NCBI GenBank assembly: GCA_902774015.1
Contig: CACYHB010000003.1
Coordinates: 62,001 to 126,000, forward strand
Origin: Oscillospiraceae bacterium
GTDB taxonomy: Bacteria; Bacillota; Clostridia; Oscillospirales; Oscillospiraceae
Length of the DNA stretch: 64,000 nucleotides
Direction: 5' to 3'
Shown here: piece after piece, positions 1 to 64,000 of the stretch
Position numbering within the stretch: the first letter of the stretch is position 1
Layout: each line of letters begins with the position of its first letter
Program-made: the position numbers and the translations under genes
Notes under the pieces: generated by a model
Databases searched by the model: none
What the model was told of the DNA's origin: nothing
Seen by the model: only the letters and a program-made list of their open reading frames with translations

Positions 1-2
1 AC

Positions 3-710
3 TTCCTCAACTCCATGGGAGCGGACGTGCGCGGCGCCGGCACCGACACCATCAAGGTCAACGGTGTGGAGAAGCTCCACGGCGGCAGCTACAGCATTAT
101 CCCCGACCAGATCGAGGCGGGCACCTATATGGTCGCTGCCGCTGCTACCGGCGGTGAGGTCCTCGTCAAGAACGTGATCCCCAAGCACCTGGAGTGCATC
201 AGCGCAAAGCTGCGCGAGACAGGCACCATCGTGCAGGAATACGAGGATTCCGTCCTGGTCAAGGGCGCGAGCAATCTGCGGCGCGTCAACGTGAAGACCA
301 TGCCCTATCCCGGCTTCCCCACGGATATGCAGCCCCAGATGGGCGTGCTGCTGTGCCTGGCAAACGGAACCTCCGTCATCACGGAGGGCATTTACGACAA
401 CCGCTTCAAGTACGTCAACGAGCTGAGAAAAATGGGCGCCGAGGTTCAGGTGGACGGGCGTATCGCCATCATTGAGGGCGGCCGCCGCCTCACCGGCGCT
501 CCGGTGCAGGCCTGCGATCTGCGCGCCGGCGCCGCCATGGTGATCGCCGGTATGTGCGCTGCCGGCGAGACCCAGGTGGAGGACATCCACTTTATCGAGC
601 GCGGCTACGAAAACTTCGTCGGCAAGCTCCGCTCTCTCGGCGCGGACATCAGTATCGTCAGCTTCCCGGATTCGATGGAAGCTGCGGACAAGATCATTTC
701 TGTCAGCTGA
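3..710 (+). CDS. murA: UDP-N-acetylglucosamine 1-carboxyvinyltransferase, 5'-truncated by window edge
   Basis: MurA transfers enolpyruvate from PEP to UDP-GlcNAc, the first committed step of peptidoglycan synthesis in the cytoplasm. Only the C-terminal 235 or so residues are present; the N-terminal part with the catalytic Cys lies left of the window. Family features seen are [12 protein letters not shown], the [10 protein letters not shown] stretch, [12 protein letters not shown] and the terminal ERGYENF segment carrying the conserved Arg. The stop TGA shares one base with the next gene's ATG, so the two are probably translationally coupled. A second, complete murA-like gene lies at 27499, so this organism has two paralogues. 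Confidence 0.95.
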
Positions 711-1495
711 TGCAGGTTTCGGTTTTCGCAAGCGGTTCCTCCGGCAACTGCCTGCTGCTCTCCGGCGGGGATACGAACCTTCTGATCGACGCCGGGATTT
801 CCATGCGGCGCACCGAGGAGGCCCTTGTGCAGGTTGGCCGCAGGATCGACGATATTGACGGAGTGCTCATCACCCATGAGCACTCCGATCATATTTCCGG
901 GCTGAAGATGCTTCTGAAATACCACAGGCTGCCCGTTTACGCGCCTCGAACGGTGGCAAACAGGCTTCGCGGCATGCTGCCCGGGATCGAGAGCTGCCTG
1001 CGTGTGATCCCGGTGGGGGAGGAGTTCGACGTCCGCGGCTTTGCGCTGCGGGCCTTTCACACGCCCCACGACACCGATGAGAGCGTGGGCTACCGTGTGC
1101 GGGGCGAGGCTGTCTTTGCCCTGGCTACGGATATGGGCTGTGTGACGGAGGAGATCATCGGAGGGCTTTTGGGAGCAGATACGGTCCTAATCGAGTCCAA
1201 CCACGATGAGCAGATGCTGTCGTACGGCCGTTATCCGGTGTATCTCAAGCGCCGTATTCTCTCAGATCACGGGCATCTTTCCAACGAACACTGCGCGCAG
1301 CTCGCGCGTCAGCTCGCCGAGAGCGGGACTGCGCGGATCATCCTCGGTCATCTGAGCCGGGAAAACAACAGGCCCGAGCTTGCCCTGGCCGCTTCCCGCG
1401 CCGCGCTGGAAGGAACGGACGCCTGGCTCTGCTGCGCGCCGGTTTCCGGCTGCCTGTCGGTGCCGGTGGAAAGGAGAGCGTTTTGTTACAGGTAA
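710..1495 (+). CDS. walJ: MBL-fold metallohydrolase, WalJ/YycJ type
   Basis: This 261-aa metallo-beta-lactamase-fold protein has the zinc motif THEHSDH near residue 60. Further metal-ligand candidates are the Asp in ATDMG and the His in GHLS. It starts [14 protein letters not shown], typical of the YycJ/WalJ family. That family is linked in Bacilli to coordination of cell division with DNA replication and to the WalRK operon, where rlmH is also a neighbour. The precise substrate is unknown; nuclease activity has been proposed for relatives. The start overlaps the murA stop by one base and the end overlaps rlmH by 13 bases. No WalRK genes are visible here. Confidence 0.85.
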   Translation: MQVSVFASGSSGNCLLLSGGDTNLLIDAGISMRRTEEALVQVGRRIDDIDGVLITHEHSDHISGLKMLLKYHRLPVYAPRTVANRLRGMLPGIESCLRVIPVGEEFDVRGFALRAFHTPHDTDESVGYRVRGEAVFALATDMGCVTEEIIGGLLGADTVLIESNHDEQMLSYGRYPVYLKRRILSDHGHLSNEHCAQLARQLAESGTARIILGHLSRENNRPELALAASRAALEGTDAWLCCAPVSGCLSVPVERRAFCYR

Positions 1496-1965
1496 AACTG
1501 ATCTGTGTCGGCAGGATGCGGGAGCGGTTCTACATGGAAGCTTTCGAGGAATATCGCAAGCGCCTCGGCGCGTACTGCCGTTTTGAATGCGTGGAACTCG
1601 CCGAACAGCGGCTGCCGGAGGAGCCTTCCGCTGCGCAGATCCGCGCTGCGCTGGAGAAAGAAGCGGGGGAGATCCTGAGGGCCGTCCCGCAGGATGCGTT
1701 TCTCACTGCGCTCTGCGTAGAGGGAAAGCAGGTGCCGAGCGAAGCCGTGGCGGAACTGATCGCCGCCCGGGAAAACTCAGGGAAGCCCAGGCTGTGCTTC
1801 GTGATCGGCGGATCCTTCGGCCTGGCCGAGAGTCTGAAAAACCGGGCGGATCTCCGCCTGAGCATGTCCAAAATGACCTTTCCCCATCATCTGGCGCGCG
1901 TCATGCTCGCCGAGCAGCTGTACCGCGGATTCAAGATCAATCAGGGAAGCCATTATCACAAATAA
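1483..1965 (+). CDS. rlmH: 23S rRNA (pseudouridine-1915 N3)-methyltransferase
   Basis: RlmH is a SPOUT-class methyltransferase that modifies pseudouridine 1915 in helix 69 of 23S rRNA on assembled ribosomes. The 160-aa product has the family's usual length, with FVIGGSFGL for SAM binding and the diagnostic C-terminus NQGSHYHK. Translation starts at TTG 1483, about 7 bases after AAGGAG at 1471. This start lies inside the end of the walJ-like gene, so the two are coupled. The last codons also form the 5' arm of the terminator that closes the operon. Confidence 0.95.
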   Translation: MLQVKLICVGRMRERFYMEAFEEYRKRLGAYCRFECVELAEQRLPEEPSAAQIRAALEKEAGEILRAVPQDAFLTALCVEGKQVPSEAVAELIAARENSGKPRLCFVIGGSFGLAESLKNRADLRLSMSKMTFPHHLARVMLAEQLYRGFKINQGSHYHK

Positions 1966-1981
1966 TGGCTTCCCTTTTTTT
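1944..1981 (+). terminator. Rho-independent terminator overlapping the end of rlmH
   Basis: A perfect 13-bp stem (1944-1956 with 1962-1974) has a 5-base loop and is followed by seven Ts. The upstream arm and loop lie in the last codons of rlmH, and the stop codon is in the downstream arm. It ends the murA-walJ-rlmH unit. Confidence 0.93.
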
Positions 1982-2037
1982 GCTTTTTAGTATATAATAG
2001 CTGTGTATGAAATCAAAAATACAGCGGAGGGTTGAGA

Positions 2038-2355
2038 ATGGCGGATCAGAACAAAATCACCTGGGGCCAGTTTCAGAATGGAGAGCTTTTGCGCTCCTGG
2101 CCCAGGAAGGAGAACGGAGAGCCGGAGGAGCCGGCCTACCTCTGCCTGAGAAGCTGCAATGATCTGGCCGATCAGCTGACGGTCAATATGCTGAAGGCCT
2201 ATGGCATTCCCTGCCTCTGCATGGAACGCGCGGAAGGCAGCCTTGGCCGTGTGGTTCTGGGGATCAGCGGCTACGGTGTCGAAATATATGTCCCGGCAAA
2301 TCTTCTGAATGAAGCGAAAATATTGATTGAGGAGGAACACCATGAGGAACTTTAA
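2038..2355 (+). CDS. Small DUF2007-like protein
   Basis: This 105-aa protein has a C-terminal half that resembles the DUF2007 / 'putative prokaryotic signal transducing protein' fold: VNMLKAYGIPCLC, then a segment ending in VYVP-like residues (EIYVPANLLNEAKILIEE). Such proteins are thought to recognise a ligand through a ferredoxin-like fold, but no function is established. ATG 2038 is preceded by GGAGG at 2026 with 7-base spacing, which favours it over the in-frame TTG at 2032. The gene overlaps the next one by 14 bases. A TATAAT-like element at 1993 may be its promoter, but no good -35 box is visible. Confidence 0.7.
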   Translation: MADQNKITWGQFQNGELLRSWPRKENGEPEEPAYLCLRSCNDLADQLTVNMLKAYGIPCLCMERAEGSLGRVVLGISGYGVEIYVPANLLNEAKILIEEEHHEEL

Positions 2356-4069
2356 GGAAGAATACCAGCGTTGGCTGGACAGCCCCGCACTCTCCGAGCA
2401 GGAATGGGCGGAGCTTGACGCCATCAAGGACGATGAAAAGGAGATTGAGAGCCGTTTCTTCGCCCCGCTGGAATTCGGCACGGCCGGTCTGCGCGGCACC
2501 ATGAAGCTTGGTCTGCATCATATGAACGTGCATGTGGTGCGCCACGCGACCCAGGCGTTTGCCACGGTCATCTGCGCCGAGGGCGACGAGGCCAAGGCCA
2601 AGGGCATCGCCATTGCGCATGACTGCCGCCTCAACGGCGTGGAGTTTGCGCGGGAGGCGGCCTGCGTCATGGCGGCAAACGGCATCCACGTCCGTATCTT
2701 CGACGCGCTGCGCCCCACCCCGGAGCTGAGCTTTGCCGTGCGCTACTACGGCTGCACCGCCGGTCTCAACATTACGGCGTCTCACAACCCCAAGGAATAT
2801 AACGGCTACAAGGTCTACTGGTCCGACGGCGCCCAGCTGCCCCCGAAGCATGCCGACGCCATCGCCCGTCTGATGAACGAGATCGACATCTTCACCGGCT
2901 TCAAGACCTGCGATTTTGACGAGGCCGTGAAGGCCGGTCTGATCGAGGTCATCGGTGAAGAGACCGACGAGGCCTTCCTCAAGGAGACCATGGCCATGGC
3001 CATCGACACCGAGGCCGTGAAGGCTGCGGCGGACGATCTGAAGATCGTCTACACCCCGTTCCACGGCTGCGGCCACAAGCTGGTTCCCGAGGCTCTCAAG
3101 CGCCTGGGCATCAAGCACCTCTTCCCGGTCCCCGAGCAGATGGTCATCGACGGCAATTTCCCCACCGTCGTCTCTCCCAACCCGGAGAACCCCGAGGGCT
3201 TCTATCTGGCCGTCGACCTGGCCAAGAAGGTGGACAGCGACCTCATCATCGGCACCGACCCTGACTCCGACCGCGTCGGCACCATGGTGCGTGACGGCGA
3301 CAAGTACGTGACCATCACGGGTAACCAGATGGGCTGCCTGCTGCTGGACTACATCATCCAGGCGAAGAAGAGCACCGGCACCATGCCCAAAAACCCCGGC
3401 GCCCTCAACTCCATCGTCTCCACCAGCATGGCCCGCACCATCTGCGAGGCCAACGGCGTCCACTTTGAAGACACCTTCACCGGCTTCAAGTTCATGGCTG
3501 AGCGTATCGCCGCCTGGGAAGCCGCCGGAAGCTACGAGTACATCTTCGCTTTCGAAGAGAGCTACGGCTACATGATGGGCGACTACGTCCGCGACAAGGA
3601 CGCCGTCTCCGCCTCCATGATGATCGCCGAGATGGCGGCCCACTACCACCTGAAGGGCATGACGCTGCTTGACGCGCTGAAGGCTCTGTATGAGAAGTAC
3701 GGCTTCTACTCCGAGAAGACCCTGAACCTGGTGATGCCGGGTCTGGAGGGCATGGCCAAGATGAAGCAGATCATGGACGAGATGCGCGCCAATCCCCCCG
3801 AGAGCATCGCTGGCGAGGAAGTCATCCGCCTGCGCGACTATCTCGACGGCAGCATCGCCGTAGCCGGCCTGGGCAAGGTCGACAAGACGGCTTTCTTCGG
3901 CTCCAACGTGCTCTACTTCGAGCTGGCCGACGGCAGCAACTTCATTGTCCGTCCCTCCGGCACCGAGCCCAAGATCAAGGTTTACCTGCTGGCCCGCGGC
4001 AAGAGCAGTGAGGACTGCGCCGCCAAGATCGCCAAGTATCAGAACTACGCCGAGAGCATCGGCAAATGA
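2342..4069 (+). CDS. pgcA: Phosphohexomutase (phosphoglucomutase/phosphomannomutase)
   Basis: This 575-aa enzyme of the alpha-D-phosphohexomutase superfamily interconverts hexose 1- and 6-phosphates through a phosphoserine intermediate, feeding glycogen, UDP-glucose or GDP-mannose synthesis. The catalytic loop TASHNPKEYNGYK places the phosphoserine at about residue 147. The Mg-binding loop GTDPDSDR is at residues 304-311, and the phosphate-binding loop RPSGTEPK is near the C-terminus. Length matches the B. subtilis PgcA group. ATG 2342 follows GGAGG at 2331 by six bases. The stop overlaps the next ATG (ATGA), linking the gene to the chromate transporter pair. Sugar preference cannot be read from sequence. 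Confidence 0.92.
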   Translation: MRNFKEEYQRWLDSPALSEQEWAELDAIKDDEKEIESRFFAPLEFGTAGLRGTMKLGLHHMNVHVVRHATQAFATVICAEGDEAKAKGIAIAHDCRLNGVEFAREAACVMAANGIHVRIFDALRPTPELSFAVRYYGCTAGLNITASHNPKEYNGYKVYWSDGAQLPPKHADAIARLMNEIDIFTGFKTCDFDEAVKAGLIEVIGEETDEAFLKETMAMAIDTEAVKAAADDLKIVYTPFHGCGHKLVPEALKRLGIKHLFPVPEQMVIDGNFPTVVSPNPENPEGFYLAVDLAKKVDSDLIIGTDPDSDRVGTMVRDGDKYVTITGNQMGCLLLDYIIQAKKSTGTMPKNPGALNSIVSTSMARTICEANGVHFEDTFTGFKFMAERIAAWEAAGSYEYIFAFEESYGYMMGDYVRDKDAVSASMMIAEMAAHYHLKGMTLLDALKALYEKYGFYSEKTLNLVMPGLEGMAKMKQIMDEMRANPPESIAGEEVIRLRDYLDGSIAVAGLGKVDKTAFFGSNVLYFELADGSNFIVRPSGTEPKIKVYLLARGKSSEDCAAKIAKYQNYAESIGK

Positions 4070-4608
4070 AAACCCTGCTGGAGCTCTTCCTGGCCTTTGC
4101 CAAGGTCGGAGTGATGACCTTTGGCGGCGGCTATGCCATGCTCCCGATCCTGGACAGGGAGATCGCGGAAAACAAGGGATGGGCCAGCCGTGAGGAGCTG
4201 ATGGACTACTACGCGGTGGGTCAGTGTACTCCCGGCGTCATCGCGGTCAACACGGCTACTTTCGTGGGCTCCAAGGTCGCAGGAGCTTTGGGCGGCGTCT
4301 TCGCCACTCTGGGAGTTGTGTTCCCCTCGCTCGTCATCATCAGCGTCATTGCCGGCGTGCTGACCAATTTTGCCGACATTCCTGCCGTCAAAAGCGCTTT
4401 TGCCGGTATACGCGTCTGCGTCTGCGTCCTGATTTTCAACGCGGTCGTCAAGCTGTGGAAAGGGGCCGTTCCCGATAAGGCGGCCCTGCTCCTCTGCCTT
4501 GCGGTCTTTGTGCTCTCCGTGTTTCTGGATCTGTCGCCGGTCGTCTTTGTGATCTTCTGCGCCGCGGCCGGCATCCTCCTCACCAGAATGGGGGTGCGCG
4601 GAAAATGA
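4066..4608 (+). CDS. Chromate transporter, first half-protein
   Basis: This 180-aa membrane protein consists of one CHR domain, with the family signatures FGGGYAMLP near the N-terminus and GQCTPGVIAVNTATFVG. Classical ChrA has two such domains in one chain; here they are split into two short proteins, as is common in Firmicutes. They probably form a heterodimer that moves chromate or a similar oxyanion such as sulfate; the natural substrate is uncertain. It overlaps the mutase and the second half by four bases each. Confidence 0.88.
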   Translation: MKTLLELFLAFAKVGVMTFGGGYAMLPILDREIAENKGWASREELMDYYAVGQCTPGVIAVNTATFVGSKVAGALGGVFATLGVVFPSLVIISVIAGVLTNFADIPAVKSAFAGIRVCVCVLIFNAVVKLWKGAVPDKAALLLCLAVFVLSVFLDLSPVVFVIFCAAAGILLTRMGVRGK

Positions 4609-5180
4609 TCCTGCTGCGCCTGTTCTGGGAGTTTTTCAAGACAGGTCTCTTTGCCGTGGGCGGCGGCATGGCCACACTGCCTTTCCTGTACGACATGTCC
4701 GCACGCACCGGCTGGTTCACCGCCGCGCAGCTTGCGGATATGATCGCGGTCTCCGAGTCCACGCCCGGCCCCATCGGCGTGAACATGGCCACCTATGTGG
4801 GCTTTACCGCGGCTGGGATCCCCGGTGCGGTGACGGCTACGCTGGGGCTTGTGACCCCGGAGATCCTGATCATCCTGGTTGTGGCCCGTGTGCTGGCAGC
4901 CTTCCGGCAGAACAAATACGTGGACGCGGCTTTTTACGGCCTCCGTCCCTGCTCACTGGGCCTGATCGCCGCGGCGGGTATGCTGGTGGTAAAGGTGACG
5001 CTGCTGGATCTGGATGCCTTTGCCGCTACGGGGGCTTTCCTGAGCCTCTTCAAGTGGAAGGCGATCCTGCTGACTGCCGTGCTGCTGGTGTTCACCCGCC
5101 TGGTCAAGCAGACAAAGAAACTGCACCCGATCTTCTTTATACTTGCCTCCGCGCTTGCGGGAATCGTCTTTTCCTTTTAG
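4605..5180 (+). CDS. Chromate transporter, second half-protein
   Basis: This 191-aa CHR-domain membrane protein pairs with the previous gene. Signatures are FAVGGGMATLPFL and SESTPGPIGVNMATYVG, with several hydrophobic segments ending in a short C-terminus. The ATGA overlap with the first half predicts coupled translation and roughly equal amounts of the two halves. Its stop codon overlaps that of the convergent ylbJ gene, and no terminator hairpin separates the two. Confidence 0.88.
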   Translation: MILLRLFWEFFKTGLFAVGGGMATLPFLYDMSARTGWFTAAQLADMIAVSESTPGPIGVNMATYVGFTAAGIPGAVTATLGLVTPEILIILVVARVLAAFRQNKYVDAAFYGLRPCSLGLIAAAGMLVVKVTLLDLDAFAATGAFLSLFKWKAILLTAVLLVFTRLVKQTKKLHPIFFILASALAGIVFSF

Positions 5181-6130
5181 AAAAGCCGGGCGAGAAGGAA
5201 GGTCAGAACGAAGCTTATCACAGCGCTCAGAAGGCGCCCCGCCGTGTGCGGGGCGCATTTTATATTCGAATCTGCCAGAAATGCTAGCGTCTGGAAGTGG
5301 ACCGACAGGCCGCCCCAGCCCATCAGCCCTGCGGCGAGCGCAAGGTTCAGCGGCGTGGGATCCAATCCCCGCATGGCGCCGATCCCGCCGCCAAGCTCGA
5401 AAAAACCGCTAAGCAGCGCTCTGCACCAGGTGAGCGGCTGCCCGCTCAGGTCGGAGACGCGGCCCGCCAGCAGAGAGAGGAAGCCGTTTGCGTTCAAAAG
5501 CCCTGTGAACACCGTAAAGCATACGACAAAGCCGCAGACGTTCAGCGAGGCGGAAACCGCCTGCCGAACTGCTTCCGGCAGCGCCCGGGAGAAGGGAACC
5601 GGAGCGGGAGCGGGCAGGCTGGCACTGCTTTTTGGTTTTGCTCCGCGCAGCAGAAACCCTGTCAGCAGGGCGGCGCAGATATGCGTCCCGTAAAGCAGCA
5701 GTCCCAGACCGGGGGAGGCGAACACGCCTGTTCCTACAGCGCCGAGAAAGAAGGCCGGGCCGGAGTTGTTGCAGAAGGCAAGCAGCCGACCCGCCTCCTC
5801 CTCGCTGACGGCATCGCGCTCCGCCATCTCCGCGATATAGGCCGCGCCCAGCGGGTATCCGCCCAGCAGGCCCATGAAAAGTGCGGTGAGGCCTGCGCCG
5901 GACACGTGAAACAGCTTCTCGCCGAGCGGCGCGAGCGCGCGGCCCAGCTCAGCGGGCAGACCCAGCTTCCCCAGCAGCGCAGAGAGCACAAAAAAGGGGA
6001 AGAGAGAGGGGAGGATCAGCTCCACGCAGAGCCGCAGCCCCTCCCGGCATTCCCGGATGGCCTGCCCGGACGCCGCCGTGAGCGTGAAGAGCGCACAGAG
6101 CGCAGCAAACACCGCCAGTCTGTTTTTCAT
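5177..6130 (-). CDS. ylbJ: Sporulation integral membrane protein YlbJ
   Basis: This 317-aa polytopic membrane protein has nucleoside-recognition (Gate) type repeats: FMGLLGGYPLGAAYIAEM, FCNNSGPAFFLGAVG and FELGGGIGAM. In B. subtilis YlbJ is made in the mother cell under sigma-E and is needed for heat-resistant spores; the transported molecule is unknown. ATG 6130 was chosen because it begins a hydrophobic signal-anchor (MKNRLAVFAAL) and follows AGGTG by seven bases; the longer reading frame upstream has no such features. It is divergent from yqfC. Confidence 0.85.
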   Translation of the reverse strand: MKNRLAVFAALCALFTLTAASGQAIRECREGLRLCVELILPSLFPFFVLSALLGKLGLPAELGRALAPLGEKLFHVSGAGLTALFMGLLGGYPLGAAYIAEMAERDAVSEEEAGRLLAFCNNSGPAFFLGAVGTGVFASPGLGLLLYGTHICAALLTGFLLRGAKPKSSASLPAPAPVPFSRALPEAVRQAVSASLNVCGFVVCFTVFTGLLNANGFLSLLAGRVSDLSGQPLTWCRALLSGFFELGGGIGAMRGLDPTPLNLALAAGLMGWGGLSVHFQTLAFLADSNIKCAPHTAGRLLSAVISFVLTFLLARLF

Positions 6131-6205
6131 TCTCCCGCACCTCGTCTGTTTCAGATGGTAGTAATTTATGGCGGCCGGGCATAGATTACTACAAACGGGA
6201 GGTGC

Positions 6206-6499
6206 TTGCGCTTGAAGAAAAAGGGAGGGGCTTTTCCCAGCCTGGCCGACCGGCTGGAGCTGCCGGAGGAGGCGCTTTCGGGCGCGCCGCGGCTTACGGT
6301 CACAAACGGGAGCCGCGCGCTGATCGAGAACCACCGGGGGATCCTGGAATACAACCGTGAGCGTATTACGGTCAATTTCAAAAAAGGACGGCTGTGTCTG
6401 AGCGGGAGAGAGCTGCGCATTGCGGCCATGAACCGGGAGGAGCTGCTGGTGCGGGGTGTGCTGCAGGATATCACATGGAGCGGCATATGGGAAAGCTGA
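6206..6499 (+). CDS. yqfC: Sporulation protein YqfC
   Basis: This small protein of the YabP/YqfC family has 97 aa from TTG 6206. The core LTVTNGSRALIENHRGIL followed by strands ending in VRGVLQDI is characteristic. It is expressed in the mother cell in Bacillus, and its role is unclear. The start is a TTG behind GGGAGG; a second in-frame TTG two codons later has better spacing, so the exact start is uncertain. It overlaps yqfD by 13 bases, the usual yqfCD pairing. Confidence 0.82.
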   Translation: MRLKKKGGAFPSLADRLELPEEALSGAPRLTVTNGSRALIENHRGILEYNRERITVNFKKGRLCLSGRELRIAAMNREELLVRGVLQDITWSGIWES

Positions 6500-7668
6500 C
6501 GTATCGGCTCCGGGGCGAAGCGGAGGCCGAGATCTTCGGCGTGTTTCCGGAGGCGGCTGTCAACCGCTGCCTGGAGGCCGGGATCGCCCTGCGCGGCGTT
6601 CGGGCGGTGGACGGGCAGACCCTCCGCTGCAGAGTGGATGAAGCGGATCTTGCACGTCTCCGGGCAGAGTGCGAGCGCTGTCAGTGCGAGCTGCGGCTGC
6701 TGCGCCTGAGAGGCGGAAGCCGTTATCGTCATGCGGTGCATCGCCGCTTCTGGCTGACCCTTACGGCGCTGCTGACGGCAGTGCTGCTGCTCCTCTCCTC
6801 ACTTTTCGTTTGGGATATTGATGTGATCGGCGCAGAGCACCTGAACCGCGGCAGGATCCTTCGGGCGCTTTCCGATGCGGGGCTTGAACGCGGATGCTTC
6901 TGGCCTGCGCTATCGGGAGACAGGATCCGGAGTCGGGCCATGCTCGAACTGCCGGAGCTCGCCTGGCTGAGCGTGAATATCAGCGGATCCCGTGCGGCGG
7001 TGCTGGTGCGGGAACGGGAGCAGAAGCCGGAGATCTATCGGGAGAGCGCGGCCTGCAGCCTGGTTGCCTCCCGCAGCGCTCTCGTGCGCCGCGTGTCCGT
7101 TCTCAACGGCAGAGCTCTCGTACACGCCGGACAGGCGGTGCAGGAGGGTGAAGTCCTTGTCAGCGGAACACTCGACAGCATCACTGGCCCTGCGCGCTTT
7201 GTCCGCGCCAGAGGAGAAGTCTGGGCCGAGACCTGGTATGAACTGACGGCGGTGTGTCCGCCGGCGCCCGCGAGGAAGGCTGAAGTTCTCTGGAAGAGCA
7301 GCCGTTTTGCCCTGCAATTTGGAGAAAAGAGGATAAATTTTTACGGAAAGAGTAGAAACCCGCTTGACGGATATGATACAATCGTACAGGAATATGCCCT
7401 GGGCCTGAAAGGGCTTTTTGCCCTGCCGATCCGCATCGTCAGAGAGGAGCGCCTGCGAACCCGCTTCGCGGAAGGAGAGAGCGCGGATGCAGCACGAATG
7501 CAGACGCGGCTGGAGAACTATCTGCGGGAACGGATCGCGGGCGAGATCGTCAGCCGCAGCTTCTCGGTGAGCGAGAAGGACGGCGCGGTCTTTGTGACGA
7601 TGCGCGCGAGATGCTTTGAAAACATAGCCCGGATACAAGAGACACAGGCGGAGGCCCCTTCGCCGTGA
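6487..7668 (+). CDS. yqfD: Sporulation protein YqfD
   Basis: This 393-aa membrane protein has a cytoplasmic N-terminal region of about 90 residues, one transmembrane segment (FWLTLTALLTAVLLLLSSLF) and a long external domain with VWDIDVIGAEHL. It is required for efficient sporulation in Bacillus and is normally found upstream of phoH, as here. ATG 6487 has GGAG at 6477 with six-base spacing; an in-frame ATG at 6475 would add four residues. A gap of 11 bases separates it from phoH. Confidence 0.85.
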   Translation: MGKLTYRLRGEAEAEIFGVFPEAAVNRCLEAGIALRGVRAVDGQTLRCRVDEADLARLRAECERCQCELRLLRLRGGSRYRHAVHRRFWLTLTALLTAVLLLLSSLFVWDIDVIGAEHLNRGRILRALSDAGLERGCFWPALSGDRIRSRAMLELPELAWLSVNISGSRAAVLVREREQKPEIYRESAACSLVASRSALVRRVSVLNGRALVHAGQAVQEGEVLVSGTLDSITGPARFVRARGEVWAETWYELTAVCPPAPARKAEVLWKSSRFALQFGEKRINFYGKSRNPLDGYDTIVQEYALGLKGLFALPIRIVREERLRTRFAEGESADAARMQTRLENYLRERIAGEIVSRSFSVSEKDGAVFVTMRARCFENIARIQETQAEAPSP

Positions 7669-7679
7669 AAGGAATCCCT

Positions 7680-8684
7680 ATGATCGAAAAAACCATTGAA
7701 GTGGAACGGATGGAGCACGTGATCAGCGTTTTCGGCTCCTTTGACCAGAATCTGAGAATCATTGAAACCGAGCTCGGCGTCAAGGTGCTGGATCGGGACG
7801 ACAAGATCCATATCTGCGGGGAAGCGGAGGACGTGATGCTGGCCGAAAAGGCCATCAACGGACTGCTGACGCTGGCTGCCAGGGGCGAGAACATAGACGC
7901 CCAGAACGTGCGCTATATCCTGAAGCTGGTGGGCGAGGGGAAAGAGACCAAGATCCAGGAGCTTGCCGGGGATGTGATCTGTATCACGGCCAAGGGCAAA
8001 CCCATCAAGCCCAAGACTTTGGGGCAGAAGACCTACTGCGAAGCCATCGCGGACAATACCATTACCCTCGGGATCGGCCCCGCCGGCACAGGAAAGACTT
8101 ATCTTGCCGTGGCCGCGGCGGTGGCCGCCTTCCGGGCGGAGGAGGTCAACCGCATCATCCTGACCCGGCCCGCCGTGGAGGCTGGCGAGCGCCTGGGCTT
8201 TCTGCCCGGCGATCTGCAGAGCAAGGTGGACCCCTATCTGCGCCCGCTGTACGATGCGCTCTTTGACATGCTGGGCGCGGAGACCTATCAGAAATATCTG
8301 GAGCGGGGCAATATCGAAGTGGCGCCGCTGGCCTATATGCGCGGGCGCACCCTGGACGACAGCTTCATCATCCTGGACGAAGCGCAGAACACCTCCCGGG
8401 AGCAGATGAAGATGTTTCTGACGCGCATTGGCTTCGGCTCCAAGGTGGTCATCACCGGCGACGTGACGCAGATCGACCTGCCCGAGGACAAGGTCAGCGG
8501 CCTGAAGGTGGCCATGAAGGTGCTGGAGGGCATAGACGACATCGCCATCTGTGAGCTCACCGGGGCCGACGTGGTGCGGCACCGTTTGGTGCAGAAGATC
8601 ATCGAGGCCTATGAGGTCTATGACAAAAAGCACCCCACGGAGCCTGCCAAGCGCCAGCCGCCGAAGCGGTATAAAAAGGCATGA
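7680..8684 (+). CDS. phoH: PhoH family ATPase
   Basis: This 334-aa P-loop protein has an N-terminal KH-like segment (residues 1-110) and a PhoH ATPase domain with Walker A GPAGTGKT and Walker B FIILDEAQN, then a conserved ITGDVTQIDLP. PhoH proteins are RNA-related ATPases or helicases and co-occur with ybeY, suggesting a role in rRNA maturation or quality control. ATG 7680 behind AAAGGA is preferred to an upstream in-frame GTG at 7665 that overlaps yqfD. Confidence 0.93.
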   Translation: MIEKTIEVERMEHVISVFGSFDQNLRIIETELGVKVLDRDDKIHICGEAEDVMLAEKAINGLLTLAARGENIDAQNVRYILKLVGEGKETKIQELAGDVICITAKGKPIKPKTLGQKTYCEAIADNTITLGIGPAGTGKTYLAVAAAVAAFRAEEVNRIILTRPAVEAGERLGFLPGDLQSKVDPYLRPLYDALFDMLGAETYQKYLERGNIEVAPLAYMRGRTLDDSFIILDEAQNTSREQMKMFLTRIGFGSKVVITGDVTQIDLPEDKVSGLKVAMKVLEGIDDIAICELTGADVVRHRLVQKIIEAYEVYDKKHPTEPAKRQPPKRYKKA

Positions 8685-8702
8685 TCGCCGGGGAGAGAAA
8701 GA

Positions 8703-9179
8703 ATGGAGCATGAAGTATATGTGAGCCGGGAAGTGAAGAATCTCGGCCGTCACAACGCCGCTGCCCTGATCAAAAAGGCGGTGAATACGGCGCTGAACGC
8801 CGAGGGCGTGAACGTGAACTGCATTGTCAGCGTCATGCTGACCGATGAAGAGGGGATCCGCCGTGTAAACCGGGAGTTTCGCGGGATCGACAGCGCCACC
8901 GACGTGCTGTCTTTTCCTCTCAATGAACTGATTCCGGGCGCGTTTGACCCGGAGGACTGCGAAAAAGACCCGGAGACCGGGGCTGTCATGCTGGGGGATA
9001 TGATGATCTCCCTGCCCCGCTGCGAGGCGCAGGGGGAGGAATTCGGCCACGGCTTTGAGCGGGAGATCCAGTATCTGACCGTTCATTCCGTGCTGCATCT
9101 GCTGGGCTATGACCATGTGGATGAGGGCCCCATGAAAGAGCAGATGCGGCGGCGGGAAAAACTCATCATGGGCGATTGA
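8703..9179 (+). CDS. ybeY: Endoribonuclease YbeY
   Basis: This 158-aa zinc-dependent RNase acts in 16S rRNA 3'-end maturation and 70S ribosome quality control. The metal motif HSVLHLLGYDH (HxxxHxxxxxH) sits near the C-terminus, and a conserved Arg-containing strand (NREFRGIDSATDVLSFP) is central. It follows phoH by 18 bases with a GGGGAGAGAAAG-type ribosome binding site and precedes era, the standard order. Confidence 0.95.
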   Translation: MEHEVYVSREVKNLGRHNAAALIKKAVNTALNAEGVNVNCIVSVMLTDEEGIRRVNREFRGIDSATDVLSFPLNELIPGAFDPEDCEKDPETGAVMLGDMMISLPRCEAQGEEFGHGFEREIQYLTVHSVLHLLGYDHVDEGPMKEQMRRREKLIMGD

Positions 9180-9250
9180 TCTTCACCCGAAGCCACGCGC
9201 TGCTTACGATCCCAAAGGAGAGGCAAAACTGCATTACAGGAGATATGAAA

Positions 9251-10138
9251 ATGACAAGATCCGCTATGATCACCGTCTGCGGCAGACCCAACGTGGGCAA
9301 ATCCACGCTGACCAACGCGCTGGTGGGGGAGAAGATCGCCATCGTGTCCGATAAGCCGCAGACCACCCGCAACCGCATCACCGCTATCGTGAACCGGGGC
9401 GAGACCCAGTTCGTGCTGATGGACACACCGGGCTTCCACAAGCCCCGCACCCGCCTCGGCGACTATATGGTGAACGTGGTGAAGGAGAGCGTGGCCGACG
9501 TGGACTGCGTGCTGCTGCTGGTGGAGCCGGCGGCCTCCGTCGGCCCGCAGGAGGAAGCGCTCATCGAGCGTATCGAGCAGACCTGCGTGCCTGCCATCCT
9601 GGTCATCAATAAGATCGACACGGTGGACAAGCCCCGGCTCCTGGAGGTCATGGCGCTTTATAATGCCCGCCATGCCTTTGACGCGATCCTGCCGGTCTCC
9701 GCGAAAACCGGAGAGGGGCTGGACGAGCTGCTGGCGGAGCTGGAAAAATATGCCGAGGAAGGCCCGCACTTCTTCCCGGACGATATGATCACAAATCAGC
9801 CGGAGCGGCAGATCTGTGCAGAGCTTCTGCGTGAAAAGCTGCTCAAGTGCCTGGACAAGGAGATCCCCCACGGAACGGCCGTGGAGATCACCCGCTTTAC
9901 GGAACGGGACGACGGCATCATCGACCTGGAAGCGACCATCTACTGCGAGAAGGACAGTCACAAGGGCATCATCATCGGGAAAAAGGGCACCATGCTCAAA
10001 AAGATCGGGGAACTGGCCCGGGAGGACATCGAGGATTTCATGGGCACGAAGGTTTACCTGCAGACCTGGGTCAAGGTCAAGGAAAACTGGCGCGACTCCC
10101 TGGCGCAATTGAGAAATTTTGGCTTTACCGAACAGTAA
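9251..10138 (+). CDS. era: GTPase Era
   Basis: Era is an essential GTPase that binds the 3' end of 16S rRNA and checks 30S assembly. This 295-aa protein has G1 GRPNVGKS at residues 11-18, the switch region KPQTTRNRI, G3 DTPG, G4 NKID and a C-terminal KH domain with GIIIGKKGTMLKKIG. ATG 9251 was chosen because AGGAG at 9238 is eight bases upstream; an ATG at 9245 is too close to it. Its usual partners ybeY, yqzL and recO flank it. Confidence 0.96.
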   Translation: MTRSAMITVCGRPNVGKSTLTNALVGEKIAIVSDKPQTTRNRITAIVNRGETQFVLMDTPGFHKPRTRLGDYMVNVVKESVADVDCVLLLVEPAASVGPQEEALIERIEQTCVPAILVINKIDTVDKPRLLEVMALYNARHAFDAILPVSAKTGEGLDELLAELEKYAEEGPHFFPDDMITNQPERQICAELLREKLLKCLDKEIPHGTAVEITRFTERDDGIIDLEATIYCEKDSHKGIIIGKKGTMLKKIGELAREDIEDFMGTKVYLQTWVKVKENWRDSLAQLRNFGFTEQ

Positions 10139-10184
10139 ATGAAAGCGGCAGCCTCTGCAGACAATAAGAGCAGAGGTGGTAGAG

Positions 10185-10307
10185 ATGAAAGAAGCCATCT
10201 GGCAGGCTTTCCGGGAGACCGGCGATCCCCTGTGCTATCTGCTCTACAGGGCCGCCGCACCGAGGCGGGAGGCAGCGGAGAGAAAAAACGGGCATGAAAC
10301 CGCATGA
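10185..10307 (+). CDS. yqzL: YqzL family small protein (40 aa)
   Basis: A 40-codon frame starts at ATG 10185 behind AGAGGTGG with five-base spacing and ends at TGA 10305-10307. The N-terminal half reads MKEAIWQAFRETGDPLCYLL, which fits the YqzL pattern (an aromatic W near position 6, then FxxTGxxxxYLL). YqzL is found between era and recO in Bacillus and many Clostridia, exactly the position here. Function is unknown. Position, RBS and pattern support a real gene. Confidence 0.8.
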   Translation: MKEAIWQAFRETGDPLCYLLYRAAAPRREAAERKNGHETA

Positions 10308-10354
10308 CCGGGCAAAACCGGTCATGCGCCGCTTGCATTTGGAGTTTACATAAC

Positions 10355-11098
10355 ATGTTCAAAACCACAAGAGGCCTCATTTTGCGGGAGGTTCGCTATA
10401 AGGAAGCGGATCGGATCCTCACGATCCTGACAGATTCGGAGGGGAAGATCACCGCCAAGGCCCGCGGGGCTCTGCGCAAGTCGAGCCGTACCGGCGCCGC
10501 GACCCAGCAGCTCACCTGGTCGGAACTGACGCTGTTCGGCAACCGGGGAAAATGGCAGGTGAACGAGGGCAGCGTGATCGAGGGCTTTGAGGGCCTGCGC
10601 GCAGATATAGCGAAGCTTGCCCTCGGCAGCTATTTCTCCGAGTGCCTGGACGCCTTCGGCGCCGAGGAGCAGCCGGAGCCAGCGCTTTTGCAGCTGGGCC
10701 TCAATTCCCTTTACGCATTGAGCCGGGATCTCTGCGACCCTCTGCAGATCAAGGCGGCCTTCGAAATGCGCCTCATGGCTCTCACGGGCTTTCAGCCCGC
10801 TGTGCAGTCCTGCGTCTACTGCGGAAAGACAGAGCCGGAGGATCCCTGCCTCGGGCTGGAGACGGGCGGCCTCTGCTGCCGCGCCTGCCGCAAGGCGGAC
10901 TTCGGACGCACGGCCGGACTCGGCGGCGACGCACTCGCGGCGCTGCGGTATATTCTCTCTGCGCCTGCGAAACAGCTCTTTTCCTTCAAGCTGGAGGGAA
11001 AAGGACTCAAGCTGCTTTCTGAGGCTGCGGAGGACTATCTCTGCGAGCATGCCGAACGCGGCTTCCCGACGCTGGAATACTGGAAAAAAGTGAGATAA
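10355..11098 (+). CDS. recO: DNA repair protein RecO
   Basis: This 247-aa protein has an OB-fold N-terminus (MFKTTRGLILREVRYKEADRI) and a zinc site formed by CVYC and CRAC pairs in the C-terminal helical domain. RecO works with RecR in loading RecA onto SSB-coated single-stranded DNA during gap repair. ATG 10355 follows GGAG by ten bases. It ends the yqfC-to-recO run, and no clear terminator is seen after it. Confidence 0.92.
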   Translation: MFKTTRGLILREVRYKEADRILTILTDSEGKITAKARGALRKSSRTGAATQQLTWSELTLFGNRGKWQVNEGSVIEGFEGLRADIAKLALGSYFSECLDAFGAEEQPEPALLQLGLNSLYALSRDLCDPLQIKAAFEMRLMALTGFQPAVQSCVYCGKTEPEDPCLGLETGGLCCRACRKADFGRTAGLGGDALAALRYILSAPAKQLFSFKLEGKGLKLLSEAAEDYLCEHAERGFPTLEYWKKVR

Positions 11099-11135
11099 GA
11101 GCACTGAACGAAGGATCGAATCGAAACCGGTGCCG

Positions 11136-11163
11136 GAGATTCCTTGCTTCGCTCGGAATGACA
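11136..11163 (+). repeat. Imperfect palindrome of the dispersed CATTCCGAGCGAAG type
   Basis: On the minus strand the segment reads TGTCATTCCGAGCGAAGCAA and continues GGAATCTC. The core ATTCC...GGAAT folds into an imperfect hairpin. This word, recognisable in spurious translations as VIPSEAR or CHSERS, is known to me as a high-copy intergenic sequence in many bacteria. Only this copy is visible in the window. It sits between recO and mutS2, just before the mutS2 ribosome binding site. Confidence 0.6.
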
Positions 11164-11181
11164 GTAGTGGAGAATATTACA

Positions 11182-13554
11182 ATGAGCTTTTTTGAAAAGT
11201 CCCTGCATACCCTGGAGCTGCCTGCCGTGCTGGATATGCTGGCGGCACAGGCGGTGGGTGACGCCGCCAAGGAACGCGCCCTTGCCCTGACGCCGGCGGT
11301 GGACCGGTTCGAGGTCTCCCGGCGCCTGGAAGAGACCAGCGCGGCCAAGACCATGATGACCGTGCGGGGCGGCCCCTCCTTTTCCGGAGTGAAGGACGTG
11401 CGCGCGTCTCTGGCCCGGGCTGATCTGGGCGGCGCACTCAACACCCGTGAGCTGCTGGACATTGCCCGCGTCCTGCAGTGCGCCAGACTGGTGCGCGGCT
11501 ACATCGGTGACGACAGCGTGGGGAAGACCGCCATCGATTCGCTGTTTTACGCGCTGCGCGCCAATAAATTCCTGGAGGAAAAAATCAACACCTCCATCGT
11601 GGGGGAGGATGAGATCGCCGACGGCGCCTCTCCGGAGCTGGCCACGATCCGCCGTCAGATGCGGGCCGCCGCCGCAAGGGCCCGGGATGCGCTCCAGAAG
11701 ATCCTCTCGTCGCCCTCCTACGCCAAGGCGCTGCAGGAGCCCATCATTACCATGCGCTCTGACCGCTACGTGGTGCCGGTGCGCGCAGATCACAAGGGCG
11801 CGGTGCCCGGCCTCGTTCACGATATTTCCGCCACCGGGCAGACTTTGTTTGTGGAACCCATGGCTGCCGTCAAGGCCAACAACGAGCTGCGGGAGCTGGC
11901 CGCCAAGGAGAAGCTGGAGATCGAGCGGATCCTGGCCGAACTCTCGGCGGACTGCGCCGAGCACAGAGAGGACATTGACTCGGACTTCGAGATGCTTACG
12001 CGCCTGGACCTGATCTTCGCCAAGGCAAAGCTCAGCTATAAGCTGGACTGTCAGGCTGCATCCATGGAGGATAAGGGAATCCTGCTGCGCCATGCACGGC
12101 ACCCGCTGCTGGATCAGGCCAGGGCGGTCCCCATTGACGTGGAGCTGGGAGAGAGCTTCGATACCCTGGTCATCACCGGCCCCAACACCGGCGGCAAGAC
12201 CGTGTCGCTCAAAACCATCGGCCTGCTTGCCGCCATGAACCAGTGCGGCCTGCACATCCCCGCCGCAGACGGCAGCAATCTGCCCGTGTTCAGCCATATC
12301 CTGGCGGATATCGGCGATGAGCAGTCCATCGAGCAGAATCTCTCTACCTTCTCCGCGCATATGACCAATATCGTCAGCATTCTGGAGGAGTGCGACGACG
12401 CCTCGCTTCTGCTCTTCGATGAACTGGGGGCGGGCACCGACCCCACCGAGGGCGCGGCGCTGGCCATCTCCATCATCGAGCATGCCCGCGGCTGCGGCGC
12501 CATGATCGCTGCCACGACCCACTATGCCGAGCTGAAGGTCTACGCGACCAACGAGCCGGGTGTGCAGAACGCCTCCTGCGAGTTCGACGTGGAGACGCTC
12601 CGGCCGACCTACCGTCTGCTCGTGGGCATCCCCGGCAAATCCAACGCCTTTGCCATCTCGAAGCGGCTCGGACTGAGCGAAGCCGTTATCCGGGACGCGC
12701 AGACCCGCGTCGGCACCGAGAGTGCCAGCTTTGAGGCCACCATCGAGAAGCTGGAGCAGACGCGGCTGATGCTGGAAAAAGAGCGTACGGAGACCGCCGT
12801 CAAGCTGCGGCAGGCCGAGGAAAACGCGAAGAAGGCCGCGTTCCTGCGGGCCGAACTGGAGGTCCGGCTGGAGAAAGCAGACCAGAAAGCCCGTCGGGAG
12901 GCGGAGCGCGTGCTTGCAGAGGCCAGGGAGACTGCTGAGCAGACCTTCCGCGAACTGGACGAGATGCGCCGCCGCGCCAACGAGGAAGAGGACGCCCAGC
13001 GCGTAAACGAGGCCAGAAGCGAGCTGCGCCGCAGGCTCAACCAGTCCCAGGAGGCGCTGCGCCGGCAGGAGCCGGACACGGCGGCGGAGCAGAAGTCCGC
13101 ACGCCCGGTGCAGCCCGGCGACACGGTTCAGATCAAATCCATGGGCATGAAGGCGGAGGTTGTCTCCGTCTCGCCCGATCGGGTGCTGACGCTGCGGGCG
13201 GGCATCATGAACGTGACAGCCAGGGAGGACGAGGTGCTGCTCCTGGAAGGAGAGCGCGTCAAACCCAGGAAATCGCCCGCCTCCTCCACGGCTTCGCTTC
13301 GATCCGCCGGGCTTGCCCAGGAGATCGACCTTCGCGGCATGGAGGCCATCGAAGCGGTCCTCACCGCCGAGCGTTATCTGGACTCCGCGGTGATGGCACG
13401 GCTCAAAACGGTCACCATCATCCACGGCAAAGGGACCGGCGCGCTGCGCAGCGCCGTACAGGAGATGCTGCGCCGCAACAAGAGCGTCAAGTCTTTCCGC
13501 TTGGGCCGATTCGGCGAAGGGGAGTCCGGCGTGACCATTGTTGAACTGAAATAA
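11182..13554 (+). CDS. mutS2: Endonuclease MutS2
   Basis: This 790-aa MutS family protein without the mismatch-recognition domain has a clamp/lever region, an ATPase domain with Walker A GPNTGGKT and FDELGAGTDPTEG, a long coiled coil around residues 510-640, a KOW-like stretch, and a C-terminal Smr nuclease domain (DLRGME, then HGKGTGALR). MutS2 is linked to suppression of recombination and to rescue of collided ribosomes. ATG 11182 is preceded by GGAG nine bases upstream; the in-frame ATG at 11158 lies inside the palindromic repeat and is unlikely. Confidence 0.94.
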   Translation: MSFFEKSLHTLELPAVLDMLAAQAVGDAAKERALALTPAVDRFEVSRRLEETSAAKTMMTVRGGPSFSGVKDVRASLARADLGGALNTRELLDIARVLQCARLVRGYIGDDSVGKTAIDSLFYALRANKFLEEKINTSIVGEDEIADGASPELATIRRQMRAAAARARDALQKILSSPSYAKALQEPIITMRSDRYVVPVRADHKGAVPGLVHDISATGQTLFVEPMAAVKANNELRELAAKEKLEIERILAELSADCAEHREDIDSDFEMLTRLDLIFAKAKLSYKLDCQAASMEDKGILLRHARHPLLDQARAVPIDVELGESFDTLVITGPNTGGKTVSLKTIGLLAAMNQCGLHIPAADGSNLPVFSHILADIGDEQSIEQNLSTFSAHMTNIVSILEECDDASLLLFDELGAGTDPTEGAALAISIIEHARGCGAMIAATTHYAELKVYATNEPGVQNASCEFDVETLRPTYRLLVGIPGKSNAFAISKRLGLSEAVIRDAQTRVGTESASFEATIEKLEQTRLMLEKERTETAVKLRQAEENAKKAAFLRAELEVRLEKADQKARREAERVLAEARETAEQTFRELDEMRRRANEEEDAQRVNEARSELRRRLNQSQEALRRQEPDTAAEQKSARPVQPGDTVQIKSMGMKAEVVSVSPDRVLTLRAGIMNVTAREDEVLLLEGERVKPRKSPASSTASLRSAGLAQEIDLRGMEAIEAVLTAERYLDSAVMARLKTVTIIHGKGTGALRSAVQEMLRRNKSVKSFRLGRFGEGESGVTIVELK

Positions 13555-13611
13555 TTTTTCAGTCGCTTTCTCTTGTTTCATGTTGAAAATAACGAAAGCT
13601 GACCGAGGCGG

Positions 13612-13640
13612 TTGACGATTCGCGCGAAATTTGATAAAGT
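13612..13640 (+). promoter_or_regulatory. Sigma-A promoter of the HPr gene
   Basis: TTGACG at 13612 and TAAAGT at 13635 are spaced by 17 bases, with a TG one base before the -10 box (extended -10). The HPr gene starts about 40 bases downstream. Confidence 0.7.
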
Positions 13641-13683
13641 ATGGATGCTTTAAGGAGCATTATTAGTTTAAGGAGTGGCGAGT

Positions 13684-13947
13684 ATGATAACCAAAGAAGT
13701 AGTCATTAACAATCAGGTAGGTCTTCACGCCAGACCCGCGACTTTCTTCATTCAGAAAGCCAATGAGTTCAAGAGCAGTATCTGGGTCGAGAAGGAAGAG
13801 AGACGCGTCAATGCCAAGAGCCTGCTGGGCGTTCTGTCCCTGGGCATCGTGAAGGGCACTGCGATCACCATCATCGCTGACGGTGCGGACGAAGAGGAGG
13901 CCATTGCCACTCTGTCCCAGCTGATCGATTCCGACTTCTCCGAGTAA
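13684..13947 (+). CDS. ptsH: HPr family phosphocarrier protein
   Basis: This 87-aa HPr-fold protein has the phosphorylation site GLHARPAT with His15 and the regulatory site NAKSLLGVLSLG with Ser46, both at canonical positions. It therefore could serve both the PTS and catabolite repression through CcpA. No ptsI or sugar-specific PTS component is in the window, so it may be a Crh-like regulator that kept His15. It is a single-gene unit with its own promoter and terminator. The start behind AAGGAG is preferred to the in-frame GTG at 13675. Confidence 0.9.
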   Translation: MITKEVVINNQVGLHARPATFFIQKANEFKSSIWVEKEERRVNAKSLLGVLSLGIVKGTAITIIADGADEEEAIATLSQLIDSDFSE

Positions 13948-13971
13948 CATACAAGAGCGTTTGCGAACAAG

Positions 13972-13997
13972 GGCTGTGCGTCTGCACAGCCTTTTTT
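13972..13997 (+). terminator. Terminator of the HPr gene
   Basis: An 8-bp perfect stem (GGCTGTGC with GCACAGCC) with a 4-base loop is followed by six Ts. Confidence 0.92.
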
Positions 13998-14010
13998 CAG
14001 ATTTTCGAAC

Positions 14011-14886
14011 ATGAAAAAAGAAAACAAAGCCATCCTGGAAATGCTCCTGTGCGCGGGGCTGTGGAGCATTGCCGGCATCTTCATCAAGCTCCTCCCCTGG
14101 AGCGGACTCGCAGTTTCCAGCCTGCGCAGTCTTGTGGCAGGGCTCACCATCGCAGTATATATGGCGCTCAAGGGAATGAGCTTTTCCTTTGATCGCCGCA
14201 CGGTGATCGCGGGCCTTCTGGCCGGGAGCGTCTATACCTGTTTCGCCCTGGCCAATAAGCTTACGACGGCGGCAAACACCATCGTGCTGCAATTTACAAA
14301 CCCGATTTTTATCGTGCTGTTTACTGCGCTGATCGAGCGGAAACGGCCGCGCGGCGCGGATCTGACCGTGGTACTTGTGGTGCTGGGCGGCATCGCGCTG
14401 TTCTTTTTTGACCAGCTCGGCCCCTCCACGCTGATCGGAAACCTGGTCGCCATCGCCTCCGGCCTCTTTATGGCGGGAATGTACATGGCGGTCGGGAGCC
14501 TCGACAGGGACAGCCGTTTCAGCGCCATCGTCATCGGGCAGAGCTTCGCCTTTCTGGTGGGGCTGCCCAACGTACTCCTGACGCGCCCGGTGCTGACGCT
14601 GTCCACGATCGGCTGCGTGCTTGCCCTGGGGATATTTCAGCTCGGCATCGCCTATATTCTCTATGTAAAAGCGAGCGAATATTGCCCGCCGCTGGCCTGC
14701 GGTCTGCTCGGCGCGGTGGAGCCGCTGCTCAATCCGCTCTGGGTGCTGCTCTTTGACGGGGAGCGGCCCGGACCTTTCGCCCTCGTGGGCGGCGTGATCG
14801 TCATTGCCGCTGTGACGCTCTGGTGTATCTTTGGAAAGAAAAACGAGGAGAGAAATGCAGAAGCATCTTCCGGAATTACAGGATAA
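14011..14886 (+). CDS. EamA/DMT family transporter
   Basis: This 291-aa protein of the drug/metabolite transporter superfamily has about ten hydrophobic segments in two EamA repeats, roughly residues 10-135 and 150-275. The second repeat has the typical GAVEPLLNPLW helix. The substrate is unknown; such proteins export metabolites or amino acids. Its last 32 bases overlap the uvrC start, so the two are likely cotranscribed. Confidence 0.85.
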   Translation: MKKENKAILEMLLCAGLWSIAGIFIKLLPWSGLAVSSLRSLVAGLTIAVYMALKGMSFSFDRRTVIAGLLAGSVYTCFALANKLTTAANTIVLQFTNPIFIVLFTALIERKRPRGADLTVVLVVLGGIALFFFDQLGPSTLIGNLVAIASGLFMAGMYMAVGSLDRDSRFSAIVIGQSFAFLVGLPNVLLTRPVLTLSTIGCVLALGIFQLGIAYILYVKASEYCPPLACGLLGAVEPLLNPLWVLLFDGERPGPFALVGGVIVIAAVTLWCIFGKKNEERNAEASSGITG

Positions 14887-16717
14887 GGCCAGTCGGCTGC
14901 CGCTGCTGCCGGGCGTGTACATCATGCTTGACGAGCACAGCGAGGTCATTTACGTCGGCAAGGCCAAAAAACTGAAAAACCGTGTCAGCAGCTATTTCCA
15001 CGGGGAGCATCTGCCCAAGGTGGCTGCGATGGTGGAGAAGGTCGCGGACTTCAACGTCATCGTGGCCGGAAGCGAGTTTGAAGCACTGGTATTGGAAAAC
15101 TCCCTCATCAAACGACACAAGCCCCACTACAACATCCTGCTCAAAGACGACAAGGGCTATCCGTTTATCCGCTTGGATCAGAGGGAAGAATACCCGGTCA
15201 TGAGCATTTCCGGCCGCTCCGGCAAGGACGGGGCGCGCTATTTCGGTCCTTTCGGCGGACGAAGCCAGACCCGGGACATCATCAACACCATCTGCAAGGC
15301 GCTGCTGCTGCCGGACTGTTCGCGGAAGTTTCCGCGGGATATCGGCAAGGAGCGGCCGTGCCTCAACTACCATATGGGCAGCTGCGCCGGCTGGTGTCTG
15401 CGCGACAGCAGCGCCGAGGACTACCGCGCCAGGATGCAGCAGGCCATGCTGATCCTGGACGGAAGGAGCGGGGAGCTGATCGAAGACCTGCGCCGTCAGA
15501 TGGAACAGGCTGCGGAGGAGCTTCGTTTTGAACGCGCCGCGGAGCTGCGCGACCGCCTGCGCGCTGTGGAAGGGCTCGCCAACAAGCAGCGCGTGATCTC
15601 CACCGCTTTCGCGGATACGGACGCCGTGGGCTTCTGCCGCGGAGCCAGGACCTGCTTTACCGTGCTCCATTTTGTGGACGGAGATCTGGCAGGCAAGGAT
15701 GTGGAGATGATGGACGAGCCGCTGGAGGAGGACGCGGAGGCGGTCTCCGATCTTGTGCGCCAGTATTATACCGCCCATCGGGGCGGCTGGCCCAAGTCGA
15801 TCCTGCTGCCCGTTGAGATCGAGGACCGCGAGGAACTGGAGACCCTGCTCAGCGAGGCCGCGGGAAGACGCGTCTACATCGAAACGCCGAGACGGGGCGA
15901 ACGCATGCGTCTGATCGAGAGCGCGGCCATCAACGCGCGGGAGGAGATCCGGCGCCGCACGACGCAGGCCCAGCGCCGGTCCAAGACCCTGGAATGGCTG
16001 CAGAAGGCACTGGAGCTGGAATATTTCCCCACGCGCATCGAAGCCATTGATATTTCCAATCTGGGCGACACGGGCATCGTCGCGGCCATGACCGTGCATG
16101 TGGACGGGAAGCCCCTCAAGCGGGATTACCGCAAATTCCGCATGCGGGATCTGGACGGCCAGGACGACTACGCCAGCATGTATCAGGCCGTTTACCGCCG
16201 TTTTCAGCACTATGTGGACGGCGATGAGAAATTTGCGCCTCTGCCGGATCTGCTGCTCATCGACGGCGGCGACGTGCATGCCGCTACAGCCAGACAGGCG
16301 GCGGAGGACCTGGGGATCTCCGTGCCCGTCTTCGGCATGGTCAAGGACGACCGGCACAGGACCCGCGCCCTCATTACCCCGGAGGGCAGGGAGATCGGCA
16401 TCAGCGGCAATCAGGCCGTGTTCGCTCTGGTGGGGAACATCCAGGAGGAGACCCACCGCAGCGCCATCACCTATCAGCGGCTGCTGAGAAGCGAGAGCTA
16501 CAACTCCACCCTGGACAAGATCGAGGGAGTCGGACCCAAGAGGCGCGCGGATCTGATGAAGGCCTTCAAATCCGTACGGGCGATCCGGGAGGCGGAACCG
16601 GAGCAGCTGCAGATGGTGGTGCCGAAGAATACGGCACAGGCGGTTTACAACTATTTTCACAACGAGGAGCCAAAGCCATGCGAGTCATCACAGGATCTGC
16701 CAGAGGCAGGAAGCTGA
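14855..16717 (+). CDS. uvrC: Excinuclease ABC subunit C
   Basis: UvrC makes both incisions in nucleotide excision repair. The 620-aa product has an N-terminal GIY-YIG nuclease domain (LPGVYIMLDEHSEVIYVGKA), a Cys-rich patch, a UVR motif (LRFERAAELRDRL), an RNase H-like nuclease domain with AIDISNLG and LLIDGGDVH, and C-terminal helix-hairpin-helix sequence (LDKIEGVGPKRR). ATG 14855 follows GAGGAG by about five bases. The last 40 bases overlap rsmD, giving UvrC an unusual tail. Confidence 0.95.
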   Translation: MQKHLPELQDKASRLPLLPGVYIMLDEHSEVIYVGKAKKLKNRVSSYFHGEHLPKVAAMVEKVADFNVIVAGSEFEALVLENSLIKRHKPHYNILLKDDKGYPFIRLDQREEYPVMSISGRSGKDGARYFGPFGGRSQTRDIINTICKALLLPDCSRKFPRDIGKERPCLNYHMGSCAGWCLRDSSAEDYRARMQQAMLILDGRSGELIEDLRRQMEQAAEELRFERAAELRDRLRAVEGLANKQRVISTAFADTDAVGFCRGARTCFTVLHFVDGDLAGKDVEMMDEPLEEDAEAVSDLVRQYYTAHRGGWPKSILLPVEIEDREELETLLSEAAGRRVYIETPRRGERMRLIESAAINAREEIRRRTTQAQRRSKTLEWLQKALELEYFPTRIEAIDISNLGDTGIVAAMTVHVDGKPLKRDYRKFRMRDLDGQDDYASMYQAVYRRFQHYVDGDEKFAPLPDLLLIDGGDVHAATARQAAEDLGISVPVFGMVKDDRHRTRALITPEGREIGISGNQAVFALVGNIQEETHRSAITYQRLLRSESYNSTLDKIEGVGPKRRADLMKAFKSVRAIREAEPEQLQMVVPKNTAQAVYNYFHNEEPKPCESSQDLPEAGS

Positions 16718-17220
16718 AAACGCCCGAGAATTACGACATTCGCCCTACCACGGACAACGTGAAGGAGGCGATGTTCAATATCCTTCAGTTCGATATCGAA
16801 GGCAGGCGCGTTCTGGATCTTTTTGCCGGGACGGGTCAGCTGGGCATTGAAGCGCTCAGCAGGGGCGCCGCCGAGGCTGTTTTTGTCGACGCCGACAGGG
16901 ACAGCGTCCGTATTGTAAAAGAAAACCTGAAAAACTGCGGACTCAGGGCTGCGGTGATTCAGACAAACGCCCTGGATTATCTGCGTTCAGCCGGAAAGTT
17001 TGACCTGATCTTTGTCGATCCTCCTTACGACGCGGGGCTTTACGAGCCGGTGCTGAAAAGCATCAATTCGGTTGACAACTTGTCGGATGGTGGTATAATC
17101 GTCTGTGAAGCTCGCCGTGATACGGTCTTGCCGGAGATGGAGGCCCCCTACGCCCGCGGCCGGGAATACCGTTACGGCAAAGTGAAAATCTGCTTGTATA
17201 CGAAGGAAACCAACGCATGA
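16678..17220 (+). CDS. rsmD: 16S rRNA (guanine-966 N2)-methyltransferase
   Basis: This 180-aa Rossmann-fold methyltransferase has the SAM-binding motif VLDLFAGTGQLGIEALSRGA and the catalytic DPPYD. The N-terminus MRVITGSARGRKL is diagnostic for RsmD. It sits directly before coaD, with which it shares an ATGA overlap; this pair is widely conserved. Confidence 0.95.
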   Translation: MRVITGSARGRKLKTPENYDIRPTTDNVKEAMFNILQFDIEGRRVLDLFAGTGQLGIEALSRGAAEAVFVDADRDSVRIVKENLKNCGLRAAVIQTNALDYLRSAGKFDLIFVDPPYDAGLYEPVLKSINSVDNLSDGGIIVCEARRDTVLPEMEAPYARGREYRYGKVKICLYTKETNA

Positions 17221-17711
17221 GCATCGCTATCTGTCCGGGCAGCTTTGACCCGATCACCCTCGGCCATCTGAACATCATTCGACGCACTTCCCGGATCTTC
17301 GACCGTGTCGTGGTCTGCGTCATGCACAATGCAGCCAAGCCCTCGCCGATGTTTACGATCGAGGAGAAGCTGGATATGGTCAGACGCGCCGTGAGCCGGT
17401 ACCCCAATGTGGAAGTGGATTCCTCCTCCGGTCTGCTTGCCGAGTATGCCAAGCAGTACGAGGGCGCCGTGATCGTTAAGGGCCTGCGCGCAGCTTCCGA
17501 CTTTGAATACGAGTTTCAGATGAACCTGATCAATAAAAAGATCAGCCCCGAGCTGGAGACCATGTTCCTGACGGCCAGCGAGAAGTACACCTTCCTGTCC
17601 TCCTCCGTGGTGCGTGAGATGGCCATGTACGGGGCGGATCTGACCGGCCTGGTGCCCAATGAGATCATTGATGACATTCAGCGGAAAGCGCAGAGATGGA
17701 GGAATGTGTGA
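17217..17711 (+). CDS. coaD: Pantetheine-phosphate adenylyltransferase
   Basis: CoaD adenylates 4'-phosphopantetheine, the penultimate step of coenzyme A synthesis. The 164-aa protein has the nucleotidyltransferase motif CPGSFDPITLGHL and the family's KGLRAASDFEYE and LSSSVVREM motifs. Length is standard. It overlaps rsmD by four bases and its stop shares one base with the next start. Confidence 0.96.
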   Translation: MSIAICPGSFDPITLGHLNIIRRTSRIFDRVVVCVMHNAAKPSPMFTIEEKLDMVRRAVSRYPNVEVDSSSGLLAEYAKQYEGAVIVKGLRAASDFEYEFQMNLINKKISPELETMFLTASEKYTFLSSSVVREMAMYGADLTGLVPNEIIDDIQRKAQRWRNV

Positions 17712-18241
17712 TGGAAAACAGCAACATTATCGAACTGCTGGACATGCTGTACGCCATGGTCACCGAGGCCTGGGGCGTCCCTCTGGGCAACGACAAGTGC
17801 ATCATTGAGCGCGATAAGGCCATGGAGATCATCAACGAGATCAAAAACAGCCTGCCCGGTTCGATCGCCGAATCCAAGCGCCTGGTGGCTGCCCGTGACG
17901 AATTTATCGGCAACGCCAAACGCGAGGCCGAGGCACTGCGCAGAAACGCCGAGGAAAAGGCCCGTACGATGGTGGAGGAGCAGGAGATCGTGCGTGTTGC
18001 CCGCGCGCGCAGCGCGGAGATGATCGCCTCTGCGGAGGCCAAGTCCCGCGAGCTCCGGCGTCTGGCCAGCGACTACGTGGACGACATTATGCGTCAGACG
18101 GAGGAAAGCCTCTCCGGCGCACTGAGCACCGTCCGTTCCGCCCATGGCGCCTTCCAGTCTGCGGGCAGCCTCGCAAAGGCGAAGCCTGCCCCCGCAGCTC
18201 CCAGGATGGAGAGCAGCATCGTCCCGGAAATCGAAGAATAA
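17711..18241 (+). CDS. Coiled-coil protein of unknown function downstream of coaD
   Basis: This 176-aa, highly charged helical protein has a predicted coiled coil over roughly residues 45-150 and a Pro/Ala-rich tail. The middle resembles the H-subunit-like or DivIVA-like coiled-coil proteins that follow coaD in Clostridia, but I cannot assign a function. ATG 17711 is preceded by GGAGG at 17699 with seven-base spacing and overlaps the coaD stop by one base. A strong terminator follows. It has no transmembrane segment or signal peptide. Confidence 0.75.
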   Translation: MENSNIIELLDMLYAMVTEAWGVPLGNDKCIIERDKAMEIINEIKNSLPGSIAESKRLVAARDEFIGNAKREAEALRRNAEEKARTMVEEQEIVRVARARSAEMIASAEAKSRELRRLASDYVDDIMRQTEESLSGALSTVRSAHGAFQSAGSLAKAKPAPAAPRMESSIVPEIEE

Positions 18242-18263
18242 GCCGATCGATCCAGAGAATCCT

Positions 18264-18313
18264 CAGGCGTTCATATATCGGAAAACCGATATATGGACGC
18301 CTGATTTCTTTTT
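18264..18313 (+). terminator. Strong terminator after the uvrC-rsmD-coaD operon
   Basis: An 18-bp stem (18264-18281 with 18286-18303, one G-T pair) closed by an AAAA loop is followed by a T-rich stretch. It separates the upstream operon from the division cluster. Confidence 0.92.
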
Positions 18314-18378
18314 GCCACAAGACCTTGAAACACGAAAAATGTGAATGAAAAATGACAAAAAACAACGAAAAGTTTCTC

Positions 18379-18407
18379 TTGCATTTTAGAAATAGCTCCC
18401 ATATAAT
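18379..18407 (+). promoter_or_regulatory. Sigma-A promoter of the dcw cluster
   Basis: TTGCAT at 18379 and a consensus TATAAT at 18402 are spaced by 17 bases. The predicted start near 18414 places the MraZ operator directly over the initially transcribed region. Confidence 0.8.
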
Positions 18408-18416
18408 AAATTTGTA

Positions 18417-18446
18417 AGTGGTAAGAAGTGGTGGAAAATGGTGCGT
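18417..18446 (+). promoter_or_regulatory. MraZ operator: three direct repeats, 10-bp period
   Basis: AGTGGT at 18417, AGTGGT at 18427 and AATGGT at 18437 are spaced exactly ten bases. MraZ is known to bind three or four such in-phase repeats upstream of its own gene in E. coli and Mollicutes. Autoregulation of the division operon is therefore expected. Confidence 0.75.
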
Positions 18447-18472
18447 TTTTCCACGATTGGGGGCGGTTTTCC

Positions 18473-18889
18473 ATGACAGGTGAATATCAGCACGCGCTCG
18501 ACAACAAGGGCCGTCTTTTCATCCCTGCCAAGCTCCGGGACGAGCTGGGCGAGGTGTTTTATATCACGCTCTCGATGGATCGCTGCCTCAGCGCTTACAG
18601 CAGTGAGGCCTGGCAGGCATTCTCCGAGAAGGTGAATGCGATGCCCTATGTGAAGCAGCGCAAAATGCGCCCGCTCTTTGCGCATGCCGCCCGCTGTGAA
18701 ATGGATGCACAGGGGAGAACGCTGATCCCGCAGAATCTGCGGGAATACGCGGGTTTTACGAAAAATGTGACGGTTGTCGGCTGCAACAACCATGCAGAAC
18801 TCTGGGACAGCGAGGTCTGGAGCGAGGTTTGTACCTCGGAGATCAGCCCGGAGAACATCGCCGCCGTCATGGAGGAGCTGGATTTCTGA
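18473..18889 (+). CDS. mraZ: Transcriptional regulator MraZ
   Basis: This 138-aa protein has two AbrB-like MraZ repeats, each with the DxxGR motif (LDNKGRLFIPAKLR and MDAQGRTLIPQNLR). MraZ forms a ring and binds direct repeats upstream of the dcw operon. ATG 18473 was chosen because MTGEYQHALDNKGR is the family's N-terminus; the longer in-frame start at 18428 lies within the operator. It overlaps rsmH by one base. Confidence 0.93.
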   Translation: MTGEYQHALDNKGRLFIPAKLRDELGEVFYITLSMDRCLSAYSSEAWQAFSEKVNAMPYVKQRKMRPLFAHAARCEMDAQGRTLIPQNLREYAGFTKNVTVVGCNNHAELWDSEVWSEVCTSEISPENIAAVMEELDF

Positions 18890-19824
18890 TGGATGCGCCG
18901 AAGCATGTTTCCGTACTGCTGCAGGAATGCATCGACAACCTGAACATAAAACCGGATGGGACTTACCTGGACGGCACGCTTGGTATGGGCGGGCATTCGT
19001 ATGAGATCGCCTCCCGCCTGACCACGGGCCGTCTTATTTGCGTTGACAGGGACGAGACGGCCATTGAGCGCGCCGGCAGCCGCCTGGCCTGCTTCGGCGA
19101 GAAGGTCACGCTGGTCCACGGCAATTTCTCGGATGCCGCTGCGATCCTGGAGGATCTGGACGTCACGGGCGTCGACGGCATGCTCTTCGATCTGGGCGTG
19201 TCATCTCCTCAGCTGGATGAGGCGGAGCGAGGTTTTTCTTACATGCAGGATGCGCCGCTGGATATGCGGATGGACGGCTCTGCCGCGCTCAGCGCTTACG
19301 ACGTGGTGAACACTTACAGCGCCGACCGTCTCAACCGCATCCTCTGGGACTATGGCGAAGAGCGCTACGCCAGACGCATTACGGCGGGGATCCTGGCGGC
19401 CAGAGAGAAAGCGCCGATCGCATCCACGCTGGAGCTGGTGGAGATCATCAAGTCAGCGCTGCCGGCGCCCGCGTTGCGGGAAAAGCAGCACCCGGCCAAA
19501 CGCAGCTTTCAGGCGATCCGCATAGCTGTCAACGACGAGCTGGGCGCCATCGCTTCCATGATGGAGACGGCGCCGGACAAGCTGAACGTGGGCGGAAGGC
19601 TCTGTGTTATCAGCTTCCACTCGCTGGAGGACCGGATCGTGAAGGCCGGGATCGCCGCACGGGAAAACGGCTGCACCTGCCCCCGGGAGGCGCCGATCTG
19701 CACCTGCGGCTTTGTAAAAACGCTGCGCAGCGTGAGTCGAAAGCCGATTTTGCCGAGCGCGGAAGAGATAGAGAGAAATCCCCGCTCCCGCAGCGCCAAG
19801 CTGCGTGTGGCGGAGAGAGTATGA
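18889..19824 (+). CDS. rsmH: 16S rRNA (cytosine-1402 N4)-methyltransferase
   Basis: This 311-aa SAM methyltransferase modifies C1402 of 16S rRNA. Motifs are HVSVLLQEC at the N-terminus, YLDGTLGMGGHS for SAM binding, and the C-terminal ISFHSLEDRIVK. The start ATG overlaps the mraZ stop, and the 3' end overlaps ftsL by four bases, as in classical dcw clusters. Confidence 0.95.
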   Translation: MDAPKHVSVLLQECIDNLNIKPDGTYLDGTLGMGGHSYEIASRLTTGRLICVDRDETAIERAGSRLACFGEKVTLVHGNFSDAAAILEDLDVTGVDGMLFDLGVSSPQLDEAERGFSYMQDAPLDMRMDGSAALSAYDVVNTYSADRLNRILWDYGEERYARRITAGILAAREKAPIASTLELVEIIKSALPAPALREKQHPAKRSFQAIRIAVNDELGAIASMMETAPDKLNVGGRLCVISFHSLEDRIVKAGIAARENGCTCPREAPICTCGFVKTLRSVSRKPILPSAEEIERNPRSRSAKLRVAERV

Positions 19825-20105
19825 GACAAATCAACGAGATCCTGTTTCGCGCCGTGTGCCTCTGCGCCGCGGTGCTGATGCTGCTGGCAAGTCTGCTGTG
19901 CTCCATCCGGGTGGCCGCCGTGAATGACAGAGCGGCAGGAATCGAACGGGAGAACGCCGTCCTGACTGAAGAGATCGCAATGCTCACAGCGCGTTTCGAG
20001 AGCCGCCTCAGCCTGGACGAGCTGGAGCGCATCGCAGCAGAAAAGCTGGGCATGCAGCGAGTATCACCCGGCCAGATCGTGATGATGGATCTTCCTGCCG
20101 AATAG
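19821..20105 (+). CDS. ftsL: Cell division protein FtsL-like
   Basis: This 94-aa single-pass protein has a short cytoplasmic end, one hydrophobic helix at residues 9-28, then a heptad-rich coiled coil with ENAVLTEEI and a final LERIAAEKLGM segment typical of FtsL/DivIC. It is expected to form the FtsQLB complex at the septum. Sequence conservation is weak, as usual; position between rsmH and the PBP gene is the main support. Confidence 0.8.
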   Translation: MRQINEILFRAVCLCAAVLMLLASLLCSIRVAAVNDRAAGIERENAVLTEEIAMLTARFESRLSLDELERIAAEKLGMQRVSPGQIVMMDLPAE

Positions 20106-20157
20106 GCCTGTGGGAGGCATGTTCGCGCTCTGAGCAGAATATGGATAGCTGAGCATC

Positions 20158-20183
20158 TCCTGTGGAAGTGTTTTTCCACAGGA
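20158..20183 (+). repeat. Perfect 10-bp inverted repeat between ftsL and the PBP gene
   Basis: TCCTGTGGAA (20158) and TTCCACAGGA (20174) are separated by six bases. No T-tract follows, so it is not a classical terminator. It lies 12 bases before the PBP ribosome binding site and could act in RNA processing, stability or attenuation. Confidence 0.6.
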
Positions 20184-20206
20184 GAAACTGATGTGGAGGC
20201 TATGCC

Positions 20207-22537
20207 ATGTTCCTCAATCCCAAGTCAGCGCAGGCGGTGAGCGCGCCGACGCGGCAGATGCTGCGCAGGGCGCTGTGCCTGATGGCGTTCTTCGGCATTC
20301 TGCTTTTTGCCCTGCTGCTGGCACGCCTTTTTCGCCTGCAGATCCTCGATCACGAGCGTTACGAGCGCCTTGCCATGGAGCAGCAGCTGCGCGACGCCCC
20401 ATGCTCCGCCGCGCGCGGGATCATCTACGATACCCATAAGGAACCCCTGGCGGTTTCTGCCTCCGTGGACAATGTCTATTTGAGCCCGGCGGAGATCCAG
20501 GCCTACGGGGAAGACCCCAAACTTATCGCCCGGGGACTTGCGGAACTACTGGGTCTGGATTATAATGAACTGCTGCGGAAATGCGATCAGACCGGTTCCT
20601 GGTATGTGACGGTTGCGAGAAAACTGGAGCGGGAGCAGGCGGACGCGGTCCGTGCCTTCAAATGCGAGAACAATCTTCGCGGTGTGCGTCTGGAGACCGA
20701 CACCAAGCGCTATTATCCCAATTCCTCTCTGGCCTGCCACCTGGTCGGTTTTGTCGGGACGGACAACTACGGCCTGGAGGGGATCGAGGCGCGTTATGAC
20801 GAGCTTCTGGCCGGTACCGCAGGGAGAACGCGCCGCATGACGAACGCCTTCGGTACGGACCTGCTCTTTGAGCAATTCGAGGAGTACGAGCCCGGGCAGG
20901 ACGGCTGCGATATCGTCACCACCATCGACACGGCCATCCAGTACTATGTGGAGAAGAATCTGCGGCAGGCTGTCGCGGATTACGATATTCAAAACGGCGC
21001 CGGCGCCATCGTGATGGATGTTAAGACCGGCGCGGTGCTGGCCATGGCCTCGCTGGACGGCTACGATCTGAACCATTTTCTGGATGTTGCCCCCGAGGTG
21101 CAGGCGCTGATCGACGGCGCTCCCACCGAAGAGGAAAAACAGGCGATCCGCAGCGCGGCTCAGATCCGCCAGTGGCGCAACAAGGCCCTGTCAGATACCT
21201 ATGAGCCGGGCTCCACTTTCAAGATCATCACGCTTGCCATGGCGCTGGAGGAAGGCGTCGTAAACGAGCAGAGCAGCTTTTTCTGTCCCGGCAGCGTCAG
21301 CGTCAAGGGACGCAGCAGCCCGATCCGCTGCTGGAAGGACGGGGGCCACGGCTCCCAGAACCTGACTCAGGCGGTGCAGCACTCCTGCAACGCGGCCTTT
21401 GTGAACATCGGCCTGCGCGTGGGGGCGGAACGCTTTTACGATTACTGCGAGGCCTTCGGCTTCCTGGAGAAGACCGGCGATCCCGACGAGAATCTGACGG
21501 CACGGACGGGCATTGATCTTTCGGGCGAGAGCGGCAGCATCTGGTGGAGCGAGAATACTTTCTGCTCCCAAAGAAATCTGTCGCAGCTTGCGGCAGCCTC
21601 CTTCGGTCAGACCTTTACCATCACGCCTCTGCAGCTCATTACGGCGGTCTCCGCCTGCGTAAACGGCGGTTATCTCATGCAGCCCTACGTCGTCCGACAG
21701 ATCCTGAACCCGGACGGCAGCGTGGCCTCCGAGCGAAAGCCCACCCTGCGCCGTCAGGTGATCAGCGAAGAAACCAGTGCCAAAGTCCGCACGATCCTGG
21801 AACAGGTGGTGGGCGACCCGAAGGAGGGGACCGGCCGCAACGCGGCCGTTGCGGGCTACCGAATCGGCGGAAAGACGGGCACCAGCGAGAAGGTAAGCCT
21901 GGAAGCGAAGACCGGCGTCAAGCAGTATATCGTCTCTTTTATCGGCATTGCCCCGGCGGATGATCCGCAGATCGCGGTGCTCGCCTTTCTGGATACCCCG
22001 TCCCACGCCTCCGGCGTGTACGTCAGCGGCGGGCAGATGGCGGCGCCTGTGGTCGGCAATATGATGGCCGACATTCTGCCTTATCTCGGCGTGGAGCCGA
22101 ATCTGAGCGATGAGGAAGCGGCGCGCCTGGACGTGCCGATGCCGGTCCTCACCGAACTCAGCCTGGAGGAGGCAGAAGAACGGATCAGGGAAGCAGGGCT
22201 GCGCTGCCGTACGATCGGCGGCGGAGGAGTCGTGACCGGACAGCTTCCGGGCGCAGGGCAGAGCATTGCCCGCGGAACGGAGATCATTTTGTATCTGGGG
22301 GCGGAGCCCTCGACAGACACGGAGATCCTTCCGGACCTCACCGGCATGAGCTATGAACAGGCTCGTGATACGCTCTCCTATTACGGCCTTTATCTCAGGA
22401 CGGCAAGCCCTGTGAGCGCGGAAGAGGAACAGAAGGTGGGCGGTCAGAGCGTGGCCGCCGGAACGGCGCTGGATCACGGCAGCGTAATCACCGTGACGCT
22501 GATTGACAGCGACGAAACGATGTTGGGGATCTATTGA
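20207..22537 (+). CDS. PASTA-domain class B penicillin-binding protein (FtsI/SpoVD type)
   Basis: This 776-aa septal transpeptidase cross-links peptidoglycan with FtsW. It has one transmembrane helix (residues 24-43), a dimerisation/pedestal domain, and a transpeptidase domain with the active-site motif STFK at Ser336, SCN at 393-395 and KTGT at 556-559. Two C-terminal PASTA repeats span about residues 640-770. Firmicute clusters often carry a pair (pbpB and spoVD); only one is present here, so it may serve vegetative division, sporulation, or both. GGAGG at 20195 sets the start. Confidence 0.92.
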   Translation: MFLNPKSAQAVSAPTRQMLRRALCLMAFFGILLFALLLARLFRLQILDHERYERLAMEQQLRDAPCSAARGIIYDTHKEPLAVSASVDNVYLSPAEIQAYGEDPKLIARGLAELLGLDYNELLRKCDQTGSWYVTVARKLEREQADAVRAFKCENNLRGVRLETDTKRYYPNSSLACHLVGFVGTDNYGLEGIEARYDELLAGTAGRTRRMTNAFGTDLLFEQFEEYEPGQDGCDIVTTIDTAIQYYVEKNLRQAVADYDIQNGAGAIVMDVKTGAVLAMASLDGYDLNHFLDVAPEVQALIDGAPTEEEKQAIRSAAQIRQWRNKALSDTYEPGSTFKIITLAMALEEGVVNEQSSFFCPGSVSVKGRSSPIRCWKDGGHGSQNLTQAVQHSCNAAFVNIGLRVGAERFYDYCEAFGFLEKTGDPDENLTARTGIDLSGESGSIWWSENTFCSQRNLSQLAAASFGQTFTITPLQLITAVSACVNGGYLMQPYVVRQILNPDGSVASERKPTLRRQVISEETSAKVRTILEQVVGDPKEGTGRNAAVAGYRIGGKTGTSEKVSLEAKTGVKQYIVSFIGIAPADDPQIAVLAFLDTPSHASGVYVSGGQMAAPVVGNMMADILPYLGVEPNLSDEEAARLDVPMPVLTELSLEEAEERIREAGLRCRTIGGGGVVTGQLPGAGQSIARGTEIILYLGAEPSTDTEILPDLTGMSYEQARDTLSYYGLYLRTASPVSAEEEQKVGGQSVAAGTALDHGSVITVTLIDSDETMLGIY

Positions 22538-22540
22538 GTT

Positions 22541-23992
22541 ATGAAACTGAAAGAGATCATTCGAAATATAAAGGTCATTTGCTGCACCGCGGACCCGGAA
22601 ACGGAGATCAGCGGCGTGAGCTACGACTCCCGCAGGGTGCAGCCGGGCGACCTCTTTGTGGCTGTGCGCGGTTTTTCCTCGGACGGCCACCGCTATATTC
22701 CCATGGCGCGGGAAAAAGGAGCCGCGGCGATCCTTTGTGAAGAGCTTCCCGAGGATGCGTCTGCCTGTGTGCAGACAGACAACTGCCGACTGGGGCTTGC
22801 CCTCTGCAGCCGGGATTTCTTCGGCAATCCCGCCGCCGAAATGACCGTGATCGGCATCACCGGCACCAGCGGAAAGACGACCACCAGCTACCTGATGAAG
22901 CATATGCTGGAGGCAAAGCTCGGAGCTAAGGTCGGGCTGATCGGCACAAACGGCAACTGGATCGGGCAGGAGGAGCTGCACACCGAGCACACCACCCCCG
23001 AATCCAACGATCTGCAGCGCTTGTTCCGATGCATGGCAGACGCCGGCTGCACCCATGTGGTGATGGAGGTATCGTCCCATTCCCTGAGTCTGGACCGGGT
23101 GGCCGGCATCCACTTCGATACCGCGGTCTATACGAATCTGAGTCAGGACCATCTGGATTTTCACGGGAGCATGGAGGAATACGCCGCTGCCAAGCGGCTG
23201 CTGTTCAGCCGCTGCGGTGTCGGCTGCATCAATGTGGACGATCCCTGGGCGGACTATATGTGCATGGGCGCCGACTGCAAAATCCTGTCCTATTCCGCCG
23301 AGCGGGAGGACGCCGATCTGATGGCAAAGGACGTTCGGCTCTCTGCCTCCGGCGTCCGCTTCACGGCGGTTCATCGGGCAGAGACTGCGGAGACCTTTCT
23401 GAAGATCCCAGGCAGCTTTTCCGTTTATAACGCGCTTGCGGTGATGGCGGCCGGTCTCACACTGGGCCTCTCTCTTGCCGACTGTGCTGACGCCCTTCGT
23501 GACGCGAAGGGTGTCAAGGGGCGTTTGGAACTGGTACCCACCGACGGAAACGGCACTGTCCTCATCGATTACTGCCATAAGCCCGATGCACTGGAGAAGG
23601 TGCTGCGGAGCCTGCGGCCCGTAACACGCGGGCGGCTGATCGTGCTCTTCGGCTGCGGCGGCGACCGGGACCGGCTCAAGCGCCCCATCATGGGCCGGAT
23701 CGCGGCTGAGAATGCGGATCTTGTGGTCGTCACGAGCGACAATCCACGGACCGAGGAACCCATGGCCATCATTGAGGAGATCCTGGCCGGGATACAGGGG
23801 AGCGAAACGCCCACACAGGTGATCTGCGACCGTGTGGAAGCCATCGGCTGGGCTATTGACAATCTGCTGCCCGGTGATGTATTATTGCTTGCCGGCAAAG
23901 GTCACGAGGACTATCAGGTGGTTGGCCATGAGAAGCACCACATGGATGAGCGTGAGATCGTTGCCGACGCTTTGAAGAGACGAAAGAGCTGA
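22541..23992 (+). CDS. murE: UDP-MurNAc-tripeptide synthetase MurE
   Basis: MurE adds the third stem residue to UDP-MurNAc-L-Ala-D-Glu. The 483-aa protein has the ATP loop GTSGKTTTSYL, the TTPESNDLQ substrate segment and DNPRTEEP near residue 405. DNPR is associated with meso-diaminopimelate rather than lysine, so the peptidoglycan is probably DAP-type. The P-loop has Ser where Asn is more usual (GTNGKTT). It starts three bases after the PBP stop and is followed directly by mraY; murF, usually between them, is missing. Confidence 0.95.
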   Translation: MKLKEIIRNIKVICCTADPETEISGVSYDSRRVQPGDLFVAVRGFSSDGHRYIPMAREKGAAAILCEELPEDASACVQTDNCRLGLALCSRDFFGNPAAEMTVIGITGTSGKTTTSYLMKHMLEAKLGAKVGLIGTNGNWIGQEELHTEHTTPESNDLQRLFRCMADAGCTHVVMEVSSHSLSLDRVAGIHFDTAVYTNLSQDHLDFHGSMEEYAAAKRLLFSRCGVGCINVDDPWADYMCMGADCKILSYSAEREDADLMAKDVRLSASGVRFTAVHRAETAETFLKIPGSFSVYNALAVMAAGLTLGLSLADCADALRDAKGVKGRLELVPTDGNGTVLIDYCHKPDALEKVLRSLRPVTRGRLIVLFGCGGDRDRLKRPIMGRIAAENADLVVVTSDNPRTEEPMAIIEEILAGIQGSETPTQVICDRVEAIGWAIDNLLPGDVLLLAGKGHEDYQVVGHEKHHMDEREIVADALKRRKS

Positions 23993-24005
23993 TGGAGATA
24001 GAGTG

Positions 24006-25016
24006 ATGACGATAAAGCTGACGTGCGCGTTTGCGCTGGCCTTCCTGTTTGCGACGGCTTTCGGGAAGTACTATATTCCCTGGCTGCAGAAGCAGAAGGC
24101 CGGGCAGGAGATCAAGGAAAACGGCCCCACCTGGCATAACAGCAAGGCTGGGACGCCTACCATGGGCGGCGTCATGTTTATCCTGGCGACGGCTTTCGTC
24201 TGTCTGACCGTGGGCTTTCCCGGCATGCTGCACGGGGAGTTCGTGCACATCTTTGTGCTGCTCTTTGCCTGCGTTTTCGGCGGCATCGGCTTTCTTGACG
24301 ACTGGCAGAAGATCCGGCGTCATCAGAACACCGGCCTGTCCGCGAGAGCAAAGTTCCTGCTGCAGCTGGCTGCGGCGCTGGTCTTCGTGCTGTTGATGCG
24401 GCATATCGGATATCTGCGGCCCAATCTCTATGTGCCCTTCTCCGGACGCACTATCCACATGCCCGAGTGGCTCTATTTCGTCTTTGCGGCCTTTGTGATC
24501 GTGGGCACGGTCAATGCCGTCAACATCACAGACGGCGTGGACGGGCTCGCCACAGGCACCTCGATCCCCGTGTGCCTGTTCTTCGTGTTCCTGAGCTTTG
24601 CCTGGGGGCGTGAGTATCTGCAGCTGGGCATCTTCGCCTCCGGTCTGGTGGGCGGCCTGCTGGGCTTTCTTGTCTATAACTTCAATCCTGCCAAGGTCTT
24701 TATGGGCGATACCGGTTCGCTTTTTCTGGGCGGCGCTGTCGCGGCACTGGCTTTCGCTTATGATATTCCGCTGATCCTCATCACCCTTGGGATCATCTAC
24801 ATCATCGAAACGCTCTCCGACATCATTCAGGTCGGCTACTTCAAGCTCTCCCACGGCAAGCGGGTCTTCCGCATGGCGCCTTTCCACCACCATCTGGAGA
24901 TGGGCGGATGGACGGGAAAAAAGTGGAAAGAGAGAGAACTTTTTGTCCTGTTTACAGGCATATCTCTGGTCTTTGCGATCATATCCTTTATTGGGGTTTA
25001 TTCCCGCTATATGTGA
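24006..25016 (+). CDS. mraY: Phospho-N-acetylmuramoyl-pentapeptide transferase
   Basis: MraY transfers phospho-MurNAc-pentapeptide to undecaprenyl phosphate, giving lipid I at the membrane. This 336-aa polytopic enzyme has PTMGGVMF near the N-terminus, FLDDWQK with the catalytic Asp pair, NITDGVDGLATG, FMGDTGSLFLGG and the C-terminal HHHLEMGGW. ATG 24006 has GGAG eight bases upstream; a GTG one codon earlier is possible. Confidence 0.96.
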   Translation: MTIKLTCAFALAFLFATAFGKYYIPWLQKQKAGQEIKENGPTWHNSKAGTPTMGGVMFILATAFVCLTVGFPGMLHGEFVHIFVLLFACVFGGIGFLDDWQKIRRHQNTGLSARAKFLLQLAAALVFVLLMRHIGYLRPNLYVPFSGRTIHMPEWLYFVFAAFVIVGTVNAVNITDGVDGLATGTSIPVCLFFVFLSFAWGREYLQLGIFASGLVGGLLGFLVYNFNPAKVFMGDTGSLFLGGAVAALAFAYDIPLILITLGIIYIIETLSDIIQVGYFKLSHGKRVFRMAPFHHHLEMGGWTGKKWKERELFVLFTGISLVFAIISFIGVYSRYM

Positions 25017-25052
25017 GGATCGTGCATCTGTGAAAGTCGGGGAGGTGGTTGT

Positions 25053-26213
25053 TTGCGCTACGACGGCGCCCGCCTCGCCGACTTTTCCGCACCGAAGACC
25101 GGAGGGAACAAAAGAGGCAGAGCGGACCTGAGCTTTCTGCTGATGGTGCTTGGCCTGCTGATCCTGGGGGTGCTGATGGTACTCTCCGCCAGTTTCCCCC
25201 GGGCCTTTTATGATCCCGGCCGCGTGACCGGCGGCAATGCCGCCTACTATTTTGTAAGGCAGCTGTTCTTTGCCCTGCTCGGGCTTGCCGTGATGTGGCT
25301 TGCTTCCCGGCTTCCCATGGGCTTTTACAGGCGCTATGCTTTTGCTTTCCTCGCGTTCACGCTTGTGCTGCTGGCCCTTGTCCCGATCATCGGCGTGAAG
25401 GCCAACGGCTCACGCCGCTGGCTCGGTGTGGGCGGCCTGACACTGCAGCCTTCGGAACTGGCAAAGCTCGCGGTGATCCTGTCCTTCTCGGTGCTGATCT
25501 GCCGATACCGGGAGCGGATGCGCACGATCCGGTACGGGATCGTGCCTTTTCTGGGTATACTCGGCTGTGTGGTCGGCCTTCTTGTGCTGGAGCCGCATTT
25601 TTCGGCTTCCGTCATCATTCTCGCTGTCGGGGCAGTCATGCTCTTCCTCGGCGGAGTGGGGATCGGATGGTTTGCCGCTGCTTTCGCGGCGGCGGGCGGC
25701 GGTCTTCTTGTGCTGCTGACATTCTTTCCCTACGCCTCTTCCCGCATCATGACCTGGCGCGATCCTTTTTCCAGTTCTTCCGACGAGGGCTATCAGATTG
25801 TCCAGTCTCTGTATACCATCGGGTCCGGCGGGCTGTGCGGCCTGGGACTCGGCGGCAGCCGTCAGAAGTATCTGTATCTGCCGGAGGAGCACAACGACTT
25901 TATCTTTTCCGTCTGCTGCGAGGAGCTCGGCTTCCTCGGCGCGGCGCTGATCCTTCTTCTTTTTGCTCTGCTGATCCTGCGGGGCTATTGGATCGCTCTG
26001 AACTGCCGCAGCCGCTTTTCCTTTCTGGTCTGTGCCGGGATCACGACGCTGCTGGCAATCCAGGTTTTTCTCAATGTGGCGGTGGTGACCAATCTGCTGC
26101 CCTGCACCGGGATCTCGCTCCCGTTTTTCAGCTACGGCGGGACGGCGCTGCTGATTCAGCTGGGGGAGATGGGGATCGTGCTCAGCGCTTCCAGAGATGT
26201 CCTGGAAACATAA
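25053..26213 (+). CDS. ftsW: Peptidoglycan glycosyltransferase FtsW
   Basis: This 386-aa SEDS-family lipid II polymerase works with the septal PBP. About ten transmembrane segments are visible, with the motifs NGSRRWLGVGGLTLQPSELAK, LPEEHNDFIFSVCCEELGFLG and PFFSYGGTALL that define the family. The start is TTG 25053 behind GGGAGGTGG, as no earlier ATG fits and the next lies within the first membrane helix. The 36-base gap after mraY is where murD would normally be; it is absent. Confidence 0.95.
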   Translation: MRYDGARLADFSAPKTGGNKRGRADLSFLLMVLGLLILGVLMVLSASFPRAFYDPGRVTGGNAAYYFVRQLFFALLGLAVMWLASRLPMGFYRRYAFAFLAFTLVLLALVPIIGVKANGSRRWLGVGGLTLQPSELAKLAVILSFSVLICRYRERMRTIRYGIVPFLGILGCVVGLLVLEPHFSASVIILAVGAVMLFLGGVGIGWFAAAFAAAGGGLLVLLTFFPYASSRIMTWRDPFSSSSDEGYQIVQSLYTIGSGGLCGLGLGGSRQKYLYLPEEHNDFIFSVCCEELGFLGAALILLLFALLILRGYWIALNCRSRFSFLVCAGITTLLAIQVFLNVAVVTNLLPCTGISLPFFSYGGTALLIQLGEMGIVLSASRDVLET

Positions 26214-26230
26214 GTTAGGAGATAGAAAAC

Positions 26231-27355
26231 ATGAGATTTATCTTTACCTGCGGCGGGACAGCCGGACACGTGAACCCTGCGCTGGCCGTGGCCGGGCGCC
26301 TGCGGGAGAGAATGCCCGACACCGAGATCCTTTTTCTCGGAGCCGAGGGCAAGATGGAGATGGAGCTTGTCCCCCGGGCGGGCTATAAGATCCTGCCGCT
26401 GCATATCACGAACATCGCACGGGGCAAGAGCCTTGAGGCGCTGGCGCATAATCTGGACACGGTGAAAAACGTGATCGCATCCGAGCGGGAAGCACGGCGC
26501 ATTATCCGGGGATTCCGGCCGGACGCGGTGATCGGCACCGGCGGCTACGTGTGTTATCCGGTGCTGATGGCAGCGTCGAGACTGCATATCCCGACGCTGG
26601 TCCATGAGAGCAACGCACTCCCCGGCCTCACTACGCGCCTCCTGGCAAAGCACGTGGACAGGATCATGGTGGGCTTCGAGGAGAGCCGGAAGCACTATCC
26701 GGAACCGGAAAAAGTCAGCGTCACAGGAACGCCGGTGCGGGGAGAGTTCTCCGCGTATACGCGGGAGAGCGCGAAAAAAGAACTGGGACTTCCGGCGGAG
26801 CTTCCGCTTGTGGTGTCCGTCTGGGGCTCGCTTGGGTCCGGTCATATGAACGGGATCCTGCTGGAGCTTTTGCCGCTGCTTGAGGGGCAGCGGGAATTCC
26901 GCCTGCTTCACGCCATCGGCAGCAGAGATTTTGAGGATATTACCCGCCGACTTGCCGAGACTTCGCTTCGGCCGGCAGACTGCGGCGTTGAGTTTCGGGA
27001 GTATATCTACGATATGCCCCGTGTAATGACGGCGGCGGATCTGATCCTTTGCCGGGCAGGCGCATCGACGCTGGCGGAACTGACCTGGCTGGGAAAGCCG
27101 TCTCTGATCGTTCCTTCTCCCAACGTAACGGACAATCATCAGGAGAAAAATGCCCGCGTGCTGGAGCGCGCCGGCGGCGCGAAGGTGCTGCTGGAGGGCG
27201 AATTTGACGCGGCCTCTCTCCTGTCGGAGGTGCGCGCGCTTCTTGCCGACAGAAAGGCTCTGGACAGCATGGGGAGCGCCATGGCCGCGCTGTCCGTTCC
27301 GGAGGCCGCTGATCGGATATGCGGGCAGATCCTTGAAATGAGCCGCAAGAACTGA
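26231..27355 (+). CDS. murG: UDP-GlcNAc:lipid I GlcNAc transferase MurG
   Basis: MurG converts lipid I to lipid II on the cytoplasmic face of the membrane. This 374-aa GT-B enzyme has an N-terminal glycine loop CGGTAGHVNPALAVA, GTGGYVCYP, HESNALPG, and a C-terminal UDP-binding region with CRAGASTLAELTWLGKPSLIVPSP. A GGAG ribosome binding site precedes ATG 26231. It is followed by a structured 143-base gap before the second murA. Confidence 0.95.
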   Translation: MRFIFTCGGTAGHVNPALAVAGRLRERMPDTEILFLGAEGKMEMELVPRAGYKILPLHITNIARGKSLEALAHNLDTVKNVIASEREARRIIRGFRPDAVIGTGGYVCYPVLMAASRLHIPTLVHESNALPGLTTRLLAKHVDRIMVGFEESRKHYPEPEKVSVTGTPVRGEFSAYTRESAKKELGLPAELPLVVSVWGSLGSGHMNGILLELLPLLEGQREFRLLHAIGSRDFEDITRRLAETSLRPADCGVEFREYIYDMPRVMTAADLILCRAGASTLAELTWLGKPSLIVPSPNVTDNHQEKNARVLERAGGAKVLLEGEFDAASLLSEVRALLADRKALDSMGSAMAALSVPEAADRICGQILEMSRKN

Positions 27356-27366
27356 ACAATGCGCAG

Positions 27367-27493
27367 CCCCCGTGCATAGGATGGCCTGATTGTATGCACG
27401 GGGGTTTCCAGCATCGAGCGGGCTTGTCCGGGAAGGATCCCGACGCACGAGACAGCTTGTGTGCCCCCGATTCTCTGATCTGAACTGGGGGCA
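27367..27493 (+). promoter_or_regulatory. Structured leader between murG and murA2
   Basis: Stem 1 is a perfect 12-bp inverted repeat (27367-27378 with 27393-27404, 14-base loop). Stem 2 is a 5-bp GC hairpin at 27429-27442. Stem 3 pairs TGCCCCC (27462) with GGGGGCA (27487), and its 3' arm is the only purine-rich sequence at ribosome-binding distance from ATG 27499. The CGGGGG of stem 1 can alternatively pair with the CCCCCG of stem 3. I see no convincing promoter in this gap. A regulatory role is inference. Confidence 0.45.
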
Positions 27494-27498
27494 ATGGG

Positions 27499-28752
27499 AT
27501 GGATATATGGCATACCCGGGGAGGCAACCGATTGGAAGGCAGCCTGAGGATCCAGGGCTCCAAAAATGCTGCGCTCCCGATCCTGGCGGCGTCGCTCCTC
27601 TGCCCGCTGCACTGCGAGCTGCTTCGCGTCCCGCGGCTGTCGGACGTGGATGCGGCGCTTTCGATCCTGCGCAGCCTCGGCTGTCGGGCCGATCAGCAGC
27701 CGGAAGGAGTCTATATAGATTCCACGGAAGTATCCTGCTGTTCGATTCCCCCTGCACTGATGGAGCAGATGCGCTCCTCGGTGATCTTCATGGGCGCGCT
27801 GCTGGCCCGCTTCGGAGAAGCATGGCTGAGTATGCCGGGCGGCTGTAAACTGGGAAAACGTCCCATTGATCTGCACCTGACAGCAATGCGAAGCCTGGGC
27901 GCGGAAATCGAGACAGAAAACGGAAGCCTGCACTGCAGAGCGCAAAAGCTGCGCGGCTCGGAGATCGAACTGCCCTTTCCCAGCGTGGGGGCGACGGAAA
28001 ACGCCATGCTGGCCGCCTGCGGTGCAAAAGGGGAGACTCTCATCCGCGGTGCTGCCCGGGAACCGGAGATCGTGACGCTGCAGGCTTTCCTGCGCGCCAT
28101 GGGGGCCGAGATCGAAGGCGCGGGCAGCCCCTGTATCCGCATCGGCGGGCTGCGGCCTGTAAAATCGCTGCGCTTTGCCGTGGGAGCGGATCGCATCGCG
28201 GCCGCCACTTTTGCCTGCGCCGTCGCCTGCTGCGGCGGAGATGTGGAGCTTCGCGGTGTGGATGCGCGGCAAATTTCTGCGCTTCTCCACTTCCTAAATG
28301 CGGCGGGCTGTGATATAATAACCAAGAATCGCGTGCTCAGGATCCGCGCGCAGGGTCGCCTCACAGCCGTTGGTCCCGTCGTCACGGAGCCGTATCCAGG
28401 CTTTCCGACGGATGCCCAGCCGCTTTTGATGGCGGCAATGCTCCGAGCCAGGGGGAGGACGTTCATCCGCGAGACGATTTTCGAGCAGCGCTTCCGGCAG
28501 GCGCCGGAGCTCTGCCGCCTCGGGGCACGGATCCGCGTCGACGGCCGGACGGCGGAGATCCTCGGCGTCGAGGCTCTGCACGGTGCCGCGCTTGCCGCGA
28601 CGGATCTTCGCGGCGGTGCTGCGATGATCCTGGCGGCGCTTTCGGCAGAAGGGGAGAGCACGGTGCTCGACGAGGGCCACATTCGACGGGGCTATGAAGA
28701 CCTGGAGCTGTGCCTGGAAAGCCTTGGCGCAAATATTCTATTGGAAGGCTGA
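27499..28752 (+). CDS. murA: UDP-N-acetylglucosamine 1-carboxyvinyltransferase, second copy
   Basis: This complete 417-aa MurA paralogue (MurA2/MurZ role) carries the conserved residues: Lys in QGSKNAALP, the fosfomycin-target Cys in PGGCKLGKRPIDLH near residue 115, [11 protein letters not shown], and Arg in RRGYEDLE. It is therefore probably active rather than a decayed copy. It is Cys-rich compared with many MurA proteins. It lies inside the dcw cluster between murG and ftsQ, and its translation may be governed by the leader hairpins. Confidence 0.93.
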   Translation: MDIWHTRGGNRLEGSLRIQGSKNAALPILAASLLCPLHCELLRVPRLSDVDAALSILRSLGCRADQQPEGVYIDSTEVSCCSIPPALMEQMRSSVIFMGALLARFGEAWLSMPGGCKLGKRPIDLHLTAMRSLGAEIETENGSLHCRAQKLRGSEIELPFPSVGATENAMLAACGAKGETLIRGAAREPEIVTLQAFLRAMGAEIEGAGSPCIRIGGLRPVKSLRFAVGADRIAAATFACAVACCGGDVELRGVDARQISALLHFLNAAGCDIITKNRVLRIRAQGRLTAVGPVVTEPYPGFPTDAQPLLMAAMLRARGRTFIRETIFEQRFRQAPELCRLGARIRVDGRTAEILGVEALHGAALAATDLRGGAAMILAALSAEGESTVLDEGHIRRGYEDLELCLESLGANILLEG

Positions 28753-28778
28753 GAATTCCAAAGACAAAGGAGAAAGCG

Positions 28779-29561
28779 ATGGCATCCACGCTTCACAACA
28801 ACCAGCCGCCTGCCGACAAACGCAGCGGTTACATGAAGCCCCGGCGGCGCAGCAGCTTCAGCGGCCCGGTTGTGTTCGTCCTGGTGGTTCTGGGCATCAT
28901 CTTCGTGATGAGCCTGCTGTTTCGTGTGTCTGACATCCAGGTGGAGGGCAACGTCCACTATACGGATGAAGAGATCATCCGCGCCATTGACATCGAACCG
29001 GGCGACAACCTGTTTTTCTTCAACCGTTTCGCGGCTTTTGCCCGTGTGTATTCCAAGCTCCCATACATTGAAAACGGCTCTGTGGAACGGCAGCTCCCCA
29101 ACAAGGTCATTATCACCGTAGAGGAGACCACGGCGCTGGCCTACCTGGAGCTTGGCGAAGAGCAGTGGACGCTGGACAGAAACTGCAAGGTGCTGGGCAA
29201 GGCGGCGGAGGGTGAAACTGCCTCGCTGATCCCCGTGGTGGGCATCCGGCCCGGCACCCTGCTCATCGGCGAGCAGATGCAGACGGAAGACCAGGATCAG
29301 GAACTGGTGGATTTCCTGGCCGCCGTACTGTATCAGATCGAGGAGCGAGGACTTTATTCCGAGGTCAAGCGCGTGAACTTTGCCAATCCCAAAAGCCCGG
29401 AATTCACCTACAGCAACAAGTATACCGTCGTCCTCGGGACACAGAATAATCTGGAGCGGAAATTCGGCATGTTCGTAAACGTGCTGGGGAAGCTGAAGGC
29501 AGGCGACGTGGGAATCATTGACCTGTCCGACGGGCGGACCGCTCACTTCAGCCCGAACTGA
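28779..29561 (+). CDS. divIB: Cell division protein FtsQ/DivIB
   Basis: This 260-aa bitopic protein has a basic N-terminus, one transmembrane helix at about residues 26-48, a POTRA domain (FRVSDIQVEGNVHYTDEEII), then a beta domain with KLPYIENGSVERQLPNKVII. It forms the divisome complex with FtsL and DivIC. ATG 28779 follows AAAGGAG by six bases. The short tail after the beta domain resembles Firmicute DivIB. Confidence 0.88.
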   Translation: MASTLHNNQPPADKRSGYMKPRRRSSFSGPVVFVLVVLGIIFVMSLLFRVSDIQVEGNVHYTDEEIIRAIDIEPGDNLFFFNRFAAFARVYSKLPYIENGSVERQLPNKVIITVEETTALAYLELGEEQWTLDRNCKVLGKAAEGETASLIPVVGIRPGTLLIGEQMQTEDQDQELVDFLAAVLYQIEERGLYSEVKRVNFANPKSPEFTYSNKYTVVLGTQNNLERKFGMFVNVLGKLKAGDVGIIDLSDGRTAHFSPN

Positions 29562-29618
29562 AATCTTTTTCCAATTACAAAATCTTTACAAAAGATTTCT
29601 AAAATCCCCAAATCCTAC

Positions 29619-29647
29619 TTGACCGGGATAGAAAAATGTAATAATAT
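29619..29647 (+). promoter_or_regulatory. Sigma-A promoter of ftsZ
   Basis: TTGACC at 29619 and TAATAT at 29642 are spaced by 17 bases in an AT-rich gap of about 150 bases. This would let ftsZ be transcribed independently of the upstream cluster. Confidence 0.65.
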
Positions 29648-29710
29648 ATAGCATAGCAATCTGATGTGCTGTGTTTTGTACAGCCTTAGAATAGAGATGG
29701 AGGCAAGACA

Positions 29711-30874
29711 ATGGATTATAAAACCGAAACCGGACCCGATAATGTGGTAACGATCAAGGTCGTTGGCGTCGGCGGCGCCGGCAACAACGTGGTCAACAGA
29801 ATGGTAAAAGCCGGCACCCAGGGTGTCGAGTTTATTGCAATCAATACAGACAAGCAGGCGCTGTCCGTTTCCAATGCCGATCAGAAGATCCAGATCGGTG
29901 AAAAGGTGACCCGCGGCCAGGGCGCCGGTTCCGATCCCGAGGTCGGCAAGCGCGCCGCCGAAGAGAGCCGGAACAACATCGCCAAGGCCATCGAGGAGGC
30001 CGATATGGTGTTCATTACCGCCGGTATGGGCGGCGGCACCGGTACCGGTGCGGCTCCCGCCGTGGCGGAGATCGCCCGCGAGGCCGGCTGCCTCACCGTT
30101 GGCGTTGTGACCAAGCCCTTCAAGTTCGAGGGCAAGCGCCGCATGGACCAGGCAAACGAGGGCATCCGCGATCTGCTCGGCCGGGTGGACTCTCTGCTGA
30201 TCATCCCCAATGACCGCCTGAAATACGCCACCGACCAGAAGGTTACTTTGGCCAACGCGTTTGAGATCGCCGACGACGTGCTGAAGCAGGCCGTCACCAG
30301 CATCTCCGATCTGATCAAAAACACCGGCTTCATTAACCTTGACTTTGCCGATGTGACCTGCATCATGAAGAACGCCGGCTTTGCCCACATGGGCGTCGGC
30401 CATGCCGCAGGCAAGGGCAAGGCGGAAGACGCCGCCCGCATGGCTGTCGCAAGCCCTCTGATGGAGACTTCCATCAACGGCGCCCGCGGCGTGCTCATCA
30501 ACATCACCGGCTCCGAAGATATGGGCCTGGAGGACGTGGAAGCAGCGGCCAACCTGGTGCAGGAGGCCGCGCACCCCGACGCCAACATCATCTTCGGCGC
30601 CACCTTTGACGATTCGCTGCAGGATGAGATCCGCGTGACGGTGATTGCCACAGGCTTTGAAGAGAACGCAGGTGCGGAAAAGCCCGCTGAGAAGCCGGCA
30701 GCCGCTCCCGCCGCCAAGCCTCAGGGCCTGTTCTCCGGCGCTGCGGAGAGAGCCGCAGCCGTCTCTGCCGTCCCGCCTCCCATTGTCGGTGAGCCCGCTG
30801 CGCCCGCCTCTGCTGCCGAGCCTGCCGGGGAAGATCCCTTTGACAGCATTTTCAAGATCTTCAACACCAAGTAA
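29711..30874 (+). CDS. ftsZ: Cell division protein FtsZ
   Basis: FtsZ is the tubulin-like GTPase that forms the Z-ring. This 387-aa protein has [13 protein letters not shown], the tubulin signature [10 protein letters not shown], the NTDKQAL loop and the T7 segment [15 protein letters not shown] linker rich in Ala, Pro and Glu covers about residues 318-372. It ends in [13 protein letters not shown] rather than the common IPxFLRRR-type conserved tail. GGAGG at 29699 sets the start. ftsA and sepF are not in the window. Confidence 0.97.
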
Positions 30875-30901
30875 CGATCTGCACACTTTGCGGCTTTTCG
30901 C

Positions 30902-30930
30902 TTGCTTATGCGTCAAGAATCGTGTATAAT
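30902..30930 (+). promoter_or_regulatory. Candidate promoter of the yihY operon
   Basis: TTGCTT at 30902 and TATAAT at 30925 are spaced by 17 bases. The -10 box runs into the 5' arm of the ftsZ terminator, so the predicted start lies inside that hairpin. Confidence 0.55.
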
Positions 30931-30970
30931 AACAGGAACTCCGCTTCTGTGGAGTTCCTGTTATTCTATT
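30928..30970 (+). terminator. Terminator of ftsZ
   Basis: A perfect 15-bp stem (30928-30942 with 30951-30965) with an 8-base loop is followed by CTATTTT. Confidence 0.85.
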
Positions 30971-30989
30971 TTGGGAGAGGAGGGAGACG

Positions 30990-31808
30990 ATGAAAGCTTT
31001 GCAGGTTTTTCGTGAGATCGCGCGGCTTTACAACGGCAAGCGTATCCCACGCGCAGCGGCGGCTCTGTCATATTATATGACGATGACCATCTTCCCCCTG
31101 ATCATCTGTCTGTACTCCCTGCTTGGCAACAATTATGCCAGGGCGATGCAGATCCTCGATTTTCTGGATGATTTTATGAGCGCGGAGACCACGCGCACCA
31201 TCAAGTCCTTCATTGTGTATGTCTCCATGAGTCACAGCACGGCCATGTTTTTCGCAGGCCTCACCGTGGTGTTGACCTCTGCCAGCGCTGCCGTACGCAC
31301 GCTGCAGGGCACGATTGGTGAAATGCAGGGCGGCCGCCGCTTCCAGGGCCTGCGGGATTTTCTGTTCAGCCTCATTTTTTCTCTGGCATTTCTGGCCTCC
31401 ATGTATTTCGGAATCGTCGTCATGTTTACGGGCCGGGATTTCATAGAGCTCCTGAATGGCTGGCTGCCCTTTATTGACATCAGCAGTTCCTGGCAGTGGA
31501 TCCGCTTTTTGCTGCTGGGCGGCATCATGCTGGTGATCTTCTACGGCATTTACCAGGTCTCCAAGCGGAGGCGGGATCGTTATCCGATCCTGCCCGGCGC
31601 GATCTTTGCCACCCTCGGCGTCGTGGGAATGAGCTGGGTGTTTTCCGTGTTTATTTCGGCTTCGACCCGCTATCCCCTGGTCTACGGCTCGCTGGCATCC
31701 CTGATTCTGCTGATGTTCTGGCTTTTCCTCTGTTGTCAGATCATCTATATCGGCGCCGCGCTGAACATTTCGCTGCGAGACGTGAAGGAGGGGGGAGAGA
31801 GCATATGA
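30990..31808 (+). CDS. YihY/BrkB family membrane protein
   Basis: This 272-aa protein has about six transmembrane helices and the YihY signatures RAAAALSYYMTMTIFPL near the N-terminus and YGSLASLILLMFWLFLCCQIIYIGA at the C-terminus. Relatives were once misnamed RNase BN; their function is unknown, possibly transport. A GGGAGAGGAGGG ribosome binding site precedes ATG 30990. It shares an ATGA overlap with the next gene. Confidence 0.88.
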   Translation: MKALQVFREIARLYNGKRIPRAAAALSYYMTMTIFPLIICLYSLLGNNYARAMQILDFLDDFMSAETTRTIKSFIVYVSMSHSTAMFFAGLTVVLTSASAAVRTLQGTIGEMQGGRRFQGLRDFLFSLIFSLAFLASMYFGIVVMFTGRDFIELLNGWLPFIDISSSWQWIRFLLLGGIMLVIFYGIYQVSKRRRDRYPILPGAIFATLGVVGMSWVFSVFISASTRYPLVYGSLASLILLMFWLFLCCQIIYIGAALNISLRDVKEGGESI

Positions 31809-32551
31809 GGTATCAGGATCTCAATGCCGCCGCCATCGATCGCTGGGTCGAGGAGGGCTGGGAGTGGGGTGTCCCCATCACGCATGAGGACTATCTGCGT
31901 GCAAAGGCAGGGGACTGGTCGGTGCTGCTCACGCCGACGAAGCCCGTTCCGAAGTGCTGGTTTCCCGCGCTGAACGGCTGCCGCGTGCTGGGACTCGCCG
32001 CGGGCGGCGGGCAGCAAATGCCCGTTTTCGCGGCTCTCGGCGCCCGCTGCTCGGTCCTGGATTACTCCGCGCGTCAGATCGAGAGCGAGCGGCAGCTTGC
32101 GGAGAGAGAGGGTTATGAGATCTCGTGTTTCCGCGCGGATATGACACAGCCGCTGCCCTTCGCGGATGAGAGTTTTGACCTTGTTTTCCATCCGGTCTCC
32201 AATTGCTATATCCGGAAGGTGGAGCCTGTGTGGCGGGAATGCTGGCGGGTCCTGCGACCCGGCGGTCTGCTGATGGCCGGCCTGGACAACGGACTCATTT
32301 TTCTCTTTGGCGAGGACGAGAGCCATGTGACCGGGTTTCTCCCCTTTGACCCTCTGCGCAGCGAGGACCAGCGTCTGCAGTTGGAGCGCGAGGACTGCGG
32401 CATGCAGTTTTCCCACAGCATCGCCGAACAGATCGGCGGTCAGCTTCGGGCCGGTTTTCGGCTTCTTGACGTCTATGACGACACCAACGGAGTAGGCTAT
32501 TTGCATGAACACGGCGCGCCGAGCTTCTGGGCTACCCTTTCACAAAAATGA
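31805..32551 (+). CDS. Class I SAM-dependent methyltransferase
   Basis: This 248-aa protein has SAM-binding motif VLGLAAGGGQQMPVFAALG, an acidic second motif (CSVLDYSARQI), DMTQPLPFADESFDLVFHPVS and WRVLRPGGLLMAGLDN. The substrate is not evident; small-molecule methylation is most likely. The start overlaps the yihY stop by four bases, and the stop codon lies within the terminator hairpin. Confidence 0.85.
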   Translation: MRYQDLNAAAIDRWVEEGWEWGVPITHEDYLRAKAGDWSVLLTPTKPVPKCWFPALNGCRVLGLAAGGGQQMPVFAALGARCSVLDYSARQIESERQLAEREGYEISCFRADMTQPLPFADESFDLVFHPVSNCYIRKVEPVWRECWRVLRPGGLLMAGLDNGLIFLFGEDESHVTGFLPFDPLRSEDQRLQLEREDCGMQFSHSIAEQIGGQLRAGFRLLDVYDDTNGVGYLHEHGAPSFWATLSQK

Positions 32552-32584
32552 TCCCGCAGGAACAAATCCTGCGGGATCATTTTT
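32548..32584. terminator. Bidirectional terminator between convergent genes
   Basis: A perfect 14-bp stem (32548-32561 with 32567-32580) with loop ACAAA is followed by Ts on the plus strand. It is preceded by five As that give a T-run on the minus strand. It can serve both the methyltransferase gene and the csoR-like gene. Confidence 0.88.
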
Positions 32585-32603
32585 GGATTCACGGAAGGTT
32601 TTC

Positions 32604-32954
32604 TCAACCCATAAACTTGTCGATGGCCTCATTCAGAGCCTGGAGATCGGCAGAATCGCCGTCACCCACGCAGTGCTCCAGATGGTCCTTGAGGATCACC
32701 CGTGCGGTGCTGCTGAGGGCAGAACGGACCGCTGCCAGCTGCACCAGTACTTCCGTGCAGTCCCGCCCGTCCTCCACCATGCGCTTGACGGATTCCAGAT
32801 GACCGATAGCCCGGGACAGCCGGTTGATCACAGCTTTCGTCTGGGTGTGCACATGCCCGTGGGCGTGCTCATGTCCGTGCTCGTGTTCAGCCGGGTGGGC
32901 GTGAACATGACCGTCACCGTGGTCATGGTAATAGATTTCCTCGTGTTCGTGCAT
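32604..32954 (-). CDS. CsoR/RcnR family metal-sensing repressor with His-rich N-terminus
   Basis: Numbered from ATG 32954, this 116-aa protein has a tail of about 37 residues containing 14 His (HDHGDGHVHAHP, HEHGHEHAHGHVH), then a four-helix CsoR-type repressor core. Core residues Cys66, His91 and Cys95 show the same spacing (25 and 29) as the Cu(I) ligands Cys36, His61 and Cys65 of M. tuberculosis CsoR. Copper is thus the likely signal, though the tail could bind Ni, Zn or Cu. A GTG three codons upstream (32963) is an alternative start. No copper exporter is nearby. Confidence 0.85.
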   Translation of the reverse strand: MHEHEEIYYHDHGDGHVHAHPAEHEHGHEHAHGHVHTQTKAVINRLSRAIGHLESVKRMVEDGRDCTEVLVQLAAVRSALSSTARVILKDHLEHCVGDGDSADLQALNEAIDKFMG

Positions 32955-33040
32955 TTTGGTCACTTTCTCTCGCTGTCAGAATAAAGCAAGTATACAGGAA
33001 AAGGAAGCATTTCGCAAGCCCCCTCGGGGGATATATCTTG

Positions 33041-33631
33041 TTATCCTGCATACGCCGCGCACCAGCGCTCCAGCAGGGCACGGACCTCGTCTGCATTATC
33101 CTCCCGCAGCTCTGCGACCAGACAGTCGCTCGCGTGCTCCAGCGCGTCCAGAAGCGTGCGCAGCTTTGCCGGATAGCGGTCGCTCAGACCCAGCAGACCC
33201 CGCAGAAGCTCCGCGTCTTCCGGGCTTCTCAGAGCGCCGACGCAGGGATGGTCCGTATTGAGGCAGCTCAGCAGCGCTGCGGCGAATTCCGGGATCACCA
33301 GTTCATAACCGCCCAACTCGTCCAGCAGGGCGTAAGGGTACCATATGGCTTCCTCCAGGAGCCGGACGCCAGTCTGCCGGAAGACCTCGTGGTCTTTCTC
33401 GGGCGGAAAGCAGCGGCAGTCCAGATAGAGCTCCGGTGTGAAACCCGCAACGCCCGCTGCGGCCGCGGCAGGCAGCAGGGAATAGCCCACGAAGCTTCCT
33501 TCGCTGTCTATGCTCCGCTCTGTCACAAAGCCGCCGGCGGCCGCAAGGCGCGCGCCGAGCGCTTCGCGGATCAGCCTGGTTTTTCCGATGCCGGCGGGGC
33601 CGACCAAGAATAGCTTTTTCTCCATTTGCAT
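33041..33631 (-). CDS. THEP1-like nucleoside-triphosphatase
   Basis: This 197-aa P-loop protein has Walker A LVGPAGIGKT at the N-terminus, FVTERSIDSEG, a likely Walker B in YPYALLDELGGYEL, and a C-terminal helix. It resembles the NTPase_1/THEP1 family, which hydrolyses nucleotides and has been proposed to act in nucleotide or RNA metabolism; its role is unknown. ATG 33631 and a second in-frame ATG at 33625 both lack a good ribosome binding site. A consensus promoter ends only a few bases upstream, suggesting a leaderless transcript. Confidence 0.7.
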   Translation of the reverse strand: MQMEKKLFLVGPAGIGKTRLIREALGARLAAAGGFVTERSIDSEGSFVGYSLLPAAAAAGVAGFTPELYLDCRCFPPEKDHEVFRQTGVRLLEEAIWYPYALLDELGGYELVIPEFAAALLSCLNTDHPCVGALRSPEDAELLRGLLGLSDRYPAKLRTLLDALEHASDCLVAELREDNADEVRALLERWCAAYAG

Positions 33632-33641
33632 CACCGCGAAC

Positions 33642-33670
33642 AGTATAGTTTGATCCGATAGAAATGTCAA
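33642..33670 (-). promoter_or_regulatory. Consensus sigma-A promoter of the NTPase gene
   Basis: On the minus strand TTGACA (33670-33665) and TATACT (33647-33642) are spaced by exactly 17 bases. Transcription would start near 33635, about four bases before ATG 33631. Confidence 0.85.
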
Positions 33671-33681
33671 TTTGCAGCGAC

Positions 33682-33711
33682 TTGACGGGAATGCGTTTTT
33701 CGGAGTAAACT
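33682..33711 (+). promoter_or_regulatory. Promoter of the GNAT-FRG operon
   Basis: TTGACG at 33682 and TAAACT at 33706 are spaced by 18 bases. It is back to back with the NTPase promoter, the two -35 boxes lying 11 bases apart. Confidence 0.65.
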
Positions 33712-33744
33712 GAAGCACAGAGATCAGAAAGGGGGCTGCCGCGC

Positions 33745-34227
33745 ATGAGCCTTGTGATCCGAAGCGCTTATGATTCCCCGGAGGAGATCCGGGCGCTCTT
33801 CTCCGAATACACCGCGATCCTTGTGACGGGAGATCCGGCGTTTCAGCACTACCTGGATCTGCAGGACTACGAAAGGGAAATCGCCGACCTCTCGGAGAAA
33901 TATGGGGAACCGGGCGGGAGGCTGATTCTTGCGGAATGGAACGGAGAGACGGCCGGCTGTGCCGCGCTGCACCGGCTGAGCGACGACCTCGGAGAACTCA
34001 AGCGGCTTTACGTCCGTCCGGCCTTTCGCGGGAAAGGGATCGGCAGGGCGCTTACGGAGAGAATCATCTGCGAGGCGCGCATCGCGGGATATCGGACTCT
34101 GCAGCTGGATACCCAGCCCTTTCTTCCGGAGGCCATCCGTTTGTATCACCGACTGGGCTTTGAGGATATGCCCGGTTACAATCCCAGCCCGCTGCCGGCG
34201 ACACTGTATATGAAAATGGAGCTGTAA
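33745..34227 (+). CDS. GNAT family N-acetyltransferase
   Basis: This 160-aa GCN5-related acetyltransferase has the acetyl-CoA pyrophosphate loop RPAFRGKGIGRALTERI and the preceding LKRLYV strand, with AIRLYHRLGFE near the C-terminus. The acceptor is unknown. It is followed after three bases by the FRG-domain gene, so the two are cotranscribed. Confidence 0.88.
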   Translation: MSLVIRSAYDSPEEIRALFSEYTAILVTGDPAFQHYLDLQDYEREIADLSEKYGEPGGRLILAEWNGETAGCAALHRLSDDLGELKRLYVRPAFRGKGIGRALTERIICEARIAGYRTLQLDTQPFLPEAIRLYHRLGFEDMPGYNPSPLPATLYMKMEL

Positions 34228-34230
34228 AGT

Positions 34231-35037
34231 ATGATCAAGGAAATCCGCATCACCAGCGTGGAGGAGCTGGTCCCGCTGCTTTCGGACCAGGAATACCGCC
34301 CGGAGCTCAAGCGCAATCGCTGCAACTATGTATACCGCGGGATGCCAAACATCGGCTATAAGATGACCACCAGCCTGCGCCGCAACTGCAAGGAACTGGA
34401 GCGGACGCTGGAGCCCGCGATCCTGAAAAATTTTGCCAAATACGCCGTGATTGAGGACCCCACCGTGGCCCACTCCGTCTGGCGGCAGATGATCCTGGGT
34501 CAGCACCACGGCCTGCCTACCCGCCTTCTCGACTGGACGCACTCGGCGCTGGTGGCGCTGCACTTTGCGGTCAGCGAGGAAAACCTGGAGAATATGGCTG
34601 AGCACGACTGCATGGTCTGGCGCATCGATATCAACGAACTGCACTCTCTTCTGCCGGAGAATTATCAGGCCATCATGCGTAAAAACAAAGCCGAGGTCTT
34701 TTCGGTTGACATGCTGACCCAGGCGGCCAGCAGCCTTGACCAGTATGACGCCGACATGGGGGATAGGGGAATGGTCGTCATTGAGCCGCCCTCCATCAAC
34801 CAGCGCATCGTGAACCAATACGCGTTCTTTTCCATCATCCCGCTGGAGATGGAGGATGTGGAGGCTTTTCTGGACAGATATACGGAGCACACGGTCAAGT
34901 ATGTGATCGACCGCGATCTCCGCTGGCGTGTGCGGGACATGCTGGATCAGCTCAACATGTCCGAGCGCATCGTCTATCCCGGGCTGGACGGCCTCTCCAA
35001 ATGGATCGCCCGGCACTATTTTGTGAAAGACGAGTGA
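34231..35037 (+). CDS. FRG domain-containing protein
   Basis: This 268-aa protein has the FRG domain pattern: NYVYRGMPN near residue 35, GQHHGLPTRLLDWT near residue 95, and ALHFAV soon after. FRG domains are found in bacteria and phages, sometimes in toxin or defence contexts, and are of unknown biochemical activity. A relation to ADP-ribosyltransferase-like folds is possible, but I cannot show it here. There is no membrane segment or other domain. It is paired with a GNAT and closed by a strong terminator. Confidence 0.8.
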   Translation: MIKEIRITSVEELVPLLSDQEYRPELKRNRCNYVYRGMPNIGYKMTTSLRRNCKELERTLEPAILKNFAKYAVIEDPTVAHSVWRQMILGQHHGLPTRLLDWTHSALVALHFAVSEENLENMAEHDCMVWRIDINELHSLLPENYQAIMRKNKAEVFSVDMLTQAASSLDQYDADMGDRGMVVIEPPSINQRIVNQYAFFSIIPLEMEDVEAFLDRYTEHTVKYVIDRDLRWRVRDMLDQLNMSERIVYPGLDGLSKWIARHYFVKDE

Positions 35038-35048
35038 CTCAGTATCAG

Positions 35049-35089
35049 CAAAAAAAGACTGTGAATCCGAGGATTCACAGTCTTTTTTT
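35049..35089. terminator. Bidirectional terminator, FRG gene and lipoprotein gene
   Basis: A 16-bp stem (35053-35068 with 35071-35086) contains GACTGTGAATCC. A-runs on the left and T-runs on the right make it work in both directions between convergent genes. Confidence 0.9.
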
Positions 35090-35110
35090 GTCATGCGGTT
35101 TAATGCGGGA

Positions 35111-35962
35111 TTACTTGACGACAACAGAGGTGGCCTGGAGATTGGGACCCTCGTACCAGTAGAGGAAGCCTTCCAGATCGATCACGTCGCCGACCTTCAG
35201 GTTCTCAACAGCCTTGTACACGTCGGTCTCTTCGTTGCAGAGATAGTACTCCACGCAGAACTCATACGTGGTATCGCCGCGGGTGACCTTGAAGTACAGG
35301 TCGTCGGTCTTCTCTTCGGGGTTTTTGTAGGCAAAGGCGGCGCCGGAGTCGTCATAAGCCTCGACAGTCACGTCCTTGAAGGAGACAAGCTGGTTCATGT
35401 AGTTGATCATATCAACGGTGCCCCAGACATCGCTGATGTCCTTTGCCTCGGCAATGAAGGGTTCACCATCCAGGAACTCAAAGGTGGCGTCGGTGATCTC
35501 CACTTCGCCGGCCCACTCGGACTTGAAGCCGGTGACCAGGATCATCTGGCCGGGAACGAGGAATTCGTTGTCTTCCTCGGAGCAGGCCATGTTATAAATG
35601 AAGAAGGCGCCATCCGCATCGGCGGCATAGACGGAGACCTTGTTGTCCCACCAGGACTGCTTGGCCTGAACACAGCACTCGACCATAACCTCGGTGTCCA
35701 GGTCGGCGGCGGCGAACTCGGCATAGCCCATCATAGGAACGGCCTCTTCGGCAGGAGCAGCTTCCTCGGCGGGGGCAGCCTCTTCAACGGGAGCAGCCTC
35801 TTCGGCGGGGGCAGCCTCTTCGGCGGGGGCAGCCTCTTCGGCGGGAGCGGCCTCTTCGGCGGGAGCAGCTTCCTCAGTGGCAGCGGGAGCGGCGGACTGG
35901 CCGCAGGCAGCCAGAGCGAAAACCATGACCAGCGCAAGTAGAAGTGCAAGATACTTTTTCAT
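35111..35962 (-). CDS. Lipoprotein with EEAAPA repeats
   Basis: This 283-aa secreted lipoprotein has a signal peptide ending in the lipobox LAAC (Cys20), then eight hexapeptides of the EEAAPA type (residues 30-77), then a C-terminal region rich in beta strands and acidic residues. That region looks like two OB-fold-like halves (VMVECCVQAKQSWWDNKVSV; QLVSFKDVTVEAY). The repeats probably form a flexible linker from the membrane through the wall. No enzyme motif is seen. AAGGAGG precedes ATG 35962. Confidence 0.8.
   Translation of the reverse strand: MKKYLALLLALVMVFALAACGQSAAPAATEEAAPAEEAAPAEEAAPAEEAAPAEEAAPVEEAAPAEEAAPAEEAVPMMGYAEFAAADLDTEVMVECCVQAKQSWWDNKVSVYAADADGAFFIYNMACSEEDNEFLVPGQMILVTGFKSEWAGEVEITDATFEFLDGEPFIAEAKDISDVWGTVDMINYMNQLVSFKDVTVEAYDDSGAAFAYKNPEEKTDDLYFKVTRGDTTYEFCVEYYLCNEETDVYKAVENLKVGDVIDLEGFLYWYEGPNLQATSVVVK
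35732..35875 (-). repeat. In-frame tandem repeat, 18-bp unit, 8 copies
   Basis: Eight near-identical 18-bp units encode EEAAPA, with variants ending APV and VPM. They lie within the lipoprotein gene, and slippage would keep the frame. Confidence 0.85.
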
Positions 35963-36007
35963 TTCTGTCCTCCTTGGTTAAAATATTGTCTTCTAGGGAC
36001 ATAAGAC

Positions 36008-36035
36008 ATTATACCCGAAATACCGGGAAAATCAA
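36008..36035 (-). promoter_or_regulatory. Promoter of the lipoprotein gene
   Basis: On the minus strand TTGATT (36035-36030) and TATAAT (36013-36008) are spaced by 16 bases, about 45 bases upstream of the start codon. Confidence 0.7.
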
Positions 36036-36092
36036 GGGTTTGTGACAGGTCGTTATTTTTCTGGTGAATTGAAAGAATTCCTCGTATGGATG

Positions 36093-36124
36093 AAAAAGCT
36101 GCGGCCGAAAGGATCGGCCGCAGC
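36093..36124 (-). terminator. Terminator of the sugar ABC transporter operon
   Basis: A perfect 11-bp GC-rich stem (36098-36108 with 36114-36124) with a 5-base loop is followed on the minus strand by five Ts. Confidence 0.88.
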
Positions 36125-36134
36125 AGGGAAGAAG

Positions 36135-37730
36135 TTACTGTTTTCTCTGTTTGTTCCGAATTGCCCCGATCCCGGCGAAGATGCCGATGAGCACCCAGGC
36201 CAGGGCGAGCGCGGACAGGAGCATCACTGCCGTATGCGGCAGAGGGCCGAGGTCGCCGGGACCTCCTGCGCCGGCGGCGCTGATCTGATCCAGACGGTAG
36301 AGGGAGTTGACATCGGAAAAGAGCTTCTCCATATAACTCTCATCCACGGTCTGCTTGCGCCGAACCGATTTGGTCACATCCTCAATCATCTGACCCGCCG
36401 CGTCGCGCAGGGAGGTGGAGCCGTTGAACACCGGCGTGGTGAAGGTGTTGGCGGTGTTCTCCATCAAAAGCTTCGTCGCTTCGATCTTAACGGAATAATG
36501 CTCGTTGTTGTCTTCCCCGGAGCGGGAGAGGTAATCCCTGTATTCCTCGCTCTCACGGGCCTTGAAGGTTACGGGGGAATAGCCCTCCGTCTCGGCATAG
36601 GCGATCTGCACCTCGTTTGTCAGCAGATACTGGGCGAAGAGCCAGGAGGCCAGCACCACCTGCGGGTCCTCCTTGTTGAAGATACAGAGGCTCGGCCCCT
36701 GAGAGATCATGAAAGGGTTCTCCGGATCAAACTGCGGCACCGGAAGGACCGCTGTCTCAAAAGGCACCAGCTTGTCTTCACTGATGTCCAGAAGTGGCGC
36801 GTCGGAGCCGATCCAGGTGGCGCCGGCGGTGGAATCCACCGCGAAGAGGCACTGGCCTGCGTTGAGGAAGTTCGCGGGATATGAGGAGATCTTGAAAGTG
36901 GAGAAGGCGCCGTTTTTCACATGCTGTGCGATGGTATACAGGAGCTCCTTGGTGGTGTCGTTGAAGATCTGCACTTCGCCCGACTCCGTGGAGTAGCCCG
37001 CACCTTTCTGCCGCAGCATCTGGATCATCATGTTGTCGGTGGACTTATAGATGAAGGGGATCATGACCTTCTGGCCGTTGAGCTTGTAATTGCCGTCGGC
37101 GTCCTTTGCCATGGCTGCCTCGGAGACCTCCCAGACAAAGTCCCAGGTCAGCACCTCCGGCAGCGTGTAGCCCAGCTTCTCCACGTAGGTCTTGTTGACG
37201 TAGCAGGCCTCGGTGGAGCGCATGTAGGGCACTGCGTAGCTGACACCGCCGATCCTGCCCTCGGCGAGAAATTCGGGGATCACCTCGTCCAGGGTCGGCG
37301 CGTCATAGCGCAGCTCTTTTCCGCCGAAGCCATAGTTTTCGTCTGCAAACAGCTCGTCCAGCGGGACGACCACGTCTGCACCCGTCATATAGGTGGCGAT
37401 GTGATCCGGATAGGTGACGCAGACGTTCGGTGTGGTGTCTGTGGCGATGTTGGTGATCACGTCGTTGTAGATCTTGCCGTAGTCGGTGTAGAGGCGCATG
37501 TTCACCTTGATGTTCGGATAGAGCGCCTGAAAGTCAGCAATCGCTTTCTGATAGATGGCCGTCTGCACTTTATTGGTGTCGTTCTTGGCCCAGAAGGTGA
37601 TCTCATAGTCGCGAGAGCTGTCAAAGCTCTCCGGAACGGAGAAGGCGATTCGTTCCCGCGAACCGTGACAGGCGCAAAGAGGCAGGACCATCAGGAGACA
37701 GAGCAGGATGCAGGCAAGACGTTTTTTCAT
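36135..37730 (-). CDS. Extracellular solute-binding protein, family 1, with C-terminal anchor
   Basis: This 531-aa sugar-binding lipoprotein of a CUT1-type ABC importer has a signal peptide with lipobox LCAC, then YEITFWAKNDTN at the start of the binding fold, and typical YPNIKVNM and AYAETEGYSPV motifs. It is about 100 residues longer than usual. The extra C-terminus includes a hydrophobic helix (TAVMLLSALALAWVLIGIFA) followed by basic residues, so the protein may be anchored at both ends. It is the last gene of the operon. The substrate is unknown. Confidence 0.85.
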   Translation of the reverse strand: MKKRLACILLCLLMVLPLCACHGSRERIAFSVPESFDSSRDYEITFWAKNDTNKVQTAIYQKAIADFQALYPNIKVNMRLYTDYGKIYNDVITNIATDTTPNVCVTYPDHIATYMTGADVVVPLDELFADENYGFGGKELRYDAPTLDEVIPEFLAEGRIGGVSYAVPYMRSTEACYVNKTYVEKLGYTLPEVLTWDFVWEVSEAAMAKDADGNYKLNGQKVMIPFIYKSTDNMMIQMLRQKGAGYSTESGEVQIFNDTTKELLYTIAQHVKNGAFSTFKISSYPANFLNAGQCLFAVDSTAGATWIGSDAPLLDISEDKLVPFETAVLPVPQFDPENPFMISQGPSLCIFNKEDPQVVLASWLFAQYLLTNEVQIAYAETEGYSPVTFKARESEEYRDYLSRSGEDNNEHYSVKIEATKLLMENTANTFTTPVFNGSTSLRDAAGQMIEDVTKSVRRKQTVDESYMEKLFSDVNSLYRLDQISAAGAGGPGDLGPLPHTAVMLLSALALAWVLIGIFAGIGAIRNKQRKQ

Positions 37731-38590
37731 CCTTTGGTACCCCCTCTCGAGACGCCGGCCATGATCTTTTTATGGAAGATCAGGAACAGGATGATGAGCG
37801 GCACGGAAATGACCACCACGGCGGCCATCATCGCAGGGATGTTCTCGCGTCCGAAGCCGTTTTCGCGGATCTCCTGAATGCCGTTGGAGACCAGGAAATA
37901 GGCCTCGTCGTCGGTGATGAGCCGGGGCCATACGTAGCTGTTCCAGCACTCGATGACCTTCAGGATCACAATGGTGACCACCGTGGGCTGGGAGATGGGA
38001 AGCATGACCTTGAACAGATATTTGAGGTCGGACGTGCCGTCCACCTTCGCGGCCTTGTAGAGTTCGTCGGGGATCTGCTCGAAGTTTTCCTTGAGCAGGT
38101 AGATGTAGAAGACAGAGGTGACGGAGGGCAGGATCAGACCCCAGAAAGTGTTGCGCATGCCCCAGTTGGTGATGGTGACGAAGTTCGTGATGATGACAAG
38201 CTCGCTCGGGATCATCATCAGGGAGAGAAACAGGGCGAAGACCAGATTCTTCCCCGGAAAATCCAGACGGGCAAAAGCGTAGGCCGCAAAGATGATGACC
38301 ACCATCATGAGCGCGGTAGTGGCGACGGTGAAGACGATGGTGTTGGTAAAGTAACGCGCCAGATTCACCGTTGTGAAGGCGTCCACATAGTTCTGCAGGG
38401 TGGGGGAGAGCGTGAAGAAGCTGGGGATATATTCGCCGTTATAGGCGCTGTAGCTCTTCACCGAGCTCAGGAGCATCCAGTAGAAGGGAAAGAGGACGAT
38501 CAGCGCCCAGAGGGTCAGAAGCGTGTAGGTGATGATCTTCCGGATCTTGTCGCGCCGGCGGGCAGCCTGTTCGATCGTATCGTAATTCAT
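37727..38590 (-). CDS. Carbohydrate ABC transporter permease, MalG type
   Basis: This 287-aa inner-membrane permease has six transmembrane segments. The EAA loop contains ELYKAAKVDGTSDLKYLFKVMLPISQP, and the C-terminus KKIMAGVSRGGTKG is typical of MalG-like proteins. It overlaps the binding-protein gene by four bases and lies 12 bases after the MalF-type gene, so it is cotranscribed with both. The ribosome binding site is GAGGGGGTG. Confidence 0.9.
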   Translation of the reverse strand: MNYDTIEQAARRRDKIRKIITYTLLTLWALIVLFPFYWMLLSSVKSYSAYNGEYIPSFFTLSPTLQNYVDAFTTVNLARYFTNTIVFTVATTALMMVVIIFAAYAFARLDFPGKNLVFALFLSLMMIPSELVIITNFVTITNWGMRNTFWGLILPSVTSVFYIYLLKENFEQIPDELYKAAKVDGTSDLKYLFKVMLPISQPTVVTIVILKVIECWNSYVWPRLITDDEAYFLVSNGIQEIRENGFGRENIPAMMAAVVVISVPLIILFLIFHKKIMAGVSRGGTKG

Positions 38591-38602
38591 GACCGCACCC
38601 CC

Positions 38603-39493
38603 TCAGTACTGGACGTTCTTTTTGCTGATCATCAGGTTGATGACTGTGATGGTCAGCACGATGGCGAAGAGGATCAGAGCAGCGGCCGAGGCATAGGAGG
38701 GATAGCCGCCGCTGTCGCCGTAGAGCATGTCGTAGACGTAGCCCACGATGGTGTTCATGCCGGCGGCGTTCAGGTCGGTACCGAAAATGGCGACCTCGTC
38801 GCTGTAAGCTTTGAAAGCGCCGATGAAGCCCGTGATGATAAGGTAGAAGATCATCGGGGAGATCATAGGCAGGGTGATGCGGGTGAAGGTGCGCCACTTG
38901 GAGGTGCCGTCGATCTTGGCGGCGTTGTAGTAGTCCTGCCGCACAGAGGCGAGCGCCGAGGTGAGGATCAGGATCTTGAAGGGCATGACCACCCAGACCG
39001 TGTAGATGCACATGACCAGCATCTTCGCCCAGTAGGGACCGTCGATGAAATCCACGGACGGACCGCCGAAAAAGTGGATCAGAAGATTGATGAGACCGTC
39101 GGAATAGGCGGTTTTCTTAAAGAGGATCATGAACACCAGACCGACAGCCAGCGTGTTCGTGACATAGGGCAGAAAGAACACGGTCTGATACAGGTCGCGC
39201 AGAGGTTTGATGGAGTTGAGACCGACGGAGATCAGCAGCGCGAGCCCCGTGGAGACGGGGACGGTGATGACAACAAGAATGAAGGTGTTCTTTACCGCCT
39301 GCAGGAAGTAGGGATCGTGCAGGACGTAGGAATAGTTGTAGAGGCCGGTGCCCCAGAAGGTCTGGGACGCGGAATTGTAGCCCTCCTCGAAGGAGTAGAC
39401 GAAAACGTCAACCAGCGGGTAGACCATGAAAACGCCGAGGAAGGCAATGGCAGGCAGCAGATACAGCCAGGCTTTCCAGTTCTTCTTCTGCAT
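38603..39493 (-). CDS. Carbohydrate ABC transporter permease, MalF type
   Basis: This 296-aa permease partners the MalG-type protein. It has an N-terminal signal-anchor (AWLYLLPAIAFLGVFMVYPL), further membrane helices, and the EAA loop YNAAKIDGTSKWRTFTRITLPM. ATG 39493 follows GGGAGG by six bases on the minus strand; a longer reading frame starting at 39517 overlaps the ATPase gene and is less likely. Confidence 0.9.
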   Translation of the reverse strand: MQKKNWKAWLYLLPAIAFLGVFMVYPLVDVFVYSFEEGYNSASQTFWGTGLYNYSYVLHDPYFLQAVKNTFILVVITVPVSTGLALLISVGLNSIKPLRDLYQTVFFLPYVTNTLAVGLVFMILFKKTAYSDGLINLLIHFFGGPSVDFIDGPYWAKMLVMCIYTVWVVMPFKILILTSALASVRQDYYNAAKIDGTSKWRTFTRITLPMISPMIFYLIITGFIGAFKAYSDEVAIFGTDLNAAGMNTIVGYVYDMLYGDSGGYPSYASAAALILFAIVLTITVINLMISKKNVQY

Positions 39494-39506
39494 GGAGCGC
39501 CTCCCT

Positions 39507-40604
39507 TCAGACCTCAAAGGGGATGCGCTCTTCGGTCACGGCGTCGAAAATGTGAACCTTGGCGGGCTTGAGCGCAAAGCGGACGGATTCATGCCCGACG
39601 TCGATCTCCTCCTCGGAGGAAATGATGGCGCGGACCGTCTCGCTGACGGCCGCGGGATGAACGGAGACAACGCTGCGGTCGCGGCCCATGACCTCCACCG
39701 CCTGCAGATGGCAGCTGAGCGGGCCGGCGGCTTCCAGACGGAAACCCTCGGGCCGGACGCCCACGAAGACCTTGCGGTCCGATATGCCTTTTACGTTCAT
39801 CACGCCGTCCTCGCCGATGTAGAGGACGCCGCTGCGCACCTCGCCTTCAAAGACGTTGATGGGAGGCGTGCCGAGGAACTTGGCGACAAAGAGATTCACA
39901 GGCTCATCGTAGACCTTCTGGGGCTGACCGATCTGGTGTACCACGCCGTCTTTCATCACGACGATCAGATCGGAAATGCTCATGGCCTCCTCCTGGTCAT
40001 GCGTGACAAAGATGGTGGTGATCCCGGTCTCGCGCTGGATGCGGCGGATCTCCTCGCGCGTCTGCAGACGCAGGCGCGCGTCAAGGTTCGAAAGCGGTTC
40101 GTCCAGCAGGAGGACGCGGGGCATCTTTACCAGCGCCCGGGCAATGGCGACGCGCTGCTGCTGGCCGCCGGACATCTCCGAAGGCTTGCGCTCCATGAGC
40201 TGTTCGATCTGCACAAGGCGGGCGGCCTCTTCCGCTTTTTTGTTCATCTCCGCTTTGGAGAGCTTTTCTTTGCCTTTCAGGTTCTGCAGCGGGAAGAGGA
40301 TGTTCTGTCGCACGGTCAGATGGGGATAGAGAGCATAGTTCTGAAACACCAGGCCCACGCCGCGGTTCTCGGGCGGCAGACGGGTCACATCGTCCTCCCC
40401 GAAGTAAATCTGCCCGCTGGTAGGAATTTCCAGGCCGCAGATCAGATTCAGCGTAGTGCTCTTGCCGCAGCCGGAGGGGCCGAGCAGGCCGATCAGCTTC
40501 CCGTCGGGGATCTCAAAGGTGAAATCGTTGACGGCGATGACCTCGTCGCCTTTTTTCTGACGGCTGGGGAATTTTTTCGTCAGATGCTGCAATACAACTT
40601 TCAT
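39507..40604 (-). CDS. Sugar ABC transporter ATP-binding protein, MsmK/UgpC type
   Basis: This 365-aa ATPase drives the importer. It has Walker A GPSGCGKST, the Q-loop in FQNYALYPHLTV, signature MSGGQQQR, Walker [14 protein letters not shown] and the switch His in THDQEEAM, then a C-terminal TOBE-like regulatory domain (about residues 245-365). Many Firmicute sugar importers lack a dedicated ATPase and share one; here it is the first gene of the operon. Confidence 0.92.
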   Translation of the reverse strand: MKVVLQHLTKKFPSRQKKGDEVIAVNDFTFEIPDGKLIGLLGPSGCGKSTTLNLICGLEIPTSGQIYFGEDDVTRLPPENRGVGLVFQNYALYPHLTVRQNILFPLQNLKGKEKLSKAEMNKKAEEAARLVQIEQLMERKPSEMSGGQQQRVAIARALVKMPRVLLLDEPLSNLDARLRLQTREEIRRIQRETGITTIFVTHDQEEAMSISDLIVVMKDGVVHQIGQPQKVYDEPVNLFVAKFLGTPPINVFEGEVRSGVLYIGEDGVMNVKGISDRKVFVGVRPEGFRLEAAGPLSCHLQAVEVMGRDRSVVSVHPAAVSETVRAIISSEEEIDVGHESVRFALKPAKVHIFDAVTEERIPFEV

Positions 40605-40642
40605 GGCAATTCATCCCTTTGCGTTCAAATTGGACATGCGCG

Positions 40643-40657
40643 CTGTATGGTATACAG
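40643..40657. promoter_or_regulatory. Candidate operator upstream of the sugar ABC operon
   Basis: CTGTAT and ATACAG flank GGT in a 15-bp palindrome 39 bases upstream of the ATPase start. The TGGTATAC core resembles GntR-family operators. No GntR gene is in the window, and the ROK protein at 46962 is the only sugar-type regulator nearby. Confidence 0.4.
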
Positions 40658-40757
40658 GATGTTTCCATTAAATCACATAAGAAGTGAAATTTCAACTTTT
40701 GTCTGGAGCCAGACAGATTTTTACCGCTTTCGCCCACTGGCCCTGTACAAACAATAA

Positions 40758-40796
40758 GACGCCCGAACAGCCGGATAACGGACATGTTCGGGCGTC
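40758..40796. terminator. Hairpin between the permease remnant and the sugar ABC operon
   Basis: A perfect 12-bp stem (GACGCCCGAACA with TGTTCGGGCGTC) has a 15-base loop. T-rich sequence follows on both strands, though not as an uninterrupted run. On the minus strand it follows the permease remnant and would isolate the isomerase gene from the ABC operon. Confidence 0.6.
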
Positions 40797-40841
40797 GCGA
40801 TATTTGTTTTTGCCAAAGAGCAGAGGGGAGAAAGGACGGGA

Positions 40842-41108
40842 TCAGCCCTTGACCGCGCCGCTGGTCATACCGGCGATGATCTGCTCCTGGAAGAGCACGT
40901 AGCCGATGATGGAGGGGACGATCGAAATCACGATAGCCGCGTACATGGAAACATAGTCGGTGGAGAACTGGTTGGTGAAATAGCGAATACCGACCTGGAT
41001 CGTGCGCAGCTTTTCGGAGGAGACGATCAGGTTCGCGAAAATGAACTCGTTCCAGCAGGTGAGAAACTGGAAGGTGGCGGCTGTGACGATGCCGGTGCGG
41101 CTCAGCCT
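40842..41108 (-). pseudogene. Remnant of a MalG-type sugar ABC permease, 5' part lost
   Basis: Read on the minus strand, this stretch encodes about the last 88 residues of a carbohydrate permease. It includes CWNEFIFANLIVSSEKLRT, YFTNQFSTDYVSMYAA and the terminal IAGMTSGAVKG, ending in TGA at 40842-40844. The frame is open with no start codon, and homology stops near 41108, about 24 bases from the end of the isomerase gene. The N-terminal two thirds have been deleted. It differs in sequence from the intact MalG-type gene at 37727, so it comes from a separate transporter that once followed the isomerase. Confidence 0.8.
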
Positions 41109-41131
41109 TTCAGGACAGACTCCGGAGAATA

Positions 41132-42478
41132 TTAATACTTGCAGACCTCGAAGCCGAACATGTCGGCCAGAGCCTCCAGCGTTTCGGCATGGCGGCCCTT
41201 CATGACCACAAAATGGGGCTCGAAGCCGTCCAGCACGCTCTGCTCCACAACTTGACGGCTGTTTGAATCGGTTTTCACCACGATGGACGTGCCGATGAAC
41301 TGCCGGGGCTTGTTCAGCGCCTCGCCCTCGGTGAGGAAGAAGCGGAAGCTGCCGTCAGGCTCCCGGCCGATGCGGAAGACGGTGGCCTCCGGGAAGGCCT
41401 CGCAGCCGAAGTTCATGGCCGGGCCGATCTTGCGGTTGGGGTGCACGCCGATCTCGGCGCCGGTGTCCTTCCGGGCCAGCCGGCAGGCTGCGGCGCCGCA
41501 GTGCCAGAAGGTGATGGTGTTCTCACCCTCGTCCAGGGAGACCGGGTCTCCGAAGAAAACTGGCTCGCCGGAAAGCTGCATGCCGATCCACATGGACAGC
41601 GCCCCGTAGATGTCCGCTTCGCATGCGGCTGCCACACCGTCGTCGTTCAGCAGGCTCAGTACGGTGCACACAGGGGTGCCGAAGGCGGTGAAGAAATCCG
41701 GCCAGCAGCGGGAGGCGAGAGCGCCGATGCCGTGGCTGCGCACGTATTCCGTATAGGCTTTGTAAAGCCTCGCGTGGTCCAGGCGGTTGCGCTCGGGCGT
41801 CTTGTCCAGACCGCAGGTCATGCAGGCGGTCTTTTCCAGAAACGCGGCACACTCCTCGTCCGTATAGCCCTTGGCAGCGTCGATGAGTTCTCGGGCCTCG
41901 ATCGCCTCCAGTTCCACGCCGAAAACGCTCATCAGCTCGCTGTCCAGCGCGCGGCCGAAGCCGAAGCCCTGGGGGGTGTGGCCTACAGCGGACATTTTCA
42001 GCGTACGCATCGCGTGCTTCACCCGGGCAGCCGCGGTGCATGCGCGGACGGCGTGAATCACTTCTTCCTCCTCGGGCGAGCCGAAGACGTACGAGAAGGG
42101 GCGACAGTCGAAGGCCCTGAGGGCATTCGCTGCCGAATAAGCACCGGTCAGGGAGTTGAGGCGAAGACGCCCGCCGTCGATGACAGGCTCGCGCAGCGTC
42201 CAGAGCAGGATGGGGCAGTCAAAGCGGCGCAGCACCTCGGACATGTAAGCGGCGTTGGCGAAGGTCAGATTCTGAAAAACGATCAGACTGGGCTCCTGGC
42301 CATCCAGATAGGCACGGAGCTTGTCCAGCGAGAGCAGCATTTCAGCGGGGCAGACGAAGCGCTCGTCCACACTCTTGAGAAGCTGGATGCTGCGCTCAAA
42401 CTGATCCTGCGCGCTCTCCAGATGGAAAGTGGGCACGCCGACGGGGATATAAACAGGGGAAAAGGCTTTTGCGGTCAT
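41132..42478 (-). CDS. L-fucose/L-arabinose isomerase family protein
   Basis: This 448-aa protein shows the fucose/arabinose isomerase layout: an N-terminal Rossmann-like half with LIVFQNLTFANAAYMSEVL and ILLWTLREP, and a C-terminal half with CEADIYGALSMWIGMQLSG, FWHCGAA and a final FVVMKG segment. Such enzymes interconvert aldoses and ketoses with Mn2+. It is divergent from, and shares a promoter region with, the split transketolase operon. In that setting a plausible job is sulfoquinovose to 6-deoxy-6-sulfofructose isomerisation, but the substrate cannot be read directly. The downstream permease remnant suggests it once led a transporter operon. Confidence 0.8.
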   Translation of the reverse strand: MTAKAFSPVYIPVGVPTFHLESAQDQFERSIQLLKSVDERFVCPAEMLLSLDKLRAYLDGQEPSLIVFQNLTFANAAYMSEVLRRFDCPILLWTLREPVIDGGRLRLNSLTGAYSAANALRAFDCRPFSYVFGSPEEEEVIHAVRACTAAARVKHAMRTLKMSAVGHTPQGFGFGRALDSELMSVFGVELEAIEARELIDAAKGYTDEECAAFLEKTACMTCGLDKTPERNRLDHARLYKAYTEYVRSHGIGALASRCWPDFFTAFGTPVCTVLSLLNDDGVAAACEADIYGALSMWIGMQLSGEPVFFGDPVSLDEGENTITFWHCGAAACRLARKDTGAEIGVHPNRKIGPAMNFGCEAFPEATVFRIGREPDGSFRFFLTEGEALNKPRQFIGTSIVVKTDSNSRQVVEQSVLDGFEPHFVVMKGRHAETLEALADMFGFEVCKY

Positions 42479-42521
42479 AGAGCAGACCTCCCGTTGAACT
42501 AATTATTAAACACTGGAAACC

Positions 42522-42550
42522 ATCATAGCCTCCGCCGCTCATTCTGTCAA
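42522..42550 (-). promoter_or_regulatory. Promoter of the isomerase gene
   Basis: On the minus strand a consensus TTGACA (42550-42545) and TATGAT (42527-42522) are spaced by 17 bases. Its -35 box faces that of the transketolase promoter eight bases away. Confidence 0.82.
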
Positions 42551-42558
42551 TATTATTG

Positions 42559-42587
42559 TTGACAATTGCCATGGACGGCGTTACACT
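42559..42587 (+). promoter_or_regulatory. Promoter of the transketolase operon
   Basis: TTGACA at 42559 and TACACT at 42582 are spaced by 17 bases. Together with the divergent -35 box it forms a palindrome (TGTCAA, eight bases, TTGACA at 42545-42564). An AT-rich leader downstream contains TTTAGTTAG and TTGAATTAAAC, possible operator parts for the ROK regulator. Confidence 0.85.
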
Positions 42588-42632
42588 ACATTTAGTTAGA
42601 CCCTTGAATTAAACAATGGGAGGAAATGTAAA

Positions 42633-43460
42633 TTGGATCACGATATCAGAGAAATCTGCAAGGATATCCGCTGCGACATCATGACCAGCATCGGTCATCT
42701 TGGCGTGGGGCATATCGGCGGCTGCCTGTCACTGGTGGAAGTGCTGGCAGTGCTCTATTTTGAAGAGATGAACATCGATCCGGCCAACCCGAAGATGGCC
42801 GGAAGGGACCGCCTGGTCTGCTCCAAGGGGCACGCCGGCCCCGCGGTCTACGCTACGCTTGCCAACCGCGGCTATTTTGACAAGAAGGAGCTGCTGACTC
42901 TCAACCAGGGCGGCACGCATCTGCCCAGCCACTGCGACATGAACCTCACCACCGGCATTGACATGACCACCGGCTCCCTGGGCCAGGGCTTCTCCTGCGC
43001 CATGGGCGTTGCGCTGGGCAGCAAGCTGGAGGGCGACGGCGCCACCATCTACACCATCATCGGCGACGGCGAGAGCCAGGAGGGCCAGATCTGGGAGGCT
43101 GCCATGTTCGCCGCCGCAAAGAAGCTGGATAACCTGATCGCCTTTACCGACTACAACAAGCTCCAGATCGACGGCACCGTGGAACAGGTCAACGACATCG
43201 CGCCTCTGGCCGAGAAATGGGCCGCCTTCGGCTGGAACGTCATTGAGGTGGAGGACGGCAACGATGCGGAGCAGGTGCAGGAGGCCGTGAAGCACGCCAA
43301 GCTCGGCCGCGGCAGCGAGAAGCCCACCATGGTCATCCTCAATACCAAGAAGGGCTGCGGCGTCAAGTGGATCGAGGACCTGGGACCGGGCAATCACAAC
43401 TGCAACGTCAACGAGGAGCAGGCCAAAGCTGCCATCGCAGAGATCAGAGGGGAGGCATAA
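42633..43460 (+). CDS. Transketolase, N-terminal subunit
   Basis: This 275-aa protein equals the thiamine-diphosphate-binding half of transketolase. It has SKGHAGPAVYATLANRGYF, GSLGQGFSCAMGVALG and the TPP motif GDGESQEGQIWEAAMFA with NKLQIDG. Two-carbon ketol transfer requires the partner encoded next. It starts at TTG 42633 behind GGGAGG. Split transketolases occur in ordinary pentose metabolism, apiose catabolism (AptAB) and sulfoglycolysis (SqwGH); the neighbours point away from ordinary housekeeping use. Confidence 0.93.
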   Translation: MDHDIREICKDIRCDIMTSIGHLGVGHIGGCLSLVEVLAVLYFEEMNIDPANPKMAGRDRLVCSKGHAGPAVYATLANRGYFDKKELLTLNQGGTHLPSHCDMNLTTGIDMTTGSLGQGFSCAMGVALGSKLEGDGATIYTIIGDGESQEGQIWEAAMFAAAKKLDNLIAFTDYNKLQIDGTVEQVNDIAPLAEKWAAFGWNVIEVEDGNDAEQVQEAVKHAKLGRGSEKPTMVILNTKKGCGVKWIEDLGPGNHNCNVNEEQAKAAIAEIRGEA

Positions 43461-43463
43461 AAC

Positions 43464-44387
43464 ATGGAAATGAGAGCTGTTTACGCCCAGTGCCTGGCGG
43501 AAATGATGGAGAAGGACAAGCACGTGGTGGTCCTGGACGCGGACCTTTCCAAAGCCAGCGGCACCAGAAACCTTTACGAGCGCTTCCCCGGACAGATGTT
43601 TGACTGCGGCGTGGCCGAGGCGAACATGGCCTCCATCGCGGCCGGCCTCTCCAGCTACGGCTTCAAGCCCTGGATCGAGAGTTTCACGCCCTTCGCTACC
43701 CGCCGCATCTGCGACCAGATCGCGATCTCCATCGTTTATGCCAAGCAGAACGTGAAGGTTGTCGGTACCGATCCCGGCATCTCTGCCGAACTCAACGGCG
43801 GCACACACATGAGCATGGAGGACATCGGCGTTCTCCGCTCCATCCCCGGCATGGTGATTTTCGAGCCGGTGGACGAGGTGCAGCTGCGCGCCGCAATGCC
43901 CGTTCTGGACGCCTACAAGGGCTGCGTGTACATGCGCCTGTTCCGCAAGGTCCAGCCGGTCATCTTCCCCGAGGACTACAAGTTTGATCTCTTCAAGGCG
44001 GACCTGCTCAAAGAGGGCAGCGATCTTTCAATCTTCGTCTCCGGCATGATGACGAAGGACGTGCTTGACGCTTCCGAGCTTCTCAAGGAGCAGGGCATCA
44101 GCGCCGAGATCATCAACGTCCACACCATCAAGCCCATCGACCGGGAGACCGTCATCGCCTCCGCCCGCAAGACCGGCGCCGTGCTGACCGTGGAGAACCA
44201 CAACGTCATCGGCGGCCTGCACTCCGCTGTGGTAGAAGCGCTGGCCGAGGAGAAGATCCCCTCCGTCGCCGTGGGCGTGCCCGACCGCTTTGGCGAAGTG
44301 GGCAAGATGCCCTATCTGCGCCAGATCATGGGCCTCACGGTGGAGAACGTCGTGGAGCAGGCGAAAAAGGCTGTCAGCCTGAAGTAA
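43464..44387 (+). CDS. Transketolase, C-terminal subunit
   Basis: This 307-aa partner carries the pyrimidine-binding and C-terminal transketolase domains. It has VVVLDADLSKASGT at the N-terminus, FDCGVAEANMASIAAGLSS with the catalytic Glu, and VENHNVIGGLHSAVVEAL in the C-terminal domain. Three bases separate it from the first subunit. In the family the C2 unit passes between a ketose donor and an aldose acceptor such as glyceraldehyde 3-phosphate. Confidence 0.93.
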   Translation: MEMRAVYAQCLAEMMEKDKHVVVLDADLSKASGTRNLYERFPGQMFDCGVAEANMASIAAGLSSYGFKPWIESFTPFATRRICDQIAISIVYAKQNVKVVGTDPGISAELNGGTHMSMEDIGVLRSIPGMVIFEPVDEVQLRAAMPVLDAYKGCVYMRLFRKVQPVIFPEDYKFDLFKADLLKEGSDLSIFVSGMMTKDVLDASELLKEQGISAEIINVHTIKPIDRETVIASARKTGAVLTVENHNVIGGLHSAVVEALAEEKIPSVAVGVPDRFGEVGKMPYLRQIMGLTVENVVEQAKKAVSLK

Positions 44388-44406
44388 GAATAGCAGAATA
44401 CGAAAT

Positions 44407-44428
44407 CGGGCGGCCGTTCGGCCGCCCG
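44407..44428 (+). repeat. GC-rich hairpin between transketolase and the RpiB-like gene
   Basis: CGGGCGGC (44407-44414) pairs with GCCGCCCG (44421-44428) around CGTTCG. No T-run follows. It may stabilise the upstream transcript end or lower expression of the downstream genes. Confidence 0.55.
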
Positions 44429-44448
44429 TCATATGAGAGGAGTTTCCC

Positions 44449-44925
44449 ATGAAAATTGCCATCGGCAGCGATAAATCCGGTTTTTCTGCCAAAGAGGCCA
44501 TCAAGGCCTGGCTGCAGAACACGGGCGTGGAGTTTGACGATCTGGGCACCGTGGATCTGGAGCACGTGCACCCCTATTATGAAGTGGCAAACACCGTGGC
44601 CCCTCTGGTGCAGAAGGGAGAATATGACCGTGCCGTGCTGATCTGCGGCACCGGCGCCGGGATGTGTGTGGTTTCCAACAAGTTCAAAGGCGTGTACGCC
44701 GTGGCCTGCGAGGGCGTCTATTCCGCCAAGATGGCCCGCGCCATCAACAACGCCAACATCCTCTGCATGGGCGGCTGGATCGTCGGTCCTGAGATGGCCG
44801 TGGAGATGACCAGGACCTTCCTCGCCACCGACTGGTGCCAGGATCTGGAGGACTGGCGCGCTGCCAATATGCACAAGTTCGCCGTTCAGGTCTCCGCCAT
44901 TGAGGACAGTATCTATGGCAAATGA
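44449..44925 (+). CDS. RpiB/LacA/LacB family sugar isomerase
   Basis: This 158-aa isomerase keeps the RpiB catalytic Cys66 in ICGTGAGM and an N-terminal GSDKSGFSAKEAIK where RpiB has a GSDHxG motif. The basic C-terminal phosphate-binding region of RpiB (GGRHxRR type) is missing; the equivalent segment reads WCQDLEDWRAANMHKF. A substrate without the usual phosphate is therefore likely. In the sulfo-TK pathway the corresponding enzyme interconverts 4-deoxy-4-sulfoerythrose and sulfoerythrulose. It overlaps the dehydrogenase gene by 11 bases. Confidence 0.85.
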   Translation: MKIAIGSDKSGFSAKEAIKAWLQNTGVEFDDLGTVDLEHVHPYYEVANTVAPLVQKGEYDRAVLICGTGAGMCVVSNKFKGVYAVACEGVYSAKMARAINNANILCMGGWIVGPEMAVEMTRTFLATDWCQDLEDWRAANMHKFAVQVSAIEDSIYGK

Positions 44926-46015
44926 ATTCGTCTACGCCCAGCCGGTCAAAATCTGGTTCGGCGAGGGCAAATTCGCGGCGCTCTCTACCATTCTGGAGGA
45001 ACTGGGCGTAGAACGCGCGGTGCTTGTCTGCGGGCGTCATTTCGCGCCGCAGGCGCAGGCCATGACGGAGGCGGACAGCCGCTTCGCCGCGGTGTTTTCT
45101 CAGGTGGAGCAGAACCCCCAGCTCTCCGGTATTGAAGAGACCGTGCGCCTCTGCCGCGAGACGGACGCCCAGGCTGTGATCGGCATCGGCGGCGGCAGTT
45201 CTCTGGACACCGCCAAGTTTGCCGCCGCAGTGGCGCCCAACGAGGGGGAGGCCCTCGACTATTATGAAGGCCGCCGGGCCTTTGACGCGAAGAGCAGGCT
45301 GCTGATCGTCGCAGTCCCAACCACCGCCGGTACTGGCAGCGAGGTGACGCAGGTCTCCGTCGTGAGTCACGGCAGGGAGAAGAAGACGATCAACAATCCG
45401 GCCTTCATGCCCACCGCCGCTATTGTGGACCCGCTGATGACCGTCGGCGTTCCGCCCCGCACCACCATGTGCACCGGGCTTGACGCCATGGCCCATGCGC
45501 TGGAGGGCTACTGGAGCAAAAACCACCAGCCGATCCCTGATCTCACGGCGATCCAGGCTGTGCGGTTGATCCTCGAAAACCTGGAGGCTGCCTACCGTCA
45601 CGGGGACGACCGGGAGGCCCGCGGCAACATGTCGCTGGCCGCGCTGCTCGGCGGGCTCAGCTTTGCTCTGCCCAAGACCGCTGCCAGCCACGCCTGCAGC
45701 TATCCTCTCTCGGAGGATTATCACCTGCCCCACGGGGAGGCCTGCGCCTTCACGCTGGACAGCCTTGTGAAGATCAATGCCGACGAGCGTCTGGGGGCTC
45801 TCTGCCGCGCCGTCGGGCTGAAGGATACGGACGAGCTTGCCGCTCGCATCTGCGCCTTCAAGGAGATGGCCGGGCTGAGAAGCAGACTGGGCGATCTGGG
45901 TGAAGTCGATCTGGATAAGCTCTGCCGCGACTGCGCGGCGCACCCGCTGATGAACAATAACCCCGTCAAGCTGGATGAGGCGGCTCTGCGGAGCATGTTT
46001 GAAGCTCTGCGATGA
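44915..46015 (+). CDS. Iron-containing alcohol dehydrogenase
   Basis: This 366-aa group III metal-dependent alcohol dehydrogenase has the NAD(P)-binding GIGGGSSLDTAK, PTTAGTGSEVT, and metal-binding His residues in GLDAMAHALEG and LPHGEACAF. It reduces an aldehyde or oxidises an alcohol. After a transketolase that releases a two-carbon aldehyde, a reductase such as sulfoacetaldehyde reductase would fit and would regenerate NAD+. ATG 44915 follows GAGGA by eight bases and lies within the end of the isomerase gene. Confidence 0.92.
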   Translation: MANEFVYAQPVKIWFGEGKFAALSTILEELGVERAVLVCGRHFAPQAQAMTEADSRFAAVFSQVEQNPQLSGIEETVRLCRETDAQAVIGIGGGSSLDTAKFAAAVAPNEGEALDYYEGRRAFDAKSRLLIVAVPTTAGTGSEVTQVSVVSHGREKKTINNPAFMPTAAIVDPLMTVGVPPRTTMCTGLDAMAHALEGYWSKNHQPIPDLTAIQAVRLILENLEAAYRHGDDREARGNMSLAALLGGLSFALPKTAASHACSYPLSEDYHLPHGEACAFTLDSLVKINADERLGALCRAVGLKDTDELAARICAFKEMAGLRSRLGDLGEVDLDKLCRDCAAHPLMNNNPVKLDEAALRSMFEALR

Positions 46016-46929
46016 AGCATGCCAATCGGAACGCCGTGGGAATGATCGGCGGGATGGTGCTGGCCTGGTCCATCTATTACGCCGTGAGCAAGGTGGTGGT
46101 TGGCGCCACGGGTTCCGCACTCTTGGCAGGCTTTCTGCTGCGGCTTTCGGCGCTTCTTTTCCTCACGCTACAGCTTCTGCTGGACGGGAATTTCTCCCGT
46201 CTCTTTCATCAGGGGAAAGCGGTCCGCATCCTGCTGATGATCGGCGTGTTCGGCTTTCTGCTGGATCTGTTTGCCAACCTTGGCTACGCCGGGGGCAGCC
46301 TCAGCACAGGCACCGCCCTTTTGAAGACCGACGTGCTGATGGTGAACCTGGTGTCGGTGATCCTGTACAAGAAGAAGCTCTACGCGTCCGACTGGCTCGG
46401 GACCTTTGTGATGCTCTTCGGCGTGCTTTTGGTGCTGGGGATAGACTTCGGCAGCATGCGCGTGAGCGTCTACGACCTGTTTTTCATCCTCAGTGCGATG
46501 TGCGTCACGGCCAACGCTTTTATCATTAAGCGCGCGCAGGACAAATACCACGAGGACGCGGACATGATCTCCTATTACAATAACTTCGTGGTGCTGCTCC
46601 TCTTTGGCGGCAGCGCTGCCGTGACGGGAGACCTGGGCAGCTTTGACTGGGGCGCGCTTGCCAGGCTCTGGTGGCTCGTCCTGCTGGGCGGCCTTGCCCA
46701 GACGGGGATCTACTTTTTCTATTACCGCAATCTGAAGCGCTACGAGGTCTGGGTCGTGAAGCTCTGCCTGCTGCTGATGCCGGTGGTGAGCTGCTTTATC
46801 GGCGTGTTCTTCCTCCATGAGGAACTGACCGTGAAGAAGATGCTGGGGATCCTGGTGGTGCTGGTTGGCGCGGCGATCCTGCTGCTGCGCGGCCGCATCC
46901 ATCACGAGGGGCCCCCGCTTCGCGGCTGA
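46012..46929 (+). CDS. EamA/DMT family transporter in the transketolase operon
   Basis: This 305-aa protein has about ten hydrophobic segments in two EamA repeats (residues 8-135 and 160-295), with TALLKTDVLMVNLVSVILY ending the first. It overlaps the dehydrogenase gene by four bases. Export of the pathway's end product (for example isethionate) or import of its substrate are both possible. It differs clearly from the EamA protein at 14011. Confidence 0.85.
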   Translation: MKHANRNAVGMIGGMVLAWSIYYAVSKVVVGATGSALLAGFLLRLSALLFLTLQLLLDGNFSRLFHQGKAVRILLMIGVFGFLLDLFANLGYAGGSLSTGTALLKTDVLMVNLVSVILYKKKLYASDWLGTFVMLFGVLLVLGIDFGSMRVSVYDLFFILSAMCVTANAFIIKRAQDKYHEDADMISYYNNFVVLLLFGGSAAVTGDLGSFDWGALARLWWLVLLGGLAQTGIYFFYYRNLKRYEVWVVKLCLLLMPVVSCFIGVFFLHEELTVKKMLGILVVLVGAAILLLRGRIHHEGPPLRG

Positions 46930-46961
46930 CCGGTTCAATACAGCGGAAAGGAGAATGTGAA

Positions 46962-48185
46962 ATGCCCTTTGAAGGCGACAATATGATGGGCGTAAAGCGC
47001 AATAACCGCAGTGCCGCGCTTCGCATCCTCCACAAAAAAGGCGGGATGTCCCGCAAGCGGCTCGCCGAGGCCATCAAACTCACGCCCGCCGCCATCACGA
47101 AGATCGTGTCCGAGATGATGAGCGACGGCCTGCTGCGGGAGGGCAACGTGCTCCCCAGCGAGGGCGCCGGACGACGGGAGATTCTGGTGGAGTTGGACCC
47201 ATCCGCGGGCGTCGCTTTGGGCGTGCTGATCAATCTGCGGCAGACCATTGTCTCCGCCGTCTGGCTGGACGGCTCGGTGATCTTCTCCGAGGAGATCCCG
47301 ATCGAACCCCACGCCGACGCGGACAGCACGACGGCCATGCTGGCCGGACGGCTGCTGGCGCTGACGGAAGAGCATCGCATTTCCCGGGAACGGATCGTCG
47401 GCCTGGGGCTCGCCGTCCGCGGCATCACCTCCTCCGACCGGCGCCGTCTGAACAACAGCTTCGGTTCGCTGCGGCAGGAAAACTATCCGCTTTGTGAGCG
47501 CATGGAAGCCCTGACCGGCATCCCCTGCGTGATGGACAACAATGTGCGCGCTCTTTTCGCGGCCCAGATGTTCCTTTCCGACGACGGCACCAGCGGCTCG
47601 CAGTTTTTCCTGCGCTGCGAATACGGCATCGGCGCGGCTCTCTCCATCGACGACCGCATCTGGCACGGCGTCACGGAGCAGTGCGCCGAGATCGGACACA
47701 TTCCCGTCATCAAGCGGGGCGGAAAGCCCTGCTCCTGCGGGAAAAGCGGCTGCCTGGAAACCATTGCCTCGCCCTCTGCGATCCGAGAGGATGCGCTGGC
47801 GCTGCTCTCGGAAGAGCGCACGCCGGTACTCTGGAAGCTCTGTCAGGAACACGGGCGGGACAATCTGACGGTGGACGATATTCTGAACGCTGCGCGCAAC
47901 GGGGATAACGGTGTGGCTACGGTGGTGGACAATGCGGTCAACGCGCTGGGCAGCGCGCTCAAATCCGTGATCTATCTCACGGACCCGGGCAAGATCGTGC
48001 TCTACGGCGGGATTTTTGAAAACCCCTACTATCTTTCGCGTCTCCTCAGCGAGATGCGGGAAGGCGTGGACAGCGGCCATGTCACCGTGGTGGAAAAAAG
48101 CGTGTTTAACCACCGCCTGGAAAACAAGGCGGCCGGCCTGTTGGCGGTTCGGCGCTTTTTTGAAAACGGCGGCGTCAGCCTCTGA
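46962..48185 (+). CDS. ROK family transcriptional regulator
   Basis: This 407-aa protein has a winged helix-turn-helix at residues 12-65 (ALRILHKKGGMSRKRLAEAI, then TPAAITKIVSEMMSDGLL) and a ROK domain with a zinc site in GGKPCSCGKSGCLE. XylR/NagC-type ROK proteins repress sugar genes until they bind an inducer. The presence of the HTH argues against a sugar kinase role. As last gene of the operon it is the natural regulator of the divergent promoters at 42522-42587 and perhaps of the GH43 gene. Confidence 0.9.
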   Translation: MPFEGDNMMGVKRNNRSAALRILHKKGGMSRKRLAEAIKLTPAAITKIVSEMMSDGLLREGNVLPSEGAGRREILVELDPSAGVALGVLINLRQTIVSAVWLDGSVIFSEEIPIEPHADADSTTAMLAGRLLALTEEHRISRERIVGLGLAVRGITSSDRRRLNNSFGSLRQENYPLCERMEALTGIPCVMDNNVRALFAAQMFLSDDGTSGSQFFLRCEYGIGAALSIDDRIWHGVTEQCAEIGHIPVIKRGGKPCSCGKSGCLETIASPSAIREDALALLSEERTPVLWKLCQEHGRDNLTVDDILNAARNGDNGVATVVDNAVNALGSALKSVIYLTDPGKIVLYGGIFENPYYLSRLLSEMREGVDSGHVTVVEKSVFNHRLENKAAGLLAVRRFFENGGVSL

Positions 48186-48220
48186 CGCATGCGGACACAA
48201 TAACAAACAACACGACAGGA

Positions 48221-48257
48221 GAAACAGAGGACGGGAACGGTTTCCGCCCTCTGTTTC
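48221..48257 (+). terminator. Hairpin after the ROK gene, weak terminator
   Basis: GAAACAGAGG (48221) pairs with CCTCTGTTTC (48248), and a further short stem (CGGGAA with TTTCCG) forms inside. There is no T-run, so termination is uncertain. The gap to the GH43 gene (48186-48429) also contains the 12-bp palindrome ACAGGATCCTGT at 48324 and an AT-rich stretch with TATGAT at 48372, a possible -10 box without a clear -35. Confidence 0.5.
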
Positions 48258-48429
48258 CCATTAAATTCCGCCGCCTGCCGCGGGGACTCCGAAGATTATT
48301 ACGAATGGGATCGACAAAGGCGGACAGGATCCTGTTTGGCCGGAACAGAAGACTGGCATTTGCCGGAGAAGTATGATAGTATTCTGTCGAGCGCAACGCT
48401 GCAGAAAAATAGTATGTTGAGGGATTGCC

Positions 48430-50094
48430 ATGCAGATCAAAAACCCGATTTTGCCCGGCTTTCACGCCGACCCCTGCATTTGCCGCAGGGGAGAGGATTA
48501 CTACATTGCCGTATCCAGCTTTGAGTGGTTCCCGGGGATCCCCATCTATCACTCCCGGGACATGAAGCATTGGGAACTCTATACGCATGTTCTGACCGAC
48601 GCGGAGCAGTGCGACCTGACCCGCCTGCCTTCCGCCAAGGGGATCTGGGCGCCCTGCCTGACCTACTGCGAGCAGGAGGATCTCTTCTACGTGGTCTACG
48701 GCGTGATGAACTCCATGAACGCCCGGTATTTTGACATCGACAACTATCTCATCACCGCAAAGGACGTCCGCGGGCCGTGGAGCGAGCCGGTATATCTCCA
48801 TTCCGCCGGCTTTGACGCATCGCTGCTTCATGACGACAACGGGCGGAAGTGGCTGGTCTCACTGGAATGGGAGACGCGCTCAGGCTACGAGAAGCCCGGC
48901 CAGATCTGCATCGTGGAGTATGACCCGTCGGCAAAGACCATCAAGGGCTATCCGAAGCGGATCTGGCGCGGCGGAACGGATCGGGGCTGCCTGGAGGCGC
49001 CGCATCTGACAAAACGCAAAGGGTATTATTATCTCATGTGCGCCGAAGGCGGCACTGGCTATTATCATTGCGTCACCATGGCGCGGGCGAAAGACTCCCT
49101 CGGCCCTTGGGAGGGAGACCCCACGAACCCCATCCTCACGGCGGCGCCGGAGAACCGGAACGAGCGGGCGGACGTGGATCATCTGAAGCCCCGATATTAC
49201 AATCGGGCGAGCTATCTGCAGAAATGCGGTCACGGCAGCTATGTGGAAACCACGCTTGGGGAGACCTATCTGGTGCACCTCTGCGCGAGACCCTTCACCC
49301 CGGAGCTGCGCTGCACGCTGGGGCGGGAGACTGCCATCCAGAAGATGCAGTGGACGGAGGACGGCTGGCTGCGCCTCGCCTCCGGCGGCAACATGGCGCA
49401 GACCTTCGTTGAGGGGAGCGCGCTTCCCGACTGGATCCCGGAACCGCTTCCGGAAACAGACAACTTTGACTCGCCCGTGCTGGGTCTGCCTTTCTATGCG
49501 CCGCGCATCGACCCGAACAGCTTCTGCGATCTTCGCGCCCGGCCGGGCTGGCTTCGCATGCGCGGTCAGGAGGCCCAAGCCTCCCTCAACCGTGTCAGCA
49601 TCCTGGCGCGAAAGCTCCTGAGCCTCGATGCGGAGATCGTCACCAGGATGGATTTTTATCCGGAGGTCTACCAGCACAGTGCGGGCCTGATCCTTTACTA
49701 CGATAACATGAATTACGCCTGGCTGCGCAAATACTGGAGCGACACGCTGGCCGGGCCGGCTATCTCGGTGCTTCGTCTCAATAACGGAGAGAAGACGGAA
49801 TTTGACAGCGCACGAGCAGCAGTGAGCGACGGACCCGTCTGGATGAAGCTGCGGGTGCAGGGGAGAGCATCGCAGTTTTCCTGGTCACCGGACGGGGAGA
49901 CCTGGAATGAGATCGGCCCGGCCTTCGATACCAGCGAGTTCTCCGATGAATACTCACAGTATGGTGAGTTCACCGGCTGCTTTGTGGGCCTGACCTGCGT
50001 TGACAGTCTGCAGCATAAAAAATCCGCTGACTTTGATTTCTTCACCTACCGTGACCTGGAGGCCAAGGCGCACGAGCAGGACGGGGATTTGTAA
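48430..50094 (+). CDS. Glycoside hydrolase family 43 protein (beta-xylosidase type)
   Basis: This 554-aa protein has a five-bladed propeller domain with candidate catalytic residues Asp14 (PGFHADP), Asp129 (GFDASL) and Glu189 (CLEAPH), matching GH43 subfamily 11 xylosidases. A C-terminal beta-sandwich from about residue 345 (DNFDSPVLGLPF) with HSAGLILYYDNMNYAW resembles the companion domain of XynB. There is no signal peptide, so it likely cleaves imported xylo- or arabino-oligosaccharides in the cytoplasm. Confidence 0.9.
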   Translation: MQIKNPILPGFHADPCICRRGEDYYIAVSSFEWFPGIPIYHSRDMKHWELYTHVLTDAEQCDLTRLPSAKGIWAPCLTYCEQEDLFYVVYGVMNSMNARYFDIDNYLITAKDVRGPWSEPVYLHSAGFDASLLHDDNGRKWLVSLEWETRSGYEKPGQICIVEYDPSAKTIKGYPKRIWRGGTDRGCLEAPHLTKRKGYYYLMCAEGGTGYYHCVTMARAKDSLGPWEGDPTNPILTAAPENRNERADVDHLKPRYYNRASYLQKCGHGSYVETTLGETYLVHLCARPFTPELRCTLGRETAIQKMQWTEDGWLRLASGGNMAQTFVEGSALPDWIPEPLPETDNFDSPVLGLPFYAPRIDPNSFCDLRARPGWLRMRGQEAQASLNRVSILARKLLSLDAEIVTRMDFYPEVYQHSAGLILYYDNMNYAWLRKYWSDTLAGPAISVLRLNNGEKTEFDSARAAVSDGPVWMKLRVQGRASQFSWSPDGETWNEIGPAFDTSEFSDEYSQYGEFTGCFVGLTCVDSLQHKKSADFDFFTYRDLEAKAHEQDGDL

Positions 50095-50139
50095 TGGGCA
50101 GACAGGTATGCAAACTTGTTCATGGAAAGCACGAATGAA

Positions 50140-50303
50140 AAGTGTGAAAAGAGTGGAACAGGGAAAGCAGGGGCGATGGGAGACAAGCTTCCGCCTGAAA
50201 TTGTTACAAATGCAAACAATTATGGAAGACTCAAAAAACACAGGGACGGAAATCGTTTCTGATTAAACCGCAACCTTATTATGTAAACCATTCTTTCACA
50301 CTT
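50140..50303. repeat. AT-richer gap with widely spaced 10-bp inverted repeat
   Basis: AAGTGTGAAA at 50140 and TTTCACACTT at 50294 bound about 164 bases of unassigned sequence, with similar bases continuing inward. No target-site duplication is evident, and no convincing coding sequence is seen between 50095 and 50435. It may be a decayed mobile fragment or coincidence. Confidence 0.3.
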
Positions 50304-50435
50304 GTTTTCCTTTTTCGCCAATCCGAAAAATCTTGCGGCTGGATTGTTGGTAGACAAGGCTGAGCCGTTGTGATACCCTCCTTCTTGAAGAGGATTTGCC
50401 AGCTATCAGAATCTGACAGAAAGAGGGCCGGGAAG

Positions 50436-50609
50436 ATGGCAGAACAGGCAAAGCGTTTGCAGGCCGAGCGGAATTGCCGTCCGTCGCTGGATATTCCGTG
50501 GATGCGGCGTTGGGAGAAAGGCGAACGCGAGCATTCGGTTGAGGACTTCCAGACCAGATTGGTCAGGATTGACTATGTGAACATGCTTCAAGAGCTGGAA
50601 TTCCATTAA
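50436..50609 (+). CDS. Small hypothetical protein (57 aa)
   Basis: I do not recognise this protein. A 57-codon frame starts at ATG 50436 with GAGGG at 50423 (eight-base spacing) and ends at TAA 50607. It is charged, with MRRWEKGEREHSVEDF in the middle and no membrane segment. A terminator begins five bases after the stop, which supports a real transcription unit. The frame can extend upstream to a GTG at 50370. Confidence 0.45.
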   Translation: MAEQAKRLQAERNCRPSLDIPWMRRWEKGEREHSVEDFQTRLVRIDYVNMLQELEFH

Positions 50610-50614
50610 AGTAC

Positions 50615-50659
50615 AGCGGTCCGGGATCTGCCTGACGAGCGGGTTCCTGACCGCTTTTT
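50615..50659 (+). terminator. Terminator after the small ORF
   Basis: AGCGGTC (50615) pairs with GACCGCT (50649), extended internally by GGGA with TTCC, and is followed by a run of five Ts. Confidence 0.75.
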
Positions 50660-50694
50660 CCCTCTCCCTTTGCAGGAGAAGACGATTCCGAGCT

Positions 50695-50730
50695 GCGGCG
50701 CTGTCATCGTGTGTGACGGCGCCGCTGTTT
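50695..50730 (+). terminator. Second hairpin upstream of sigK
   Basis: A 12-bp stem (50695-50706 with 50714-50725, one T-G pair) with a 7-base loop is followed by TGTTTT. It lies 35 bases after the first terminator. The remaining gap to sigK holds an AT-rich stretch (50770-50800) but no clear sigma-A promoter. Confidence 0.65.
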
Positions 50731-50967
50731 TATGCCGGAAAATCCCGGATACAACTGTACGCAAGCGATGAGGGTTTTATTCAAATATTGAGGAAAAAGA
50801 ATCAGACGGCAAACAGTCTTTGACTTCTCGACATCCTGCCTTCTATTCGTTGGGCTGCAGACGCCGGATCAGGCTTCGCGCAGCTCCCCGTATCCCGATT
50901 CCCGCAGCGACAGATTTCGCGCATGGTACAAGGCCGCGGCGGAATATGCTGGGAGAGAGGTGATATC

Positions 50968-51648
50968 ATGCTGGAAAATGCGTTCAGCCTGCTGGCGGGA
51001 AGCCTGTTTCTGATGCTCCGCATCGCGCCTGGCGGCTCTTTTCTGCGTCCTCTGCGCCGGGAAGAGGAGGAGGACTGCCTTCGCCGCTGGGCGGAGGGAG
51101 ATCTGGAGGCGCGCAACCGTCTCGTGGAGCACAATATGCGCCTGGTGGCGCACATCGTCAAAAAATACTATTCCCAAAGCGGGGATACGGAGGACCTGCT
51201 GTCTATCGGCACGGTGGGCCTGATCAAAGGCATCAACAGTTATCGCGGCGATAAAGGCGTACGACTAGCAACCTATGTCAGCCGCTGTATTGAAAATGAG
51301 ATCCTGATGTATTTCCGTGCCCAACGGAAGACGGCGGGAGACGTGAGCCTCTCGGAAGCGCTGGAGACAGAAGAGGACGACGGGAGCCTTTCCTTTTTGG
51401 ACGTGGTGGCACAGGAGGACGATCTTGCGGAGCGGATCGGGAGTATGGAGCAGTGCGAGAAACTTCGGCGCTGCATTGAGTCCGAGCTGGATACACGGGA
51501 AGCGCGCATCCTTCGGCTCCGATACGGCCTCGGCGGGGGAGAACCGCTGACCCAGCGGGAGACGGCCGCCGCCTGCGGCATCAGCCGCTCCTATGTCTCG
51601 CGCATCGAAAAGAAAGCACTGGAGAAGCTGCGCCGGGCTATGTCATGA
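50968..51648 (+). CDS. sigK: Sporulation sigma factor SigK
   Basis: SigK is the late mother-cell sigma factor. The 226-aa product starts with a hydrophobic pro-sequence (LLAGSLFLMLRI, processed in Bacillus). Region 2 follows (RNRLVEHNMRLVAHIVKKYY, DLLSIGTVGLIKGINSYR, LATYVSRCIENEILMYFR), and region 4 has a helix-turn-helix ending GISRSYVSRIEKKALEKL. The gene is continuous, so no skin-type element interrupts it here. ATG 50968 is preceded by AGAGGTGAT. Expression is expected only in sporulating cells. Confidence 0.92.
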   Translation: MLENAFSLLAGSLFLMLRIAPGGSFLRPLRREEEEDCLRRWAEGDLEARNRLVEHNMRLVAHIVKKYYSQSGDTEDLLSIGTVGLIKGINSYRGDKGVRLATYVSRCIENEILMYFRAQRKTAGDVSLSEALETEEDDGSLSFLDVVAQEDDLAERIGSMEQCEKLRRCIESELDTREARILRLRYGLGGGEPLTQRETAAACGISRSYVSRIEKKALEKLRRAMS

Positions 51649-51664
51649 ATGGAAAAGGACAAAG

Positions 51665-51693
51665 TTGCTTTCTGCGGGAGACAATGGTAAAAT
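51665..51693 (+). promoter_or_regulatory. Promoter of the asparaginase gene
   Basis: TTGCTT at 51665 and TAAAAT at 51688 are spaced by 17 bases, 35 bases before the start codon. Confidence 0.65.
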
Positions 51694-51728
51694 AACATAC
51701 GATCAAGAAACGAGGGAGAAACCGGAAA

Positions 51729-52730
51729 ATGAAAAAGGTGCTCATGATCGGAACGGGCGGCACCATTGCCTCGGAAATGACACCGGACGGTCTCGCGCCC
51801 GGCCTGAGTCCGGAGCGGCTGCTGCAGTTTGTGCCGGCCATTTCCGCGCTCTGCGAGGTGGACTGTATCTCAGTGTTCAGCGAGGACAGCACCAACATCA
51901 CGCCCGCGCACTGGACACGGATCGCGCAAACGATCCGCGATCATTATGAGCGCTATGACGGCTTTGTGATCAGCCACGGGACCGATACCATGGCCTATAC
52001 GGCCGCCGCGCTTTCGTATCTGATCCAGCACAGCCGCAAGCCCATCGTCCTCACCGGTGCGCAGAAGCCTATATATTTTGATTCCACCGACTCCAAAACC
52101 AATCTGACAGACGCCTTCGTGTGCGCCTGCTCGGAAAAGGCGGCCGGCGTGGCCATCGTATTTAACGGGCGCGTTATTCTGGGTACACGCGCCCGAAAGA
52201 CCTGCTCCAAAAGCTTTGCCGCCTTTTCCAGCATCAACTACCCGGATCTGGCGACGCTGCAGGACCATCGGCTTCTGTGCTATATCCCGGGGGAGAGAAG
52301 CGGAGAACCCTGTTTCTTCGATCGGCTGAGCACGGACGTGAGCCTCGTCAAGCTGGTGCCCGGCATGGATCCTGCGCTGCTGCGCTTTGCGCTGGAGCAT
52401 AAGAGCGCACTGATCGTTGAATGCTTCGGCGTGGGCGGCCTGCCCAGCTACGGAGACAACGCGTTCTTCGACTTGGTCTCCGACTATACAGCCCGGGGCC
52501 GCTTCGTGGTTATGACCACGCAGGTACAGAACGAGGGCTCCGACCTCTCGGTTTACAGTGTCGGCCACAGGCTCAAGGAGAATCGCCGCGTGCTGGAAGC
52601 CTACGATATGACCACGGAGGCCGCTTATACCAAAATGATGTGGATCCTGGGGCAGACCCGTGTCCCCGAAGCTGTTCACAGCCTGTTTTACACGCCGGTC
52701 GCCCATGATATCCTGCACCCCGACCCTTGA
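51729..52730 (+). CDS. ansA: L-asparaginase, type I
   Basis: This 333-aa cytoplasmic amidohydrolase converts asparagine to aspartate and ammonia. Both catalytic motifs are present: GTGGTIAS with the nucleophile Thr near residue 12, and ISHGTDTMAYTA with the Thr-Asp pair near residue 87. The absence of a signal peptide and the length fit the type I enzyme. It is followed after 31 bases by the ApbE gene. Confidence 0.92.
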   Translation: MKKVLMIGTGGTIASEMTPDGLAPGLSPERLLQFVPAISALCEVDCISVFSEDSTNITPAHWTRIAQTIRDHYERYDGFVISHGTDTMAYTAAALSYLIQHSRKPIVLTGAQKPIYFDSTDSKTNLTDAFVCACSEKAAGVAIVFNGRVILGTRARKTCSKSFAAFSSINYPDLATLQDHRLLCYIPGERSGEPCFFDRLSTDVSLVKLVPGMDPALLRFALEHKSALIVECFGVGGLPSYGDNAFFDLVSDYTARGRFVVMTTQVQNEGSDLSVYSVGHRLKENRRVLEAYDMTTEAAYTKMMWILGQTRVPEAVHSLFYTPVAHDILHPDP

Positions 52731-52761
52731 GGGGGATTCCTTTTTGTAGAGGCTTGAGCCA

Positions 52762-53820
52762 ATGAAACGAACACATCAACGCAGCTGTCTCTCCGTGCTT
52801 CTGGCCGTGATGCTTCTGCTCTCCGCCTGCGGGGCCGCGGCTCCGCCGCAGCGGGATCCGGAGGCGGCCGAGCGGGGCTATCGCTATATCGAGAGCATGG
52901 ACACGCTCATCGAATTGACCGCCTACGGAAGTTCACGCGACGAGGCACTGGACGCCGCGGCAGACGAGGTGGAGCGCCTCAACGCGCTGCTCTCGATCGG
53001 CCTGGAGGACAGCGAGGTATCACGCGTAAATCGGGATGGCGGCGGGAAACTGAGTCGGGACACGGCCGCCCTTGTGGATCGCGCGCTGGAACTGTTTGAA
53101 TCCACCGGCGGCGCTTTTGACCCCACCGTATATCCTCTTATGCTCCTCTGGGGCTTCACCGGCGGGGAGCATCACGTTCCCACGGAAGAGGAACTCGCCG
53201 CGACGCTTCGGAAGGTCGGGGCGGATCGCGTGCGATTTGACGCGGAAACGGCAACGATCACGCTGGACGCGGGGCAGGCCATCGACCTGGGCGGCATCGC
53301 CAAGGGCTATACCTCCGCGCGAATCATGGAGATCTATCGGGAGCACGGCGTAAGCTCCGGCCTCGTTAGTCTGGGCGGCAACGTGCAGTGCCTGGGCGCA
53401 AAGCCGGACGGCTCCGCGTGGCGTATCGGCGTTCGCAATCCGGATACGGAGACGGGCGGCATCGTCGCGGTGGTGAGTGTGAAGGACATGGCGGTCATCT
53501 CTTCCGGCGGTTATGAACGCTTTTTTGTAGACGAGAACACGGGGATCACTTATGAACACATCATGGACCCGAAAACGGGCTCTCCCGTGAAAAACGAACT
53601 TGCCCAGGTCACGATCGTGACGCCCGACGGGACCCTGGGAGACGGGCTTTCCACCGCGCTCTATATCATGGGCCTGGACGCCGCCGCCGCATATTGGCGT
53701 GCGCACAGCGGCCAGTTCGACGCTGTTTTTGTGACCCGGGACGGAGATGTCTGGATCACCGCAGGCCTGGAAAACTGCGCAGAACCCGTGGGGGACGGCA
53801 CGCTGCAAATCATCCGCTGA
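52762..53820 (+). CDS. apbE: FAD:protein FMN transferase (ApbE lipoprotein)
   Basis: ApbE attaches FMN covalently to Thr/Ser of extracytoplasmic proteins, such as Rnf/Nqr subunits and secreted reductases. The 352-aa protein has a lipobox (LLSACG), MDTLIELTAYG, AIDLGGIAKGYTS, LVSLGGNVQCLG and the C-terminal HIMDPKTGSPV and DGLSTALYIMG motifs, the last with the conserved Mg-binding Asp. Its flavinylation target is not in the window. Confidence 0.93.
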   Translation: MKRTHQRSCLSVLLAVMLLLSACGAAAPPQRDPEAAERGYRYIESMDTLIELTAYGSSRDEALDAAADEVERLNALLSIGLEDSEVSRVNRDGGGKLSRDTAALVDRALELFESTGGAFDPTVYPLMLLWGFTGGEHHVPTEEELAATLRKVGADRVRFDAETATITLDAGQAIDLGGIAKGYTSARIMEIYREHGVSSGLVSLGGNVQCLGAKPDGSAWRIGVRNPDTETGGIVAVVSVKDMAVISSGGYERFFVDENTGITYEHIMDPKTGSPVKNELAQVTIVTPDGTLGDGLSTALYIMGLDAAAAYWRAHSGQFDAVFVTRDGDVWITAGLENCAEPVGDGTLQIIR

Positions 53821-53846
53821 GGGCAGGCTTCAAAGGCTCCGCGGTA

Positions 53847-53875
53847 TTGACTTGAACCCTCGGACCCAGTATAAT
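53847..53875 (+). promoter_or_regulatory. Promoter of the tat operon leader
   Basis: TTGACT at 53847 and a consensus TATAAT at 53870 are spaced by 17 bases. The predicted start, about 53882, is immediately before the three-hairpin element. Confidence 0.85.
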
Positions 53876-53884
53876 GATCATCGG

Positions 53885-53974
53885 ATGGCGAAATCAATCG
53901 AGAATTCGATTGATTTCGCTGCCAAACGACAAGTTTGGCAGCGAATGATTCTCAAAATCATTCGCCCGGCGTAA
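53885..53974 (+). CDS. Putative 29-aa leader ORF of the tat operon
   Basis: An ATG three bases after the predicted transcription start opens 29 codons ending in TAA, whose last A is the A of the tatA ATG (TAATG). The peptide begins MAKSIENSIDFAAKRQVWQR and lies wholly within inverted repeats. tatA itself has no ribosome binding site, so coupling to this ORF could allow its translation. It may instead be an artefact of a repeat element with an open frame. Confidence 0.35.
   Translation: MAKSIENSIDFAAKRQVWQRMILKIIRPA
53888..53965 (+). repeat. Three consecutive perfect inverted repeats in the tat leader
   Basis: Hairpin 1 pairs 53888-53901 with 53906-53919 (14 bp, loop GAAT). Hairpin 2 pairs 53917-53927 with 53933-53943 (11 bp, loop GACAA). 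Hairpin 3 pairs 53941-53950 with 53956-53965 (10 bp, loop CTCAA). Adjacent hairpins share three bases, so at their full length neighbouring stems compete slightly. The element occupies nearly the whole 5' leader. It resembles a compound palindromic (REP-like) element or a structured leader RNA. Confidence 0.8.
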
Positions 53975-54378
53975 TGGAGCTGGTAGTCATTTTTGTGGTG
54001 GCGCTTCTTGTGATCGGGCCTGATAAGCTGCCCCTTTATGCCAAAAAGCTGGGCAATGCCCTGCGGGAGTTCCGCAAGGCCTCTGCCGATGTGACGAAGG
54101 AGATCCGCGAGAGCGTCGTCGAACCTCTGGAGGAGGCCCAGAAGCCGCTTCGGGAGGCGATTGAGCCTATTGAAGAGCTCAATCGGGACATCAATAACAA
54201 CCTTAGATCCGTGGAAAAGGATCTGAAGAATATAGGAAAAGCGCCGAAGGAAAAGCCAAAGGCAGAGGAAGCGCCGGCGGCAGCGGAAGAGAATCCTCCC
54301 GCGGAGGCGGCAGCGGAACAGGCAGCCCCAGAGGCGGAGACAGAAGAAAAGCACGAAAACGGAGGAGAGAGCACATGA
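53974..54378 (+). CDS. Twin-arginine translocase TatA/TatB-like protein
   Basis: This 134-aa protein has an N-terminal membrane helix with MELVVIFVVALLVIGPDKLP, an amphipathic helix (LYAKKLGNALREFRKA), a long charged helix and an acidic Ala/Glu/Pro-rich tail. The length and the Gly-Pro hinge with acidic residue resemble TatB more than TatA. It forms part of the Sec-independent export system for folded proteins. The start ATG overlaps the leader ORF stop and has no ribosome binding site. Confidence 0.85.
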   Translation: MELVVIFVVALLVIGPDKLPLYAKKLGNALREFRKASADVTKEIRESVVEPLEEAQKPLREAIEPIEELNRDINNNLRSVEKDLKNIGKAPKEKPKAEEAPAAAEENPPAEAAAEQAAPEAETEEKHENGGEST

Positions 54379-54596
54379 AGCTGGGCGTACAGGAACTGGT
54401 CATCATTCTGATCGTCGTTATTATCATTTTTGGACCCACCCAGATCCCCAAGCTGACCAAAATGTTCGGCAAGAGCGTGAAAGGCTTCAAGGAGGGCATG
54501 GCGGAGGAAGAGGAAGAACTCGCCGCCGAAAAGAAGGCCCGGAAAGCCGAAGACAAAAAGACCGAAGAGAAAGCCTCCGAGGATGAAAAAGAATAA
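54375..54596 (+). CDS. tatA: Twin-arginine translocase subunit TatA
   Basis: This 73-aa protein has an N-terminal helix (VQELVIILIVVIIIFGPTQIPKL), the FG hinge, an amphipathic helix (FGKSVKGFKEGMAE) and a short charged tail, as in TatA/TatE. It would form the protein-conducting oligomer. It overlaps the previous gene by four bases and tatC by 14. Confidence 0.92.
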   Translation: MKLGVQELVIILIVVIIIFGPTQIPKLTKMFGKSVKGFKEGMAEEEEELAAEKKARKAEDKKTEEKASEDEKE

Positions 54597-55362
54597 AGCT
54601 GCCGCCGCTGACGACGGCAGCATGAGCCTCTCCGGGCATCTGAAGGAGCTTCGCAACCGGATCGTCGTGTGTGTGGCGGTGCTGGTTCTGGGCTTTGCCG
54701 CCTGTTTGAGCGTAGCCGGGAAACTGGTGACCGCGCTGACCGATCTGGGCACCGCCTATCAATATCAGTACGTCTATATCGCCCCGCAGGAGCTGCTGCT
54801 GGTGTATTTCAATCTGGCGCTGATCGGCGCGGTGGTGCTGACCTTCCCCGTGCTCGCTTATGAAGCCTATGCTTTCTGCAGCCCGGGGCTTACGCGAAAA
54901 GAGCGCACCGGCATCGCGCTGGCTCTGCTGGCGGGGACGGTGTTTTTCCTGCTGGGTGTGGCGTTCGCGCGCTTTATCAGCATGCCCTTCATGCTGCGCT
55001 TCCTGATCGGCTTTACCACCGAGGTGGATGTGAGCGCCTCCATCAGCATCCAGGAATATGTGAGCTTCCTGATGACGGTGTTTGTGATTTTCGGCGCTGT
55101 TTTTGAGCTGCCGGTGATCTCTGTCCTGCTCACATCGCTGGGCGTCCTGCGGGCCGACTGGCTCAGAAGAGGCCGGCGCGTTATGATCGTGATGATTTTT
55201 CTGCTGGCTGCGATCATTACCCCGCCGGACATCGTTTCGCAGATCATGGTGGCGCTCCCCATGATTGCGCTGTATGAGCTGAGCATCTTCCTCAGCGCCC
55301 TGGTGTCGAAGGCCAAAAAGAATCGCCCGGCAGACGAAGAGGAAGACGGAGACGAGAAATAA
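54583..55362 (+). CDS. tatC: Twin-arginine translocase subunit TatC
   Basis: This 259-aa receptor for twin-arginine signal peptides has six hydrophobic segments, the N-terminal SLSGHLKELRNRIV motif with the conserved Glu, FSPGL-like FCSPGLTRKER, and P-rich AAIITPPDIVSQ before the last helices. Acidic residues dominate the C-terminal tail. It ends the operon; a terminator follows within eight bases. Confidence 0.93.
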   Translation: MKKNKAAAADDGSMSLSGHLKELRNRIVVCVAVLVLGFAACLSVAGKLVTALTDLGTAYQYQYVYIAPQELLLVYFNLALIGAVVLTFPVLAYEAYAFCSPGLTRKERTGIALALLAGTVFFLLGVAFARFISMPFMLRFLIGFTTEVDVSASISIQEYVSFLMTVFVIFGAVFELPVISVLLTSLGVLRADWLRRGRRVMIVMIFLLAAIITPPDIVSQIMVALPMIALYELSIFLSALVSKAKKNRPADEEEDGDEK

Positions 55363-55369
55363 AATACTG

Positions 55370-55435
55370 GAACTGTCAGGAAGGAACGAACTTGAAAGGA
55401 GTGCGCCGTTCCGGCTTGACAGTTCTTTCTTTCTC
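55370..55435 (+). terminator. Terminator after tatC
   Basis: GAACTGTCA (55370) pairs with TGACAGTTC (55417), with an inner GGAACG/CGTTCC stem, and is followed by TTTCTTTCTC. Its 3' arm overlaps the next promoter's -35 box. Confidence 0.7.
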
Positions 55436-55444
55436 GGATAAAAT
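55416..55444 (+). promoter_or_regulatory. Promoter of nrfA
   Basis: A consensus TTGACA at 55416 and TAAAAT at 55439 are spaced by 17 bases. Confidence 0.85.
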
Positions 55445-55495
55445 GAAACTGTATCAGTGCGCTGTTATCAGCGTGAAACAACAATGGAGGTCGCC

Positions 55496-56779
55496 ATGAA
55501 AAAGGAGAATAAGAGACTCCTGCTGGACCTGGCAGTCATGGTTTGCTGTGCCGTTCTGTGTCTGGTTCTGCTCACCGGCATTTTCCCCAAGGGCCCTGTG
55601 GCAATGGCTGCAGAGCCTGCCAATGAAAAATCGGCGAGCGGCGTGCGCATCGCCAAGGTTGAAGAGACCGGCTCCGGTATCACGCTCCTGACCGCTAAGG
55701 ATTGGGAAAGCACTTACCCCGAGATCTACGCGTCCTATATGAAAAACAGCGAGAACGATTCTGCGGAGGACTATGTGGAGAACTATCCCATGATCTCCAC
55801 GCTGTTCGAGGGCTACGGCTTTGCCAAGTTTTACGGCGGCGCCCGCGGCCACACCTATGTCATTGACGATGTGACCAGCACCGGCCGGCCCCACGCCATG
55901 GCAAACTGCTTCACCTGCAAGACCCCCGATTTCACCGTCATGGCCAATGAGCTGGGCGACGCGGCCTACTCCCTGGCCTTTGAGGATGTGCAGCAGCAGG
56001 TCAACGAGCCTTTGAGCTGCTACAACTGCCATGGCAACACCGGCAGCACCCTGATGGTGACCCATCAGTATCTGGCCAATGCCCTGGGCAGCGATCTCGA
56101 CAAGGTCGACGCCGCAACCCTGACCTGCGGCCAGTGCCATGTGGACTACTACTTTGCCCCTGAGACCAAGTCCACGACCCTGCCTTACACGAGTCTTGAG
56201 AGCATGAGCCCGGACGCTATCCTCGATTACTACAACAATCTGATGGTGGACGGTCAGGTCTTCGCCGACTATGTCCATGCAAGCTCCGGCGTACGCCAGA
56301 TCATGGTCAACCACCCCGAGCTGGAGACCTTCACCGGCAAGGGCAGCGTTCACTTCGGCACCTTCACCTGTGCGGACTGCCATATGGGCACCGTGACGAA
56401 GGAAGACGGAACGACCTACCCCAACCATTTCCTGCGCAGCCCGCTGGACAATCCCGAACTGCTCGAGAACACCTGTTCTGCCTGCCACGAGGATCTGGCT
56501 GCGAAGGTCCACGAGATTCAGGAAAAGGCGGAGGAGCGCACCTACGACATCGGCTACCAGCTGGAGGATCTGATCAACAAGATCACGGCGGCTGTCGAGA
56601 GCGGCGAGTACAGCGACGAGGAGCTGGACGCCATCCGCATGAGCTACCGCAATGCGCAGTTCTACTGGAACTTCGTGTTCGTGGAAAACAGTGAAGGCGC
56701 GCACAATTCCAAGCTGACCCATGACTGCCTGGATAAGTCCGAGGCTTTGATCGCAGAGACCCTGGCGATGTTCCACTGA
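55496..56779 (+). CDS. nrfA: Ammonia-forming pentaheme cytochrome c nitrite reductase
   Basis: NrfA reduces nitrite to ammonium with six electrons on the outer side of the membrane. The 427-aa protein has an N-terminal signal-anchor helix (residues 8-28) and five heme sites: CFTCK at 138-142 (the Lys-ligated active-site heme), then CYNCH, CGQCH, CADCH and CSACH. KFYGGARGHTYV lies before the first heme. ATG 55496 follows GGAGG by five bases. No NrfH quinol dehydrogenase gene is adjacent; ResB/CcsA maturation genes follow instead. Confidence 0.95.
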   Translation: MKKENKRLLLDLAVMVCCAVLCLVLLTGIFPKGPVAMAAEPANEKSASGVRIAKVEETGSGITLLTAKDWESTYPEIYASYMKNSENDSAEDYVENYPMISTLFEGYGFAKFYGGARGHTYVIDDVTSTGRPHAMANCFTCKTPDFTVMANELGDAAYSLAFEDVQQQVNEPLSCYNCHGNTGSTLMVTHQYLANALGSDLDKVDAATLTCGQCHVDYYFAPETKSTTLPYTSLESMSPDAILDYYNNLMVDGQVFADYVHASSGVRQIMVNHPELETFTGKGSVHFGTFTCADCHMGTVTKEDGTTYPNHFLRSPLDNPELLENTCSACHEDLAAKVHEIQEKAEERTYDIGYQLEDLINKITAAVESGEYSDEELDAIRMSYRNAQFYWNFVFVENSEGAHNSKLTHDCLDKSEALIAETLAMFH

Positions 56780-56797
56780 TCCTGAGAGCGTAAACAG

Positions 56798-56827
56798 GCC
56801 GTCCCGCCCATCGGGCGGGGCGGCTTT
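56798..56827 (+). terminator. Hairpin after nrfA
   Basis: A 12-bp GC-rich stem (56798-56809 with 56813-56824, one T-G pair) with loop ATC is followed only by TTT. It may reduce rather than stop transcription into resB. Confidence 0.6.
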
Positions 56828-56873
56828 CCTATTTGATCACCACGCAGGAAAAAGAAGAATCAACGGTGAGATC

Positions 56874-58118
56874 ATGATGAAAAAGACTTTTCAATTTCTG
56901 CGCTCCATGCGCTTCGGCATCCTGCTGCTGGCGCTGATTGCGGCCTGCTCCGTGGTGGGCTCCGTGATCCCGCAGGAGAAGGGCGCCGCCTGGTACGCGC
57001 AGAACTATACGAACATCCACGCGACGCTCCTGACGCTTGGACTGGACCATGTGTTCAAGGGATGGTTTTTTATTTTGATCCTTGTGCTTCTGTGCCTGAA
57101 TCTGAGTCTCTGCTCGATCCTGCGCTTTCGCAGCAACGTGCGCGCCTGGGATAAGCCTGAACAGGCGGCTGCCGCCCTGCCCACCCTGGAGAAGCTGAAC
57201 GAGGCGGACCTGGAACGGGTGCGGGGCTATCTGCGGGAGCGGCACTGCCGGGAGACGGCTGTCGGCGATGCCCTTATCTTCTGCAAAAACAGTTTCGGGC
57301 GTTTCGGGACTTTCCTGACCCACCTTGCCATTCTGCTTACCGTCGTCTTCGGTGCGGCGGCGTTGTATACACCCACGGTGACGGATCAAAGCTGCCTTCC
57401 CGGCGAAGCTCTGCGCATGGAGGACGGTACCCTGATCGAGGTGGAGAGCTTTCATATCGAAAATGAGGAGGGCGATCTGGATTATGAGAGCGTCCTTCGT
57501 GTGACGCTGCCGGACGGACTGCAGAGCGACTGGCGCCCCGTGAGCGTGAATCATCCGCTTGCTTTCGGCCACTATAAAATCTACCAGCAGACCTACGGCA
57601 CAGCAGGGTCCATTACCGTCCGCAACAACGCCACCGGCGGCGAGGACGATTTTACCCTGACCGAAACCTGCTTTCTGACCATGGACGGCACAAACGGCAT
57701 CTGGTATGAGACGCTCTATCCAGGCTATATCCGCGACGAGGAGGGAAACTTTACGCTGATTACCTCCACCTCCGGCAGCTATACGGATCCTGTATACCAG
57801 TTATTGCTCGCCGTGGACGGAGAGTATACGCCGGTGCTTGCCTTTCCCGGTGAGGATCTGACGGTCGGCGATATGCAGTATCTCTTCAACGATCCTGTGG
57901 AATACCCGGGCCTTCGCATCAAACGCACGCCGCCGCTGGTCAACGCTTTGCTTGTGGCCTCCTTCTGCCTGATGATCGCCGGCCTGTACATCAGCTTTTT
58001 CCTGCAGCCCGTGCTGGTAAAGACGGACAGAGAAGGATATACGGTAAGCGGCCCGAAACCGGAGAGCATGCGCATCGAGCTGCGCCTGCTTCTGCAGCAG
58101 AAACAGGAAGGAGTCTGA
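56874..58118 (+). CDS. resB: Cytochrome c biogenesis protein ResB/Ccs1
   Basis: This 414-aa protein of system II cytochrome c maturation has N-terminal membrane helices with MRFGILLLALIAACSVVGSVIPQ, a third helix around residue 145, a large external domain, and a final helix near residue 370. With CcsA it exports heme and attaches it to apocytochromes. Two in-frame ATGs (56874 and 56877) are possible; the second is better spaced from GGTGAG. NrfA is the evident client. Confidence 0.88.
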   Translation: MMKKTFQFLRSMRFGILLLALIAACSVVGSVIPQEKGAAWYAQNYTNIHATLLTLGLDHVFKGWFFILILVLLCLNLSLCSILRFRSNVRAWDKPEQAAAALPTLEKLNEADLERVRGYLRERHCRETAVGDALIFCKNSFGRFGTFLTHLAILLTVVFGAAALYTPTVTDQSCLPGEALRMEDGTLIEVESFHIENEEGDLDYESVLRVTLPDGLQSDWRPVSVNHPLAFGHYKIYQQTYGTAGSITVRNNATGGEDDFTLTETCFLTMDGTNGIWYETLYPGYIRDEEGNFTLITSTSGSYTDPVYQLLLAVDGEYTPVLAFPGEDLTVGDMQYLFNDPVEYPGLRIKRTPPLVNALLVASFCLMIAGLYISFFLQPVLVKTDREGYTVSGPKPESMRIELRLLLQQKQEGV

Positions 58119-58123
58119 TCCCT

Positions 58124-58918
58124 TTGTTAAACATCATTTTCTTCGGCGCCCTGGCGCTGTACTTTGCGGCGTCCGTTCTGGAATTTGCGGGCGTCAGCTT
58201 CAAGAAGGACAAGCTGCTCAAGGCCGCGTGGATCCTGTTTCTTGCCGCCTTTGCGCTGCACACGGTGTATTTTGTCGCCCGCGGCGTCAAGGCGGGGCGT
58301 TTCCCGCTTGCCAACCAGTTTGAATTCTCCATGGCCTTTTCCTGGGGAATTGCGGCCTTGCTCATTGTCTTTCGCGCAAGGCTCCATGCCGAGTGGCTCT
58401 CGGTGGCCGCCATGCCTATGGCGTTTCTCGTCCTGTCCTATGCCGCGCTCAAGCCTATGGAGATCACTGAGCTGATGCCCGCGCTCAAGAGCACCTGGTT
58501 CGTTTTTCACATCGGCTCTGCCATGTTCAGCTATTCAGCCTTCGTGCTTGCCGGCTGTGCCGGACTTCGGTATCTGCTGCTGAACCGGAAGGGGAAGGAA
58601 GCGGATGAGCTCAAGCTCCGTCAGATGGATTTCATGGCCTATCGCCTGATTGCGCTCGGCTTCCTGCTTCTGACGGTCACGATCCTGACCGGCGCCATCT
58701 GGGCCGAGCAGGCCTGGTCCTCCTTTTGGACCTGGGATCCAAAGGAGGTCTGGGCCCTCATCACCTGGATCATCTATGCCGTTTACCTGCATCTGCACCT
58801 GCGGAAGAACGCCAATACGAAGATGCTGGCCTGGTACGTGGTGATCGCGGTGCCGGTGGTGCTCTTCACCTTTGCCGGCGTCAACACCCTGATGCCCGGC
58901 CTTCACAGCTACGGCTGA
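58124..58918 (+). CDS. ccsA: Cytochrome c biogenesis protein CcsA/ResC
   Basis: This 264-aa polytopic heme-handling protein has the tryptophan-rich WWD motif (WAEQAWSSFWTWDPKEVWAL) and conserved His residues in FVFHIGSAM and LPGLHSYG. It forms the heme channel and lyase with ResB. The start is TTG 58124 after a five-base gap from resB, with GGAAGGAG upstream. The special CXXCK heme of NrfA may require extra specificity, but no second lyase is seen. Confidence 0.9.
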   Translation: MLNIIFFGALALYFAASVLEFAGVSFKKDKLLKAAWILFLAAFALHTVYFVARGVKAGRFPLANQFEFSMAFSWGIAALLIVFRARLHAEWLSVAAMPMAFLVLSYAALKPMEITELMPALKSTWFVFHIGSAMFSYSAFVLAGCAGLRYLLLNRKGKEADELKLRQMDFMAYRLIALGFLLLTVTILTGAIWAEQAWSSFWTWDPKEVWALITWIIYAVYLHLHLRKNANTKMLAWYVVIAVPVVLFTFAGVNTLMPGLHSYG

Positions 58919-58932
58919 GAGAACATGAATGC

Positions 58933-58965
58933 AGGGCCGCACGAATGATCGTGCGGCCCTGATTT
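58933..58965. terminator. Terminator between ccsA and the convergent esterase gene
   Basis: A perfect 12-bp stem (58933-58944 with 58949-58960) with loop ATGA is followed by GATTT. Confidence 0.7.
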
Positions 58966-58980
58966 CCGTATATGGAAGTC

Positions 58981-60027
58981 TTATTCGGCTTGTTCCAGCG
59001 CGTCCCGAAACCAGACGATCCTGCTGTCTATCACACGCCGGACGGCCTCGTTGTTCACGTCTCCGTCAAAGCCATGGTAGGCGCCGGGGATCTGAACCAG
59101 CGTTACGTCCACGCCCGCCTCTTTCATTTTGCCGGCATAGGCGATGTCCTGATCGCAGAGCGTATCCATCTCGGCGGCTTCCACGTAGGTGAGCGGGTAG
59201 AACGGGAAGCTCTCGTGCTCCATCGGCACTGCGTAGTCAGCACCCGTTGGCTCATAGCCGCTGAGATAAAGTTTCCACATTCGTATATTGGCCTCCCGCG
59301 GCCAGGTGGCATTTTCGTATTCCGTGAGGGAGGGGTAGTGCTGCGCCCGGTCGGTTACCGGATAGATCAGCATCTGCGCTGCCGGTGTCAGCAGCCCCTC
59401 GTCACAGCAGCGGTGAGTGACCTCCGCGGCGAGGCAGCCGCCTGCGCTGTCACCGTATATCATGACATGGCTCAGATCGGTGAGCGGGGAAGAGGCGATA
59501 TACTTGAGCGTGTCGTAACAATCGTTCAGCGGTATTGGGTATGGCGCGTCCAGTGAAGTGCGGTACTGGGGCAGCACCACGCGGCAGTGGAGTTCGTCTG
59601 CGTAAACGGCGCCGGCGTCAAGCTGGGCGTTCATCATGGTCAGGAAAAAGGCTCCGCCATGGCAGTATAGCATGGTGGGAAGCGTTTCGCTCTCGCATCC
59701 GGCCGGTTCAAGGATATAGCCGCCGATCACGTAACCGTCCTGCGCCGCCACGCGAAGCTCCTTTTTGACCACGCCTTCCGGCGCTTTCCAGGCGGCGGTC
59801 AAGCTGTTGTCCAGCAGATTGCACCAGCGGATGTAGAGATCGGCGAACACGTCGTCATACTTGAAATCGACGCCAGGCCCGGGCTGGGGGAGTGCGGGAT
59901 CATAGGAATAATCCCGGACGCGGAAGTTGATCCTGCAAACGCAGACAATGGCAAAGATCAGGATCGGCAGCAGAACGATCGCAGCGGCGATCCACAGCTT
60001 TCTGAGTGTTTTCTTCATGGCCTTCAT
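58981..60027 (-). CDS. Alpha/beta hydrolase, membrane-anchored esterase
   Basis: This protein of about 348 aa belongs to the hormone-sensitive-lipase-like hydrolases (alpha/beta hydrolase fold-3). An N-terminal helix (WIAAAIVLLPILIFAIVCVC) anchors it with the enzyme outside. Motifs are CHGGAFFL (oxyanion hole), IYGDSAGGCLAAE (nucleophile Ser) and GAYHGFDGD (catalytic His). The substrate is unknown. ATG 60027 follows GAGGAAGG; an ATG at 60018 is also possible. A TATAAT at 60057-60062 on the minus strand may be its -10 box. Confidence 0.85.
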   Translation of the reverse strand: MKAMKKTLRKLWIAAAIVLLPILIFAIVCVCRINFRVRDYSYDPALPQPGPGVDFKYDDVFADLYIRWCNLLDNSLTAAWKAPEGVVKKELRVAAQDGYVIGGYILEPAGCESETLPTMLYCHGGAFFLTMMNAQLDAGAVYADELHCRVVLPQYRTSLDAPYPIPLNDCYDTLKYIASSPLTDLSHVMIYGDSAGGCLAAEVTHRCCDEGLLTPAAQMLIYPVTDRAQHYPSLTEYENATWPREANIRMWKLYLSGYEPTGADYAVPMEHESFPFYPLTYVEAAEMDTLCDQDIAYAGKMKEAGVDVTLVQIPGAYHGFDGDVNNEAVRRVIDSRIVWFRDALEQAE

Positions 60028-60071
60028 CCTTCCTCTTTTTCGATTTCTCTGCATCCATTATAGGAAAAAAG

Positions 60072-60114
60072 AAAAGCGCCGTCCCGTCTGTTTTCACAAA
60101 CGGTCGGCGCTTTT
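60072..60114 (-). terminator. Terminator of the HAD/ABC operon
   Basis: AAAAGCGCCG (60072) pairs with CGGCGCTTTT (60105), with further pairing inside the loop region. The minus strand continues CTTTTCTTTTTT. Confidence 0.85.
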
Positions 60115-60140
60115 GCACGAATGGTGTCACGCGGGAAGAA

Positions 60141-60761
60141 TTACTCCGGTTTTACCGGGATCCCGGCTTCCTTCAGCTCGCGGCGCAGGCGGGACATATC
60201 GTTAAAGAATACGGTAGCCTGCATGCCGCTGAGCCACGCGCCGTCCACGTTCAGAATGCTGTCGTCTATGAAGAAGCACTCGGCGGGGTCGAGATCGTAT
60301 TGGCGGTAGAGCTCCGCATAGATCTCCCGCTCCGGCTTGAGCATCTTCACGTCCGCCGAGACGATACGCCCGTCAAAGCACTCCGAACCGGGGATGCGGT
60401 GGAAATACTCGGAGAGCCAGCTGGTGGCGTTGGAGAGAAGATAGACCCCGTATCCGAGGGCTTTTACCTCCCGTACCAGCTCCGCCATGCCGGGGATCGG
60501 GACCAGTTCCCCCTTCCACCAGTCATAGACGCAGTGCCGCGCTGCCTCGTGCAGGCGCTCCGGGAGTCGGCGGCAAATCCGCTTATAGCCCTCGTCAGAG
60601 CTCATCCAGCCGTGGTCCATGGCGGCCCATTCGCCGCAATGGAAGACCTCCCGCAGCAGGAGCCGGCTGTCCTCTTCGTTCAGCTTTTCTCTGGCGATGA
60701 TGGTTTCCGGGTCCCAATCGATCAGGACCCGGCCCATATCGAAAATTACGTTTTTGATCAT
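60141..60761 (-). CDS. HAD superfamily hydrolase
   Basis: This 206-aa HAD-IA type phosphatase has motif I FDMGRVLIDWD, motif II LLSNAT, a conserved Lys in KMLKPEREIY and motif IV FIDDS. The second position of motif I is Gly, as in YihX-like members, instead of Asp, which may alter activity. The start overlaps the permease stop by four bases. This tight coupling suggests dephosphorylation of the imported compound or its product. Confidence 0.85.
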   Translation of the reverse strand: MIKNVIFDMGRVLIDWDPETIIAREKLNEEDSRLLLREVFHCGEWAAMDHGWMSSDEGYKRICRRLPERLHEAARHCVYDWWKGELVPIPGMAELVREVKALGYGVYLLSNATSWLSEYFHRIPGSECFDGRIVSADVKMLKPEREIYAELYRQYDLDPAECFFIDDSILNVDGAWLSGMQATVFFNDMSRLRRELKEAGIPVKPE

Positions 60762-62658
60762 GCCTTACTGTGTTCCTTCTTCCCAAAGAATGCGGAGAGC
60801 TTTTCCATGCGCTTGCGGCGTCGGTCGCGGATCTCCAGCCGCTCGCCCAGATCACGGGAGCCCACGCCGTAGACGAGGTATAGGATCAGGCCGGACACGA
60901 GCATGATAAACACCGTGGATGCGCAGCGCCGGCCCGAGGCGTTGACGTTATAGCCGTACAGGCCTTCTTCACGGCACATGGACTGGATGACCATGGCGTA
61001 GCTGGTGCCGTAGGTGCTGGCGAAGGTGGCGGACATGTCGTATTCGGTGAAGAGCGCATTGAAATTGAGCGCGAAAACAGCCAGAACCGAGGGCAGAATG
61101 ATGGGGAGCTTCACGCGCAGGAAGGTGTAGATCCCGCTGGCGCCAAGGTTCTTTGCAGCATCCTCCAGCTCCTCGTCTATGGAATAGAAGCTGGCCTTGA
61201 TCATGCGCAGGCTGAATGGCAGCTTCGTCACCGTATAGGCCATGACGATCAGAAATCGCACGTTCTGCGCGTAGTAGAGATTTTGATTGCCCACGTACCA
61301 GACGGCGTCGGAGTTGAAGAAGGTTCGGTAGGAATAGCAGATCAGGATCGTCGGCAGCAGCCAGGGGAAAAGAAGCGCGTATTCCAGCACCACGCCGGTG
61401 CCCTTGTTCTTCTTCTTGAAGATGTAGTTGCAGGCCACCACAACGATCACGCAGGCAAGCGCCGCCGCCAGCGCGGAGAGGATAAAGCTGAGCTTGATGC
61501 CGCCCAGCGTCGCTTCATTGGCGAAGACGCCGGAGATGGAGCCCTCACGGGTTTTGTATTTGCCGCGGCTGGTCAGATATTCATAGTCCTGCTGGCCGAA
61601 GTAGTTGATGAGCGTCCAGTGCCCCAGATCCAGCTTTTTGAGGCGAATGGCGCTGTAGGTCTGAAAAGAGAAGATGATGATCATGACCACAGGAGTCATG
61701 TAAATGATGAACAGAATGTAGGCGTAGAGATGCGCGAGCACGTTAGCCACGGGATTCGTGATCTTTTGCTTCTGGAGCTTGGCCTTGGTCTTGGAGACGG
61801 AGAGGTAGTGCCCCTTGCGCTCGTAGGCCGAGAGAACCGTCAGCAGAACGATGGTGAACATCGCAAGGATGATGGACAGCAGCGCGGCGCGGGCCTGGGG
61901 GAAGGCCTCATCCGCAGTGGACGAGCCGGCCAGACGCACGATCTCGGGATTGATGGAGTCATAGCCCAGCAGGGTCGGAGCGGACATGGCGCAGAGACCG
62001 GTGATGAAGGTCATGACCGTGAGGGAGAACATGGTGGGGATCAGCGTGGGGAAGACCACCTTCCACAGCACCTTGAAGGGCCTGGCGCCCATGTTGCGGG
62101 CGGCTTCCACGGTGTTGTAGTCGATGCCGCGGATGGCGTTTCGCAGAAAGAGCATGTGGTTGGAGGTACAGGCGAAGGTCATGGTGAAGAGCACCGCGTT
62201 GAAGCCGGAAAACCAGCTGGGATTAAAGTCAGGAAAGGCGTTCTTCATGGCGGTGGTCAAAATGCCGTCGCCCGCGTAGAGAAACATGTAGCCCGTGACA
62301 AGCGCCACGCCAGAGTAGATCATCGTGGTCATGTAACCCATGCGAAGGATGCGGGCGCCCTTGATGTCAAAGTACTCGGTGAGCAGCACGATGGAGACGC
62401 CGATCACGTTCACTGTGATCACAAGGCAGATGGCGAGCTTCAGCGAGTTCCAGACGTATTTGCCCATGGAACCCGCGAGGAAGAAACGGATGACGGCCAG
62501 CGGGTCGCGCTCGCCGGCGGCGTTCTTCGTGTTGAAAATGCTGGTCAGGGTGTTTAGACAGGGCAGGAGCATGAAGCCGAAAAAGAGATAGGCGAAGAAG
62601 CACACGCCTACCAGGCGTACGAAGAGCTCCGGCCGGATCTTGCGGTCGAGCGTCTGAC

Positions 62659-62662
<4 letters not shown>
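60758..62662 (-). CDS. ABC transporter permease, two fused permease domains
   Basis: This 634-aa membrane protein has about twelve helices and two EAA loops: EAARNMGARPFKVLWKVVFP near residue 190 and EDAAKNLGASGIYTFLRVKL near residue 520. The layout is that of FbpB/AfuB and 2-aminoethylphosphonate permeases. Relatives annotated as iron transporters include AfuABC, which moves hexose phosphates, so the substrate is open. It overlaps both neighbours by four bases. Confidence 0.9.
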
Positions 62663-63696
<1,034 letters not shown>

Positions 63697-63799
63697 AAGC
63701 AAGCTCTCCTTTGCATCATATCTCAGTTTGCTCAGCAAAGACCGCCAATGCGGACGGCTTTTGCTCAACGAACTCCGTTTCAAACGATCTTTATAGAAC

Positions 63800-63828
63800 A
63801 TGGCGAGCCGGGGATACCGGCTCGCCAT
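63800..63828 (-). terminator. Intercistronic hairpin between binding protein and ATPase genes
   Basis: A perfect 12-bp stem (63800-63811 with 63817-63828) has a 5-base loop and no strong T-run on the minus strand. It could partly terminate transcription or protect the upstream message, giving excess binding protein. Confidence 0.6.
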
Positions 63829-63848
63829 ATGAGATTGCGGAAAAGGAA

Positions 63849-64000
63849 TTACTCGGCCTTCTGGGTCAGAACGGCCCAGTCAAGGTTATCCCAGTCGGGC
63901 TCGGCGGGAGCCTGAGAAGCGTCAGCCCAGTAGAAGCCCAGATTGGTCATGATGTTGGTCCACTCAGCGCTGTGAGCGGCAACATAAGCGGCATAGGTCA
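63849..64000 (-). CDS. ABC transporter substrate-binding protein, C-terminal fragment
   Basis: On the minus strand an open frame enters from the right edge and ends at TAA 63849-63851. The visible 50 or so residues include NIMTNLGFYWADAS and end DNLDWAVLTQKAE. Position directly upstream of the ATPase gene makes it the binding protein of the iron/phosphosugar-type importer. The short fragment alone does not show the family. Confidence 0.7.
   Translation of the reverse strand, partial: TYAAYVAAHSAEWTNIMTNLGFYWADASQAPAEPDWDNLDWAVLTQKAE

What the first reader, a model, noticed from the sequence alone, without database searches (positions are those of the whole stretch)
41132..48185. Candidate transketolase-type sulfoquinovose (sulfo-TK) degradation cluster
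Seen: divergent genes for a fucose/arabinose isomerase-like enzyme and an operon with split transketolase (two subunits), an RpiB-like isomerase lacking the usual phosphate-binding region, an iron-type alcohol dehydrogenase, an EamA transporter and a ROK regulator. No sugar kinase is present. Known, from memory: the sulfo-TK pathway of gut Clostridia uses an SQ isomerase, SqwGH (split transketolase), SqwI (4-deoxy-4-sulfoerythrose isomerase) and SqwF (sulfoacetaldehyde reductase), and excretes isethionate. Inferred: this cluster encodes that route or a close relative. The apiose route (AptAB) also has a split transketolase but needs an apulose kinase, which is missing. No GH31 sulfoquinovosidase is in the window.
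Basis: partly seen in the sequence, partly recalled or inferred. Interest (0 to 1): 0.85.

Follow-up and report, generated by a model that had tools for sequence, protein, structure and literature searches.

The report
Sulfoquinovose-eating operon of a rumen-type bacterium
A gut bacterium carries a compact gene set that most likely breaks down the plant sulfolipid sugar sulfoquinovose by a known transketolase route, and next to it lies the stump of a sugar importer that several relatives still have.

Summary
The reading as a sulfo-transketolase (sulfo-TK) sulfoquinovose (SQ) cluster is well supported by sequence, not by assay. The isomerase is 61-63% identical to those of two operons that look like transaldolase-type SQ operons. 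The RpiB-like protein falls in one clade (100/100) with those of three other SQ-cluster lineages and has changed phosphate-ligand sites. The transketolase has the published RAFDR motif and lies outside the RSFHR-type clade. In 102 genomes of the window's genus SqwI and the sulfoquinovosidase family YihQ co-occur (55 both, 33 neither, 14 discordant). The route was reported in March 2026 for rumen Ca. Limivicinus, so the pathway is not new.

New here: (1) straight after the isomerase lies an 87-residue stump of an ABC permease that relatives keep intact beside a YihQ gene; locus L021 shows both permease and YihQ half eroded. (2) The genome's only YihQ over cut-off lies on another contig, in a clade with two recalled sulfonate-contact residues changed (R to Q, Y to F). 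(3) The operon is a mosaic: shared SqwI, a transketolase of a separate lineage, a weakly related Fe-ADH. The last step (isethionate) is least certain.

The parts
41132..42478 (-). SQ isomerase, SftI/SqvD type
   Evidence: NCBIfam NF048012 over residues 9-446, 379.5 bits (cut-off 700; the isomerases of sulfo-TAL-like loci L108/L109 score 414/404); 61-63% identity to L108/L109 and one clade with them, SH-aLRT 100
42633..43460 (+). SqwG, N-terminal subunit of split transketolase
   Evidence: Pfam Transketolase_N 4.6e-47; 56-60% identical to SqwG of SQ loci L110, L114, L154
43464..44387 (+). SqwH, C-terminal subunit of split transketolase, R4-A31-F77-D103-R161
   Evidence: Pfam; motif, tree; RAFDR as described in PMC11659671 section 3.4
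44449..44925 (+). SqwI, RpiB-like 4-deoxy-4-sulfoerythrose isomerase
   Evidence: One clade with SqwI of L168-L171, 100/100, against RpiB; K9 for His, W110 for Arg
44900..46015 (+). iron-type alcohol dehydrogenase, putative sulfoacetaldehyde reductase (SqwF position); a start at 44915 (ATG, sixth codon) seems more likely than the listed TTG
   Evidence: Pfam Fe-ADH; best NCBIfam PsrA 211 bits, SarD 165 bits, both far below cut-off
46012..46929 (+). EamA transporter, putative isethionate exporter (SqwE position)
   Evidence: Pfam EamA 2.3e-24; 39-40% identical to the EamA of SQ loci L114/L155
46962..48185 (+). ROK-family regulator
   Evidence: Pfam ROK + winged HTH; related ROK genes (25-30%) in loci L108, L110, L114, L154
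40840..41131 (-). vestige: last 87 residues of a CUT1-type ABC sugar permease, directly after the SftI stop
   Evidence: 91-100% identical to the C-terminus of the permease in 16 fetched relatives, 58% in two more (L020, L027); residues 200-286 of the 286-residue L039 permease
42522..42550 (-). sigma-70-like promoter for SftI, TTGACA-17-TATGAT
   Evidence: 11 of 12 matches; 2 sites found, 0.5 expected
42559..42587 (+). sigma-70-like promoter for the sqwGHI operon, TTGACA-17-TACACT
   Evidence: 10 of 12 matches
36135..40604 (-). complete ABC importer (binding protein, two permeases, ATPase) next to the vestige; role in SQ uptake open
   Evidence: in 80 fetched loci the best listed match to any of its four proteins is 39% identical

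Best explanation
The cluster encodes the sulfo-TK pathway. SftI turns SQ into 6-deoxy-6-sulfofructose. The split transketolase SqwGH moves a C2 unit to glyceraldehyde-3-phosphate, giving xylulose-5-phosphate and 4-deoxy-4-sulfoerythrose. SqwI isomerises this to sulfoerythrulose. SqwGH removes a second C2 unit, leaving sulfoacetaldehyde, which the Fe-ADH probably reduces to isethionate for export by the EamA protein. The ROK protein probably controls the divergent promoters. No kinase is needed because the sulfonate stands in for the phosphate. Shown here: gene content, family and clade membership, active-site substitutions, genome co-occurrence with YihQ, and the eroded permease. Inferred: every reaction, the end product, export and regulation.
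For: SftI family hit over the full length and clade with the isomerases of sulfo-TAL-like operons. SqwI clade 100/100; in 10 genomes that I picked from earlier searches the SqwI type (47% or more) is present in 4 of 4 with a SQ transketolase cluster (G110, G199, G201, G242) and absent, with RpiB-like matches of 30-45% only, in 6 of 6 without. SqwH reads RAFDR in 72 of 75 window-type rows, the other 3 KSFDR; of 40 other rows 12 have His at that site. In 102 same-genus genomes: SqwI in 65 (62 at 76% identity or more, two at 54%, one at 44%), YihQ over cut-off in 59, both in 55, Fisher p = 1e-13, not corrected for kinship. A YihQ-type GH31 lies in the fetched locus in 39 of 53 loci with room beyond SftI. 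No SftT-like transaldolase found in the genome (no positive control). Paper: Ca. [quoted passage not shown]
Against: RAFDR also occurs in 13 of the 40 other rows, and at least six of these (L149-L153, L156; SqwH 50-70% identical) lie in 15-17 kb stretches without SQ genes, so the transketolase alone does not fix the substrate. The Fe-ADH is only 31-39% identical to the SqwF-position enzymes of other SQ clusters. SftI scores below NCBIfam's curated cut-off, as do the isomerases of the sulfo-TAL-like loci. The genome's only YihQ over cut-off lacks two recalled sulfonate-contact residues. 14 of 53 loci with room show no YihQ-type gene, the close relative L005 among them.
Confidence: 0.86

Rival explanations
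1. Same enzymes, different end product: the route stops at sulfoacetaldehyde or goes to another C2 sulfonate, because the Fe-ADH is not a true SqwF and the EamA exports something else.
For: Fe-ADH only 31-39% identical to other SqwF-position enzymes and far below any NCBIfam cut-off; related loci L037/L055 have a short-chain dehydrogenase and a Vut_1-type membrane protein after SqwI (Pfam for L037; L055 by likeness) and L069 has no Fe-ADH there.
Against: Fe-ADH directly follows SqwI in 64 of 73 loci with downstream room; its best NCBIfam models include reductases of anionic C2 aldehydes (phosphonoacetaldehyde first, sulfoacetaldehyde sixth); by eye, no sulfoacetate genes were seen downstream of SqwI in 12 loci chosen for that look, some of them cut short by the contig end.
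Confidence: 0.15
2. The cluster acts on another 6-substituted 6-deoxyhexose (for example a different sulfo-sugar), the altered GH31 being the glycosidase for it.
For: The own-genome YihQ and its clade replace the recalled sulfonate-contact Arg and Tyr by Gln and Phe, on a long branch.
Against: The same SftI-SqwGHI core shares a locus with a canonical-type GH31 in 22 loci and with the second type in 17, never both, of 53; the L108 locus, laid out like a sulfo-TAL operon, also has Gln at the Arg site.
Confidence: 0.07
3. An apiose or other kinase-dependent route (AptAB-like) or a housekeeping pentose pathway set.
Against: No sugar kinase gene in the operon; transketolase outside the RSFHR-type clade; RpiB-like protein with changed phosphate-ligand sites; isomerase in the SftI family.
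Confidence: 0.03

Closest known systems
sulfo-TK cluster of Ca. Limivicinus sp900317375 from cow rumen (PMC13219744)
   Same: Same pathway assignment (SftI, SqwGH, SqwI, SqwF, SqwE). The window's relatives are MAGs titled Oscillospiraceae, Ruminococcaceae, Clostridiales, Clostridia or Bacillota, many with ruminant sample names, and 65 of 102 genomes of its genus carry SqwI.
   Different: The paper's figures and sequences were not readable, so identity of genus and cluster is likely but unproven. The window has no YihQ gene and only the stump of the operon's permease.
archetype sulfo-TK of Clostridium sp. MSTE9 and the bifurcated cluster of Faecalicatena sp. DSM22707 (PMC11659671)
   Same: SqwG, SqwH, SqwI, SAA reductase and SQ isomerase; the numbered motif residues R9, A36, D108, R166 of DSM22707 lie at a constant offset of 5 from the window's R4, A31, D103, R161.
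   Different: L114, whose layout resembles the Faecalicatena cluster as described, has another isomerase type (26% identity) and transaldolase-like genes; the transketolase of L155, a very similar locus of a genome in the same genus, is of a separate lineage. No SftT-like hit in the window genome.
sulfo-TAL operons (SftI-SftT-SLA reductase type; here L108, L109)
   Same: SQ isomerase 61-63% identical, with a YihQ-type GH31 nearby.
   Different: Transaldolase-like and reductase-like genes instead of SqwGHI.

Membership tests
sulfo-TK pathway | SQ isomerase present | tested here: met
   NF048012 full-length hit, below the strict cut-off as in the sulfo-TAL-like loci; clade with their isomerases
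sulfo-TK pathway | split transketolase with the RAFDR head-group motif, apart from RSFHR transketolases | tested here: met
   but RAFDR also occurs without SQ genes nearby (L149-L153, L156)
sulfo-TK pathway | SqwI: RpiB-fold isomerase with changed phosphate ligands | tested here: met
sulfo-TK pathway | SqwF sulfoacetaldehyde reductase (or SqwD/SqwKL) | tested here: inconclusive
   Fe-ADH at the right place, 31-39% identical to SqwF-position enzymes of other SQ loci
sulfo-TK pathway | sulfoquinovosidase in genome or cluster (accessory: the paper's Caproiciproducens lack one) | tested here: inconclusive
   One YihQ over the NCBIfam cut-off (609 vs 553 bits) on contig C9, with the recalled R301 and Y508 sites read as Q and F; none in the window. 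The NAD-dependent SqgA/GH188 type was not searched for
sulfo-TK pathway | SQ-dependent growth and isethionate release | not testable with these tools
   needs culture or heterologous expression
apiose pathway (AptAB) | apulose kinase in the operon | tested here: not met
   no sugar kinase gene among the cluster genes; a kinase elsewhere in the genome is not excluded (an FGGY kinase exists on contig C8)
apiose pathway (AptAB) | transketolase groups with AptAB | not tested
   no named AptAB sequence found in the collections used
bifurcated sulfo-TK/sulfo-TAL | sulfofructose transaldolase SftT | tested here: inconclusive
   no match to L108 SftT in the genome, but the MAG is 94% complete and the call had no positive control

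The most novel reading that the evidence does not exclude
The window genome shows one SQ-release system replaced by another. The ancestral operon (SftI + canonical YihQ + ABC importer) was eroded: in L021 pieces of a canonical YihQ (residues 1-261 and 408-472) and of the permease (154-286) still lie in order after SftI; in L053 the permease starts at residue 36; in the window only residues 200-286 are left. The function passed to a separate YihQ clade, present in L021, L053 and the window genome, that reads the sulfonate without the Arg/Tyr pair or cleaves a different sulfoquinovoside. That would make the QQQWF clade a second solution to sulfonate recognition within GH31. (Probability raised from 0.35 to 0.40 on the L021 pieces found.)
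Probability: 0.4. Interest if true: 0.6.

Novelty: new member of a known kind. Interest (0 to 1): 0.42.

Why it matters
SQ is a very abundant sulfonate, and its fermentation to isethionate feeds sulfide formation in the rumen and gut (PMC13219744, PMC11659671). The cluster places this genome among the likely fermenters. The graded erosion of importer and canonical YihQ and the altered YihQ clade suggest a change in how the sugar is obtained, which matters for yihQ-based surveys: a residue rule built on canonical YihQ could misread these organisms.

Tried and rejected
Apiose and housekeeping readings were set aside on gene content, motif and trees. The bifurcated route is unlikely because no SftT was found (no positive control). 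I asked whether the neighbouring ABC importer (36135-40604) is the SQ importer of this lineage: in 80 loci the best listed match is 39% identical, and its binding protein hits only general sugar/glycerol-phosphate binding proteins in the PDB; left open. A DUF4867 (PF16161) homologue on contig C8 lies with an FGGY kinase and a FucI-like isomerase and is not assigned to this pathway. A conserved operator palindrome between SftI and SqwG was sought in 70 loci; no exact palindrome was shared by more than 9, so no regulator site is claimed. I read 451 bases around the start of YihQ on C9 and upstream of it by eye for the window motif TTTAGTTAGA and saw none; one search covered the window only. Named anchors were looked for on plasmids; the listings and three annotated regions showed no SQ cluster. 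Sulfoacetate-variant genes (SqwD/KL) were looked for by eye downstream of SqwI in 12 loci and not seen.

Rows dropped and labels: the transketolase tree used 51 of 115 rows, and its 'housekeeping' label was given mostly by the His motif, not by neighbourhood. The SqwI tree used 23 rows, 10 of them picked from the genus; the SftI tree used 28 rows. The YihQ residue table took only ORFs over 600 residues. The first GH31 tally used too strict an identity limit for the canonical group and was replaced, whose classes rest on identity (over 42% to L026, over 55% to L079). The genome lists for the Fisher test were copied by hand into, and there the two YihQ kinds were told apart by bit score; at least one 'second kind only' genome (G431) also has a partial match under the cut-off near its SqwI locus.
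Full report
What is there. The seven genes lie exactly as described. Pfam and NCBIfam give a fucose-isomerase-type protein that matches the sulfoquinovose isomerase model NF048012 over its whole length, the two halves of a transketolase, an RpiB/LacAB protein, an Fe-ADH, an EamA transporter and a ROK regulator. Two near-consensus, divergent sigma-70-like promoters lie between the isomerase and sqwG. The window is part of contig C3 of a 2.78 Mb draft genome, 94% complete with 5.9% contamination. The 80 kept relatives of SqwI in genome contigs (of 128 confirmed) are all MAG-type records titled Oscillospiraceae, Ruminococcaceae, Clostridiales, Clostridia or Bacillota, many with ruminant sample names.

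Is it the SQ isomerase? The window protein scores 379.5 bits against NF048012 (cut-off 700). Two isomerases from loci that look like sulfo-TAL operons score 414 and 404, also under the cut-off: L108 (GH31, MFS-like transporter, transaldolase-like, reductase-like, TauE-like) and L109 (transaldolase-like, reductase-like, DUF4867, GH31, tripartite-transporter-like), read by eye, the DUF4867 confirmed. The L108 and L109 transaldolases match F6P-aldolase models and the L108 reductase several dehydrogenase models, the sulfolactaldehyde reductase model fourth, all below cut-off. The window protein is 61-63% identical to the two isomerases and in one clade with them, SH-aLRT 100. The isomerase of L114 and L154 is another type, 26% identical. 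PMC11659671 (section 3.3, first part, and section 3.4 read) likewise reports 32% identity between the Faecalicatena isomerase and that of the sulfo-TAL strain SOS1.

Is it SqwI? In a tree of 23 rows the RpiB-like protein and those of L168-L171 (three families with SQ clusters) form one clade, 100/100, against eight RpiB rows. All 15 have GSDKSG where RpiB has Asp-His, Trp at position 110, and a C-terminus with LE.WR. The assignment of the His and Arg sites to phosphate binding in RpiB is recalled. In ten genomes that I picked from the earlier searches, the SqwI type was found in the four with a SQ transketolase cluster and not in the six without, which include two sulfo-TAL-like genomes and four with a similar transketolase only.

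Is it SqwGH? The motif published for sulfofructose transketolase, RAFDR against RSFHR (PMC11659671), is met at R4, A31, F77, D103, R161. Among 115 distinct C-subunit rows, 72 of 75 window-type rows are RAFDR and three are KSFDR; of the 40 other rows 13 are RAFDR, 9 RSFHR, 7 RSFDR and 11 others, 12 in all having His at the D103 site. In a 51-row tree the His-type rows fall apart from all SQ rows. Two results limit this. RAFDR proteins 50-70% identical to SqwH lie in stretches without SQ genes (L149-L153, L156). And the SQ transketolases are not one clade: L110, L155 and L157 form a separate lineage from the window group, and the starred branches force at least three changes of the SQ label. The simplest reading is that related split transketolases were recruited to SQ clusters more than once, while SqwI was shared. 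This is inference.

Last steps. The Fe-ADH follows SqwI in 64 of 73 loci with downstream room but is only 31-39% identical to the SqwF-position enzymes of L110, L114 and L154. Its best NCBIfam model is phosphonoacetaldehyde reductase PsrA; sulfoacetaldehyde reductase SarD comes sixth; both are below cut-off. Some relatives have other genes there. Reduction of sulfoacetaldehyde is therefore likely, not shown.

Release of SQ. In 53 fetched loci with at least 4.5 kb beyond SftI, 39 have a YihQ-type GH31 within the locus: 22 of canonical type, 17 of a second type, none both; 14 have neither, the close relative L005 included. Over 102 genomes of the genus, SqwI is in 65 and YihQ over the NCBIfam cut-off in 59; 55 have both, 10 only SqwI, 4 only YihQ, 33 neither; Fisher p = 1e-13, without correction for kinship or incompleteness. 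The own genome has a single YihQ over cut-off, on contig C9 and without cluster genes around it. Its six best solved relatives are all YihQ-type or GH31 entries: E. coli YihQ (5aed, 5aee), 8r56 (organism not shown), A. tumefaciens (5ohy, 5ohs) and E. rectale (6pnr) (5OHY and 6PNR are named as SQases in passages of PMC11968277; 5ohs bears the same name and length as 5ohy). At the five sites known as QQRWY in E. coli YihQ (recalled from Speciale 2016 and Abayakoon 2018; neither was read, the second is not held) it reads QQQWF, as do all 18 full-length members of its clade, whereas 25 canonical rows read QQRWY. L108 reads QQQWY. So the second type lacks the recalled sulfonate-binding arginine. 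By bit score, 15 genomes of the genus have only the second type over cut-off, and 14 of them carry SqwI, which argues that it serves this pathway.

The erosion. Directly after the SftI stop, 40840-41131 on the minus strand encodes the last 87 residues of an ABC sugar permease, 100% identical to residues 200-286 of the L039 permease, 91-100% over 16 relatives and 58% to L020 and L027. Of the 22 canonical-YihQ loci, 15 hold this permease at over 80% identity (13 as 286-residue ORFs, L052 and L075 cut by the contig end), L072 holds it at 80%, and six (L026, L028, L033, L036, L044, L080) show none in the fetched stretch. In L053 the permease aligns from residue 36, straight after SftI, and may still be a gene. 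In L021 pieces matching canonical YihQ residues 1-261 (63% identical to L039) and 408-472 (82%) and permease residues 154-286 follow SftI in that order. Both L053 and L021 carry a second-type GH31, as the window genome does. No YihQ piece was found between 35001 and 42500 of the window. The window locus is thus best read as a deletion derivative that lost the linked SQase and importer. A mis-join in the draft genome is possible, but the graded series in separate MAGs makes it less likely; the close relative L005 shows neither stump nor importer. The complete ABC importer that now follows (36135-40604) has no close match in the 80 loci; whether it imports SQ is open.

Relation to known work. 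PMC13219744 (abstract, the section on rumen microcosms and find-passages read) reports sulfo-TK in Ca. Limivicinus sp900317375, 35.5% of 313 Ca. Limivicinus genomes with the capacity, two yihQ copies in some species with several YihQ clades in the genus, and isethionate as product in microcosms. The window genome is probably of that genus or near it, but the tools gave no genus name. The pathway is therefore a new member of a known kind. In the listings of my five paper searches and the passages read I saw no description of the permease stumps or of the QQQWF clade; figures, supplements and subscription papers were not readable, so this is not proof that they are unpublished.

Noticed in passing
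L158-L162, L164 (split transketolase loci of other Clostridia): Split transketolases with RSFDR (KSFDR in L158) sit with a GAPDH-like and a PGK gene; L160-L162 and L164 also have an IolD-like ThDP enzyme gene (Pfam checked for L161 only; the rest by eye): possibly a transketolase-based polyol route.
   Followed up: partly
L150, L152: A RAFDR split transketolase lies beside an Fe-ADH 39-40% identical to the window's, near a glutamate-dehydrogenase-type gene (Pfam for L150) and without SQ genes: function unknown.
   Followed up: partly
L183 (own genome contig C8), 7299-10917: A DUF4867 (SftX-family) protein lies between an FGGY sugar kinase and a FucI-like isomerase, so this family is not limited to SQ operons; PMC11968277 proposes a mutarotase/ring isomerase role in ketose metabolism.
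   Followed up: partly
L037 and L055, downstream of SqwI: The Fe-ADH/EamA pair is absent; a Vut_1-type membrane protein and a short-chain dehydrogenase follow SqwI, perhaps a replacement for the last step (Pfam for L037).
   Followed up: partly
window 48430-50094 (+): A GH43-family glycosidase gene follows the ROK gene; no link to SQ was seen.
   Followed up: no
L068, L079, L083: A second, divergent split transketolase pair (41-48% identical, KCFDR) lies a few kb from the SQ cluster.
   Followed up: no
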